64,000 nt of DNA, from the NCBI RefSeq assembly GCF_964204865.1, contig NC_135252.1, positions 21,473,383 through 21,537,382 of the forward strand. Reading direction: 5' to 3'. This stretch comes from Styela clava. Lineage: Eukaryota > Chordata > Ascidiacea > Stolidobranchia > Styelidae. Both the position numbers and the translations under genes were made by a program. The notes under the pieces are model-generated. The model was not told where the DNA came from. It made no database searches and saw only the letters and a list, made by a program, of their open reading frames with translations. Positions 1 through 64,000 of this stretch are shown here, piece by piece; position 1 is the first letter of the stretch; every line of letters starts with the position of its first letter.

Positions 1-2
1 AA

Positions 3-1031
3 ATGCCAATGATGAAACCTGATTTACCTTCAAGGCCATGGGAAAAACTTGGAACAGATATTTTTGAGTTCCAAGGCAAGAAGTATTTAATGATTGTGGA
101 TTACTTTTCAAGATTTCCAGTTGTGAGAAAACTGCAAGATATGACAGCTGAATCAGTATGTGAACAATTTTCAAATGTACTTGCAGAATATGGTTTATGT
201 TCCACAATACTAGCAGATTTTGGATCTCGATATGTGAGTCAATTGTTCAGAGGAAAATGTGATGCTAATGGAATTACAATGACCTTCAGTTCACCTTATC
301 ATCACCAAGCAAATAGTCTCGCAGAAAGAGCTATTGGCACTTGTAAATCATTATGGAAAAAAGCCAAAGAAGAGGGGAAATCTCTGGAATCAAGCTTATG
401 GATTTATCGAGTCACACCACTTGATTATCAAACACCATCACCATTTGAATTGTTATTTGGTAGAAGACCAAGAACATTTATGCCTATGAATGAACGGTCT
501 TTACAATCGAAAAGTACAGAGCTTGAAAAGCAGCAAGAGATTAATGAAAATAAACAGGTGAAACAAAAAGAATTTTATGATCGAAAAGCTTCCATTGACA
601 GAAGACCACTGTCGAAAAATGAAGATGTATATGTGTGGAATGATCTTAGAAGAATATGGGAGCCAGGAAAAATTGAAAATATACCAAATCCTGTTAGAGA
701 GCCAAGAACCTACACAGTTCTATTGAATTCGAAATTATATAGGAGAACTCGTGAACACCTAAAACCAAGAATTGCTGCAAATAATTCAAAGTATAATGAA
801 AAGAAATTTGAATTGAAACCATTTTATTATACACAAGCTCCAGTGATTGATAATAATCTAAAGAACAGTACAACTCCTGAAAAAGTACAAAATCAGGAAA
901 AAGAAATAAAAGCAGAAGAGACACATAAAGAACCTCAACCTACAATGGATAGAAATACTGGATTTATACCAAAAGCTCAGACAACCAAGTCAGGAAGAAC
1001 TACACAAGTTCCAGCCAAGTTTAGGGATTAG
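3..1031 (+). CDS. Ty3/gypsy retrotransposon integrase, C-terminal part of pol (cut by window edge)
   Basis: This 342-residue open frame is the end of a gypsy-type Pol polyprotein; the N-terminal part lies outside the window. It carries the integrase core (rve), which joins element cDNA to the host chromosome. The D,D35E residues are visible as D19 (LGTD), D72 (LADFGS) and E108 (LAERA). The core is followed by a charged region around 160-230 and a tail ending TKSGRTTQVPAKFRD, the usual style for the end of gypsy pol. The second catalytic block reads DFGS where D-N/E-G is normal, so activity is doubtful although the frame is open. A polypurine tract and LTR follow directly, which confirms the element type and orientation. 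Confidence 0.85.
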   Translation: MPMMKPDLPSRPWEKLGTDIFEFQGKKYLMIVDYFSRFPVVRKLQDMTAESVCEQFSNVLAEYGLCSTILADFGSRYVSQLFRGKCDANGITMTFSSPYHHQANSLAERAIGTCKSLWKKAKEEGKSLESSLWIYRVTPLDYQTPSPFELLFGRRPRTFMPMNERSLQSKSTELEKQQEINENKQVKQKEFYDRKASIDRRPLSKNEDVYVWNDLRRIWEPGKIENIPNPVREPRTYTVLLNSKLYRRTREHLKPRIAANNSKYNEKKFELKPFYYTQAPVIDNNLKNSTTPEKVQNQEKEIKAEETHKEPQPTMDRNTGFIPKAQTTKSGRTTQVPAKFRD

Positions 1032-1076
1032 AGTGTACCCCTTTTATGTGCATATAATGGTTCTTTTTTATTTATC

Positions 1077-1089
1077 GAAAAAAGGGGGA
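1077..1089 (+). other. Polypurine tract of the Ty3/gypsy element
   Basis: An uninterrupted purine run (gaaaaaaggggga) sits 46 bp after the pol stop and directly before the TGT that opens the LTR. This is the position of the plus-strand DNA primer in LTR retroelements. Confidence 0.7.
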
Positions 1090-1367
1090 TGTCATACAAT
1101 AGGTATAATATTGTATTATTGTTATGCTCTAATGACTTTTCATGCGTGCCCTATTTTCTTTAAGTATGTTGTGGCGCATGAATATCTTGTTTACAAGGTG
1201 TCTTCGTTTCGCTGTTCTAGGAGTAACACGTAAATTTGATGCTGTGCTGTGTTAGAAGTAAATGTGAATACTTGAATATATGAGCTGATTGTTGGTGTGG
1301 ATGGTTGGGAAGTAAGGTGCCTCAATAATAATAATTATAGTTGCCATCAACAAGGAGAACTATAACA
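1090..1367 (+). repeat. 3' LTR of the Ty3/gypsy element (about 278 bp)
   Basis: The LTR starts TGTCATACAATAGG directly after the polypurine tract and is taken to end at ACTATAACA, giving TG...CA ends. The right boundary is inferred from the TG/CA rule because the 5' LTR is outside the window, so it could shift by some bases. The LTR ends 6 bp before the ATG of the hAT transposase that follows, so the retroelement has landed at the very start of that gene. Confidence 0.65.
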
Positions 1368-1373
1368 CTCATA

Positions 1374-3294
1374 ATGAATAAGGTTGATGCACTACTTCGC
1401 ACTCCGTTTTCGCAGCTGCCGCTGGAACAAAAATTAGAGGTACAACGTCTTGGGCCTTATCAACCGAAAAATTGTTCACTGGAACAATCCCATGACGGAG
1501 GCAAGCGTCGGCGTACATTCTGCGCAGAAACTTGGTATAAAAAACACGAATGGTTGTGTTACAGCGAGGACAAAAATGCACTTTTTTGTTTTTATTGCCC
1601 ACTTTTTGCTACCGCCCGTGACTCACGTTGGTGTAAATTTGGTTTTAGAGATCTTAAACATCTTTCCGAGCGTGCCAGGAATCATCAATCTTCTATGGAG
1701 CATCTGGACAATGCAGTAAAATACCGAACATTCGGAAATGTTAATATTGCAGCACAGTTGGATGAAGGACGCGCGGTTTCTATTCGTCGGCACAACCAAA
1801 ACGTCGAGAAAAACCGCCATGTTCTCGGTCGATTGATAGATGTTTTGAAGTTCATTGGTTGTCACGAGCTGTCCCTCCGTGGGCACGATAAACGGGCTGG
1901 CTCTTCTAATAGAGGGGTATTTTTGGATATGGTGGAATACACCGCATCCCTAGATACAGTATTGAGAGATCATCTTGATGCCGCAACTGTTTCGAAAGGG
2001 ACATCTAAGGATATCCAAAATGATTTGCTCGACTCAATGTATAAAATTTATTTACAACATTTGGCTCTGGAAATTGAGAATTGCCAGTTCCTTTCGATTC
2101 AGTCTGACGAGACAACTGACATCACGTGCGTTTCCCAACTGGCTGTGGTGTTTCGGTTTGTGAAAGATGGTAAACCTACCGAGAGATTTCACAGCTTTGT
2201 ACCAATCGTTGATCGAAGTGTTACAGCCTTACAACGCGAAGTCAAAAGTGTTAGCTCTTATTGATAACTCTTATAACTTATGACGCCGCGGCAGTCATGA
2301 GTGGGTCGAAACATGGTGTTCAAGTTTATATAAAAGAAGATTTTCCTCATGCGCATTTTTTACATTGTTATGCACACCAATTTAACCTCGTTATTAAAAA
2401 TATGTGTCTTGATACCCCTCTCGTCCGTATATTTTTTGCAAATGTTTCGGAGTTTTCTTCATTTTTTTCCGTTTCGCTGAAGCGCTCTGATCTCCTTCGC
2501 CAGATATGTAGCCGCCGTCTCCCAGCTTGTGCACCAACACGTTGGAACTTCCAATCACGCGTGGTGCAGGGCGTGTCCGAAATTAGGTCTGAGCTCATTG
2601 AGTGTTTCAATGGCATTCAGAGCTCTCCGGTTTGGGACGAACGCTCTGTGAGGGAGGCGGCAGGTCTAAAGCGTCTGCTAGAAGATGGTGAGTTTTCATT
2701 TTTTCTCCACAACATTCTATCACGTGGATGTATTATACGGCGCATTGCAGTCAAGGCTAATGGATGGAGCGTCTGTGCAGTCGTGTATTTCAGACTTCTG
2801 CGATGCTGTATCTCGTATCCGGGAAACAATAACATACGACGACACATGGAGTGCTTCTTTACGCCGCGGGCAAACAACGCAGCGTTTGATTTTGTCTGCA
2901 AAGGAATGCTGTGACATTCTGGTGAATCGAATAGGCGATCGAATTGCGATGTATATACACCAATCAAACTTTTTTGAACATCACATCAACTTGCGCGCTC
3001 TATTGGTTCCTCATAGATAGCACTCTAGTAACTACCTTTGCGGCGTCTGCAAAATTTCTGGACATCATTTTGACGACGCCTATTTCATCCGCCGACGCAG
3101 AGCGAACATTCAGCACACTGAAGCGTATTAAAACGTATCTCAGAAGCACAATGAAGCAAGATAGATTAAATTCCCTGGCTGTTTTATCCATTCACAGAGA
3201 CGTTATTTCTGAGATGCATGACTTTAATCAGCGCGTTATTGAGCATTTTGCTTCCAAGAAACCGCGGCGTGTTGCATATATGTTAAAGCAGTAG
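1374..3294 (+). pseudogene. hAT-family transposase with TTF-type zinc finger, frameshifted
   Basis: This is a decayed hAT transposase related to the ZMYM1-like / TTF-zinc-finger proteins. In order: the TTF finger region with FCFYC and a downstream H-x-S-x-x-H (about 1540-1720), the first catalytic Asp in QSDETTD (about 2100), the second in TYDAAAVMSG followed by HCYAHQFNLV (about 2275-2390), and the C-terminal dimerisation block SSADAERTFSTLKRIKTYLR (about 3090-3150). The frame changes near 2260, 2690 and 3010, so no intact protein can be made. The chosen ATG at 1374 lies just after the gypsy LTR, which separates the gene from its own promoter and left terminal repeat. I could not identify the hAT ends. 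Confidence 0.85.
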
Positions 3295-3622
3295 AAGTCT
3301 AGCAGCATATATATCTATGAGTGAGCGACGCATGTCCTTATCTTTGCATTACCTTTCCTTTCCTCATAGTAACGTTTTAAACCTTACTTTAGGTTTTGTC
3401 TGCTTTCCCGAAGTTTCTTTTAATATGTCATTGTATTTATCTGGGTAAATATTGCCTTTCCTTTTGAAAGAGGTTTCAAAATAAACTATGTCTATATTTA
3501 TTAATCCCTTGACTTGGACCGGTTTTAAAGACACTTTCTTATCGTTAAAAATTGTCGCTTTTGCCGATTGGTTGTTATCGATGGAATGGTTTTTATACTC
3601 ATAAAATGATGGGAGAACTTAC
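3295..3622. other. Noncoding stretch after the hAT transposase
   Basis: AT-rich sequence with no convincing ORF on either strand. It probably contains the 3' part of the hAT element, but I could not place a terminal inverted repeat. Confidence 0.4.
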
Positions 3623-3766
3623 AGCGCTCATCCTGTCCCCGTAGATGGGGGTGACTTGGTCCCGCAGTAGCTTGCCCCGGTTGTCAAAATGACCACGCGC
3701 CGCCACTGATGGCCAGGTTGGCGAACTTTGGTTGATGATGCTCTTCATGTTAAAGAAGAGGACGTA
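3623..3766 (-). CDS. Possible exon of an unrecognised protein
   Basis: On the minus strand a GC-rich open segment reads about 47 codons, including NQSSPTWPSVAARG and LLRDQVTPIYGDRMSA. It ends at a good donor (GCT|gtaagt) at 3622/3623. Base composition is far more coding-like than its surroundings. The upstream acceptor is uncertain (about 3766) and no neighbouring exon was found. I do not recognise the family. It may be a captured or stranded exon, or a fragment of a mobile-element gene. Confidence 0.3.
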
Positions 3767-3839
3767 AGCTTAGCACAACTCGTGTCATATGTGCGTAAGA
3801 ACACGAGGGAATAGTCAAACCTTGCTAATCCCGAACGAA

Positions 3840-4062
3840 ATAATGTCTAATAAAACTAGAGAAATTGCAAATAAATCAATGGAACAACATAAATCATATT
3901 TTACTGCAACTGTCTTAGCTGATGACAAACCAATTCCTAATTGTTTTAAATGTAATCTCACTCATTTCCTGAATCAATGTCAAGAGTTTAGGAATATGAT
4001 ATAAGCGGGAGAGAGAAAAATTTGTGAGGGATTTGAAGTTATGTTTTTCTTGTCTACAAAAA
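3840..4062 (+). pseudogene. BEL/Pao retroelement zinc-knuckle fragment
   Basis: The reading frame shows PIPNCFKCNLTHFLNQCQEF, then, after a one-base frame change near 4005, EKFVRDLKLCFSCLQ. This C-x2-C-H-C...F-V-x-x-x-x-L-C-F-x-C-L pattern is typical of the junction between the gag-like region and protease in BEL/Pao elements. Nothing else of the element is present, and it stops where the next repeat begins at about 4066. Confidence 0.55.
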
Positions 4063-4065
4063 AAA

Positions 4066-4706
4066 AACGCATAGATACTCGAAAAAGCGCTCCTTCCGTT
4101 AATATTATGAATTAAAGAGGAGCCTTTCCAATAACGGACTTTCGTTTAAATTCTTGTTTAAAATATGTGAATTCATCGGTAACGAAATGTCATCTGCTAA
4201 CACCTGTCACGTATAAAACTTTCATGTAATCAATCACCCGTGTTGGTTGCTATCTCGCGTGAACAGCAAAGGCTTTCACATTTGAGTTACGCCTTCCATC
4301 TAACAGACAACAATTGATACAAAAAAGCTGGAATCCATATTAGTTATGTAGTGGATCATTTGTACAAAACCCCTGCAAAATAACATCCCCCGCCACCACT
4401 CAAATTAAAATGGTAATTATCCATTAGGGTTAGGAATGGAGATTGCGCTGAAAAAAAAAACTTTTTAATTTATCCCTAACCGTAACCGAATATCTATTAA
4501 TTTGTCATTTTAAATCACTTTAAAAGTCGCCACCCGCTGTTTTAAGAAATAGGTTTACCTATGTTCCCTCCGAAATATTAAGCAAGATCCTCCCCTATTT
4601 TAGGAGAGAGGTTGACCTACTTTCCTTTCAACCTTTTTTCTCGGAAATATTATGTAAAATCACTTTGAAAATCCCCCAGTTTCCTAGCTAGCTTGACCTA
4701 ATTTCT
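4066..4706 (+). repeat. Dispersed noncoding repeat, forward copy
   Basis: About 640 bp whose reverse complement occurs at 62686-63232. Shared landmarks in order are ACTCGAAAAAGCGCTCC, a block on spurious spacing with AACAGCAAAGGCTTTCACA, GTGGATCATTTGTACAAA, and a twice-repeated motif around AATATTTC(C/G)GAG followed by TAGGTCAACCT. No ORF is conserved. It is probably a nonautonomous transposon or LTR-like piece of unknown class. Confidence 0.65.
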
Positions 4707-4842
4707 CCTTTACAAATAGAGGACTTTCACGGTTACAGAGCCACAAGGACACCTCGCTGGAAGCGGAGAGATTAGTGGTGGAGTGAGTCCCAATCATATG
4801 AGTTCCCATGTTCGGAATTTCGGTATATAGAGGACTTGCACG

Positions 4843-4854
4843 GGTCACGTGACC
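4843..4854. promoter_or_regulatory. Perfect 12-bp palindrome GGTCACGTGACC (E-box type)
   Basis: A self-complementary 12-mer centred on CACGTG about 95 bp upstream of the THAP ATG at 4949. CACGTG in this context is the consensus for USF/MITF/Myc-type bHLH factors. It could be a promoter element of the THAP gene, or an internal palindrome of a mobile element. The downstream copy of the gene lacks this sequence because its upstream flank is different. Confidence 0.35.
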
Positions 4855-4948
4855 TTGTTTACCGGACGGCAATAAAACAAAAACGTCCATTTGGCTCCTG
4901 TCAGTTGCAAGTCGGATTATACGTTTCCGTTTTGTTTGGCTGTTGAAA

Positions 4949-5908
4949 ATGGTTATTTCGTATTGTTCCGCTGGCTGTACGTATAGTATAGAGTATAGAC
5001 AACGAAGTTGATCTTCAGTTATATTCCACTGTTTTCAAAAGATCCGGAACGTCGTGCAATGTGGATATCATCTATTGGCAGGACTGCTTGGTGTCAAGTC
5101 CAGAAGCCATCTCACTTGTGTTTCACTGTTTGCGGACAGCACTTCGTTGATGGTGAGTCATCATGTGCCGTTATCAATTTTTTAAATATTCATAAGCTCC
5201 CTCATTTCAATGGAAAGCAGATGACAAACTACTGTTATTGGTAGGCCTACTTGCAGACTTGACTCGTGTAAAGTATTAATCAATAATTGCCATAAGGTAT
5301 TGTTTCCCTAGTTAGCAGGTAATCTATTAGTAAGTGTGAAAAGTTGAATAGATAACTAAACGCCAGTGCTAATGCAAAAAATAACCAGAATTCAATTGAA
5401 TTCTCCATCTAAGAATACGCTGGGACTGGGAGTTTCACAGGTTCCAATCCCATGCGAGGATAGTTATGTGCGAGGGGATTGCAGCTCTCCTCCCACTGAG
5501 GGTGGTTCACACGACCGCTGGTTGATTACGACATCCCTCACCATCAAGTATATGCTTCTAAAACAAATAACTGGCTAACTAATTCCGACATAGAATGGTA
5601 ATCGTACGATGTTGCACTTTGAAATCTCTCCTCAACCACAGATAAATTCTATCCTGAAAACTAACCACATTGGTAGGCATAGTTGCGTTTTAAATTGAAA
5701 GAAATCTTCATTAATGGTCAGAAGGTGTTGTCTGATTGTTTTGTTGGTTAGCAGGTAATTTATTACTGATCTGATCCACAAACTTGGCACTGTCAAATGA
5801 TTAGTGTTCAATTTATTTTCAGGAAAAAAGGAAGATAACCCATTATCAGCTGCTTATATGTCCCATCGATATTTGAATTTTTGCCATCCCCAGAGAGGAA
5901 GAGAATAG
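4949..5908 (+). pseudogene. THAP-domain gene, upstream copy (two exons, frameshift in exon 1)
   Basis: THAP domains are C2CH zinc-binding DNA-binding modules of P-element transposases and derived host factors. Exon 1 starts at ATG 4949 with SYCSAGC (first Cys pair). The frame breaks near 5008, and the expected continuation FSKDPERRAMW, a second Cys and CGQHFVDG follow in the next frame. The exon ends at G5152 with donor gtgagt. Exon 2 starts at 5823 after ttttcag; joined in phase 1 it reads GKKEDNPLSAAYM and stops at 5908. The order C..C..W..C..H-F matches THAP. The frame break near the repeated TATAGTATAGAG suggests a microsatellite-like indel. It is copy A of a tandem duplication. Confidence 0.65.
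5395..5600 (+). repeat. tRNA-derived SINE, degenerate copy
   Basis: Sequence from about AATACGCTGGGACTGG, through a weakened B box (GGTTCCAATCCC), to GACATAGAATGGTAATCG matches the better-preserved SINE at 43749-44101. The A-box half is poorly kept. The same copy is present in the duplicated segment at 10610-10815, so this insertion predates the duplication. Confidence 0.6.
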
Positions 5909-7591
5909 TTAGAAAAAGGGGGATTTTGAAGAAAGGCAAAAGGCAGGACCATTTCAACAAATTCTGTTAACTTGTATGCGTTGCAATATTAATTTGCAGT
6001 TGTTAGCATAAACATTTATTGTGTCTTTCGACTAGACAAAAACACATTGTTGCTTACCGATTATGGTTCCTGAGTAAATCAAAATTACTTTCCTTAATTT
6101 AAAACTGCTATTTAATTGGGTTAAAACAAGGCATGAATAAATCTGAATTTCACAGATAAATTATATATACTAAGGCCGTAGATTTGACACTTGACAAACA
6201 CATTAATAAATTCTTTGTCCAATTCCATCCCTTTTGATAATTTTGGAAGGCTTAGAAAGTCGCTGATAACGTGCGCGACTGCATTTCGTTAAAATCGCCA
6301 ATTGTTTTCGTCAGCGTGACGTGTTTTTAAGACTGTAAACATCTTTACGTCGGTGTTTATATTCCCAAATTTCCCCTGGCTTATGCATGTGTTGTTCCAC
6401 AAAGACGACGATTTTTTGTTCTCGTACGGAATTGTGGGTTCATTGTAAAAAACAATTTAGTATACTCATATAATCATTAGCAACGAGATGCCAAAAATAA
6501 TAAATGAAGAGGTGAATCCGCAACCCTAATTTCGGCATTATAAAATATTAAAACTAAAATCGAAAACGGAAAATAACACCATAAGTTTTGTTTGAGCAGA
6601 CCCGCCACAGATTAAAAACGATTTTTTATACATTGTAAATCACAAAATTTGGTGTTATGTTAGGTTTTCTTTGGAAATCATGCAATAGTCACTTAAATCG
6701 AAACACAGTCAACTGTGCGCGCGATGTCCCTTTTTATCCATTGTGAAACTACCGCCAGGGCTGCATGCGCGTTTTTCGCGGTATGTGACGACATTTTAGA
6801 TACTTAATGAAATGTATTTCACTCAATTTTTATTGTAATAAAATCACATTCAACCCAATTGAGCCAAAACAAGGCATTTCAAATATGCCCGCATCCGTCA
6901 TGGATTGCGCAATTGTAAATATTGAGATTTTCGTAAGGGCGATATCTTGCTTAAAAATAGTCTTGAGTGCTGAACGAAGAAACTCTAATACGACAAATCC
7001 AAAGATTGCCAAATGCGATCTAATCCATTTATAGTTGGCAGTTTAGCACTTATTTTATGTTATTTTAGAATAGTAATCTTTCATTTTAGTAATCGTAATA
7101 GTTAATTTCGACTCAAAGGCGAGTAACGATGAACACAAATAAATTATTATGACAATACATTTCAAATGCTCGCATCGGCCACGGATTTAATATTTTACGC
7201 AACAGAAAACTCGTTATTCATTAAAAAAGTCTTTTTTTAAAGAATGACCTAATTGCGAAGAATGCTCCACGAGAATTTCTGATTCCAATTCTAAACCCTC
7301 TCCTCCTTTTTAAAAATCCTAGCTGTGCACCTGCTATAGTTGATGTCATATTTGAATTACCGCCTCGTTGCCATATTTCGACGCTACTGTTGTCAAATAT
7401 TATGAAGACTTCTTTGAAAAGTTACAAAATTATCCGAGTCAGTATTTTAAAAGTTATCGAATAGCTCGCGGAGCCCCTACGTTTCTCTCACGGAGCCCGA
7501 GGGCTCCGTACGGAGCACTTTGAGAACCTATGCTTTAGACAAAACTTGAATATACTGGTAAATTTAGTTTAGATATAGAACTGGAGATAGA
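5909..7591. other. Noncoding segment of the duplicated unit
   Basis: AT-rich DNA without a supported gene; probably intronic or transposon-derived. Around 7480-7531 the words CGGAGCCC and CACTTTGAGAACCTATG look like the right end of a hAT-type MITE, but no matching left end was found. Short ORFs at 6807-7034 are conserved in the second copy only because the whole segment is. Confidence 0.4.
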
Positions 7592-8186
7592 ATGAGTAAA
7601 CGTAAAACATTTACCGTGATGATTAAGAGAAAGAAATCAACGGCATCAATCGAAACGAAGGGTTAGTGTTTTGCGCATTGTAGCTTTTGTGAATGTGACA
7701 TTATCCTGGAATTCATAGGTGAAGCAGTAATTTCTGCTTCAATGCCACTCAGAAGCACAGGAACATTGCTCAAAAAATTCATTCAAACTAATTTATAAAT
7801 CACTTTTTCAAGAGTTAATGATTATACAAGAGTCGCATTGGCCTGAAAACATTTTGTTTATTACGCTTGTTCTATGTTATCTTATTATTATTATGCTTAT
7901 TTTTGGGTTCATATCGATGGTAGCCTCGATGGTACCCACTTTTTTGAATGATATCTTAATTTTTTTTCAAATGCCTGTAGTTTATTACAAATTTATATAT
8001 TCTGTATGATTGTAATAATGTAACAATTACAAATTTACAGGAGGAATAGTGCATTTCAGGTGTACTCATGGTGTCTGCTACTTTATGAAGTATTTACTTC
8101 GCCAGGAAAGTGCAAGAGATCATGTCGATGGTTTATTAGCTTTCATACTTCAGCCCAATGTTTATATTTCAGACATAGCATCACAG
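7592..8186 (+). CDS. KDZ/HMGXB3-like transposase exons (HGV module), copy A
   Basis: A possible first exon (ATG 7592, MSKRKTFTVMIKRKKS, very basic, ending near 7661 at GG|GTTAGT) precedes a well-bounded exon at 8041-8186 (acceptor tttacag, donor gtatgg). This exon reads CTHGVCYFMKYLLRQESARD and LQPNVYISDIAS. From memory of the family, the pattern C-x-H-G-V-x-Y-x-x-K-x-L-L-R-x-E-S-x-R-D ... P-N-V matches a conserved core segment of invertebrate proteins named 'HMG domain-containing protein 3-like', related to KDZ/Zisupton transposases. The rest of the core was not found. The small open frame at 8577-8640, ending at a gtaag donor, may be another exon but has no recognisable motif. Confidence 0.5.
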
Positions 8187-8871
8187 GTATGGAGGTTTAC
8201 TTAAAAAAAGTTTTACAACAAAAAAGTTTTATTCTTTAAAAATGGTTCATCGCAATTTCATTGCAATGAAAAATGTATTTATTACACTTATTAGCAATTC
8301 AGGCAGGGAGGTTATTGATCTATTTCAGACACATACTTTGTGAGTTGTATGTAGCATTTTATGCCAGTTATAATTAGTTGATAGCTGGTTGAATAGAGTT
8401 GATCCTGCTCTAAGGCCCTGTCATAAAGATAGATCATCTTAAAAAGTTGGCAGAGAATTTTATTTTATTTGTTGATTGAAGATTGATCAAAACTTGTTAC
8501 GGAAGTAAAAGCCAGTGATTTATACCCATAAATCATACACTTTGTTGCCACATTTTTTAGATATTTCGTTTGTTCGATGTCTACTGTGAACTTTACGTTC
8601 ATTAGTGATGTGACCTTGTATCTGCAAAATGAAGCCTTAAATGGTAAGTTTGTACATCATCTGAAACGTTGCTGTGGTGATTTTGAAGTTGTTGTGAGCA
8701 AGGTATTTCAGTACCAGTTATCAAAGGTAAAAAATTACGTACTCTGCTTCAGTTTAGATAGATATATAGTAATCTTGGTTGGGAACTTGTGTGGTTTTAT
8801 TTAGCTTCTATCTTGAGACATTTCAGAGATTTGCTAGTTGTCATGTTCTATGAATTGAGTTGAGTATTGTA

Positions 8872-10208
8872 AGGCGTAGGCGAAGGCGTAAAAAATTATT
8901 ACAATGACATATAATGTGACACTGTCTTGTTGCTGAATCACGCTTGATAGCTTTACGACGCCAAGAGTGGAAGATTTTCTAAATGGGCATCACTAATCTT
9001 AGTTCTTTGCTTGTTCTTTGTAATGTCTCCGTTTTCGAAAATAATTGTTCGCGCAATTATGTACTTCCAAACATCTAAGTGAAGATTCTCGCATGGTGTG
9101 TGAAATTTTGATAAAGATTTTTTTTAAGAAGATACACATTTACAAAAATTACGCAGTGATGAATCTCTCGAATAGAATATGAATTTTATTTCCTTATAGC
9201 ATTGCAATATATTCGAATATTTACTGCGCTATTGAACCCCTGCCCTCAACATCAACTTTTTTTTCTTCGTGTTTCCATTTGTCTAATTATTATTAAATTG
9301 TAGGCTCGTTTAACGAGTAGCTAGCTGTTCAATAGAATTTGTAGGATATAATAAAATTTAGTTTAAACGTGTCTTACAATAAATTCTGTTACGTAAGAAA
9401 ATGTAATTTACTCCTCGAGCGTAGATTATAAATAAAATAAATTCATCGTCAAAACCGCCGTTTGGATGTTTACCCGGGCAAGCAAGATGCAAGATGCAAA
9501 AATAAACGTAACAATTTCCCCCCATTCGCATCCGCTCAGACAGACTTTCAGGCGTGGTCGTGAACATTTTCTCATTTTCGCGTTTTTAGATTTTATTCGT
9601 TAGTTTTTAGTTGTTTTTTGGAAATTTAAATATGAATCATATACGTCAATGGTTACTTTGTCTTCCTATGAGTTTCAGTTTAAATACAGTAATCAAAAAT
9701 TGGTGTAGAAATAGCTGTGATAGACTAGGCTAAAAAATTTTATCGGTACTTTTAAAAAACAGATTGTTGAATGATATGAATTATGATGATAGTTTGAAAC
9801 AAATATTCCATTTTACACAGGCAACAACTCGCGAAACCACTCTTAAAATAAGCACCGAAAATTTTAAAATGGTAAAGTATAAGAAGAATTTTCCGCGGTC
9901 AAAGGTCGGGGATAGGTCCAATCGGTGAATCGTCCCGGGCCAGATTTTTTTACCCCGGCCGTATTTTGCCGCCCACTGGGATACGCAAACTACAGTACCT
10001 TACTGCGGAGACAAGTCCAGCAATCCTTTCGCGTGTGATAAATCGACCACGAGATTCAAGCCTGCGAATGCACACAGAGTACAGAATTAGGTGCACTGTG
10101 CGTCGATCAAAAACAGGTTTTGCGAAATCGCCCCCTTCGACTTTTTCTCCCCCCTCTGTATCGTTTTCGCCCACTGGGGGGCGATATCGCCCACTTTGGG
10201 AATCACTG
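8872..10208. other. Unique spacer between the duplicated copies, ending in a hAT terminus
   Basis: This sequence separates the two duplicates and has no supported gene. Its last roughly 300 bp are GC-richer. They end in GGGCGATATCGCCCACTTTGGGAATCACTG, whose complement CAGTGATTCCCAAAGTGGGCG is a typical hAT terminal repeat. The hAT end at 10208 is the exact left breakpoint of copy B, and the first eight bases of copy B (gtatagac) would be its target duplication. No left hAT terminus was found. Confidence 0.5.
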
Positions 10209-11122
10209 GTATAGACAACGAAGTGGATCTTCAGTTATATTCCACTGTTTTCAAAAGATCAGGAACGTCGCGCAATGTGGATATCATCTATTGGCAGGAC
10301 TGCTTGGTGTCAAGTCCAGAAGCCATCTCACTTGTGTTTCACTGTTTGCGGACAGTACTTCGTTGATGGTGAGTCATCATGTGCCGTTATCAATTTTTTA
10401 AATATTCATAAGCTCCCTCATTTCAATGAAAAGCAGATGACAAACTACTGTTATTGGTAGGCCTACTTGCAGACTTGACTCGTGTAAAGTATTAATCAAT
10501 AATTGCCATAAGGTATTGTTTCCCTAGTTAGGGTAATCTATTAGTAAGTGTGAAAAGTTGAATAGATAACTAAACGCCAGTGCTAATGCAAAAAATAACC
10601 AGAATTCAATTGAATTCTCCATCTAAGAATACGCTGGGACTGGGAGTTTCACAGGTTCCAATCCCATGCGGGGATAGTTATGTGCGAGGGGATTGCAGCT
10701 CTCCTCCCACTGAGGGTGGTTCACACGACCGCTGGTTGATTACGACATCCCTCACCATCAAGTATATGCTTCTAAAACAAATAACTGGCTAACTAATCTC
10801 GACATAGAATGGTAATCGTACGATGTTGCACTTTGCAATCTCTCCTCAACCACAGATAAATTCTATCCTGAAAACTAACCACATTGGTAGGCATAGTTGC
10901 GTTTTAAATTGAAAGAAATCTTCATTAATGGTCAGAAGGTGTTGTCTGATTGTTTTGTTGGTTAGCAGGTAATTTATTACTGATCTGATACACAAACTTG
11001 GCACTGTCAAATGATTAGTGTTCAATTTATTTTCAGGAAAAAAGGAAGATAACCCATTATCAGCTGCTTATATGTCCCATCGATATTTGAATTTTCGCCA
11101 TCCCCAGAGAGGAAGAGAATAG
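10209..11122 (+). pseudogene. THAP-domain gene, downstream copy, 5'-truncated
   Basis: The first Cys pair and start codon of the THAP domain are missing. Exon 1 remnant ends at 10368 (donor gtgagt), and exon 2 is at 11037-11122 with the same stop as in copy A. It still shows FSKDPERRAMW-type coding in one frame (with R-S-G in place of the expected residues in another), the second Cys and CGQYFVDG. The His of C-x-x-H-F is retained but the preceding base change turns QHF into QYF in the alternative reading, so the zinc site is probably lost. Confidence 0.55.
10610..10815 (+). repeat. tRNA-derived SINE, duplicate of the degenerate copy
   Basis: Same degenerate SINE as at 5395-5600, carried by the tandem duplication rather than by a new insertion. 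Confidence 0.6.
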
Positions 11123-12773
11123 TTAGAAAAAGGGGGATTTTGAAGAAAGGCAAAAGAAAAGGCAGGACCATTTCAACAAATTCTGTTAACTTGTATGCGT
11201 TGCAATATTAATTTGCAGTTGTCAGCATAAACATTTATCGTGTCTTTCGACTAGACAAAAACACATTGTTGCTTACCGATTATGGTTCCTGAGTAAATCA
11301 AAATTACTTTCCTTAATTTAAAACTGCTATTTAATTGGATTAAAACAAGGCATGAATAAATCTGAATTTCACAGATAAATTATATATACTAAGGCCGTAG
11401 ATTTGACACTTGACAAACACATTAATAAATTCGTTGTCCAATTCCATTCCCTTTGATAATTTTGGAAGGCTTAGAAAGTCGCTGATAACGTGCGCGACTG
11501 CATTTCGTTTAAATCGCCAATTGTTTTCGTCAGCGTGACGTGTTTTTAAGACTGTAAACATCTTTACGTCGGTGTTTATATTCCCCAATTCACAAATTTC
11601 CCCTGGCTTATGCATGTGTTTTTCCACAAGGACGACGATTTTTTGTTCTCGTACGGAATTGTGTGTTCATTGTAAAAAACAATTTAGTATACTCATATAA
11701 TCATTAGCAACGAGATGCTAAATAAAATATTAAAACTAAAATCGAAAACGGAAAATAACACCATAAGTTTTGTTTGAGCAGACCTGCGACAGATTAAAAA
11801 CGATTTTTCATACATTGTAAATCACAAAATTTGATGTTATGTTAGGTTTTCTTTGGAAATCATACAATAGTCACTTAAATCGAAACACAGTCAACTGTGC
11901 GCGCGATGTCCCTTTTTATCCATTGTGAAACTACCGCCAGGGCTGCATGCGCGTTTTTCGCGGTATGTGACGACATTTTAGATAATTAATGAAATGTATT
12001 TCACTAAATTTTTATTGTAATAAAATTACATTCAACCCAATTGAGCCAAAACAAGGCATTTCAAATATGCCCGCATCCGTCATGGATTGCGCAATTGTAA
12101 ATATTGAGATTTTCGTAAGGGCGATATCTTGCTTAAAAATAGTCTTGAGTGCTGAACGAAGAAACTCTAATACGACAAATCCAAAGATTGCCAAATGCGA
12201 TCTAATCCATTTATAGTTGGCAGTTTAGCACTTATTTTATGTTATTTTAGAATAGTAATCTTTCATTTTAGTAATCGTAATAGTTAATTTCGACTCAAAG
12301 GCGAGTAACGATGAACACAAATAAATTATTATGACAATACATTTCAAATGCTCGCATCGGCCACGGATTTAATATTTTACGCAACAGAAAACTCGTTATT
12401 CATTAAAAAAGTCTTTTTTTAAAGAATGACCTAATTGCGAAGAATGCTCCACGAGAATTTCTGATTCCAATTCTAAACCCTCTCCTCCTTTTTAAAAATC
12501 CTAGCTGTGCACCTGCTATAGTTGATGTCATATTTGAATTACCGCCTCGTTGCCATATTTCGACGCTACTGTTGTCAAATATTATGAAGACTTCTTTGAA
12601 AAGTTACAAAATTATCCGAGTCAGTATTTTAAAAGTTATCGAATAGCTCGCGGAGCCCCTACGTTTCTCTCACGGAGCCCGAGGGCTCCGTACGGAGCAC
12701 TTTGAGAACCTATGCTTTAGACAAAACTTGAATATACTGGTAAATTTAGTTTAGATATAGAACTGGAGATAGA

Positions 12774-13368
12774 ATGAGTAAACGTAAAACATTTACCGTG
12801 ATGATTAAGAGAAAGAAATCAACGGCATCAATCGAAACGAAGGGTTAGTGTTTTGCGCATTGTAGCTTTTGTGAATGTGACATTATCCTGGAATTCATAG
12901 GTGAAGCAGTAATTTCTGCTTCAATGCCACTCAGAAGCACAGGAACATTGCTCAAAAAATTCATTCAAACTAATTTATAAATCACTTTTTCAAGAGTTAA
13001 TGATTATACAAGAGTCGCATTGGCCTGAATACATTTTGTTTATTACGCTTGTTCTATGTTATCTTATTATTATTATGCTTATTTTTGGGTTCATATCGAT
13101 GGTAGCCTCGATGGTACCCACTTTTTTGAATGATATCTTAATTTTTTTTCAAATGCCTGTAGTTTATTACAAATTTATATATTCTGTATGATTGTAATAA
13201 TGTAACAATTACAAATTTACAGGAGGAATAGTGCATTTCAGGTGTACTCATGGTGTCTGCTACTTTATGAAGTATTTACTTCGCCAGGAAAGTGCAAGAG
13301 ATCATGTCGATGGTTTATTAGCTTTCATACTTCAGCCCAATGTTCATATTTCAGACATAGCATCACAG
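12774..13368 (+). CDS. KDZ/HMGXB3-like transposase exons (HGV module), copy B
   Basis: Duplicate of 7592-8186: basic start exon at 12774 and the HGV exon at 13223-13368 with the same splice signals. The only clear change in the HGV exon is NVY to NVH. This copy lies on the same strand and about 780 bp upstream of the first exon of the Ulp1 gene, so the two may belong to one transcription unit. Confidence 0.5.
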
Positions 13369-14147
13369 GTATGGAGGTTTACTTAAAAAAAGTTTTACAA
13401 CAAAAAAGTTTTATTCTTTAAAAATGGTTCATCGCAATTTCATTGCAATGAAAAATGTATTTATTACACTTATTAGCAATTCAGGCAGGGAGGTTATTGA
13501 TCTATTTCAGACACATACTTTGTGAGTTGTATGTAGCATTTTATGCCAGTTATAATTAGTTGATAGCTGGTTGAATAGAGTTAATCCTGCTCTAAGGCCC
13601 TGTCATAAAGATAGATCATCTTAAAAAGTTGGCAGAGAATTTTATTTTATTTGTTGATTGAAGATTGATCAAAACTTGTTACGGAAGTAAAAGCCAGTGA
13701 TTTATACCCATAAATCATACACTTTGTTGCCACATTTTTTAGATATTTCGTTTGTTCGATGTCTACTGTGAACTTTACGTTCATTAGTGATGTGACCTTG
13801 TATCTGCAAAATGAAGCCTTAAATGGTAAGTTTGTACATCATCTGAAACGTTGCTGTGGTGATTTTGAAGTTGTTGTGAGCAAGGTATTTCAGTACCAGT
13901 TATCAAAGGTAAAAAATTACGTACTCTGCTTCAGTTTAGATAGATATATAGTAATCTTGGTTGGGAACTTGTGTGGTTTTATTTAGCTTCTATCTTGAGA
14001 CATTTCAGAGATTTGCTAGTTGTCATGTTCTATGAATTGAGTTGAGTATTGTAGTGGCATTGAATAATTTCAAATATTTGATTGATTTTCTGAGCAATCA
14101 TCATGGGCCGAATTTTGTAAATATTCACAAGTTTTAACATGCTTTAG

Positions 14148-16436
14148 ATCGCAGACTGCTTTCGACACAGACAGAACAACGATCCACGGAGGTAGGTGTT
14201 TGTCAGTCGATTCGGTGTTATTTTTACTTTTTACAATTTTTTATAATATGATATTTTCGTTGAAACGAAAAAGGTTTCGTGTATTTTTGTTCAAAGGTGG
14301 TACTAATTTTGCTTCGTAGTCGATGCTTGTCGTTTTTTTGATAAGTACTTTTACAAGTATTGCACCAATCACATATAAAGTCTATAATCTGTTTTGAATT
14401 TTATCTTTTTCAGATTGGAGGTGATTGCTCTTTGACATTTTGAACAAATGTGTAAAACATATTTCGTGGCATGGGCTTAGTGATTTGTATTCCACCATAC
14501 ATACTGTTGGCTATAAAAAAAATTTGGGAAGGCTTTTTTTTACTCTCAAAGAGGTTTTAGTGGATGTTTTTTCTATATAATCCTAAATTATCATTTTTTA
14601 TTGGTATGTATTCGATATAATACAATGTTGTGCTGTTTAATGTGCATAAATACATGTTCATTTTTATGAATATATATTTTTACTGTTTGCAGACTGGCGT
14701 CTGCCTCATACTGCTGATGACAAACTGTCATCGCGAACTTCTGTGGTAATTGCTTTTTGTCTGTCTTTTTATTTGATTTCCGATTTGAATAAAATTCCAT
14801 ATCTGATATAAAATTACAATTTATGTTTAAAGGGATGCTTCATTACAGTATCTTCCTAGTTGTACATTTGGTTCTTACTTGTCAATATTAATGATATAAT
14901 TAAATTTTAGGTAGCTGAAGTTTCATCGAAGAAGTTCGATGATAAGTCGAAAAGCAATGAGGTCCTGGACAACACTTGCAAATTGAATATTGAAATGTCA
15001 ATTTTTTATTCAAGTTTCAAATTTTTCTCACCATCTTTTAAACAGCAGAGTCTCTTTCACCCTGAGCAAGAGTAACAAATTTACTCCAAAAGGTGCTCAT
15101 TTATCAAAAGTTACAAAGTTATCAATTTTTTTTATTCAATGTGGCAAATGTCCCGGTTAATTGGTAATTTGAACTGTTATTAGGAAAGCACTTTCGAATG
15201 AAAGAACTATTCGGTTGTTCATGTTGGACGAAAAGGATCTGCCAGAAATCATAATTGCAGCACACGCTGAAAGAAAAATCTGGTTGAAAGGATTCATGTC
15301 ATTGAAACCACACTCTTGGATGATGAACGAAGTAAGTGATATCATTAATAAATAAAAAAATAAATAAAATTTTATGGGCTAACACTTTTTTTACGTTTCC
15401 ATTCCAATGTTCTGTCCAGCAAATGTAATATATAAATGATATTTTTCTAGTTGAATATATTTAAATTGATTATACTAATTGAAGATTGGAAAACAAATTT
15501 GAATTTTCATCAATAAAATGATGAGCATTTACTATCACTTCAATATAGGTGTATGAATTTACTAAACTAATTTTTTTCCTCATTGTTATAGGCAATCGAA
15601 ATTTACATAGCAATAGGGGCGTCGCACTGCACCAAAAAGGTTTACATCGTGGATTCCTTTTTGACAAAAAACATCTTAGAACGATAATCATTCTTGGATT
15701 ATGAACTTATTGTCGAGATATGGAATGTCAATAATGAACATTGGTAACTTTTGGTATTGCCAACTTCGATTTTCATTCTCTTGATTATCTACTTAAAACT
15801 TATAAAGTTATATGAAATTTTTTTGTTAGGTTATCAAGATTACTGATTATTTAGTTTATTTACTGGATCCAAATGGAAGCAACTTAGAAGAGAGAAAACA
15901 AGCCGAAAAAAGTGTTAGCTATAATTCCACTTTTCATACAATATGACAGATTTGTTTACAATAATATCTGTTTGTCAAAGTTTACCCTGCTTTTCATATT
16001 TCAAGTGAATATCTGCAGTTAGGAGAGAGAATGGGAGTTTTGGAGACAGATTTACAGTTCAAAAATGGGATAATTGAACATCCAAAACAATCCGATGGTT
16101 TCAGCTGTGGGCTGTTTGTATGAAGGTAAGGTTATACGGAGTTTCAAGCCATTTCCAATAAGCATATTATTATAATACTGAATGTTTTATTCAGATAGCA
16201 GGAAGGGTATTAAATGATGGCTCCGGTCACATTGGTTTCCGATCCACTTTAAACGATTTAGCTCAGTACAGACAAGATATAGCAGAAAAAATCTTGGAAT
16301 TTTCTGGTATGTGTTAATGAATTGATAGTGTATGTAGTGTATTTATTTTAAGTCTATATGTATATTTGTCTTAAATGTTTTAGATATGAAAGATGTATGC
16401 AGCATATGTGACAGTGCAATATCTCATGGAACTTGA
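14148..16436 (+). pseudogene. Ulp1/C48-type SUMO protease-like gene (multi-exon, partly degraded)
   Basis: C48 cysteine proteases cleave SUMO or similar tags; several DNA-transposon groups also encode them. Exons with GT/AG borders: 14148-14191, 14693-14745, 14911-(15076), 15184-15331, 15592-(15748), (15830-15952), 16058-16126, 16195-16306, 16384-16436. The first three join in phase. The domain starts at SLKPHSWMMNE (15290-15330) and VYIVDSF (about 15640), then the catalytic His in NNEHW (about 15740), Asp in YLLDPNG (about 15865), and Gln and Cys in QSDGFSCGLFV (16095-16123). It ends with a helix LAQYRQDIAEKILEF and a last exon CSICDSAISHGT, stop 16436. An in-frame TAA follows ILER (about 15688), a TGA follows GLFV at 16124, and the join after NNEHW does not keep phase, so it is probably inactive. 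It may share a gene with the HGV exon upstream. Confidence 0.65.
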
Positions 16437-16989
16437 GTTTGTTTTCACATTTATTTTTTAGGCTCTGAAAATTATGAATATTTATTGTTCAAATGTTACC
16501 TACTTCTGGTTGATTGACATTTTGTTCCATTGTTTAATAAACTTATTAGCATAATCATGTAGCTTGCATTTTAAATATAAACATGAACAGGTATATCACA
16601 TACCTCTCAGACATCTTGTTAAACAATTCTGGATTGTATTGACATAAAAACCATTTGGCAACGATTTCATGAAGACATGATTTTCTATCTCCAAATAAGG
16701 GACATACACAAGACCATCGCCCGTTTTCATTATCCCTCTGAGGCGACCAAAGGGACAAAAATACGACACTTCAGAAAAAACTGAAAAATATCTCTGCCTC
16801 TTAGCGTATCCCAATGCGCCAAAATCCGCATAAGCTTTCAAAATTTCGTCGCCAAGTACACATTCATTCCAGATATTGATACATTCTTGCTCTCTTCTTG
16901 AATTAATTACGGTCCATTTTCTCAAACTAGAAAGAAAAGCTCTGTCCAATGTTTTTTGAACATAAATGGGGGCTAACAACCCACTAGAT

Positions 16990-18363
16990 CAGCGTTTCCC
17001 AAACTGTGTTCCGCGGAACACTAGTGTTCCGTGAGCGTCTTCCGAGTGTTCCTTGGAAAATGGATCGAAATTACGACTAAATTGGTCGCCATCGCGATCG
17101 TGAAGTTGGCGACCGTTCAATATCGCGTCACCGTCGGCCTAACCTTTCGAGGGTAGTGGTATTATCGTTAACTGTCCGCCTAGTTTGTTTACTGTCTAGT
17201 TCATTATCAAGTTACACTAATCATTTTGGTTTTGCTATTTACTATAGGCCAGTGGTTCTCAAACTTTTTGAAAAGTTATGCATAACGGCCCCCGTACAAT
17301 TTTTCTGATGACTCGCGGTCTACGAAAGAAATGGGAGCAAACAGCAACGCGGTATATCAAGCATTCATATATTGAATGACATTGACACAGTTCAATGAGA
17401 TGATTGCTCTTGCTTGGCTCCAGTTCTTCTATCTTGGGTTCTGTTTTGGATAATGCAACTTTCATATCGTAACTCACGTTCATTCTGTTTCAACATTTTG
17501 TTTCAATAGCGAGTAATGAAGAAAAAGCTGCCTCACATTCGTAAGTTGTTGCAAATGAAATGATCATTTTTAGTGCTATCTCAGCAACATCAGGATAAGA
17601 CTGTGGTTTTTCTTTCCTCCGGAACTTATCACAGCTAAACCAAAATTTGAATCGTTACATCTAAATACGCTCTGATCTCCTGACCTGCCACGTTTACCAA
17701 CGTCTGTTACGTAATAATGTCTTCGGTAGAGCGTGTCGTGCTTTGGAGAAACACTGTAAAAGTATGACATCAAAATTTTACTTCAAATCAAAGTGCTTCT
17801 GTGCCGAGGTTAAAGTTGTCTCGCGGTCCCCCTAAAATCGCTTCGAAGACCCCTAAGCGACCGCGGACCCCAGTTTGTGAACCAATGCCATAGGCAAACG
17901 TGTAAAGGTAAAAAAAAAAGTCAGCTCTTCGCCCCCCATCTCTGACTGATTTTACTCTGAAATGCTGAAAAAACTACTCATGTTCGCTAAACTTGATTCA
18001 GCAGATAAATAAACTGCAGGTCTGCAGCTCGCGAAAATGCAGCAAGAACTTCTATCTCCGTTGTTACGTAACATCAAAGGCATTATGTAATAGAAAGTGA
18101 ACGACATAGAAAGGAAAAATGAATACCGGTATATTGATTCATATACAGAGCATTTGCAATATGTAAAACATTCATTCATATTTTAGTTATACTTAACACA
18201 ATTTTGTTTGTTTTCGCGGTGCATTTGACGACTTTAGTGCGTCGCGGCACACCCTTTGGGAACCGCTGAATTGCACCATTTTTACCCTTTCATTTTTTGG
18301 TGTTCCGCGAGGCGAGATAAAAAACGTAAGTGTTCCGTGGTCAAAAAAGTTTGGGAAACGCTG
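16990..18363. mobile_element. hAT transposon (1374 bp) with perfect 8-bp target duplication
   Basis: The ends are CAGCGTTTCCCAAACT and its complement AGTTTGGGAAACGCTG (16-bp perfect TIR). It is flanked on both sides by CACTAGAT (16982-16989 and 18364-18371). Near both termini GTTCCGCGGAACACTA / TGTTCCGTGGTC words extend the inverted repeat. It carries no intact transposase and contains a second hAT. It splits the SWIM gene exon. Confidence 0.92.
17250..17887. mobile_element. Nested hAT element with ZBED5/SCAND3-like transposase remnant
   Basis: Imperfect TIRs CAGTGGTTCTCAAACT and CATTGGTTCACAAACT are flanked by ctataggc / ccataggc (7 of 8 identical). On the minus strand around 17400-17560 the residues YECEAAFSSLLAIETKC and NVSYDMKVALSKTEPKIEEL are readable. 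This is the C-terminal hAT dimerisation region as found in ZBED5/SCAND3-like domesticated transposases. A stop codon and truncation show it is dead. Confidence 0.8.
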
Positions 18364-18574
18364 CACTAGATGAATATGCCACCATGTAAATTCGTCTTTG
18401 CTTATCAACACAGATACACAGGACGGGTGTTTTGTTTTATAGAATGTGCAGACTCGCCATGCCGGCGTAATGTGATAAGATGTAAGAAATTTTTTCCACA
18501 AAAACGACACTCATGACTGATTAAAGTTTCTTCTTTTTTCTCTGGGAATGGAAGTAAATTGCTTCAACAAAAGA

Positions 18575-18912
18575 ACATATGCCCTTGCAATGTCAAATTA
18601 TGAGTTAGATTGACTATGCACTACATCTCAATACTGGTTAAAGATGCAGTGAACAAAATAATACCAAATGCATAATACACTAAATCTAAACTGCGAATGC
18701 AATAAGTTCATGGAAACTTATGCACTTGCTATGTCAAATCACAATTTAAATTGAAATGTATATCTCAATACTGGTCAATGATGCGCTGAACAAAATTATA
18801 CCAGCTGCATAGTACTCTGACCAAAGCTGAACAAAATAATAACAGTTGCAAAGTACTCTAATCAGAGCTGAACAAAACGACAACATAGGCATAGTACTCT
18901 AAATCTAAATTT
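18575..18912. repeat. Minisatellite with two period lengths
   Basis: Two ~130-bp copies (words ATGTCAAAT..., ATCTCAATACTGGT.AA.GATGC, GAACAAAAT.ATACCA) run into three shorter ~50-bp units of GCTGAACAAAA(T/C)...GCATAGTACTCTAA. It lies in noncoding DNA, probably an intron of the minus-strand zinc-finger gene. Confidence 0.7.
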
Positions 18913-19846
18913 TCAAGGCTATTCGATAAAGAAAACTTGGTCATCTTTCCAGTAGAACAAAAACCAAAAGTAGCTGTAAAACAAAAAGTAGGCGTCACAA
19001 AAAAAAATTTATTATAAATGTTCGGTGAAACAAACCTTCTTCACAGTTTCTAATTTTTCCAGTATTGAAGTGATCTGTATTCGAATTACTGCGTTCATCT
19101 GTAATGGAGTGTTTTGAATTGAATTATCAATCAACTTTCATCTCACACGTTCCAACATTAATTCAATTACATATTACAAGTATTTCTTAAATGCAATTGT
19201 ATGAAGTTAATAAAAAATTTACAATAACTCCACAAAACTTATAGTTTGATTCATTACTTCAAAATTTACTCTATTCATTAAATTCATTTTTTACAACCAC
19301 CAAAGTCTGAAGTAGGTCAGATGAAATGTTACAGGAATACATTTGTGCTAGTGTGCAGCAAGTTTCTTAAATCGAAAAGTAATTCTATTCTGGCTACATT
19401 AACCTCGCGTTACACTCTTGCGGATCCACTTGAGCTAGTAAAGCAAGGAAAGGTAGCTGGTCTTGCGTAACCCCAACATACATATGTATGCATACAGATT
19501 TGATTTAATGGAACATTAGGTTAAAAATCTATCATGTTCAAAACCGTCCGTCCCCTGGCTGATATAAATATATACGATGCTACATACCATGCGTACACTC
19601 TATTTATAGATTGTTTTCATGCCGGGTTCCTTCATTATTGATATGTTTACCTGCAACAATAACTGATGTAAACAAGCTTTCTACTAAATTAGATAAAAAT
19701 CTATAATAATTTATTTTCAAAACACACCTTTCGAATCAAACTTTACTCTCAGACTGTCTACCTTTAATTTCAACGCATTTCCCATAAACAAAAAATATAG
19801 CTATGTTCAGCTAGTACAAAAAATTTAGGCAGACTAAACAAAAAAA
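18913..19846. other. AT-rich noncoding stretch (probable intron)
   Basis: No ORF, RNA gene or terminal repeat could be supported between the minisatellite and the MITE at 19847. If the finger-SWIM gene model is right, this is intron. Confidence 0.35.
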
Positions 19847-20054
19847 GTGCTACTCTCGTAGAATGTGAACCAAGTTAAGGTTAGGCCATTATTTCATGTG
19901 GAAATACTGTGGGAAGCACCTGACTAGTTTCCGAACTCGTGATGAAACTTAAATAAGGAAAATTGGAATAAAATTATGGGCTAACCCTAACCTGGTACAC
20001 ATACTTACTATGTTCTTGTGTTCACCATCTTGGTTCACATGTTACGGGAGCGCC
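19847..20054. mobile_element. MITE, GCTCCCGAAG family, divergent copy
   Basis: Left end GTGCTACTCTCGTAGAATGTGAACCAAG and the complement of the right end GGCGCTCCCGTAACATGTGAACCAAG form an inverted repeat. Related copies lie at 28968-29187 and 40687-40804. No coding capacity. Confidence 0.6.
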
Positions 20055-20492
20055 AAAAAAGTATGTTCAAAACAAATATTACAAACTTGCCGTCGCCTTA
20101 AATAAGTAAACATTTAACCGACATATCAAACAACAACTTAGATGTATACGAGTGCCAAAAATATTTAAAATGCAACCTCAATACCACACTGACAACTTTA
20201 TGTCCGCGAAACTAAACTATAAATGTAAACTAAAAGATAGCACAACAGGATGTAACGATATGTAATCTAATGAACAGCCTAAACTCATACAAACCATTCA
20301 ATCTGTTCCGATGCCGCTGCATATGTACTTTTCTTCCGTAAACGTTAAAACAGAAAGGACACTGGAAATGGCTCCTGTCTGATTCTTGTTTGCTTCTCCT
20401 GCTGTAGCATTCTTCTTTTCGACACAACTAAAATACAATAACTAAATATAAACAAATATAATACTCTGAATAGCTCTTCGGAATACTTACCA

Positions 20493-21035
20493 ATGAGTCC
20501 AGGACTAAAAGAGTTTATGGATAATCAATCCCAATCCATGAAGGAGATTAAAGATGAACTGTCAATCATCAAAAATTCTCAAACATTTCAATCCAAGAAG
20601 TTTGATGATCTGTTAATACACCAAAAAACAGTTGATGAGCAGCTAAAATTGCAAAACAAAAAAATTCAATATTTAGAAGATCGTGTCCTGGATCTCGAAG
20701 AAGATCTTTGGTATTTAACGGAGCATGTAGAAGATCAGGAAAGACGCTCCAGGCTTGAGAACTTAGAGTTCCACGGAGTACCACCATTACCAAATGAAGA
20801 TACTGACAAGCTGGTGCTGGAGATTTCAAAGCTCATAAAAGTAAACATTCAACTGAGTGACATCTCGTTTAGTCATCGGTTCCCTACTCGCAATCGCAAA
20901 AACCATCCCCCCATCATTGTCCGATTTACTAACCGGAGAATTCGCCATAAAATTTTCGCCGGCAGAATACGAAAGAATAAATTGACGAACACCTTAGATA
21001 TTCTTGAAGAAGAAGATCTTCAAAAAATCAAATAG
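20493..21035 (+). CDS. LINE ORF1 (coiled-coil RNA-binding protein)
   Basis: A 180-residue intact frame. Residues about 10-80 are heptad-rich (many K/E/L/I, e.g. KKIQYLEDRVLDLEEDLWYL) and predict a coiled coil for trimerisation. It is followed by RRSRLENLEFHGVP and an RRM-like part with SFSHRFP and PPIIVRFTNRRIRHKIF, the usual order of L1/CR1-type ORF1 (transposase_22-like). The protein binds element RNA to form the retrotransposition particle. It is shorter than typical ORF1 proteins, so the 5' end may be truncated. It stops 54 bp before ORF2. Confidence 0.7.
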   Translation: MSPGLKEFMDNQSQSMKEIKDELSIIKNSQTFQSKKFDDLLIHQKTVDEQLKLQNKKIQYLEDRVLDLEEDLWYLTEHVEDQERRSRLENLEFHGVPPLPNEDTDKLVLEISKLIKVNIQLSDISFSHRFPTRNRKNHPPIIVRFTNRRIRHKIFAGRIRKNKLTNTLDILEEEDLQKIK

Positions 21036-21088
21036 GTTAGACTATTTTTCATTATGCCTTCATTTTTTCTATACTTTCATAATTATCC

Positions 21089-24000
21089 ATGACATCTGAT
21101 ACCTTATGTTCAGTATGTCATTCTTCATATCGTAGTGATTCATATATATGTTGCAAATCGTGTAATCTTAAATTTCACTTTACTTGCATAACTTTGCCAT
21201 TCCCTAGTTCTAGCTACTTCTGCCAAATGTGCCTTGATTCAAAAGGCCTTACCTGTCCAGTCTTGCCCTCTTGGGAATCTTTCAGTTTGTCTCCAACTGT
21301 AGGCCCCATTACAAGTAAATATGTAGAGTTCGCTAACATTGGGATAGTTTCATCTCAGTATAAGTCGACCGATTTTATTCGTCTTCACCTAAATGTGAGA
21401 TCACTGTCAAAGCATATTGATGATCTGATACAAATGCTGACAAACTTTCAGAAACTCCCCCATATTATTGCGATTAGCGAAACCAGATTAAGCACATCCC
21501 CTATTAGCCCTATACATATTGACTGCTACAACTTTGTTCACTCTGCCTCTCCTACTAAAGCTGGAGGAGTTGGGCTCTTTATACGCTCTGATGTGTCATT
21601 CATAGAATCCCATGAGTATAATCTAAATTTTCCTCATTGTGAAGATTTGTGGATTCAGGTCAATGAATCGCCCATCATCAACCAAAAAAAATTGATTTTT
21701 AATGCTATTTATAAACATCCCAGACCTAACCTTTCTAATTTCACAGAAACAATGGACTCGCTACTTTACAAATTAGAAAATTCGAGAAACCCATTCATAA
21801 TTTTAGGTGATTTGGATATCAACCTAATAGCTCACGATAATTTGACAACTCGGTACACCGACATGCTTCTGTCTCACCTGGCTATTCCCACCATAACGCG
21901 TCCAACAAGAGTAACTTCCACTTCGCATACTTTAATTGATCACATTTACACAAATGCAATTGATCGTTGTTCATCATCTTATATTATATTGCATGACATA
22001 TCAGATCACTTTCCTGTTATGTCATCTTTTTCTTCTACTAGTGCACCTAAATACAAATTCAAAACTCACATGAAACGCAAAATGTCCAATTTTGACACAG
22101 AAATATTTAGATACAGTGCTCGTAATATATTAAATGGATTTGTATTGACACAACTGTCAACTGAGAACTTCAATGAAGTTTTTGGTATTTTTTTTTATCT
22201 TCATTAAAGGACCTAATCAATACCCATGCCCCCATGGTCGCATGCTCGCGTAAAAAATCTAAACTGCTATCAAAGCCCTGGATTACAAAGGGTCTCCATA
22301 AATCCATCAATCGTAAGAGTAAAATGCACAAAAAATATTATTTACATGGCTCTCCAAGTGAACGTGCAATCTACAAAAAATATCATAACACTCTAGTTCA
22401 CTTATTAAGAAAATCAAAGCAAATTCATTATTTATCAAAATAAGCCAATAACAGAGGTGATATTAAACATACATGGCAGACTGTCAAAGAGATTGTAAAC
22501 ACAAAACCAGCAAATGATTCATCAATATCTGAATTGAAAATGGTTTCAAAACAAAAAACAGCCACACAATCGCAAACGAACTTAATAAATTTTTTTCAAA
22601 CATTGGGAAAAGTTTAATAAATGAAGTTCCACAAACGAATATAAATTTCATGAGCTTTCTCGGTGCCCCTATAAAAGATTCTTTATATTTACGGTCAACT
22701 AATGCGACTGAGATATTCAATACCATCTCAGCTTTAAAAATAGGTAAAGCTGCCGGTGCTTATGATATTTCTTCACATTTCTTGAAGAAAATTGCTGACA
22801 TAATCTCGCCAGTTATTGCACATTTTTTTAATACGTCTATAAGAATAGGTATATTTCCAACTGCACTGAAACTTGCCAGAGTTATTCCATTGTACAAATC
22901 CGGCGACAAAACTAACCCATCTAATTACCGACCTATATCTGTCTTATCATGTTTGGCAATTGTCTTCGAAAAACTTTTGTACTGTAGATTAACTGAATTT
23001 TTCGAAAAAAACAAACTAATTAATAAATTCCAATTCGGATTTCAGACAAATCATTCGACAAGTCATGCAATTATTGATCTAATTGAATATATCTATGACA
23101 AATATGAAAAGGGAGAACATGTCTGCTGTGCTTTTTTAGATTTGAAAAAAGCTTTCGATACCGTAAGTCATAACATACTCTTACGCAAACTTCATCATTA
23201 CGGTGTGCGAGGTTGTGCTAATTCTCTTTTAAAAGATTACCTACATGGCCGATTCCAATATGTGGAAGTCGAAAATAATCGTTCGGAGGTTCTTCCTATT
23301 GACTCCGGTGTGATCCAAGGCTCTTCACTTGGCCCTTTATTATTCCTCGTATTTATAAACGACATCTCACGATGTTCGAATTTGTTGACAAATTGTTCGC
23401 GGATGATACTGGTCTCCTAGGTAGTTCCAAATCATCGACTAATCTTCAAAATTGCTTCAACCTAGAATTAAAAAAGGTCTATGATTGGATGCTCTGTAAT
23501 AAGCTAACTATCAATATAGAAAAATCTAAAGTAGTCCACATACGTCCTGGTCGCAACGATCAGAAAACACCTCTGATAATCAAAATGAATGAAACTGAAC
23601 TTGAATCTGTTCCCTCGTATAAATATCTTGGATTGAACATTGATCACCGTTTACGGTGGGATCTGCATGTCAAAGAGTTACATAAAAAACTTTCACGCTC
23701 AATAGGTATACTAAGCAAACTTCAACACTATACAGACCGGAGTACACTCAAAGTGGTATATTATTCACTTTTCCAGACTTACATCCAATATGCAATTGCT
23801 GCCTGGGGATCTGCCACTAAAGCGACCTTAAGAGCTATAAACGTTTTACAGAATAGAGCCATTAGAATCCTATATGGACCGTCCACTCGTGTTAACATGA
23901 ATACCATGTACCATAAAACTGGCGTACTCAAACTTGATGATATCTACAAACTAGAAATATTTAAATTAATGCATCAATACCATAATTGTTGCCTTCCACA

Positions 24001-24232
24001 GGCATTTTCTAAATACTTTGTAAAGCAGAGTAGTGTTCACGATCACAATACTAGATCATCTGCATTGTCATCCTACTTTGTACCACGCCAAACCTACTCA
24101 AAGACACAAAAATCACTCAAATACACAGGTGCGATTATGTGGAATGCTGTACCTGGTGAAATGCGAAGCATGTCTTATCCTCTGTTTAAAATGAAGATGA
24201 AAAAATTTCTTTGGTCCAAGTATCTCGAATGA
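21089..24232 (+). pseudogene. LINE ORF2: PHD finger, endonuclease, reverse transcriptase (three frameshifts)
   Basis: Begins with a C4HC3 PHD finger (CSVCHSSY...CCKSC...HFTC...CQMC, residues 7-49). The AP-type endonuclease follows: LHLNVRSL, ISETRLS, GGVGLFIRSD, ILGDLDIN, LIDHIYTN, ISDHFPV. GDLD stands where GDFN is normal, which would remove a metal-site residue. The frame changes near 22200 (in a T10 run), 22560-22650 and 23390. RT blocks are ARVIPLYKSGDKTNPSNYRPIS, DLKKAFDTVSHNILL, GSSLGPLLF and the catalytic LFADDTGLL (about 23395). The C-terminal end is typical of CR1/L2/Daphne-like elements. It is inactive as it stands. Confidence 0.85.
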
Positions 24233-25225
24233 GGACAATAGTTAATTTATATTCCTTGAGGTCTTTCCAAACCCTGAAATCAATTCAACATAATATGAGC
24301 TATTAACTCGGTCCATAATATTAGTATGTACTTCTGATGGATCATTGTCTAACAAATTTTTAACACTATTTGTGTTTATTTTTATTTTTTTTACAACATG
24401 CCAATCTCATGCCAGATTTACCAAAATATACTCGTTTCATTTGATTCCCACTCCCCTTAACTTGAACTAGATATGGGTTCTCAAGTCATTGTTGTAGTTC
24501 AGTAGCTATGAACTTTGTATTATATATATACAGATATATTGCAAATCTAAGCATTTGTCATGTTAAAAGTAACTTTTTTTATTACACACGTGAAATGCCA
24601 CTTCAACACCTAGTCACATTGTTTCTTTTTTGTTATATTGTGCAGTCCAGTGCGTCTGTACAGACGATAGAATATTATTCATCACGTTACCGGTACCGTA
24701 CGGTATTTCATATTCGAGTACCGGTACGGTACTGTGCGGCAGGTTAAACATCTGCTTCAATAGATTTATGTCATTTATACCTGTTCTTTCTTCATCGTCT
24801 CCCGTTGTCCGTCCACTACAACTGATGATTATCATAATTTGGTTGTGATAACTGAGCCACTACAAATTCCCGAATATTTCCCCATAACACGCTTTTATTC
24901 ACTGCCTGTAAGCTACGAAACGGGGAATACCCCAAATTACTATCTGATGTATTGCGTGGCTCTCAGATACACCCTAGTGTCATGACGATTTCTCGTTAAA
25001 ACCGTATTAGTATATATTTACGGCTAAACTATACTATGCTATATTGATCTACTAAAATTATATGTTAATTAAATAGTTGAATCTTGGGTGCCGCTGCTAG
25101 ATAACCAACTTTGGTTCCCCACGGCTTCCCTTCCCCAGTAAAATTATGTTCTTGAATTTTTGCTTATTTTTTGCATCATTTATTATTTTACTCGTTGGAA
25201 AAAATAAACTTGACTATTGACTATA

Positions 25226-25445
25226 TAGTCATAAAATGACTATGTTCCGCTATGTCCCTACTAAAATGACTATGTCCCTTCTAAAATCGTGATCTCGATA
25301 TTATCCTACTAAAATGGATATGTCCACATGTCCCTATTAAAATGGATATGTCTGCTATGTCCCTACTAAAATGGCTTCGTTCTTTCAAAAATCGTGATCC
25401 CGTTATATCCCTACGAAAGTGACTATTTTCCGCTATGTCCAAAAA
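25226..25445. repeat. Minisatellite of CTATGTCCCTACTAAAATG-type units
   Basis: About nine imperfect copies of an 18-30-bp unit combining ATGTCCCTACTAAAATGACT and the longer ATCGTGATC spacer. It begins exactly where the LINE tail (TTGACTATTGACTATATAGTC) ends. Confidence 0.75.
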
Positions 25446-25984
25446 ACCATGCTATGTATAAAAAAAAGTTCAAAATATAGGATTTGGCGGCTATGCTGGC
25501 GTATATTGAAGCAAAACAGAAGCACTGAATAAAAGTAAGACCACATGATTCGTCACAATCTGGATGGTGTATTTGCTGTTTGCGATTTCCTGTCACGGTT
25601 CAGATTGATCACGCGTTTCGGCAGCCCACATGCAAGACCAAGGAAGTCATTAAATTGCTACACTGCTTTGCAAACTTTTATTTAATAAATTCATTAAAAT
25701 ATTTGACATTTTATTATACTTTTGGGGACAAGAAAATGGGGGGGAACGCCCCTCCCCGACTTTCGATTTTTTTCAAAATTGTGCAACCATTATGCAACTT
25801 GCTGCAATATATCTGCTCAAGAATAGGTCCACTGAAAAGAAAAATTCGTTTAAAATGTGAATATTATACTTCCAAGTAGTCCTACATACTTCATAATTGG
25901 TCAGACTGCACCGCGCACGGGTCAAATACGCGATTATGACGTCATAAAAGCCAACACAATTTTCGCGCGCCTTCGCCGCGCTCA
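25446..25984. other. Unassigned stretch
   Basis: No supported gene. A short plus-strand open segment near 25565-25650 (VFAVCDFLSRFRL in one frame) has some coding feel but no splice sites or recognisable family. The rest is AT-rich. Confidence 0.3.
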
Positions 25985-26118
25985 TCGGTGTCGCTGCTCG
26001 ATAATCATTCCTGGTTCCCCGCGACTTCCCTTCCCCAGTGAAAATGTGTTTTCAGTTTTGTATTTTGTTAATTTCGTATGTTATTTTTTACTGAATGGGA
26101 AAAAATAAACTTGACTAT
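25985..26118 (+). mobile_element. 5'-truncated second copy of the CR1/L2-like LINE 3' end
   Basis: Aligned with 25085-25222: shared CTGCT.GATAA, GGTTCCCC.CG.CTTCCCTTCCCCAGT, and the tail GGAAAAAATAAACTTGACTAT. Extreme 5' truncation is usual for LINE insertions. The two copies have diverged, so they are independent insertions. Confidence 0.8.
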
Positions 26119-26887
26119 GACTTATCGACCCTATGGCGGCCGTATTTAATACAACTACTGTAAATGCAATGTGCCCGCCAATACCAAAAAGTTGTGGTCT
26201 AGGACTAGGCGCAAATACTATACCGTATGTCAAGTATCGGTAGCCTACGACTTTCTGCAACGTATTTGTGGCGCATACACTACTGTATTATTTCTGTTCC
26301 AATAGCACACAACATGCACTGCATAAATCTGGTTCAAGGCAATATTTTGAGGTATGTTATCAAATTCTCAGACGTGGCGACGTGATCGACCACTCAAGAC
26401 GTGTTGGCCACCCCTGCCATAAAGCGACGCAGTGAGACGACCACGTAGCTGTGTTTTATTTATGCAGGCGCTATATTCATTCATACCACTGGAGTTGCTA
26501 TTGAGCAACTTCCCCTTCAGATGGTTTGTCAGATTGTCAGCAGTGTGAAATTTTATTGTGTATTAGGTCATTATAATGTTTTATTACAGTGAACCTATGT
26601 AATTATTGTTGTAAAAGGATAATAGTACGACAGATTGACAGTTTCCCCAGTTTTAAATAGCTCTGTTCAACAGTTATTTTGTATTTGACGTAATTGTAAC
26701 TCGTCAACTTTCGCAGTTTATCTCCTGTGTGATTTCTATGCGTATTGCCACGTATATTATGTATTAGATGTTTTTCGACAAGATATGTTGCATCACCCTA
26801 GTTACTCTTATTCATTTCTAGGTGTGATTTGCTAGGTTTGCATATATCCTATTATAAGCCAATATTTAGGAACGTACGGTAATAGAC
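26119..26887. other. Noncoding, with a solitary hAT-like right end
   Basis: The only recognisable signal is GTTGGCCACCCCTG ending at 26416 (complement CAGGGGTGGCCAAC), a classic hAT terminal repeat without a partner in view. Confidence 0.35.
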
Positions 26888-28637
26888 CAGGGGTGAGCAA
26901 AATATGGCCCGCGGGCTGGATCCGGCCCACCGGAGTGTTTCATCCGGCCCATATGTGCCTGCTGAAATTATGACTTTATTTTTTATTAATTTTAAATTTC
27001 CGTTGAAAATATTGATGATATAAATTGAAATTCCATTGAAAATATCGATAACGGATCATCGTCCAAAGTAAATACCGTAATTACAAGCGTACCTAAATAT
27101 TATGTTCAAAATTATCCTTCCGATTTATTTAAGTCATTCAAAAACGCTAGCTCTTGATATATATATCAGCATTTGGGCCTGCAAATTTTTTCGTGCGTCC
27201 GTGAATGCGCCAACACATGTTCTTCCTTTTTTTCTGGTACAGCGACCATCAAAGTCGGCAATATCGTGATCGTCCGAAACGAGACGCTAAATACAAACTA
27301 AGGAATGAAACCCCAAATCCAATTTCCGACAGAAAATTATAAAGTGGATATATATTGGAAAACACCGTAAATTTTGTTTTAAAAGTGCCTCGAAAGATCT
27401 GAAACCTTATTTTAGACGTGGTAAGTCGCAAAAATTGTTGATGGTAAACTATAGAATAGTCCAGCGTTTCCCAAACATTTTGTTTTTGCGGCGTCAGAAC
27501 GGAGATATCTTGAAAATATTCTAAAACGGCTTAAATTAAACAAATTACCAAGATCGCAAAAGATTCAAATGAATTCTTATTATAATCAGGCAGTATACCG
27601 AGTATTTTTACGTACGCGGATTGTAGTATTTTAGGATAGTAATACTTTCATTTTCATGTAACTCGGCGCGACGGTGATTTACGTTGAAAATAATTAAATT
27701 AATATGGCGAGACAATTTTAATGTTCGTATCGATCATGGACAGAATATTTTGCGCATCAGAAATATCATCATCGCCGAAAAAGTCAGCCATTTTAATCGC
27801 GATGACTGTTTCATCGGTAAATGTACTAAAAATAAAGTCTGCGGACTTTTTTTGACTACTTTTTGACGAAGTAGAACTGTTGATTCTTCCTTTTCTAAGA
27901 TCATATTTGGTAGAAAAGCGGTCAAATCAAATCGAAGAATGATGATGATTTGAGATCGTACCCGATAAAAATGTCTTCACATATCAAAAAACCTTGTTGA
28001 AATTTTTTTTTTTTTAAATGATTTTTTATTTCTATTTCTTAAATGATTTGCAATCAATTTGTTTGTAACTTGATGTTTTATTGTGATTTTGGGGGGCGAT
28101 GGTAACGTAAAACATACAGTAGGGAGGCGATGGCACAAAAAAGTTTGTGAAAAACTGGTATAGTCGCCTACATTAATTAAAGTACTTTAATAAAATATTC
28201 AGTCTGAACGCATGTAATTTGCTAATCTTTCAATCTTATTTACTATATCACTTGCGGCAAATACCGAAGGCTTTACATTACCGAACCGCGATTAGTGAAA
28301 CGGGTATGCGATTGACTGATAGACTTGCGCAATGACTTGACCAACCTACTACTCGCCACTTCAAAAACCCAGGTTACAGTAATTCCATTCATAAACGACG
28401 GGAATGGCACATCTCCTTTGTGTATTGTTAGAGCTGTTGATCTCCTTCTCTATAAACCTTCTCTGCATAGCTGCCATAATTTGCCATCCTCTGACATAAT
28501 GTCCTATTAATCGTTGTGTCTAGTTATTTGCAAATAATCGGTATCCGTTTGATCATATTGAGTTTTGATCCTCCGGCCCAGTAATCAAGTCTAATATCCG
28601 CATCAGGCCCGCTCAGGAAAGCAATTGTCCACCCCTG
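26888..28637. mobile_element. hAT transposon (1750 bp) with perfect 8-bp target duplication
   Basis: Termini CAGGGGTGAGCAAAATATGG and (complement of right end) CAGGGGTGGACAATTG; both subterminal parts carry GGCCCG(C) words. It is flanked by TAATAGAC on both sides (26880-26887 and 28638-28645). Another hAT is nested inside. No intact transposase remains. Confidence 0.92.
27462..28157. mobile_element. Nested hAT MITE (696 bp)
   Basis: Left end CAGCGTTTCCCAAAC and right-end complement CAGTTTTTCACAAACTTTTTT, flanked by gaatagtc / gtatagtc (7 of 8). The left end matches the TIR of the hAT at 16990, so the two may share a transposase source. The interior is noncoding. Confidence 0.8.
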
Positions 28638-28645
28638 TAATAGAC

Positions 28646-28810
28646 CTATTCCGTATGTTATGTTCAGTATTTGTACCTTATTTTCCATTGTTTATTGTAT
28701 TTCACATTGGAGTAATTGGTTGCATTGGGGGTGGCTATCTTTATTGCAGTGTCCGCGAAGCTGACAGAAAGAACCTGAGTGGTGATGCCAATACTGGTAC
28801 GCCACAATAG
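28646..28810 (+). other. Short open segment with one hydrophobic stretch
   Basis: In the sequence right of the hAT insertion an open frame reads a hydrophobic stretch (PYFPLFIVFHIGVIGCIGGG) followed by a polar tail ending DANTGTPQ. It could be one membrane-spanning exon, since a GTGATG or GTACGC could serve as donor. No family is recognised and it may be chance. Confidence 0.2.
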
Positions 28811-28967
28811 CTTATGTTAGAATAACGTTGAGTTATTGAGAGAGAACTCCATATCGGTACCCAAACTCACATAGCAAGTGCTAATATCAATTGCAATTGT
28901 GGTACAGACATTTCACATGCTTTCGGTGATGTGGCGCTTCGCCCAACTTTAAAAAAATAAAAATAAA

Positions 28968-29187
28968 GGGTACTCTCGATTGTCCCGAAGTATGTGTACC
29001 AGGTTAGGGTTAAACCATAATTTTTCCCGATTTCCTTATTTTAGTTCGATTACGAGTTCGGGGACTGTCTGTGTTCGCCAAGTGAATATCCCCCTGTCAT
29101 AGGTTCCAGCCCCCTTACACTACTTGATGTAAGATGGGCGAACAAATTTAGATCCCTCCATATGATACACATACTTCTGGAGCGCCC
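28968..29187. mobile_element. MITE, GCTCCCGAAG family
   Basis: Left end contains GTCCCGAAGTATGTGTACCAGG; the complement of the right end is GGGCGCTCCAGAAGTATGTGTATC. About 220 bp, no coding capacity. Confidence 0.6.
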
Positions 29188-29990
29188 AAGACAGAGCTCA
29201 AAATCGAGCTTTCGTTCAACACCAGATCGATTACAAATTGTCCAAAACTGCCACAATGCGACTATGGCAATGCACCGAATATCCAGTTCCATAGATACAT
29301 AACCTAGTCCTAGGGTGACCATACGTCCATAACATACGATCTTTTGTAGGATTTGTCCTTCTTTTTCGTTGAAACTTTTATGTCTACTGAGGACACTCTA
29401 AAAGATCAAAATGTCTTCCATTTTCAAGAGATTAAATAAATAAATTCTTTTGCGACATAATCAACATTTTTGATGGGTTAAGAATATTTTAAGGTAAGTA
29501 GAAACTTGCAATTATTAGTACACATATGACAAGCATTGCATTGCGTTGAGATGCCATATAGGTTGATAAATACTCTAATAAACCCCGAAAACAAAATAGG
29601 TTAAAAATACCTTAGGTTGTTATGACAAACCTTGGGGTTTTAGGTTATTGCGTGCGCAACACCTCATTCTTAATCTATTAATAAATTGTAGCTCAGATTT
29701 ACGAACACGTTGAATGGAGAAATAGGTGACACAACAATGACTATTTCCACGCTGCATATTGGTATCTAAGGTTACACTACAATGATCATTTTCTATGACC
29801 ATGTACAAAATTAGCTTCTCTATTTTCAGTTCTTATTGCGATCCTAATTTCAACTATGAACGAGGTTAAAAGGAAGCTTGCACAATAACGTTCGGGGTTT
29901 GTCAGACCCACAAAAGTTAAAAATCACTGCTCTCGGTTAAATACATACTTGTTTATCACATAAAAATCATGTTGTTCTAGGTTCCATTAC
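29188..29990. other. Noncoding stretch
   Basis: No gene supported. Short ORFs on the minus strand here lack codon bias or known motifs. Confidence 0.35.
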
Positions 29991-30140
29991 ATTTGAACCC
30001 ACGACGATTGCACCTGCATACTATTGCACCTATGGAAATTTTATTTGTTTTACGAATATTTGGACCCATACTAATCCTAACTCATGGGTTTTAGCACCCG
30101 CATATAGACTGAACCCGCAGATATACACATGGGTTCAAAT
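29991..30140. mobile_element. Small palindromic MITE with ATTTGAACCC ends
   Basis: Starts ATTTGAACCC and ends GGGTTCAAAT, with repeated GCACC / GAACCC words inside. Similar 'ACATTTGCACCC / GAACCC' runs occur in the tRNA array (about 46728-46880, 52785-52905, 54345-54420, 56215-56370, 56835-56960), so the family has also inserted there. Confidence 0.45.
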
Positions 30141-31240
30141 ATACGGTCACTGTTGTTCTACAATTATCTTCTACGTCATTTCATCTTGTATTGAGCAATT
30201 TGGGGAAGTTTCGATTTTAGCAGAAAATTATGGCGAAAAGAAAACCTGTCATACCCAGGAACTAAAGCATCCATGCTTCAGATTTAGAAAAGATCGAACT
30301 GATAGCGAATCGGAGTGCATTACCTGTGGCCACAGTTGCTCGTTGACAAGACAAGAATGCATTATTGCATTGTCGTCGCTTCGTCTATTGTCAATTCTAT
30401 TTTTAATCCTCCGGAATTTAGTAGATATATAATGTACATATCTCAGGCACAAGTGGAATATGGCTCTACCAATCAATGTGTCCTTTTAGGGTTTGAAAAT
30501 AGGGCCACTCTAACATAACCAGACTGAGAAGAGGCAATGGTCCGCTAAGTGCTAAAACTACCTTATTAATTTTCATTTTCTATAGTACAAATATAAAATT
30601 ATTACCATCTTCAAAACGCGTTTAGGAACAAAATTTAGCATTTCTGTTCAACTGACAACGCAGCATTCGTTTCATTGTTCTATTTTATTATTATAATCGG
30701 AACAATTGCCAATAGGATAATTGTGACGCAATAATCTAAATTCGTATAGATCTATTTTAATCGGCCTGAACAGCGAGATGTTGAAACAAATTAATCAGTT
30801 AGTATCGTGTTTTCCCCAAAATGAAATAAGTCCAAGTCGATAGCGCGTTTTTTTTTTTTTTGACGTAGTCGATAGCTAGAAATCTCTCCTACGCGTTTTA
30901 ATTAAAGGATTAATCTAAAACGAGTGAGAGAAGAAAAGGTTAAATTATCTGAGGTAACGTGAAGATTACGCCACAATTTCCTAATGTGTAATTTACATCC
31001 AAGATATTTGCATCAAAGATTACAAAATTGCTTTAGCTGTTCATGCAAATCTGTCGTATTAATATTTATTCTGTTTTGCCTAGGATACATACCAATCCAA
31101 AAACCACAAACCGTATCGGCAAAACCACGTTGGAATGTATTTTAAATTTTTGACTTTATTCCGTGTTACGCTCTGCCAGTAAACCCTATCGGTATTCAGC
31201 CGATGTAAGTGTGGTACGAACGAGTTTGAAATGGGCTGCG
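30141..31240. other. Noncoding stretch upstream of the BTB-kelch gene
   Basis: No gene, RNA or terminal repeat supported. A T13 run lies near 30849. Confidence 0.35.
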
Positions 31241-31393
31241 AGCGTTTCGATATAAGCTTTGTAAAATGTTTCTTTCGTATTGCATTTTATACAATGGCTG
31301 GAAAGACAAATTGTTGGAGAGCAAGAACTTGCTACAAAGCAAAAAATGTCCTTAAATAAGGCACTAACAATTTTTATATTGATTAAGTATATA
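31241..31393 (+). promoter_or_regulatory. Possible 5' UTR exon of the BTB-kelch gene
   Basis: A strong donor (ATATAG|GTAAGTAT) at 31393/31394 and a usable acceptor (TATTTATTTAG) at 31861 frame a ~470-bp intron just before the ATG at 31904. The left edge of this exon is a guess. A short upstream ORF (ATG 31293, MAGKTNCWRARTCYKAKN) lies in it. Confidence 0.3.
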
Positions 31394-31903
31394 GGTAAGT
31401 ATTATAATTCCCAGATCCCAAATAAAACAACACGACGAAACGCGTAGAATTTAAATGACGCGGAGGATAATTTTTTATGCTCCACGAAGCGAGACGATTG
31501 TTTGCTTTCAGAACAAAAAGGAAGCTTTGTGCCTATGTCTACGATCGACGACGACATATAGAGCACCAGGTTATGATTCAATGAAACGAATTGTCTGCTC
31601 GCGGTATTCAGTTACAAACTTACAATGGCAATACGTTTTTCGGTACCAGTATATTTTTTTGATAGAGTGTCATCCGTATGAGTTATGGTTTCAGGTGCAG
31701 AAAATATCACCCACTTACTAATTAGAACTCGTATTTCAGGCTGGGCCAGGTTACAATTCGTTATTTTTCGCCATGTTAAAATACTGAAATATCTTAATTA
31801 ACCGTATTATCTGATAGCAATACGGGGTTAAATATGAAGGACTTTTATGTATATTTATTTAGGTATTTATATCAGTTATTGTAAAGCAAATTTATTCTGT
31901 AAA

Positions 31904-34900
31904 ATGGATGGATTTCGGGCCGAAGCTGCCCTTGAGCATAAATCAAAAATACTGGATTCTTATTCAAAAATGAAAGATGCTGGGTTGCTCTTAGATTTTA
32001 AAATTGTAATTAAAAATACATCATTTCCAGTTCATCGCAGTTTATTGGCTGCAGGATCGGATTATTTTCAAGCCATGTTTCTTCATGATAAAAAGGTTGT
32101 TGAGCAAGGTGTCGTGGAAATCAAAAAGGTTGGCGCTGAACCTATGAGCCGATGCATAGAGTTCTTATACACAGGAGATACAGACCTAAACAATGAAAAT
32201 TGTCAGGATATTCTCCATGTATCAAGCATTCTGCAAATTGACGCTTTGAAAAAACTTTGTTTCCGTTTCCTGCAAACCAATTTGTCTCCAGAAAACTGTT
32301 TAGTTGTTGCTCATTTGGCAGAGATATACAATGACCATCATGCAAGACCTAGAGCAAAGGAACTAGTAGTCGATGAATTTGAGATGATTGTGAAGGCGGA
32401 TTTGTTCCCCTCCATCAGTTCAACAGACCTTATCTATTACTTGGATAAAAGCAGAGTGGATTCAGTAGTATCTTGGTCGGCTCTCACAACTTGGATCAGA
32501 ACCAACCGAGACCGAGACGATCTCATCAAAGTCTTGGATGAATCACTAAAGGTCATGAAATTACCTATTTCGTTCCTACTGTCGACTGTTCTGGATGACG
32601 ATATTTTTGACAACCGTACGATGAGCAATTTAGTCTCAAAACATGTATTTATGGAAACAGAAAACTTGAAAGAAAATATCACAGCGAGCAATTGTATCAA
32701 ATTGAAAACTTTGGCTAAAGAATTTCTTGACATTGACGGGAAGCCACTAGAGCTTATCAATCAATTCATTGTCGACAATATTGAGGAAGTTTCCAAGTTC
32801 GCTGGTTACGAAGCTTTCAGCGAAGACACGGTTGCAGAATTGGAAACAAAGATGAATAACTGCATTTCTGATAGAGTCAAGTATGAACTCCTTTTGGCTT
32901 GGACACGTTTTAAGGGCGAGCGACGCACACATTTTTCTCGTTTGTTTAAATTGATCAAGCTTAATGAGCTTCCGATCAAATTTATTCAACAAAAAATTGA
33001 AAATGAAAAGTTGGTTGAACAATCTCCGAGTTGCAGTGCATTGCTGGACTTATGCTTAAGTCCCAACGATGAAGATTCCGATAGTGATGATGATATCCGT
33101 TATCGTACATACGGTGTGGACAAATTAATCGATGATGATGAGTTCAAGTTCGTATCAGAAGAAGATTTGAAAATATATTTGAAATCGTATACGCCACTTT
33201 TGCAAAAGAAATGGGAAGCAATGAAACGTTGGATGGAAAATAAAGACAATGCAAACACATTGTTCAAAGACTTATTGACTACAATGGGACCTCCATTTGG
33301 GTTTCTTCTCAAAATAGTTGTAGAAGATCCGTTTTTTGAGAACGAGAATGCACTAAAGGAAATTGCTCTTAGTCTTATTTTCTCTTCAATTTCAGAAGTG
33401 GGAGAATTATGTGACAAAATTGATTTGGAAAATTGCTTCATCCTGAAAACTCTCAACCCATCAATATAATAAAGTCAATCACAATCTTTGGAATTCAGAG
33501 ATTGAGAGGTTTCTGACGATCCACGCACCACTTGTTCTAAAAAGAAAAGAGATATTGGATTTCAGTAAGGATGAAATCGAAAATCTAATACGAGTGACAG
33601 AGTGCAGTGCAGACTTCAAGGCTGAAGCATTGCTAAAATGGGTGAAGCAAAAGTCAGAAAGATTGGATTTGCTACCAGGCCTTTTAAAACTTATCAATCT
33701 GCGACTTCTTACATCACCTACCGTTCGATTGTTGCAGTCGGATCCCACCATTAGTCAATCAGAAGACTCTCGTGAAATTTTGCATAAGTTGGGGTCCAAA
33801 GGTTTGATAACTAAGAACAATTCAATCCTGGACGAGACAATACAAGATTTATTTGTGGTAGATTTATCATCAGGCATGGGATATACCTGTGATCTCTCGA
33901 GTGCAGAGACTTTTGTATTGTCGCAAACTACGAAGATTTTCCCTATAAATATAATCAATATGGGTGAAAACGTATACGGAATAAATTTTAAGAGCGTTCT
34001 TAAACTAAATAGGGAAGGAAATTGGGAATGCTTGTCGCTTATCCCAGAAACCATCCGACGTTGTTTCTTGGAGGAATTCATTTGTGGTCCAAACAAAATA
34101 ATTGCTTTCAAGGATTGCTTAGCTTTCTTTATGGGCTCTAAACTAACGATGTATAATCCTTTCAAGGACGGATGGTCAGATACATTACCCGGATGCGACT
34201 TGAAATCAAAATTTTGTGTCGCCGCATCAGATGAAAGCATTTTTGCATTTAATGGCCAGACGAGAAGAGCAAAACGATTTGACGCGACAGCAAGTAAATG
34301 GTCAGATATTGCTAAAATGCCAACGGAGCAGGTTTTGGCGTCTTGTGCTGTTTTACATAATATGGTTTTTGTTGTCGGAGGAGCTTTTGGAAGCTGGTTT
34401 GAACAATATGTCGGACCGAGAGATATAGTTCAGTGCTATAATCCAAAATCTGATTGCTGGACTAGAATCTCAAACATGTGTCAGCCACCAATATTTCTTA
34501 GCACTTGTGTGGTCAACAACAAATTATATGTCACGGGAGGAAAGAAGGACGGAGGTTTCTCAATTCAACTATATGACGAAGAGAATAATCAATGGGAAGT
34601 GGTTCGAGAACTTGAAACTACGAAACAATATTTTTCCGCATGTGCCATTCCAAGGGGATTTCTGTCCTTCGACTACCGTCAATGTTTCACTTTTGAAGAA
34701 AGCCTTGGTTTACTAGATCGCGTTAATGCTGAATTTGATAGAAAAACCAAAGAAAAATATTCTATTAAGCAGATTATTCCGCTATCTGGCGGAGAAATGA
34801 ATCTACTGGGATGTCGACTTATTTTCCCTCCTTCAGCATTGGATGAAGAAACTGAAGTAATTTTAGCTGTAGACAGTTATCCTAAGAATTCGCCTGGTTT

Positions 34901-36471
34901 TATGGAGCTGGAAACATCGGATAGAATATTTAGTCTCGACTTTCCTATAACACCTGTGATGATTTGCAAACCTTCCATGAAATTCAACAAACCCGTAATT
35001 GTAGAAATGGACAGATGTTTCAGCACTCGAGAAAACAAAACCATTCCAGTTGATATTCAAATAAGAAAAGTAGACTCCGATTGGAAAAAGGTCTCTGAAG
35101 CAATTTTAGGCAATACCAACAAGATTAGATTTACAGTTTCACATTTCTGTGGCATGGCAGTGACTGTTTCCCCAGAGTTAGTCGACGATGGATCGTTTCA
35201 TCTCATTAATGACGTGTACATCCAGAAAATAACCGCTCAAATCGCTTCAGTGTTTTGCAAAGATGAGACAACGCAAAGATCCATGAAAGAGATCCTACAA
35301 GAGGAAAACTTTGTCAAATTTATGGGACCCTCACATGAAATTCTCGAAGGTCTGGGTACTCGAGTCAATCTTCGATTTGAGTGCACAGAACCAGAGCAAA
35401 CGAGAATATCGGAAGGATGTCCATCTTCGCAGTTCGATATAAACAGACAAATTTTCAAAACAAGCAAACATGTGGTTTGTTTCAAACCACTCCCTCGTCC
35501 CCGGGAATATACTGGAGTCATAGATTCCGATTACTATGTAAAAATAAACGAAGAAGCCGAAACGAGACTAATGCTGGCCGTAGAATGGCCGATTCAAACT
35601 AGAGGTAAGTTCACATTATACTGAAAATTTTTTTTGTTTGAAAATGACATGGCGTGTCGTATCCTATCCATAAATTTCGATGGAGAAAGAGCCGTTGCTG
35701 GCCACTCTTTAATTCAGTAAAAGCAACAAAATCGCAGCCATCCCATTATATATATTAAAGTAGAAATACTCGCTCCTTTAAGTATTTCATAATGCTGTAT
35801 GATATTGACTGTTTCATTCAATGAAATTTTACTATATTTAGTTCGCAGTCTACGCGCTACCCTGTTTAAATTATCGCAGCTTTGCGCAAAAGTAAATATT
35901 TATTTTCATTCTCTCCCTGGTACTAAGCGTGTTATGCTGATAAAAGCTGTTAATGTTTTACTAAAACTATACAGCAGCCAAACTATATGATATATTCTAG
36001 CCGAATTCACTACACCCAGAGAAATATAAAGAATATTTGTGCGAGTGGCAACATTTTTTCCTAATTTGACGTCATATACGATTATTACGTCACCACAATA
36101 TACTGGGCTTGCTGACAATATTCCTTCGTTCGTGGCTGTTTAAAATTATTCAAGCTAAAAAAACTAAATTGATCGAGTCATAAAGACCACAAACCTTCGG
36201 GATTGTCGCATAGTCCTATTAGTTCCAGTGTGTATACAAGAATTCCTAACCGCGAAATTTTACCCTTGTGGTGTCGCCCAATTTTAATCATATTTCAAAG
36301 CCGAATATAATAAAAAAAAAATTTTAAATCAATTAAATATTACTTTTTATAGGTACTGGACCAATCAACATATCGAATGTCGTCCACACTGGACCGAGAG
36401 CAAATGTGATGGCAACTGACAATGCGAGGGTAGAGACCCACAGTACGGGCGAGACCAATGTTGTCACATAA
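31904..36471 (+). CDS. BTB - multiple BACK - kelch - ZU5 protein (two exons, one frameshift)
   Basis: Probably a Cullin-3 adaptor or scaffold. Start ATG 31904 (MDGFRAEA) is preferred over 31847 because BTB proteins begin about 20 residues before the domain. Residues ~25-120 form the BTB (FPVHRSLLAAGSDYFQAMF). BACK follows (~125-230, LSPENCLVVAHLAE), then at least two more BACK-like repeats with NCIKLKTL / NCFILKTL starts. Frame 2 stops at 33469, but the other frame reads on as LWNSEIERFLTIHAPLVLKR to 35604. So one indel lies between about 33440 and 33475, either a real lesion or a sequence error. Kelch blades lie at ~33950-34680 (VVGGAFGSW, YVTGGKKDGG). ZU5 is at ~34785-35170 (PLSGGEMNLLG, FPPSAL). 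Exon 1 ends G35604 (gtaagt); exon 2 is 36353-36471, phase 1, stop TAA. Total about 1270 residues. Confidence 0.8.
35605..36352 (+). other. Intron of the BTB-kelch-ZU5 gene
   Basis: 748 bp from gtaagt to ttttatag. It restores a phase-1 junction (AGA G|GT ACT GGA). Ignoring it would end the protein at TRGKFTLY 35624. No other feature is seen inside. Confidence 0.65.
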
Positions 36472-36728
36472 AATTGATTGGATTTATGGAACATAGAAAA
36501 ACGACTCTTACTATACCATAAAAACTGCTTTATTAACTTTGATATCAGAAACGAACACTTTTCATGGGATATTTGATCATACTTTTTTCAACTCTAATGT
36601 CGGACATGCGCTTTGATTGCATTTAATTGGGTAATATTCCATCGAAACAGAAAATATGCATCAGGGTTAAAATGCTAGTAATGTATATATAAGTGTGCGA
36701 CGGTCAAATTAAAATGCTTAAAGGCAAG

Positions 36729-37255
36729 TATACAATTTAAATTTTGATTTGCTTTTCAGGTACTCATCATATAGCGTTCACTTCTTCAGTAAACATAGTG
36801 TGGATAAGTAGTAAAATTTAGGTATTGTTTGCATTTTTCATCAACCCACAAAATGACAAGGAAAATGATCCAAACAATGAAGTGCAAAATTGCTGTTTGT
36901 CAAGTCAGTGAGGCAAACTCAGTGCTTTTTTCGTTTTCCTCCTCCGAGCGTCCGCTCATTGGTCTTCCTTATCTTTCTGCATCAACTACAGATCCAATTG
37001 GCGATGAATTGCAAATTGCAAAAATTGCCAAATAAATTCGAAATTCTCTGTTAAATGGCGCTGAGTTTGCCATACTGATTTACATGCTTTTTGCCAAACA
37101 GCAATTTTCCGTCTCATTTCTTGGATTAATCTCCGTGTCAATCTGTTGGTGGATAAAAAATACTAACTTTTACTACTTACCCATACTATATTTTCTAGAG
37201 AAATGAACGCTCTATGATAAGTAACTGAAAAGCAAATCAAAATTAAATGTGTATA
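36729..37255. mobile_element. Foldback element with ~165-bp terminal inverted repeats
   Basis: The left arm (36729-36893: TATACAATTTAAATTTTG, TTTGCTTTTCAG.TACT.ATCATA.AGCGTTCA) matches the complement of the right arm (about 37085-37255) with ~80% identity. The TATACA ends are compatible with a TA target, as for Tc1/mariner-like MITEs. The central 190 bp hold an open frame (ATG 36829, ending TAA 37035) with no recognised domain. Confidence 0.75.
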
Positions 37256-39019
37256 CATACTATTGAGTAATGCATATGCATATTTATTCTATTCTGGGAG
37301 CATTTATTCAAAAGTAAATTGACTTCCATTGGCGGTAAATTCTAAAAGCAAGCGCAGTCCCTATTGAATCCTCAATAGTGGTTTCGACCACTAATAGTGG
37401 TTGGCGACTGGTGGGAAGCAATACCCTCTGTTGTATAAAATATAAATTGTCGAGACAAGGGACACATATTTCCACAAAACAAAAAATTATAAAAAACTTG
37501 ACCTTTGAAATGAAAGTTAGGAAACCTTGTTGTATTCGGAATAAATTTTCTGTAATTGATATTCGATTCACCAGACAGATTGGTTCATTTGGTCATGAGA
37601 AGGAAATTAAATTTCCATCCTCTATTGAGTTGTCAAAAGCAACGCAACTCGGCGATTCTGAATTTGTGTTATATTACTCTTCCCTTTCTATATTGGCCAT
37701 TTATAATGATTAACTGCTATGCAAGCATATACTATTCGTTCATGGACATATTTAAAATGTTAAGTTTAACTTGGTGTGGAAATATTATTTTAAGCCAATC
37801 ACATGGTCGCAATTGGGATAATATCACTCCAAACAAGGCACGAGACAAGCCCTCACATTGTCACGTTAAGAAAGCTGCGCTTATATTTATCAGCATAATT
37901 TTCAACAACGCTGGTTTTTTCTTGGCTAATGCACCAAAATGTATGTGTTTTACGGAAAAAAAATTGTTCGGATTGCTAATAAAAATACACCTCCCTACGC
38001 AATTGTTACTTATCGATCTTGATCGGTAAGTATGTTAATAGGTATTTTTCTGTTAGTTTGACTGTCTGTTAGATACACGCGATATCTCACGAAAGCGAGG
38101 TTTAATCTGCTCCAAATTTTGCATGTGCATTCATCATCACCAGAAGCCTATTGATTGATTGTGGATGAATTATGTCGTATAATTAGCGAGTTATTAATTA
38201 ATTAGTGATGGAACACATGGTGTCGCTATGGAGTAAAAGCGGGTGAATCGAAACCGCAGTTTCTGTTTTGGGGGACCCCCTAACTTTCGATCGATAAGTC
38301 TTCGGTTTCCGACCGATTTTCTCGTTTTTATATTTGAGGTTTATCATAATATTAAACAAGGAAACGACCACTGACAAGTTAGGAGTCACTCTGTCTGAAT
38401 AGCCATCCAAATATTGATAATGTTATTCTAAATGACTTATGTAGCCGGTTCGGTGGTTTTATGTACTCCTGGCCAGCTTGATGCATAAGTATTGTCCACC
38501 GAGATGCGGGGGAAATGAGTTATCTTATCATTTGCTTATTCCTATTGACACGTAGTTGCTGATCTTTAGGATGCTTGGATGTTGGGAGTGTTTTTTTTAT
38601 CCCCATTAAAATAATTTTTTGTTGCATATTTTTACAATTTTATGTAACATTGATATTATATTGGTGATTTTAACTCAAAAATTCATATTATCTGCCTTCA
38701 AACTCAGTCTTTAAATATCATTGTCATCGCTGCAGAAGATACCTTAAATTGGTCATTTTATTATCCAGATTTTTTCTTCTCTTATATCTGAAATATTCCA
38801 ACTGGCAACCCCGAAAGGGTCTTGGCGTTTTTACTCCTTATGGTTTTTATTATTAATTATAAATTTGCCTTAAGCGAGGTAAAAATTGAAGTGTTAATTG
38901 TGTTGTAATTTAAAAAAAAAGTTGAACAACTTTGTGTCGATTTGAAATATATGTATTCCCCCCCTCAAATTCCCTATAGACCTGGGGTGCCAAACTTGTG
39001 GGTTTTTAAGGGCTACATC
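37256..39019. other. Noncoding / unassigned
   Basis: Overlapping open frames at 37378-38029 lack splice sites, codon bias and known motifs and are not called. 38040-38170 (GATACACGCGATATCTCACGAAAG) looks like a dispersed transposon end of unknown family. 38960-39018 (CTGGGGTGCCAAACTTGTGGG) resembles a hAT left end that hosts the next element. Confidence 0.35.
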
Positions 39020-39287
39020 CAGTGTTCCCTCTAAGGTGTGCGCGCGCACACAGCTTTCAGAGGCTGCGCACACGCATAGATTTACTGCGCACAGACGTAT
39101 CTCGATGTAATGTAACAATGTGCTCGGTTGGCAGGTTGAGAAAGTTTGTTGTTGGCCCACTTAATACCCGGTTGGAACGCCAAAATTTCTTCATTGGTTT
39201 TTGCACAATTATTAGTCATTTCCAAAAAAGTGCGCACACACCAAAATTTCTGCGCAGACATACTACAAAAAATTAGAGGGAACATTG
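39020..39287. mobile_element. hAT MITE with CAGTGTTCCCTCTAA ends (268 bp)
   Basis: Left CAGTGTTCCCTCTAAGG and right-end complement CAATGTTCCCTCTAATTTTTT, flanked by gctacatc / gccacatc (7 of 8). Interior has TGTGCGCGCGCACA and TGCGCACACGC palindromic runs. The type is widespread in animal genomes. Confidence 0.85.
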
Positions 39288-40384
39288 GCCACATCGCATT
39301 TTGGGAATTGTGCCAAGCGTTGCAAACAGTTTTTGATATATTTTTGATAATGTATACTGAAACATATTTTTAGATAGGTGTAGTTTGTGACATATATTAT
39401 GACGTAATTGAAAAGCCGAATTTTTGTTATTTTCTTAACTTTTAAATGCAATTTGCTTATTCATTTTTTGAAATTTACTATTATTGTAATTTACTGTATT
39501 TATTACAAAAATCATAATTTTTTTATATACAATAATCCAAAACATTTTTGAACAAACTTTTGACATGAAAAGAATAATTTATACACTAAAAATGACTTGG
39601 TCTAAATATATATACCTAAAATTCCAAATTCGGTCAAAATGAGAACAAAAAAAATTACTTAAAAATAGTTTCTGTAAATTGGCGTTTTCTGCGTTAATAA
39701 TCAATTTCACATTGAAACAATTTGACCCGTGTTATAGACCACGGTTCGTCTTTTTTTCTCCAATGGTTATGTTTATCTAATTTCCCTAAGGAAATCTCCG
39801 GGTCTGAGACTTACAACCAAGTACATTGAAAATTTTATATGTTGAAATTATGTTCAAGCTTTCTTTGTGTTTTTATTAATAATTTCGCTTATACAAAGCT
39901 TTCTAGATTAGATTAACACTCATCTGAATCATTTCTGAATTTGATGATGCAGAGTACAAAATTTCCTTTGTTTAGCTTCCTATACTTTTTGCGTGTAACA
40001 TTGCAAAACAGGCTCTGTTCGGGCAGTCAATTTGTGCAAGGTTCTACAAACTTTTGATGGTAAAATGAATCTATCCGGATTCGGATTAACTCTAATTTAT
40101 TGCATTATGGGTCAGGCGTTGAGAATTGAGCCCAAAATTTTTTATTCTCCGAATCCAAATCGAACTATATTTGTATTCATTTTATTGAAATCATAGCTGT
40201 ACGTCTCGCACTATATTAAGAAATTATTTGCTGTTTTCCCGCTTTCAAATTGCTAATAATTGTTTCTTGATAGAGATCAATAAACAGTATAAGTTGATGA
40301 CAAATTTCCCTATCTTTGGTTTGTTTATGTGCGGAGGAAATATTGAGTCGAATGATAAAGCAAGGTATAGTGAAATATCTGGGT
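39288..40384. other. AT-rich noncoding stretch
   Basis: No gene or RNA supported on either strand. Confidence 0.35.
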
Positions 40385-40515
40385 GGCAGTCAATATAGGA
40401 TTTACATATTTATCCCAGAGAGAGGGAACCGATAAGGTATAACCCATATGACAAATCATGGCCTCTCGTCCGGTTACCACTCCATGTCGGATATGGAATT
40501 AGTTAGCGAGTTAAT
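40385..40515 (-). repeat. tRNA-derived SINE, 3' part
   Basis: Complement reads CTAACTAATTCCATATCCGACATGG, GGTAACCGGACGAGAGGCC, CCCTCTCTCTGGGATAAATATGTAAATCCTAT. This matches 43970-44085 of the intact SINE. Confidence 0.75.
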
Positions 40516-40686
40516 CGTTTTCGAAGCAATCGAAAAAAATCTTCTTACTCATAATTACCCTCCAGATCCGACAAAATAGCATCGAATAAGGGTCAACATA
40601 ACAGTTTATCAACGTTAATATATATATAAACACGGGCACTATGGTCCATGACACTGTTCACTAGTGGGCGTTCTATTACAAAATAT

Positions 40687-40804
40687 GGTGCTCCCGAAGT
40701 ATGTGAACCAAGATGGCGGGCACCGGAACGTAGTATGTGTACCAGGTATATTACATACTACGTTTCGGTGTCAACCATCTATGTTGACATACTTCGGGAG
40801 GACC
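40687..40804. mobile_element. MITE, GCTCCCGAAG family, compact palindromic copy (118 bp)
   Basis: Ends GGTGCTCCCGAAGTATGTGAACCAAGATGG and (complement) GGTCCTCCCGAAGTATGTCAACATAGATGG. The centre is a second palindrome, CGTAGTATG...CATACTACG, so the whole single strand can fold on itself. Confidence 0.75.
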
Positions 40805-42050
40805 CAAAATATTCTTGCCATGGAGCCCATCAACTTGATCAAAAAAAAAACGTAGATGTAACAAGGCATGAGACATGAATCGTTCACTTTACGGTACAGA
40901 GAAAACCTATAAAGTTGAATATGTGGGCATATGAATGTGAAAGTAGTGCAATAAAGTTACTTTAACTTTTAAAATAATTTTGTGGCAGCTAGATTCGTTC
41001 GGGCGAGTTTATTAGCTGATCGCTGACTTAAGTAAAACTGTTGTTTCTACTCAAACATTTCGAATTTTTGCAAAAGTTTTTCGCGGACTGGCGTTTGCAT
41101 TTTGAAATTTTGATTTCAATTCAATACATTTAATCACTTTTCATAGAAATGCATCAGCAAAAACGCATTTTATCCCTGAGATAAAAGAACTGCTATTTAA
41201 TTCACACTTAAATTTTCTAAACGTGCCAAAAAATCGACAAATAGCAGTCAAAGGGTAAATCCAGTTGAGGATTACAACTGTGTTTAAAATCTATCTAGGC
41301 GAAAAAGCGGCTACTGAAGTTACAACTGCTACCAAACAGCTATCAAAAAAGTTATTCGCAAACATGAGATATGAATCGATGCTCGGGGAAACATCCAGTG
41401 ACGTCCAACATTGCGAAGATAAACTAAAATCGATCCAAGCTAGCTGCCATTCTACTGGGATCTTGGCTAGGCCTCAAATATTTAAATGTATCATAATCAT
41501 CTCTATTTTTTACTATCATAGGTCATTAATTCCAAGGCAAGTGCTGAAATCAATTGCAATTCTCAGAGACATTTGCTTTCAGTGACGAGGAGATTCTCCT
41601 ATAATTTTGCATATAGTAATGAAGTCACAACGATCTCCATGCTGGTAATCTCCATTACGCAATGAAAAAAGGTAACCTTGTGCAACTCTGTTGCTCGTAC
41701 CGTCTTACAGATACCTGTAATCCTGCCAAGATCTTGGATAGACTTTAAATATTTTTATGTATTATAATCATCTCTACTTTCCACCAACACATGCCATAAA
41801 AACAACATAGCCAGGATAACATCTAAATGTACTACACTTCTAGTAGATTAACTTACAGTCAATGCTGAATCCAATTACAATTCTTGGAGACGTTTACCTT
41901 GCTCCCAGTAATATGGAATTCAGCTTAATTTTTTTCTTCATAGACTGAAGTCAAAATCGAGTTTTTGTTCAGCCCTTAGTTACAGATTCCTTAAATATCA
42001 TCCTATCGCTCTTATGGCTGTGAACTGTATACCCAGGCCCGAGCTATAAA
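40805..42050. other. Unassigned; one possible coding island
   Basis: A plus-strand open frame at 41265-41585 has a moderately polar segment (KQLSKKLFANMRYESM, CEDKLKSI) between 41300 and 41450 but no recognised family or clear splice borders. The remainder is noncoding. Confidence 0.3.
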
Positions 42051-42190
42051 CAAGCGGATAAACCGATAATACCCACGGTGTGGCTCATCGTGCTAAGGGT
42101 TAGCAATACGCTCGCCATCGCACATATGATTACTCTGCGTTGGTTCACTACCCTCCTACCCTAAATGGAATTGTGAGTCTTTTGTGACCG
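42051..42190 (+). repeat. tRNA-derived SINE, 5' part
   Basis: CGGTGTGGCTCATCGTGCTAAGG... followed by GTTAGCAATACGCTCGCCATCGCAC matches the tRNA-like head at 43755-43820. The copy is broken before the B box. Confidence 0.7.
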
Positions 42191-43177
42191 GACAAGAGGT
42201 TCTATTACGGTATAAAAAAGCCTACCTTGATTGACCATATCTGTTGAACGTACGGTCTGAGAATGACGCTGAACTGTATATCCAGTCCCATAAATTCAAA
42301 GTCATGACCATCCATGCTTTTTCGTCTGCATTAGGCTACAAATAAAAAAGCCTACCTTTAGCATCTCTGCTGAACGGACGTTACTAGATCTTAGCGACCA
42401 TGTCTAGACACAAAAAGCCAACAATTTTACAAAGGCCTCATAATATCCGTTCGAGCGGCTGCAAAAATGCATTTGTTACAGCATTGTTGACTTATTTGTA
42501 ATTAGTTATGGCTAAGGAAATAAACAAGGAAATCGATGGTCGGGGAAATCAAAATGTTAAGTACATAGCTAAGCAATAGACTACTGTTGCACACCAAATA
42601 TTGTATTCTATATGATTTTAATTTAAGCACTAGAATAGACAGAAATGCCGGAACGCCAAACGGAAATTATGACGCCAAAACGTTTTAAAACAGCCAAAAT
42701 TGTTGAATTCGGCCTTAAAAAGCCAATATGGCAACGGTCTAAGAATCATCATGGTATTTTGTGATTATAATCGTAACAATTGATAAGAGAATAATAATGA
42801 CACAATAATTAATGTTTGGCCAGATGTAATTATACCAGTCTGAAAAGCTCAATGGAATAAGCTTAAGTAAAGTATGTGACATTTTTCTATTTATCCTGCC
42901 AAATACAGGTGTCGCATAATGGGGTGACTGGAATACCTGACTGTTCTAATTCTAGAAAACTATCGGAAACGACCAGCATTCAGTGTGTCCTACAATGGCA
43001 CAAATATCAATAATGTTGTACACTGAAGTTTGATATATTGCTATTAAATCCAGAGATGACATCTGGAATTATTCATTCTTAGTTTCACTATAGTTAAATC
43101 CACATTATTAGTAGACAATGACAATTTTTGAATTTACGATTACGAAGTGATCAGTGGCCACCACCGTTCTAGAGTAG
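42191..43177. other. Noncoding stretch
   Basis: No gene or repeat boundary supported. Confidence 0.35.
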
Positions 43178-43340
43178 TTAATCAACGCTTTCGCTTATGG
43201 ATGTGTTTGATATCTGAGTGCTATCGACGGAGCTTTCCGCTTTGTTCATTTCGGGAATAACTTTTTGGTTTGTCCGATCATCTTGAAGCAACGCGTTACA
43301 GCTGGTGATTACGCTGCTGATTACTCTGTGCGAAAAATTT
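43178..43340 (-). CDS. Possible terminal exon of an unrecognised gene
   Basis: On the minus strand, after a weak acceptor (TTTTTCGCACAG), the frame reads VISSVITSCNALLQDDR ... ESSVDSTQISNTSISESVD and stops at 43178. Codon use and the polar Ser/Thr-rich tail look coding. No upstream exon was found in the transposon-filled DNA to the right. Confidence 0.25.
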
Positions 43341-43654
43341 GAACAATCGCACCAAAAAAAATAGCTGGTAATTTCTACTTCTACAGAGTAGCTCACGTAG
43401 CGTTCCTGAATTCTAGATGTCTTCATTAGCATGTATGTATGTTTATTTGGCTCATGTAAAAATGTAACAGTATCAGCATAAATGCATAATAATTAAACAG
43501 TATAACAGGGACGGGATGCGTGATCAAGACCTTACTGACTGTCTGGCCTAAGATACAGATGTGCGACATGCACCCCTAACAAGTAAAACTTCATTTTAGG
43601 ACTTCTGTGGTATAGTAGGACAACAGAATGGAACATACAAATAAAACTCTAGTA

Positions 43655-44800
43655 CAGTGGTCAGCAAATAATTTTATGTACTTGCGGGCATCGTGTGGGC
43701 CGCATTAACTTTCGCCTATGAACAATCGCCACATTTAACTTCAAATAGGCGCGGCGGTGTGGCTCAGCGGGCTAAGCGTTAGGAATACGCTCGCCACCGC
43801 ACCTCTAATTACTCTGCATGGGTTCGCAGGTTCGAATCCCATGCAGGGATGGTTATGTGCGAGAGGATTGCTGGACTCCTCGCCGTCGTTGGGTGGTTCA
43901 CGTAACCGCTGGTCGGTTACGGCTTCCTCCACCACCAAGTAAGTCCATGCTTCCGAAAACAAACAATATAACTAATCCCATACTCGACTTGGAATGGTAA
44001 CCGGACGAGAGGCCGTGGTTCGCCATATGGATAAGCCGTCTTATCGGCCTTCTTCTCCCCCGGGATAAATATGTAAATCCTATCCTAAATCCTATCCTAA
44101 TTATGACGCACTCGCACCTTCTATTGCGGTGTTAAAAGGCTGCCACAATGAGACGCATATGTGGACTTTTTATATATATTTTATCAACCAATACATTGTT
44201 TTTATTTGCTTATTAGTAGTGTGAAGGATGATGTTGTTTCTGTTTCCTGGCCAAAGCGCTTAACAAGCGGGCACGAAATTTAATCTCAGTGTAATTTTAG
44301 ATTGTGCTGCTCACAGCAATATGTGCTTTCGAACGTTCTCACTTCACGGTTTACACTATCGCACAGATTATTAGAGGCGCAGCCCGATGCCCCGGGGTCG
44401 AATTTCGTTTTTTCAAAGACACATTTAACATTAAATACCTTATTAACAGCAGTATTGACCTGGCATATTGAGCAAAGTGGTATTGAAACGCGCGCGAGAG
44501 AAAAAAAAATTTTTTCAAGTACTTTGGAATGTTTGGCCTTTGTGGCAAACTTCCCTCCGCTCCCCAGACATTTTTAAAATCAAAAATAACTTAACTTATA
44601 TTTACAACCAACGATGGGACGGACATTCATCAAGATTGATTGACGCTATTTGCTATAAAAGAAGCGACGTACAGCGGCACTTGTTAGCCCTTACATCAAT
44701 GTGGATACAATACATTTGGGTTCGATTTTTGTTTTATGAAGAAAAGGTCGTTCGAGAGCTGCAAAAAATTTGTTCGCGGGTCGCAGTTTGCCGAGCCCTG
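43655..44800. mobile_element. hAT element (1146 bp) hosting a SINE
   Basis: Left end CAGTGGTCAGCAAA, right-end complement CAGGGCTCGGCAAACTGCG; flanks ctctagta / ctatagtc match 6 of 8. The subterminal GCGGGC and CGCGGGTCGC fit the hAT class. The SINE at 43749 is inside, so it is younger. Open frames at 44302-44577 and 44468-44806 have no recognisable transposase motif. Confidence 0.65.
43749..44101 (+). repeat. tRNA-derived SINE, best copy
   Basis: The tRNA-like head has an A box TGGCTCAGCGGG (43760-43771) and a B box GGTTCGAATCC (43829-43839), the Pol III promoter that drives SINE transcription. A unique body (AACCGCTGGTCGGTTACGG, GGTAACCGGACGAGAGGCC) follows. The tail is repeated AATCCTATCCTA. 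Related pieces at 5395, 10610, 40385 and 42051 show it is a family. Confidence 0.85.
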
Positions 44801-45103
44801 CTATAGTCGGCTACAGGCACAAGACGAAGAGGTATGGCACAACGACGATAGGTACAATAGTCAGTTTACGGAACGTTCATGTTCCAGGTTCCGGTACGAA
44901 AGGATGGAGACACATTTTGATGTGTTTTTACAATAAATCTTACGTACATGTATTGGAGTGAATCAAAAAACGTTAGAATCGAATAGATCTCCATACATTA
45001 CAAGGACCTAATAACAATCAGATGAACCGTCGGTTGTCGTATCGATTATGTTGATTTTACTTGCATGAAAACGCAACTTGTTGTATCATAAAATAACAAG
45101 ATG
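44801..45103. other. Noncoding DNA between hAT and tRNA array
   Basis: No feature supported. The tRNA-array flanking sequence starts at about 45060. Confidence 0.35.
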
Positions 45104-45176
45104 CATCTCCGCTGGGACTCGAACCCAGAACCTCTGGATTAGAAGTCCAGCGCGCTATCCATTGCGCCACGGAGAC
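45104..45176 (-). tRNA. tRNA-Arg(TCT)
   Basis: 73 nt on the minus strand. The acceptor GTCTCCG pairs with CGGAGAT (first pair G-U), with G discriminator. The D arm is in GGCGCAATGGATAGCGC. The anticodon stem CTGGA/TCCAG encloses loop CTTCTAA, giving anticodon TCT (reads AGA). The T arm is CTGGG/CCCAG with TTCGAGT. Intronless, although tRNA-Arg(TCT) genes often carry an intron. A TTTT terminator lies about 10 nt downstream. Confidence 0.95.
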
Positions 45177-45386
45177 GGCATCCTCACTCCCTAACATTAT
45201 TCTTATGATCACAACATTCGCACAAATTTGGCAATCAATCAAAATATCTGACACATGCTTTATTGACTGTGCCAAACATTTGTTTATATTGCCTCTACTT
45301 GAAGGTAGAAAGACTCTTCACGTGAAGAATGTTTTCATATCATGCAAATCACACTATGCGATATGCGATATTCTCACGCCTGGCTA

Positions 45387-45391
<5 letters not shown>

Positions 45392-45417
<26 letters not shown>
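45392..45417. repeat. (TA)n microsatellite
   Basis: About 13 TA units in the flank of a tRNA unit. The corresponding run in the duplicated segment is at 54889-54913. Confidence 0.85.
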
Positions 45418-46024
45418 GAATGCATACTTGTCCGAAATTTACCACTTTTGAAAATTGAACTTAAGACTTCTTGACGCTCAAGACAACAAATAAAACTACT
45501 AAATATTGCATATCGTTTAGCATGCACATACTCCGTGTTTTAAAAATAAATCTAATTTTCGAAATAAAAGGAAATTAGTTATGTATTATATCTAAGGTAG
45601 GGAGTCCGAAACTTGAAACTGGGCAATTACCAGCATCGTTCCTCAGCTGCGAGTTTTAAACAGGAATTGATGATTACCTTCAAGATACCGTTTCACAACA
45701 ATTTTATATGTTGATTATTTTTAGGAGAGTTTACTGGAAGCAAGGTGTAACGGCTCGCACAAAAGTTGTGGAGATTCGATTCAGATCAAAGATACCGATG
45801 ATCACTGAAAGGCCACGTGGCTTTACTCACGTTAAATCATTGGTTCATTCCATGGTTTCATTGGAAGCTAAGGGAAAAGAAGTCACATCTAAAGATTGGG
45901 AATTATTACGAAGGGAGAGATTGCACCTGATCCGATAAACGTTGGAAAATTCTCTCAACCAGCTATTTTGCAATATCACTAGTTTGACAAAGCCCGGACA
46001 TTATTACTACGCGAGCGCAAAAGG

Positions 46025-46097
46025 CATCTCCGCTGGGACTCGAACCCAGAACCTCTGGATTAGAAGTCCAGCGCGCTATCCATTGCGCCACGGAGAC
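46025..46097 (-). tRNA. tRNA-Arg(TCT)
   Basis: Body identical to the copy at 45104-45176. On the minus strand it is followed by GCC then TTTT, a close Pol III terminator. Confidence 0.95.
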
Positions 46098-46895
46098 CAC
46101 GGTCCGATCTCACTCATGATAACCACATCTGCTGAATTTGGCAATAAATCAAAACATCCGACAAAGCAGAGCATTATGTGAGAGCCATGCTTGCATGCAT
46201 GCTTCGTTGATTGCCACATCCTTTGTTTATATTACATGTGGCAACTTAAAAGTGGAGAGTCTCGCCACGTAAAGTAGTTTTATATTTAATGTCATGCAGT
46301 TTAGAATATAAAATTATTCGATTTATAAATACTTTCATTGTTAGCAAATATTTATTGAACAAATACCTTATATATATATGAGTATTTGATTGTGTCAAAA
46401 TTTACCCACTTCCAGGATTTTATCTCCTATTCCCCACTTTACTCGTGGTATGAACCGATTAAGTGGTTTCTATTCTACCGCAAAGATTATGGCCTCCTGA
46501 AATTCCATAGATTTCAAGGCGTGGGTAGCTGATTATTGCAAACAGCTTCGTGTGGGGCCTAGAATAACAGAGAAGTTGAAATGGTTTGGGATATGTTTTA
46601 ATCGTCCTATCCACAGATCCGACGCAAAACCCACGTCCCGCTGTGTTTACAAACAATAGTCATTATAATTATCTTCGGAAATCAAGCCATAAATGAGCGG
46701 TTTGTACGATGACATCACATTTGCACTCAAGACAATTGAACCCGTAAACCGCACCCACCAACATTTCTACGGGATTTCGAACCCATACATTTTCATCCAC
46801 AGATTTCAGCCCTGAATATAGATTTCACCCGCGGACATTTTTACCCACACACGTGTACATTTGCACCCGATTTGCACGTTTGCGGGCGCAAAACG

Positions 46896-46968
46896 CATCT
46901 CCGCTGGGACTCGAACCCAGAACCTCTGGATTAGAAGTCCAGCGCGCTATCCATTGCGCCACGGAGAC
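46896..46968 (-). tRNA. tRNA-Arg(TCT)
   Basis: Identical body; terminator TTTT three bases downstream. The Tx1-like LINE inserted about 270 bp from its 5' side. Confidence 0.95.
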
Positions 46969-47592
46969 GACATTATAACCATCCCCACATCACACCTTCA
47001 ATGACAATATCTTCTCATAAACCTGGCAATTAATCAAAACCTCTGACAAAGTGTAGAGCATTGTGTGAGGGCATACTTCATTCATCGTCTCAACCATTTG
47101 TTTATATTGCAACTTGCCACTTGAAAGTGAAGAGTCGCGACACACAGAGTAGTTTTATATTTAATGCCATGTAGTTATCGGGGTAAGCAATTTATAGATA
47201 CGTTTGTTCGTGATATGTTTTAATCGTCTCATCTACAGATCCCTTTTTTTTTTTTTTTTTTTTTTTTTTGTATCGGATCAGAGTATGTATGGTCTGCCTC
47301 GGATCAGTGTTACATATAATAACACGTCATACCCGAGTCGTATCGGTATTAATCCTCGCAATCACATTGCCGCATATGCGGCGGTCAGATGACATCCACT
47401 CATCACTTCCGTTGGGTTGTTTGATGGTATTCTCAGGAGTATGCTACCATTTGTGGGTGGCATAGATAAAAGGTTCATTACATTTATTGTTGTTAGGATC
47501 TGGTTTTCTAGTTATTTTATTGTTCGTACCCCGCAAGTATTTCTTTCCAATTAGGTTTCAAATTGGATGTGTATACCTTGGGAAATTTTTTG

Positions 47593-50500
47593 TCAAGTTG
47601 ATGGTTGGTTGATGAAATCGGACCATTTTCGAGTTGTTTTGGGGATAATTTTGTCCTCGCTCGGATCGACTGTTCTATTTTCTATATCTAACTTGATTTT
47701 GAAGTTGATTATTGCTAATTTGAATATTAAAAATAGTTTTATGGTTATGGTCTGAACTGTCTGGTTGGGCATGGTGTAAGAGTTGTAGAAGATATTTTCT
47801 TTAGATATTTGTACTGGTATTTTAAGGGTCCTGTTCAATATGCCCGTGGTTTTGGAAAGGTGTCGTGAAATGTAAGAGCAGTGTAAGAAAATGTGTAGGG
47901 TATTGTCTTCACGGCTTCCACAGAATTTGCATTTTAGCAGTTTTCTTTGGCCGTGCGCATCGCTAAACATAGATCTTTTCCGCGCTTTATTCCCAAAGAT
48001 GTACCCATCAGCCACTATTCTGTACGAACATATCTTCTCTTTGTTTGTTGTTTTATGTTTCAGAGTTCTTTGCTTTACGTGAACGCAAGTCCAATCTATT
48101 CCCGTTGGGTATGGAGACTCAGTTTCCAGGTTGTATAGGAGATTTCTGTATATGTCTTTGTGCTTCATGCCAGCCCACTGTTGTTTGGTAAGATGTATTC
48201 CCTTTGTTGTATCCAAATACTTTTGCCAGATTTTGGGGACGAAGGGGAGATGTGGGGTAGAATTTGTATATAAGCTTGGGTTGTTTTTTATGATTTTGGA
48301 TCCTAAAGCATAGACTGCTTCCTGATGCCAAAAAAGGTAAGGTGTATCGATATTGCTTAGTATTTTTATTCGCTCTGCTATACATGCTGAAATTTTAATT
48401 TTGATATTGGGCATATTTATGCCGCCTTCTAACCATGGGCGTTGTAGCGTGGTTCTCTTTATCGCCTCCATTCCCTCGGGGAACCATAGGTATTTAGCAA
48501 CTAGGTGTTGTACCTTGTTGAGATATACTGGCGGTATTTCTACAAATCTCGCGTGATATATTATTAGTGACATGATCAGGGAATTTATTACTGTTAGTTT
48601 TCCAATCCAGGTGAGTTTTCGTGTTTTTAAAAAGTTTAATTTTCTGGTTATTTTGACAAGTGTTTCGTCCCATGTTATTGTTTCCCGCCCTAATCCATAA
48701 TATATCCCCAAGATTTTTGCTGTATCTTTATGGTGGGTATTATAGTTGGATTTCCGGAGACGTTGTGCTGCGTCAGTTGTGAGACTCAATATCTGGGTTT
48801 TATCTATATTAATTTTTTGTCCTGCTGCTTTTTCGTATTTTTGTAATTCAAAGAAGATTTGTTGAATGGAAGTTATATCTCTCACTGCGTAGGTGGCGTC
48901 ATCGGCAAATTGGTCCAGTTTATGTGTGAATTTTCCAAGTTTGATGCCATGTATGTCGGAATTTCGTTGTACTGATCTAATTAGTGGTTCTGCGTTTAGA
49001 ATGTATAACAACATGCTCAATGGGCATCCTTGTCGAAATCCCCTATTGATTTTGATTGGGGAGCTCATTTTACCGTTAATATCTATGTAGTTGTAAATTT
49101 CTTCGTACATGTTTTTGACGATATTGGTTATTTTGGGGCTGAGGCCGATTTCGTGTAATACTTTAAATAGGAAGTTATGGTCTATTCTGTCGAACGCTTT
49201 CAAGTTGTCGATCATTACTAAATATCCTGGAATTTGCTTGGTTTGACAGTAGCGGACAACCGCTTCTAGGTTGTAATGGGCATCAAATATACTTCGTCCA
49301 GGTAAGGTACTCTTTTGCTGTTGGCTTACCAATGTGTTGAGTGGAGATTCTAGTCTTTTGGTTAAAAGCCTTGCAACCAGTTTGTAGTCAAAGTTGAGAT
49401 TCGAGATCGGTCGCCAATTTTTTAGTAGATTTTTGTTTCCCTTTTTAAATATCAATTTCACTCTGGCATAGTGTGAGCTTTGCGGTAGAGCGCCGAAGCT
49501 CAGGATAATATTAATCATATTCGTCAATTTTTCTTTTATCATGTGCCAAAATGTTGTATAGAATTCTTTGCTTAGCCCGTCAGGGCCGGGGGATTTATTA
49601 TTTTTTATATCTTTTATAATAGAAAATATCTCGTCCTCGTTTGTGGGTTTTTCTATCTCTTCATTTTGATCTTGGCTGAGTTGTGTGGCGCTCATTTGAT
49701 TGATATAGTGATGCTGGTGAGATTCGTCTATTTTACACTTCATGCCCCATAGCTCGTTATAGAAATCCTCTACCGCCTTAGTTACTTCGTTTTCACTTGT
49801 AATTGTCTTCCCGTTTAAATTTTGGATAGAATCCATCGATGTTTGTTTTGCGCGTGTTTTGATCCTATCATAGAAGTACTTCGTTGGTTCTTCTCCTTCT
49901 TCTTGATCTTCTATGCCCGCCAGGATTGTTTTATAATTGGCTTTGTTGTCAATCAAGTTTTTTAGCTGTACCCTAAGTCTTTCCAGTTTTCTTACGTCTG
50001 TACTATTCTTGTTGGCCACTGTATTCGCAATGTTTTGTCTTAGTAATTGTTCAGTTATATTGGCTTCTTTTGCTTTTTTTATTGAGTATGCTATAGTTTG
50101 TTTTTTGGTGTTTAGTTTAAAGTTGTCCCACCAATCTAGTAAAGATTCGAAACTTTCAATGTTTATCAAGGCCCTATTATATGTATTTTTTATAATTTCC
50201 AAGTAATCTTTTTCTTTGTATAGCGAGATATTGTTCCGCCACATCCCCCGACCCCATCTTATATTTTTCAAAACTCTGAGTTTAATATATGGGCATAGAG
50301 CGTGATCGGCTACGGTGTTCACGGCATGTCCTACGTATGTAATTAAGGGGTCGATTTCGCGGGAGTTATAAATTCTATCAATCCTCTTGGCTTGCTGGTT
50401 GGCATTGAATATGAAGGTGTAAATTCTTTTATTCTTATTTCGTTGTCGAAAGGAGTCACTTATCTTGTGCTTTGTTAGGAGAGCGTTGAAAATTTTGGCC

Positions 50501-51012
50501 GCGGCCGTGTGTTTCTGGTTGGAAGGGTTTAAAACATCTCGGTTGTCTAGGATCACATTAAAATCCCCTAGAACTATCAAGGGGCTTAGGTAATACATGT
50601 CCTCCAAGATCTGCACCAACTCTTTGTAAAACTCTGTTTTCGGTGCGCCGCTCTTTGCGGGGGCGTACACATTTACTATTTCTATGCAAAGTCCGTCGAT
50701 TTCTAGCGCTAGGCTGCAACATCTGTGTTTAACGCGAACGGAGTATTGAACGCCTTCTATCAGGGCGTTCTTTACCATTATTGCGGTGCCCTTCCTGAAG
50801 GTTTTGTCTTCGGGATCTAATACGGTAAGAGTGTTAGGGAAAATGTGGTAACCCAGTTTTCCTGCCCACTCTTCTACTATGCTGTTTCTGATTTTATTGA
50901 CCTCCTGTAGGCATAGAATGTCAGGTTTTTCATATGATACGAATTGGGCTAGTTTCGTTTTATGATGGTTAAGCCCGTTTACGTTTATTGATATGATTTT
51001 CATTTCGCTCAT
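47593..51012 (-). CDS. LINE ORF2: endonuclease / reverse transcriptase
   Basis: An intact 1139-residue frame. APE-type endonuclease: ISINVNGL (7-14), LCLQEV (~35), LGDFN (~147), VADHALCP (~235). RT: SPGPDGLSKEFY, ARVKLIFKKGNKNLLKNWRPIS, MIDNLKAFDRIDHNFL, GCPLSMLLY and the catalytic FADDATY (~702). The C-terminal CKFCGSREDNTLHIFLHC (~1027) is the CCHC-like motif seen in L1/Tx1 ORF2. The DNLKAFDR block replaces the more usual D-x-x-K-A-F-D spacing without harming it. It performs nicking of target DNA and cDNA synthesis from the element RNA. No stops or frameshifts, so recent and perhaps active. ORF1 lies 190 bp upstream. Confidence 0.9.
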   Translation of the reverse strand: MSEMKIISINVNGLNHHKTKLAQFVSYEKPDILCLQEVNKIRNSIVEEWAGKLGYHIFPNTLTVLDPEDKTFRKGTAIMVKNALIEGVQYSVRVKHRCCSLALEIDGLCIEIVNVYAPAKSGAPKTEFYKELVQILEDMYYLSPLIVLGDFNVILDNRDVLNPSNQKHTAAAKIFNALLTKHKISDSFRQRNKNKRIYTFIFNANQQAKRIDRIYNSREIDPLITYVGHAVNTVADHALCPYIKLRVLKNIRWGRGMWRNNISLYKEKDYLEIIKNTYNRALINIESFESLLDWWDNFKLNTKKQTIAYSIKKAKEANITEQLLRQNIANTVANKNSTDVRKLERLRVQLKNLIDNKANYKTILAGIEDQEEGEEPTKYFYDRIKTRAKQTSMDSIQNLNGKTITSENEVTKAVEDFYNELWGMKCKIDESHQHHYINQMSATQLSQDQNEEIEKPTNEDEIFSIIKDIKNNKSPGPDGLSKEFYTTFWHMIKEKLTNMINIILSFGALPQSSHYARVKLIFKKGNKNLLKNWRPISNLNFDYKLVARLLTKRLESPLNTLVSQQQKSTLPGRSIFDAHYNLEAVVRYCQTKQIPGYLVMIDNLKAFDRIDHNFLFKVLHEIGLSPKITNIVKNMYEEIYNYIDINGKMSSPIKINRGFRQGCPLSMLLYILNAEPLIRSVQRNSDIHGIKLGKFTHKLDQFADDATYAVRDITSIQQIFFELQKYEKAAGQKINIDKTQILSLTTDAAQRLRKSNYNTHHKDTAKILGIYYGLGRETITWDETLVKITRKLNFLKTRKLTWIGKLTVINSLIMSLIIYHARFVEIPPVYLNKVQHLVAKYLWFPEGMEAIKRTTLQRPWLEGGINMPNIKIKISACIAERIKILSNIDTPYLFWHQEAVYALGSKIIKNNPSLYTNSTPHLPFVPKIWQKYLDTTKGIHLTKQQWAGMKHKDIYRNLLYNLETESPYPTGIDWTCVHVKQRTLKHKTTNKEKICSYRIVADGYIFGNKARKRSMFSDAHGQRKLLKCKFCGSREDNTLHIFLHCSYISRHLSKTTGILNRTLKIPVQISKENIFYNSYTMPNQTVQTITIKLFLIFKLAIINFKIKLDIENRTVDPSEDKIIPKTTRKWSDFINQPST

Positions 51013-51202
51013 TTTAGTAATTTAAATTTAACTCACGTTTTTGACTTCCCTTTGTTTTGTTTCGAGATCCTAGGTACATCCATAATTTATATCCGAGTTA
51101 TAATCCTTATTTATATCCAAGTTATGTCTGTGTGGTTCGTTTTGTATCAATTATCTTTCCTGGTGTCTTTTGATTGGTGGATTGGTTGCCACAGTCGATT
51201 GT
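51013..51202 (-). other. ORF1-ORF2 intergenic spacer of the LINE
   Basis: 190 bp without ORF between ORF1 stop and ORF2 start; ORF2 is presumably translated by reinitiation or an internal mechanism. Confidence 0.6.
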
Positions 51203-52525
51203 TTATGTCTGTGGGCGCTCGGTTGTGGCGGAGGCTTTCTCCTTCTTGGGGTTAGGCGGTGTGCACGAGGATGATGCAGAGCTCAAATTAAGTCTATCTC
51301 GTTTATTTGCGCCACTGGCTTGTCCAATTGGATTGTAGTCACTGTTTCCCAAATGAGCGGGGGCCGAGTTATTAATCCACGTATCAGAAAACGAGGAAGA
51401 GTCGATGGATTCGTATCCTCTAACCATTCCTTTTACGTACGATTGTCTTGTCATTTCATGTACTATGGGGGTCTGTCCGATTGTTGAAGTTGGTTTTAAC
51501 TTTCTTCTAGGTGTTCTCGGTATGTCCAACGGTTTCTCTAACTGGGAGTCGTCTCTGCTCAGAGACCAATCTTTTGTTTCGTCGTTTAAGTCATCGTTTT
51601 CGCAGTTTGAGGAGGTTTCGTTATTGCTTATTGCTTGTGTGCTCTCCTCTTCGGTTTGTGGTTTGCTGTTTGGGTTTGCCTCTTCTCTTAGCAATGTTGA
51701 GGATAGCGGCGAAAGGCACATGCCTGCATTAAGTTGTGTTACGTTGTGACGGTTTGTATTTATCCCTGTTTTGTTGTTAGTATTAGCGGTTCTTTTAGAT
51801 ATGTTCCAAGCGGTTGGTTCTTCCTGATTGTGTCGGTCGATACGTTTTTTGCATTGTTTTACGAGGTGTCCTTCCTCTTTGCAGTATCTACATACCGGTG
51901 TATTCTGACATGCGACGAATGTATGGCCCTGTTGTAAACACCTGCCGCATGTCGGAGTGTATAACTCTTGCGGGAGATACGTTTTGCATCTTATTCCATC
52001 GAATATGATATAGTCCGGTAGTTTATCCTTGTTAAAGTCTGTGATGAAAAAAGCGGTATAACCGTTATATATTTCCGTGCCTTTGTGCCAGTTTTTCATT
52101 GCGTTTTTAATTTTGCCGCATTCTAGGTTGTTTATGATTGCCGCGGCCCTCGCAAACGGTGTTTCATCGGGTATGCCTTTGATTGAAATTCTTGTCGGTG
52201 TACCTGCGGGTAGCATGAAGTGGATAGGCCCATACATTGAATTCAACTTGCCACCGGTTGCGCTTAGGAACTCATCCCTGCAACTAGACGTTTCGTTTGA
52301 TGTAGGTTTAAAGGATATTGTCCAGGGACCTCTTCTCACTTCAAATAATCCTTTTATTTCATTGTAGTACTGGTTGACATCGGGTGTTGTTTTTAAAACT
52401 CCAAGCAGTCCTTCAAAATTTATGTTGTCATCCGTCTCGATCATCAGAGATCGCGGTCTGTTATTACTTGGTGTGGTCATTACTGGGGGTATAGCGGCGA
52501 CTTTTGCGTAGGCCATAATATCCAA
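51203..52525 (-). CDS. LINE ORF1: CCHC zinc-knuckle nucleic-acid-binding protein
   Basis: An intact 440-residue frame starting MDIMAYAKV (a second Met at residue 4 is equally possible). Residues ~60-185 resemble the Tx1/gag-like N-terminal domain (FEVRRGPWTISF, IRCKTYLPQELY). Two CCHC knuckles follow: CGRCLQQGHTFVAC (~192) and CRYCKEEGHLVKQC (~211), which bind element RNA. The last 200 residues are polar and low in structure, with many S/T/N. Gag-like ORF1 with knuckles fits Tx1-clade elements rather than mammalian L1. Confidence 0.88.
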   Translation of the reverse strand: MDIMAYAKVAAIPPVMTTPSNNRPRSLMIETDDNINFEGLLGVLKTTPDVNQYYNEIKGLFEVRRGPWTISFKPTSNETSSCRDEFLSATGGKLNSMYGPIHFMLPAGTPTRISIKGIPDETPFARAAAIINNLECGKIKNAMKNWHKGTEIYNGYTAFFITDFNKDKLPDYIIFDGIRCKTYLPQELYTPTCGRCLQQGHTFVACQNTPVCRYCKEEGHLVKQCKKRIDRHNQEEPTAWNISKRTANTNNKTGINTNRHNVTQLNAGMCLSPLSSTLLREEANPNSKPQTEEESTQAISNNETSSNCENDDLNDETKDWSLSRDDSQLEKPLDIPRTPRRKLKPTSTIGQTPIVHEMTRQSYVKGMVRGYESIDSSSFSDTWINNSAPAHLGNSDYNPIGQASGANKRDRLNLSSASSSCTPPNPKKEKASATTERPQT

Positions 52526-52575
52526 AGGTATTTAGACTATCTTGTAATTCCAACTATAACTTGTTCCTAAGGCTG

Positions 52576-52597
52576 GATCTTAGCCGAAGAGCCGAAG
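52576..52597 (-). other. Degenerate second U2-like stem-loop I in the LINE 5' UTR
   Basis: The complement reads CTTCGGCTCTTCGGCTAAGATC. Aligned with the U2 5' end (CTTCTCGGCCTTTTGGCTAAGATC) it matches at 19 of 22 positions with a 2-nt gap. It lies ~40 nt inside the intact U2 head. Confidence 0.5.
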
Positions 52598-52635
52598 ATC
52601 GATACTCAGGTCTAGCTAGCATACGACCTACTACT

Positions 52636-52673
52636 GATACTACACTTGATCTTAGCCAAAAGGCCGAGAAGCG
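52636..52673 (-). ncRNA. U2 snRNA 5' fragment (nt 3-40) at the LINE 5' end
   Basis: 38 nt identical to the conserved U2 5' end: stem-loop I (CGCTTCTCGGCCTTTTGGCT), then AAGATCAAGTGTAGTATC with the branch-site-pairing GTAGTA. It ends at U2 position 40, where LINE 5' UTR (AGTAGTAGGTCG) begins. It is not a functional U2 gene: the Sm site and 3' half are absent. Confidence 0.92.
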
Positions 52674-52926
52674 AGATCCCACGCAAAAACCAATGTCCTG
52701 CTGTGTTTACAAGCATTAACCATTATAATTATGTTTGTAAATTAAGCCATTAAATGGGAGATTAGTACGATGACAGCAAATTCGCACCCAGGACCATTGA
52801 ACTCATATATTTCCATCGACATATTTTATCACCTGCAATTTGGATTGCCCCGACAGACATTTGTACTCACGAACATTTTTTCACCTACCGACATTTGCCC
52901 CAATGCAATTTTGCGATCGCAAAACG

Positions 52927-52987
52927 CATCTCCGCTGGCACTCGAACCCAGAACCTCTGGATTAGAAGTCCAGCGCGCCACGGAGAC
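52927..52987 (-). pseudogene. tRNA-Arg(TCT) pseudogene lacking the D arm
   Basis: 61 nt. Twelve bases between two GCGC words (the D-arm region, A box) are missing, and one T-stem base is changed (TGGCACTCG). It cannot fold as a tRNA and lacks the A box. Confidence 0.85.
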
Positions 52988-53490
52988 GACACTATTACCG
53001 CTCCCACATCACATGGGACCACATTATAACCGCTCCCACATCACATCTTCAATGACAATATCTCCAGATTTAACAATAAGCCAAATACTCTGACAAAGTG
53101 TACAGCATTGTGTGATGACCATACTTCATTTATCGTCTCTACTTTTTGTTTTTGTTGCAACTTGTCACTTGAAAATGGAGAGTCTCGACACGTAGTGTAT
53201 TTTATACTTTACGCTTTGTAGTTTAGCATATCAATTAGGCGATTTATTGGTACTTTCATGACCAGGAAATGTTTATTTAACAGATGATATAGATAAATAA
53301 ATGCAGATTTTGTCGAAAATATCCCACTTCTGGGCATTTCATAACCTATTATGACATCACCACCTTACTCTTTGTTACGAACCGATTTTGTAACCGAAAC
53401 GATTGAGACCATTCCAAAAATGCTATAGTTTCCAAAGCTTGGGGATCTGCTTATTAACGGTCATGAGCTTTGTAAAGTCATTCCATGGTT

Positions 53491-53580
53491 CATTCCATGG
53501 TTTCATTGGAAGCTAAGGGAAAAAGTCACATCTAAAGATTGGGAATTATTACGAAGGGAGAGATTGCACCTGATCCGATA
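53491..53580 (+). repeat. Partial copy of the 45725/55225 segment
   Basis: About 90 bp (TCCATGGTTTCATTGGAAGCTAAGGGAAAA ... CACCTGATCCGATAA) repeats the end of the 45725-45938 segment, with a 3-base loss that breaks its frame. Confidence 0.7.
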
Positions 53581-53663
53581 ATCGTTGAAAAATTTCTCTC
53601 AACCAGTTATTTTGCAATTAGCACTAATTTGACAAAGCCCGGAAATTACGCGAGCGCAAAAGG

Positions 53664-53736
53664 CATCTCCGCTGGGACTCGAACCCAGAACCTCTGGATT
53701 AGAAGTCCAGCGCGCTATCCATTGCGCCACGGAGAC
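53664..53736 (-). tRNA. tRNA-Arg(TCT)
   Basis: Identical body; TTTT terminator three bases downstream. Flank type (GAGCGCAAAAGG) is the same as for the copies at 46025 and 55525. Confidence 0.95.
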
Positions 53737-55524
53737 CACGATCCGGTCTCACTCATAATCACCAAATCTGCTAAATTTGGCAATAAATCAAAACATCCGA
53801 CAAAGCAAAGCATTATGTGAGAGCCATGCTTGCATTCATGCTTTGCAGATTGCCACATCCTTTGTTTATATTACATGTGGCCACTTAAAAGTGGAGAGTC
53901 TCGCCACTTAAAGTAGTTTTCATTTAGTGCGATGCAGTTTAGAATATAAAGTTATGAATACTTTCATTCTTAGTAAATATTTATATAAATATCTATCTAT
54001 ATATATATAGTAATATTTGATTATAGTTAAATTACCCACTTCTTGCATTTCCATCGCCTATGTCTCACTTTAGTCATGGTATGAACCGAGTAAGTGGTTT
54101 AGAGTCTACCGCAATAATTAGGGCGTTCAAACATTTCATAGATTTCAAGCTGTATGTAGCTGAATTTTGCAAACAGCCTTGTCCTAGAATAACAGAGAAG
54201 TGGAAATGGTTTGGGATATTTTTTGACCGTCCTATCTACAGATCCGACGCAAAACCCATGTCTTGCTGTGTTTACAAACACTACTATTATATTTGTTTAG
54301 GGAAATCAAGCCTTAAATGGGCGATTTGTACAATGACAGCACATTTGCACCCACGCACCTTTGCAACCGTAAACTGCACCTACCAACATTTAACAACATG
54401 CCTATCCATCCACAAATTTTAGAGCTGTCATATCTTCAATGACGATATCTCTAGAGATTTGGCAATAAACCATAACCTTTGAGAAAGTGTAGAACACTGT
54501 GTGAGGGCCATACTTTATTTATTGTCTCAACCTTTTGTTTATATTGTATCTTGCTACTTGAAAGTGGAGAGTCTCTACAAGTAGAGTGTTATATTTAATG
54601 CCATGTTTTTTGAAATATCGAGTATGCGATTTGTTGATCCTTTCAAGGCCAGGAAATGTTTACTGAACAGATGATATAAATATATGAATGCAGATTCTGT
54701 CGAAAATATCCCAATTGGCGATGAATAAAAATATCTGACACCAGCCATGCATTATTGACTGTGCCAAACATTTGTTTATATTGCCTCTATCCACTCAAAG
54801 GTAGAGAGAATCTTCACGTGAAGAATGTTTTCATATCATGCAAATCACACTATGCGATTTGCGATATTCTCACGCCTGGCTAATGTTTCCTATATATATA
54901 TATATATATATATGAATGTATACTTGTCAGAAATTTACTACTTTTGAAAATTGATCTTAAGACTTCTTGAAGCTCGAGACAACAAATCAAACTACTAAAT
55001 ATTGCATATCGTTCAGCATGCACATACCCCGTGTTTTTAAATAAATCTATTTTTCGAAATGAAAAGAACATATTAGTTATGTATTATATCTAAGGTATGG
55101 AGTCCAAAATTTGAAACTGGGCGATTACCAGCATTGTTCCTCAGCTGCGGGTTTTAAAACAGGAATTGATGTTTACCTTCAAGATACCGTTTCACAACAA
55201 TTTTATATGTTGATCATTTTTGGGAGAATTTGCTGGAAGCAAGGTGTAACGGCTCGCACAAACGTTGTGGAGATTCGATTCAGATCAAAGATACCGATGA
55301 TCACTGAAAGGCCACGTAGCTTTAATCACGTTAAATTGTTGGTACATTCCATGCTTTCATTGGAAGCTAAGGGAAAAGAAGTCACATCTAAAGATTGGGA
55401 ATTATTACGAAGAGAGAAATTGCACCTGATCCGATAAACGTTGAAAATTTATCTTAACCATTTAGTGCTATTTTGCAATTAGCACTAATTTGACAAAGCC
55501 CGGACAATACGCGAGCGCAAAAGG

Positions 55525-55597
55525 CATCTCCGCTGGGACTCGAACCCAGAACCTCTGGATTAGAAGTCCAGCGCGCTATCCATTGCGCCACGGAGAC
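55525..55597 (-). tRNA. tRNA-Arg(TCT)
   Basis: Identical body; duplicate of the copy at 46025-46097, with TTTT terminator. Confidence 0.95.
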
Positions 55598-56382
55598 CAC
55601 GGTCCGGTCTCACTCATGATCACCACATCTGCTGAATTTGGCTATAAATCAAAACATCCGACAAAGCAGGGCAAGGGCCATGTCTGCATGCATGCTTTAT
55701 TAATTGTCACATCCTCCGTTTATTTTGCATGTGGCCACTCGAAAGTGGAGAGTCTCGCCACGCAAAGTAGTTTTATATTTAATGTCATGCAGTTTAGAAT
55801 ATAAAATTATTCGATTTATGAATACTTTCATTGTTAGCAAATATTTATTGAACAAATACTTTATATATATATATATATGAGTATTTGATTGTGTCAAAAT
55901 TTACCCACTTCCAGGATTTTATCTCCTATTCCCCACTTTACTCGTGGTATGAACCGATTAAGTGGTTTCTATTCTACCGCAAAGATTATGGCCTCCTGAA
56001 ATTCCATAGATTTCAAGGCGTGGGTAGCTTATTATTGCAAACAGCTTCGTGTGGGCCTAGAATAACAGAGAAGTTGAAATGGTTTGGGATATGTTTTAAT
56101 CGTCCTATCCACAGATCCGACGTCCCGCTGTGTTTACAAACAATAGTCATTATAATTATCTTCGGAAATCAAGCCATAAATGAGCGGTTTGTACGATGAC
56201 ATCACATTTGCACTCAAGACAATTGAACCCGTAAACCGCACCCACCAACATTTCTACGGGATTTCGAACCCATACATTTCCATCCACAGATTTCAGCCCT
56301 GAATATAGATTTCACCCGCGGACATTTTTACCCACACACGTGTACATTTGCACCCGATTTGCACGTTTGCGGGCGCAAAACG

Positions 56383-56455
56383 CATCTCCGCTGGGACTCG
56401 AACCCAGAACCTCTGGATTAGAAGTCCAGCGCGCTATCCATTGCGCCACGGAGAC
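56383..56455 (-). tRNA. tRNA-Arg(TCT)
   Basis: Identical body; duplicate of the copy at 46896-46968, with TTTT terminator. Confidence 0.95.
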
Positions 56456-56976
56456 GACATTATAACCATCCCCACATCACACCTTCAATGACAATATCTT
56501 CTCATAAGCCTGGCAATTAATCAAAACCTCTGACAAAGTGTAGAGCATTGTGTGAGGGCATACTTCATTCATCGTCTCAACCTTTTGTTTATATTGCAAC
56601 TTGCCACTTGAAAGTGAAGAGTCGCGACACGCAGAGTAGTTTTATATTTAATGCCATGTAGTTATCGGGGTAAGCAATTTATAGATACGTTTGTTCGTGA
56701 TATGTTTTAATCGTCTCATCTACAGATCCCACGCAAAAACCAATGTCCTGCTGTGTTTACAAGCAATAACCATTATAATTATGTTTGTAAATTAAGCCAT
56801 TAAATGGGAGATTAGTACGATGACAGCAAATTCGCACCCAGGACCATTGAACTCATATATTTCCATCGACATATTTTATCACCTTCAATTTGGATTGCCC
56901 CGACAGACATTTGTACTCACGAACTTTTTTTCACCTACCGACATTTGCCCCAATGCAATTTTGCGATCGCAAAACG

Positions 56977-57037
56977 CATCTCCGCTGGGACTCGAACCCA
57001 GAACCTCTGGATTAGAAGTCCAGCGCGCCACGGAGAC
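56977..57037 (-). pseudogene. tRNA-Arg(TCT) pseudogene lacking the D arm
   Basis: Same 12-nt D-arm deletion as 52927-52987 but without the T-stem change, so the deletion predates the segmental duplication and the T-stem change followed it. Confidence 0.85.
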
Positions 57038-57578
57038 GACATTATTACCGCTCCCACATCACATGGGACCACATTATAACCGCTCCCACATCACATCTTC
57101 AATGACAATATCTCCAGATTTAACAATAAGCCTAATACTCTGACAAAGTGTACAGCATTGTGTGATGACCATACTTCATTTATCGTCTCTACTTTTTGTT
57201 TTTGTTGCAACTTGTCACTTGAAAATGGAGAGTCTCGACACGTAGTGTATTTTATACTTTACGCTTTGTAGTTTAGCATATCAATTTGGCGATTTATTGG
57301 TACTTTCATGACCAGGAAATGATTATTTAACAGATGATATAGATAAATAAATGCAGATTTCGTCGAAAATATCCCACTTCTGGGAATTTCATAACCTATT
57401 ATGACATCACTACCTTACTCATTGTTACGAACCAATTTTGTAACCGAAACGATTGAGACCATTCCAAAAATGCTATAGTTTCCAAAGCTTGGGTATCTGC
57501 TTATTAACGGACATGAGCTTTGTAAAGTCAATGTGGATGCTTAATTATATCTTTATTATCGAATAAGCAGCAAAAATG

Positions 57579-57650
57579 CACCTCCGCTGGGACTCGAACC
57601 CAGAACTTCTGGATAGAAGTCCAGCGCGCTATCCATTGCGCCACGGAGAC
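57579..57650 (-). pseudogene. tRNA-Arg pseudogene with six-base anticodon loop
   Basis: 72 nt: one A of the CTTCTAA loop is lost, an acceptor base is changed (CACCTCCG on the plus strand) and an anticodon-stem/variable base is changed (ACTTCTGG). The anticodon frame is no longer defined. Confidence 0.75.
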
Positions 57651-58153
57651 GACGTTACAACCACTCCCACATCACATCTTCAATATCTCAAGATTTAACA
57701 ATAAGCCAAATACTCTGACAAAGTGTACAGCATTGTGTGATGACCATACTTCATTTATCGTCTCTACTTTTTGTTTTTGTTGCAACTTGTCACTTGAAAG
57801 TGGAGAGTCTGGACACGTAGTGTATTTTATACTTTACGCTTTGTAGTTTAGCATATCAATTAGGCGATTTATTGATACTTTCATGACCAGGAAATGTTTA
57901 TTTAACAGATGATATAGATAAATAAATGCAGATTTCGTCGAAAATATCCCACTTCTGGGAATTTCATTACCTATTATGACATCGCCACCTTACTCTTTGT
58001 TACGAATCGATTTTTTAACCGAAACGATTGAGACCATTCCAAAAATGCTATAGTTTCCAAAGCTTGGGGATCTGCTTATTAACGGACATGAGCTTTGTAA
58101 AGTCACTGTGGATGCTTAATTATATCTTTATTATCCAATAAGCAGCAAAAATG

Positions 58154-58226
58154 CATCTCCGCTGGGACTCGAACCCAGAACCTCTGGATTAGAAGTCCAG
58201 CGCGCTATCCATTGCGCCACGGAGAC
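58154..58226 (-). tRNA. tRNA-Arg(TCT)
   Basis: Identical body; a TTTTT terminator lies three bases downstream. Confidence 0.95.
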
Positions 58227-58849
58227 CACGGTCTGCCTCTGCCCGTCACATTAAATTTAGAATGACAAGATCTTCATAGACTTGGCAATAAACCAAAACC
58301 TCTTACTAAGTGTACAGCATTGCGTGAGAGCCTTACTTCATTGATCGTCCAAACCTTTTGTATATATTGCATCTTGCCACTTGAAAGTGGAGAGTCTCTA
58401 CAAGTGGAGTGTTATATTTAATGCCATGTAGTTTGAAATATCGAGTATGCGATTTATTGATACTTCCATGACCAGGAAATCTTTCTTGAACAGATGATAT
58501 AGATATATGAATGCAGATTCTGTCGAAAATATCCCACTTATGGGATTTTCATAGCATATTATGACATCACCACCTTACTCATTGCTACAAACCGATTTTG
58601 TAACCGAAACGATTGAGACCATCCCAAGAATGTTATAGTTTCCAAAGCTTGGGTATCTGCTTACTAACGGACATGAACTATGTGAAGTCACTGTAAATCA
58701 GTTTTCACTATTAGCGCACTTTTTTGCGAAAATTGCGAAGCACTTTCGCAACTTTTTTTAGGGACTGCGAAATAGCACTTTTTTCCGATTTTGACGAGAA
58801 ATAGCACTTTTTTCCGATTTTGAATGGAATAAAAATTCCATAAAAAAAG

Positions 58850-60064
58850 TTAACAAATATTTTCGAGTATTAAGTTGACAAATAAGTAACACATACTAGT
58901 ACTTTTGTAACTCAATTCTGCATATCATAAGGATATTTACCGGAATTCTAACCTATGAGATGCAGACATAGGAGATAAAGCTTTTGCATTAACGGCAAAA
59001 TTCTGTTTTAAATATGACTATTATACAAGCACACCGAAACGCTCCGCGTCTTTGAAACCAGATGTTGGAACACCAAGCAGTTCGTTTCATTGAACGAGAT
59101 TGGTCATGTGACTATCAATGATATCGATGAATTCAAAATGACTATGAAAGTGTTAGTAAAGTGTTATAGTCACTTTGGATGAATTGTGACCAAAGTGCAC
59201 GATTTTCAAATCAGACGAAACTTTTAGCAGCATGTCACAGATTTGCAAAATAACCAAATTCACAAAATACCATTAAGTGCCATTTTATTGTAATCACAAT
59301 GTTGAAAGCATGTGGCATTTTCCGGAATTTTGCGATATTTACACAACTATTTCTCATTGATATGGGAGTACGGGTGGGCAAAATTCAATATTTTTTTGAA
59401 TCGAATATTTTTAACGAGTACCGAATAACAAATATTTTTGGAACGTCGGTGGAAACATTAAAAAATCGGGCAACAAAGCCTTTTCACTGGTTAATTCCGT
59501 TGTAATCGCTAATTGTTCTTGTCACCGATCGTTTTGGCGGCGATATCCAGGTTTTGGTAATCTATATTCCAGCCTTCTCTTTTTTACAAATATGAATTCT
59601 TGTGGGTCGGCCGACATCTAAGTTTTATATTTCGGGTTTACCCCTTCGTTCACATCGGCAACAGCTGTTGAAGACATTGAGGACTCAAACTAACATTTGC
59701 GTTGGCTTTAATATTACCTATCAAGATTTGTAAATTTACCGTCCCAATTTTATGCCAATGGTAATATTATTGTCGATACCGTATTATTAAGAGGATAATT
59801 AACTTTCTCATGTTTTTCTATGGTGATAAACTTCGCAAATCTGAAATTGTGCCAATCCTGAATGTTGATTTAAAATAGTGATTGAATAATTCGGCAATAA
59901 AGGCATTTCTGCGTGGTCATAAGACGAGATGACGTTAATGAACAGCACTTCTTTTACTACGTATGCGACTTAATGCTAAAAAGATTGGGCTCAAGTGCTT
60001 TTTTTTCGAGTGCTCGAGTGCCTAATAGAGGTCAGGCGCTAATTGTAACTAATTCCCTCAAGTG
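58850..60064. other. Noncoding interior of the 4.66-kb insertion (left part)
   Basis: AT-rich, no supported gene. Around 59373-59450 the words GGGTGGGCAAAATTCAATATTTTTTTGAATCG form a small dispersed-element-like block. Confidence 0.35.
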
Positions 60065-60200
60065 TTTACAACAAAACAATACCCCGGCGATAATTATAGC
60101 TAAAATGTTACCGAGCAATTCACAATTTTATTTATGGAATTTGAAAATTCACCAGTTTCTTGACGATTTCGATAATGTCACGCCCTAATTATTAGTGCAA
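60065..60200 (+). repeat. Direct repeat, left copy
   Basis: CAACAAAACAATACCCCG, GTTACCGAG.AATTCACAATTTTATTTA.GGAATTTG and CTTGACGATTT.GAT.ATGTCA..CCCTAATTATTA recur at 61415-61552, bracketing the satellite. Confidence 0.75.
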
Positions 60201-60454
60201 AAAATACTCCCCTTTTTCCGCGGCGGTTTTACGGGTTCCTTGTTTCATTCTTCAGAAAGTTCTGACACGGGGGATATAGAATACTGAATCCGGAGGGTTG
60301 AATCCATGTCGACTTACTGGCGATTTTCCGTTTTGGAATGCGTGAAACATTCTTTATTTTAAATTAAATGACGTTTCGCGGGGTAGAGTTCTCCCCGAAA
60401 ATGATGTGTACCAGACGTTAGTTAGACGATAGATAAAACATTAGATTAATATTT

Positions 60455-61040
60455 TTCATGACGCCCCGTTTTCGAAAATACAAAGTTATATCGCAAAAAA
60501 ATGCGTTTTGATACATTTGGAATGAAACATTATTTACGGTTAATTCATATCATATTCTACTCTTCATGACACCCGGTATCCGAAAATACAGTTGTATCGC
60601 GAAAAATGTGTTTTGTTACATTTAGAATAAAATATTTTTGCGAATAATTTAGATCATATTTTACTTTTCAGGACACCCGTTTTCGAAAATACAAGGTGAT
60701 ATCGCAAAACGTGTTTTGTTACATTTAAAATAAAACGTTTTTGCGATTAATTTAGATCAAATTTGACCTTTCACGGCAACCCGTTTCCGAAAATACAAGG
60801 TTATATCGCGAAAATGTGTTTTGTTACATTCAAAATAAAACATTTTTGCGATTAATTTAGATCATATTTTACTTTTCATGACACCCGTTTTGAAAATACA
60901 AGGGTATATCGCAAAACGTGTTTTGTTACATTTAAAATAAAACGTTTTTGCGATTAATTTAGATCAAATTTGACCTTTCACGGCAACCCGTTTCCGAAAA
61001 TACAAAGTTATATCACAAAAAAATGCGTTTTGTTACTTTT
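60455..61040. repeat. 103-bp satellite, about 5.6 copies
   Basis: Copies start at 60460, 60569, 60672, 60775, 60880 and 60982 (steps 109, 103, 103, 105, 102). The unit is GACACCCGTTTTCGAAAATACAAGG, ATATCGCAAAA, GTGTTTTGTTACATTTAAAATAAAAC and GCGATTAATTTAGATCA. Copies 4 and 6 share GGCAACCC and TTTGACCTTTCACGG, whereas 3 and 5 share GACACCC, i.e. a ~206-bp dimer has been duplicated. Confidence 0.9.
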
Positions 61041-61414
61041 ATTTTGCATTCCCAATAAAATAAATATTTTCCCTAATTGAAGTCGTCGATGAAAATGTTC
61101 CTGTCGTTCAAGCTCGACACACGTTTGGACGAGTGTGGGACGGTTTTTTGATCGACGATAAATTAAAAAGTTGCCACACGTTATTTGTATAACGATAATA
61201 ACTGAAAATTAAGATTTTATAATAGAAGTGAATTTGTCTCAAGATGGTATTTTACGATTCTTGCCCACAGAAAATAAACACGCTGACAGGCTTGGTTATA
61301 ATTGATATTCGTTTAATTTATTTTACACTATTAATAAACGCGCCACACCAAGTGCGGCCATATAAATTGCAGTCGCATCGGTATGAACTGTTTTTGGCGC
61401 TCTCACATTAATAA

Positions 61415-61552
61415 GAATTTTCAACAAAACAATACCCCGACGGTCAATAAAGCTGAATTCGTTACCGAGTAATTCACAATTTTATTTACGGAATTTGCAA
61501 TTTCAAGATCTCACTTGACGATTTTGATGATGTCATACCCTAATTATTACTG
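61415..61552 (+). repeat. Direct repeat, right copy
   Basis: Partner of 60065-60200, with about 80% identity. The spacing of ~1.35 kb with the satellite between could reflect LTR-like or duplicated subterminal sequence. Confidence 0.75.
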
Positions 61553-62685
61553 CTTAAATGCCTCAAAATACAACAAATGTAATCATTTTCGACGATAACA
61601 GGCGCAACAATTCGTAAACGAGCCGTTATAACGAAATTCGCGATTAATTTTACATCTCGCTTGTTTACAATTTCAACATCCCCCCGGCCATGCATGGTCG
61701 AATAAAATGTTCACATATTCGAAACATGACTTGGCCAAGGATGGAAGGGATCACTAAAGAGCTAATAGAAAGTACACACGCGAGGGTATGATATTAATTA
61801 ATATCGAGAATATTTGTGAGCATATCACAGGACCGAAATATTTTGCACCCGGCTGTTTGTTGGCAGAACAACGATTTGCTAAAGTTAATTGATCGAAGTA
61901 CATACCAGGGAAGTTTAATACACACGATGTGTTAAGGGCATCGTAACTCTCGTTTTTTTTAATTTGATTGTTTTACATTCTGCTTAAAAAACAACGTCGT
62001 TTTGCAGTCATCTAACGTAACTCTCGCGACCAAATCTTTTTTGTTTTGTATGGCATCGTCTTGGCGAAATTTATTGCCTACTGAATTTTAATTGTGTTTT
62101 AGGATAAGTTATTTTCTGTTTGTTGGTTTCTAAACTTGGGTAGCAATTACTATTAATGTGAGATTTGTGCATATGAACGATTGAATATCGCGACTGGATG
62201 TCCGATATCTGAGAATGCGTACTTCTCTTTCAACATTAATTTTCAGGATATCAGCGTTCATGTGGTCGAATCAAAATTATTTATCAAATGGATTGTTATT
62301 TCGAGACACTCTCAAAAAATATTTGGGATCCACTATCATATCATTCGTTTATTTTTTATATTCATGTTTTTTTCAAGAATCACCCTCGTTATATTTCGTG
62401 TACCTTCGCAAAAGAAAACTCTTTGGTGTCATCGTTCCTATTAGTGTAATTGAAATATATAGAAACCTCGCAAGTGGCGTTGTGATGCGAATATTTGATA
62501 CTAGGTCAGCAGCATTACAAAGAGTGCTATTTATGAATGCTGAAAGTACATGGCATTACTAAACTTTTTTGCCAATATATGATGTTTTCTGCCCGATTTA
62601 AACTAACTCCCACGCAAACCAAGGTATGTCGATATTTAAAAATTACTTGTCTTTGGGTAAGCTCTGAAATAGTATGATATAAATG
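61553..62685. other. Noncoding interior of the 4.66-kb insertion (right part)
   Basis: No gene supported. The overlapping open frames at 62181-62562 show no domain, signal or codon bias. Confidence 0.35.
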
Positions 62686-63232
62686 TAAATGAGAAATTAG
62701 GTCACGCTATGGAGGATTTTCAAAGTGATCTTGTGTAATATTTCGGAGAAAAAAGTTTGAAAGGAAAGTAGGTCAACCTATCTCCTAAAACAGGGGAATA
62801 TCCTGCGTAATATTTCGGAGGGAACGTAGGTGTAGGTTAACCTATCTTTTAAAACAGCGGGTGGCGACTTTCAAAGTGGTTCAAAATCACAAATTGGGGG
62901 TTGGGGGGAATTATTTTGCACGAGATTTGTACAAATGATCCACCCTGTAACTAATATGGTTTCCAGCCTGCATGTATCAATCCTTGTCTGTTAGATGGAA
63001 AGAGTAACAAATGTGGAAGCCTTTGCTGTTCACGCCAGTAAGCAACTGACACCGTGATACATTGAATGAAAGTTTTGTCCGCGGCGGGTGTTAGCAGATG
63101 TCCTTTCGTTGCCGATGAATTCGCTTGTTTTAATTAAACATGAATTCGCTTAAAGGGAACTGGGTTAACGGAAAGGCTTCTCTTTAATTCATAATATTAA
63201 CCGGAGGAGCGCTTTTTCGAGTATTTATGCCG
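62686..63232 (-). repeat. Dispersed noncoding repeat, reverse copy
   Basis: Reverse complement of 4066-4706: GAGAAATTAGGTCA, AATATTTCGGAG, GTAGGT.AACCTAT, AAACAGCGGGTGGCGACTTT, ACAAATGATCCAC, TGTGGAAGCCTTTGCTGTTCACG and GGAGCGCTTTTTCGAGTA occur in mirrored order. Confidence 0.7.
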
Positions 63233-63409
63233 TTTTGAATGGGTTATATGAAAGGCTAGGGCACCTAACTTGTTAAAATCGGCAAAAGCATTTTCGCACT
63301 TTTTTTTTCACTGCGAAGCACTTTCGCACTCAAAATTCGCTTAGAGTTAACACTGCAGTGTGAATGCTTAATCATATTTTTATTATTGTCCAACAAGCAG
63401 CGAGAACTG

Positions 63410-63482
63410 CATCTCCGCTGGGACTCGAACCCAGAACCTCTGGATTAGAAGTCCAGCGCGCTATCCATTGCGCCACAGAGAC
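63410..63482 (-). tRNA. tRNA-Arg(TCT)
   Basis: Same as the other intact copies except acceptor GTCTCTG, which turns one C-G pair into U-G; still foldable. No TTTT close downstream (TTCTCGCTGC follows), so termination may be poorer. Confidence 0.88.
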
Positions 63483-64000
63483 AACGTTCCGACCCCCCTC
63501 TCATTATCCATCCATTTGGCAATAAATCAAAACATCTGATGAAGCAGGTCGTATTGTGAGGGCCATGGTTTATTTTGAATGTGGCCACTTGAAAGTGGAG
63601 GGTCTGGACGCGTGAGGTAGTTTTACTTTTAATGCCGTAGTTTGAAATATCAAGTTATTCGGCTGTGGATATTTTCAGGGCCAGTAAATGTTCCTGAACA
63701 AAAATTGGATAAATAAATATACGATTTTGTCAAAAATTGTCCCACTTCTGGGATTTGCATCATCTATTCTGACATCACCACCCCTGACAAACCGATTATG
63801 TAACCGCAACGATTGGGACCATTTCATAAATTCGGTAGTTTCCAACAATTGAGTGTCTGCTTATTAACGGAAAGTAGTAGAAACTACCCACGTCACTGAT
63901 GGTACGTACAATCGATTAATTAGTTTATATCTAACCGCAAAGATTACGAAAATTTTCATAGTTTTTAAAGCTAATTGTTCACAGTCTTATGCGAAGCCTG

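What the first reader, a model, noticed from the sequence alone, without database searches (positions are those of the whole stretch)
52574..52680. LINE copy whose 5' end is U2 snRNA nt 3-40, with target duplication
Seen: the element begins with 38 nt identical to U2 positions 3-40, directly inside the 7-bp AGATCCC duplication, and continues into LINE 5' UTR. Known: some Tx1-group LINEs (e.g. Keno) and the Utopia group insert specifically in U2 snRNA genes. Inference: the RNA that was copied started at or near the U2 +1, i.e. the source element sits in a U2 gene at position 40/41 and is transcribed from the U2 promoter. This copy then landed off-target in the tRNA array. The alternative is an RT template jump from the element RNA onto U2 snRNA, but a jump to internal nt 40 is less expected than one to the 3' end.
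Basis: partly seen in the sequence, partly recalled or inferred. Interest (0 to 1): 0.88.

Follow-up and report, generated by a model that had tools for sequence, protein, structure and literature searches.

The report
Jumping gene wearing U2 RNA leader
A young mobile element in what looks like a sea-squirt genome begins with about the first 40 letters of the splicing RNA U2, and some of its relatives begin with other small-RNA starts or sit inside small-RNA genes, which suggests that these elements use small-RNA genes to be copied into RNA.

Summary
The window holds a two-ORF LINE with open frames (minus strand, 47244-52673) that starts with U2 nt 3-40 inside a 7-bp AGATCCC duplication, in a tRNA-Arg array. 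Four further copies carry the head; three of them share the window's U2-40|AGTAGTAGG junction, and all five start within U2 nt 1-6. So the head was in the copied RNA and was inherited. The predicted source copy is missing: 0 of 7 close copies are followed by U2, and two pattern searches found no LINE tail in a U2 gene. I favour leader capture by living in a small-RNA gene and using its promoter (0.55); template jumping onto U2 RNA stays open (0.35). New variant of a known kind.

The parts
52636..52673 (-). U2 snRNA head, nt 3-40 (nt 2 overlaps the duplication at 52674)
   Evidence: 38-nt identity; same head in 4 further copies
52604..52635 (-). spacer AGTAGTAGG... between outer and inner U2-like segments
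52573..52603 (-). probable older, degenerate U2 nt 1-31 head
   Evidence: 24 of 31 identical, ungapped from U2 nt 1; 2 of 1000 shuffles as good
51203..52516 (-). ORF1, 437 aa, zinc knuckle
   Evidence: Pfam zf-CCHC E 6.8e-4, just under its cutoff
47593..51012 (-). ORF2, 1139 aa, apurinic-type endonuclease and reverse transcriptase, L1 ORF2p-like
   Evidence: Pfam PF03372 E 2.3e-14 and PF00078 E 2.8e-30; human L1 ORF2p E 9e-69
47244..47269 (-). poly(A) tail, 26 nt (T run on the + strand)
47237..47243 (.). target duplication AGATCCC, 3' side of the element
52674..52680 (.). target duplication AGATCCC, 5' side of the element
56724..56730 (+). uninterrupted target site in a sister unit of the tRNA-Arg array
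   Evidence: 52674-52973 and 56724-57023 are 99% alike

Best explanation
The element is an off-target copy of an L1-like LINE from a clade that lives in small-RNA genes. Its source stood in a U2 snRNA gene with the junction after U2 nt 40 and was transcribed from the U2 promoter, so the RNA began at U2 +1 and carried U2 1-40 as a leader. The RNA was reverse transcribed at unrelated sites, here a tRNA-Arg array, and the leader came along almost to its end. A decayed U2-like segment just inside suggests that the lineage wore a U2 leader before. Shown: head, duplication, shared junction, 5' ends at or near U2 +1, dispersed targets, and the same arrangement with surviving in-gene copies for spliced-leader-like and tRNA-Ile genes in the same clade. 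Inferred: residence in a U2 gene, use of the U2 promoter, and loss of the source copy or its absence from the assembly.
For: Five copies carry the head, 4 with one junction; over about 1.35 kb of the 5' part the copies differ by 0-1% (5.5-6% for C16:620598, which loses homology near its end); heads start within U2 nt 1-6. Six of nine U2-headed LINEs have a direct duplication outside the head. Clade precedent: of 80 ORF1 relatives whose 5' ends I read (of 150 reported), 19 lie directly behind a spliced-leader-like promoter and exon and 28 have the exon without that promoter, 15 of them from its first nucleotide and 4 from its second; poly(A) followed by the rest of that gene is seen in L084 and L092. 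L123/L172 interrupts a tRNA-Ile(AAT) gene with a 9-bp duplication, and ARAGORN finds the whole gene when the flanks are joined; L124, L131 and L134 share its junction GTCGTGC|GCGAGTGG elsewhere. L089/L170 interrupts a tRNA-Lys(CTT) gene with a 7-bp duplication. PMC4640811 (parts 1-2 of 5 read) says that U2 downstream of Utopia begins at nt 39 and that Keno's 3' flank is identical; this is close to nt 40.
Against: No copy of this family is followed by U2 (0 of 7), no LINE tail was found in a U2 gene by two exact patterns, nor in a U1 gene by one. None of the nine U2-headed LINEs has upstream DNA like that of the five U2 genes compared (all within shuffles; the upstream DNA of the genes is itself only weakly alike, so this test is weak). 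U2 junctions in other families differ (nt 33, 35, 36, 50), more than a strict target would give. Heads match the few dispersed U2 genes (C10, C3), not the C6 array. Both C16 copies show no duplication.
Confidence: 0.55

Rival explanations
1. Template jump: at the end of first-strand synthesis the reverse transcriptase left the 5' end of the LINE RNA, landed inside U2 snRNA near nt 40 and copied to the U2 5' end. One such chimeric copy then became the master of this family.
For: U2 and U1 heads (and a U5-like piece) run to or near the RNA's first nucleotides, with varied inner junctions, and stacks such as U5-like-U2-LINE and U2-U1-LINE lie inside one duplication. Internal jumps onto U5, with 3'-truncated U5, are described for L1 (PMC4476161, passages). 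No snRNA-gene-resident copy was found.
Against: Four copies share one junction, so the head was inherited. A dispersed copy has no recognisable U2 promoter (weak test), yet sister copies also start at U2 +1. Relatives show the in-gene route. U6, the main partner in mammals, was not among the heads that I recognised, but I did not search for it.
Confidence: 0.35
2. The U2 start is a functional part of the element, kept by selection as a 5' structure or internal promoter and re-supplied over time; it says nothing about residence in U2 genes.
For: Four LINE families, 39-57% identical to the window family in ORF1 for the other three, have U2 heads, and the window family has two U2-like segments in tandem.
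Against: Sister families have other heads or none that I could name (33 of 80 lack the spliced-leader-like exon). U2 nt 1-40 is not known as a promoter (recalled).
Confidence: 0.08
3. Chance or assembly chimera.
For: None found.
Against: 38-nt identity, duplications, the uninterrupted site, and the same junction at four places.
Confidence: 0.01

Closest known systems
Keno (apurinic-type endonuclease, U2-gene-specific; PMC4640811, parts 1-2 of 5 read)
   Same: Apurinic-type endonuclease LINE linked to U2; the reported U2 flank starts near the point where the head ends.
   Different: Keno targets U2 genes; here 0 of 7 copies are followed by U2, and U2 stands only as an inherited 5' head.
Utopia (restriction-like endonuclease LINE in U2 genes; PMC4640811)
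   Same: Linked to the same region of U2.
   Different: Utopia generally has one protein with a C-terminal restriction-like endonuclease; ours has two ORFs with an N-terminal apurinic-type endonuclease. In Phytophthora the U2 5' part is missing beside Utopia.
snRNA/L1 chimeras made by template switching (PMC4476161, passages read)
   Same: snRNA at the 5' side of a LINE inside one target duplication, including 3'-truncated U5.
   Different: Those are mostly U6; here one chimera is a replicating family, and heads recur across a clade and stack.
R2 co-transcribed with 28S rRNA (PMC12192640, passages read)
   Same: A LINE in a multicopy RNA gene that uses the host gene's transcription.
   Different: R2 RNA is reported to cut itself free of the host leader; here the leader is kept and copied.
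Spliced-leader LINEs SLACS and NeSL (named in references seen; details recalled)
   Same: Insertion at the spliced leader gene.
   Different: Those carry restriction-like endonucleases (recalled); the relatives here are ORF1 relatives of an apurinic-endonuclease, L1-like element, and dispersed copies keep the leader exon.

Membership tests
L1-group LINE | two ORFs, apurinic-type endonuclease then RT, L1 ORF2p-like, poly(A) tail | tested here: met
Keno / Tx1 clade | RT phylogeny inside Tx1 | not testable with these tools
   I had no Tx1 or Keno protein sequences; only nearness to L1 ORF2p is shown
Keno / Tx1 clade | insertion in U2 genes with the U2 3' part downstream | tested here: not met
   0 of 7 3' flanks; patterns: 4 matches, two read and intact, two of the same letters, and 0 matches
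Utopia | C-terminal restriction-like endonuclease, one protein | tested here: not met
snRNA/LINE template-switch chimera | snRNA joined 5' of the LINE inside one target duplication | tested here: met
   six of nine U2-headed LINEs, the window copy included
snRNA/LINE template-switch chimera | junction made anew in each copy | tested here: not met
   4 family copies share the junction
host-gene co-transcribed LINE | in-gene copy with the same junction as dispersed copies | tested here: inconclusive
   not found for U2; found for tRNA-Ile and spliced-leader-like relatives
host-gene co-transcribed LINE | RNA starts at the host gene's +1 | not testable with these tools
   no RNA data; DNA 5' ends lie at U2 nt 1-6

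The most novel reading that the evidence does not exclude
A whole LINE clade in a tunicate lives in small-RNA genes (spliced leader, tRNA, and by inference U1, U2 and U5), is transcribed from their promoters, and keeps their 5' ends as heritable leaders. When a lineage changes host gene a new leader is added outside the old one, so each 5' end is an ordered record of past host genes (U5-U2-LINE, U2-U1-LINE, tRNA-Gly-spliced leader-LINE, U2-old U2-LINE).
Probability: 0.42. Interest if true: 0.88.

Novelty: new variant of a known kind. Interest (0 to 1): 0.73.

Why it matters
Target-specific LINEs and LINE/snRNA chimeras are known, but a replicating LINE family with an inherited snRNA leader, in a clade where spliced-leader-like, tRNA, U1, U2 and U5-like leaders recur and stack, would tie promoter capture, target choice and template switching together. 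It offers a natural test of how retroelements find a promoter, and of how snRNA-headed or tRNA-headed retroelements can arise. I saw no description of it in the listings (held open-access library only; most subscription papers are missing).

Tried and rejected
Keno or Utopia membership: rejected or untestable as tabled. A unique U2 event: rejected, since other families have U2 heads. Two independent U2 junctions within one family (L019 nt 35, L020 nt 33) as proof of template jumping: not used, since they differ by one indel and one substitution and may be one ancestral junction. L122 as a tRNA-Asp head: dropped, because its 3' flank repeats the tRNA-Asp surroundings and the LINE start is unclear. 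L119 (tRNA-Gly 1-32 plus spliced-leader-like exon): in-gene state not settled, its 3' end was not in L173. The 3' ends of L077, L120, L151 and L134 were not found in the pieces fetched. The tRNA-Lys-headed L072 and the tRNA-Ile-headed L131 show no duplication. The C13 copy is inverted at its 5' part (twin priming likely); its duplication was not tested. The 28 dispersed copies with the spliced-leader-like exon were not tested for duplications. Census: of the 150 ORF1 hits reported I listed 92 whose match begins near the ORF start, thinning clusters and leaving out the window family and most copies already in hand, and fetched the first 80. tRNA-Gly, tRNA-Ser and the tRNA-Lys head of L072, the U5 start and the spliced-leader reading rest partly on recall; Rfam gives U5 at E 0.0099, below its gathering score.

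Full report
What is there. The minus strand of 47244-52673 is one LINE: U2 head, short 5' UTR, ORF1 (437 aa, zinc knuckle), ORF2 (1139 aa, apurinic-type endonuclease and RT), 3' UTR and a 26-nt poly(A). ORF2 is closest to L1 ORF2p among solved structures (E 9e-69, residues 3-879). Both ORFs are open. The element is flanked by AGATCCC, and the uninterrupted site stands at 56724 in a sister unit of the same tRNA-Arg(TCT) array. The head is U2 nt 3-40, or 2-40 if the last base of the duplication is counted. Behind a spacer, 52573-52603 aligns without gaps to U2 nt 1-31 at 24 of 31 positions (2 of 1000 shuffles as good); I read it as an older, decayed U2 head.

The family. The window lies in a genome of 376.6 Mb. 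The 3' end finds seven close copies at 97-100% and the 5' end six (the copy ending at C9:17365283 has no 5' match there). Five of the six begin with U2: two on C16 and the C13 copy at U2 nt 1, the window copy at nt 2/3, the C9 copy at nt 4-6; the sixth (C1) begins inside the inner U2-like segment. Four share U2-40|AGTAGTAGG; the C13 copy lacks 9 bp between GTAGTA repeats. Over about 1.35 kb of the 5' part the copies differ by 0-1%, except C16:620598 (5.5-6%), which loses homology near its end. One chimeric RNA source therefore made this family recently. Duplications: window 7 bp, C9 57 bp, none found for the two C16 copies, C13 not tested. None of the seven 3' ends is followed by U2 (all below shuffles).

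U2 heads elsewhere. A pattern for U2 nt 5-29 with up to one mismatch gives 13 places: 9 LINE heads and 4 U2 genes. With up to three mismatches on nt 5-28 there are 17; the four extra are a diverged C10 U2 copy (read) and three C6 array copies (read). The four heads outside the window family belong to three other LINE families: C2 (U2 nt 4-50), C6 (nt 2-36), and C5 (to nt 35) with C17 (nt 1-33) from one family. ORF1 identity to the window family is 46, 40 and 39%. Duplications enclose the heads at C2 (16 bp), C6 (13-15), C5 (8-10) and C17 (9-14). At C2 the duplication encloses a further leader: a U5-like 5' part (Rfam U5, E 0.0099, 35.4 bits against a cutoff of 40), then U2. At C6 the U2 piece is followed directly by U1 nt 1-39, identical to a C10 U1 gene. 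Two more copies of that family have U1 up to nt 37 and another spacer (L077, L078). L120 has a degenerate U2 head (Rfam 25.4 bits, below cutoff) and L151 a U1 piece. The second copy of the C2 family begins with tRNA-Lys nt 1-45 instead (Rfam tRNA 32.1 bits), without a clear duplication.

The clade. A 226-aa piece of ORF1 finds 150 reported relatives (a capped list); I read the 5' ends of 80. Nineteen lie directly behind a conserved promoter-like stretch and the exon ATTATTCGCTATTTGATTAAG or a variant, followed in uninterrupted units by GTAAG; 28 have the exon without that stretch, 15 of them from its first nucleotide and 4 from its second; 33 have none (threshold 27, best of 240 letter shuffles 25). 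The exon resembles the Ciona spliced leader ATTCTATTTGAATAAG (PMC7986045, passages), so I take the genome as a tunicate and the arrays as spliced-leader RNA genes; both are inferences. Poly(A) followed by the rest of that gene is seen upstream in L084 and L092. One copy interrupts a tRNA-Ile gene: nt 1-33 before it, then GCGTCGTGC and the rest after it; ARAGORN calls tRNA-Ile(AAT) on the joined flanks. L124, L131 and L134 elsewhere share the junction GTCGTGC|GCGAGTGG and begin inside the tRNA; L124 has a duplication (shared ATATATGGGTT, which partly overlaps the head), L131 none that I see, L134 no 3' end found. Another copy interrupts a tRNA-Lys(CTT) gene.

How it most likely works. For U2 the dispersed half is present and the in-gene half is missing. 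Poly(A) within 30 nt before U2 nt 40-61 gave four matches in the C6 array; two that I read are intact U2 copies with a G-to-A change, and the other two have the same matched letters. Poly(A) before U2 nt 50-65 gave none, nor did the same test for U1; these patterns were exact. The heads match the dispersed, canonical U2 genes on C10 and C3 and not the C6 array; for U1 the three heads that reach the distinguishing position match the C10 kind. That fits either loss of harmful in-gene copies from few genes, or capture at the RNA level from the expressed kind. The strongest argument for promoter use is that several offspring of one source begin at U2 +1 although none has upstream DNA like a U2 gene (a weak test, since the genes' own upstream DNA is poorly conserved). 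The strongest argument for template jumping is the variety of inner junctions and the absence of any snRNA-gene copy. I put 0.55 and 0.35 on the two.

Known and new. U2 flanks of Utopia and Keno start near nt 39 (PMC4640811, parts 1-2 of 5). Membership in Keno fails on the tested insertion site and could not be tested on phylogeny. LINE/snRNA template-switch chimeras are known in mammals (PMC4476161, passages). R2 is co-transcribed with 28S and frees itself (PMC12192640, passages); an Rfam scan of the window at gathering thresholds gave tRNAs only, so no known ribozyme family. What I did not see described in the searches named above is an inherited snRNA leader in a replicating family within a clade whose leaders recur and stack.

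Noticed in passing
L095-L098, L100, L102, L105, L106, L116, L121, L128, L130, L133, L136, L138, L143 (C4:23.3-23.4 Mb, C6:19.3-19.8 Mb): LINEs of this clade sit at the exon/intron border of spliced-leader-like genes; some families continue with GTAAG or GTGAG, so a leader-donor site may be kept next to the captured exon.
   Followed up: partly
C6:17.53-17.77 Mb (L021-L035) versus C10:11.71 and 12.00 Mb, C3:10.02 Mb: Two kinds of U2 gene: a 1169-bp tandem array with a variant stem-loop I, and a few dispersed canonical genes. The nine exact U2 heads match the dispersed kind. U1 shows a similar split (C5 arrays versus C10).
   Followed up: partly
L086-L091 (C9, C13, C4): A family whose 5' ends contain tRNA-Lys-like and, in four of the six, tRNA-Ser-like 5' parts, several of them near tRNA genes (tRNA names partly recalled).
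   Followed up: partly
window 52927-52987 and 56977-57037: Two tRNA-Arg units of the array have a shortened 61-nt gene match, not called by ARAGORN.
   Followed up: no
L078, about 470-625, and about 250 nt after the start of a C10 U2 gene (L007): About 155 nt found just downstream of a C10 U2 gene also stand directly upstream of the U1-headed LINE on C3; possibly another small RNA or a repeat.
   Followed up: partly
L074-L076, L082, L154: A 44-nt sequence AGTAAAGTTCAGTGTGG... recurs at many places (about 39 of 42 rows shown; 805 first-look candidates for the whole query) and is part of the leader stack of the C2 copy.
   Followed up: no
window 3-2914, 20493-24232, 31847-35624: Other open frames that look by eye like integrase and transposase pieces, a second LINE of another type, and a BTB-kelch-like gene.
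   Followed up: no
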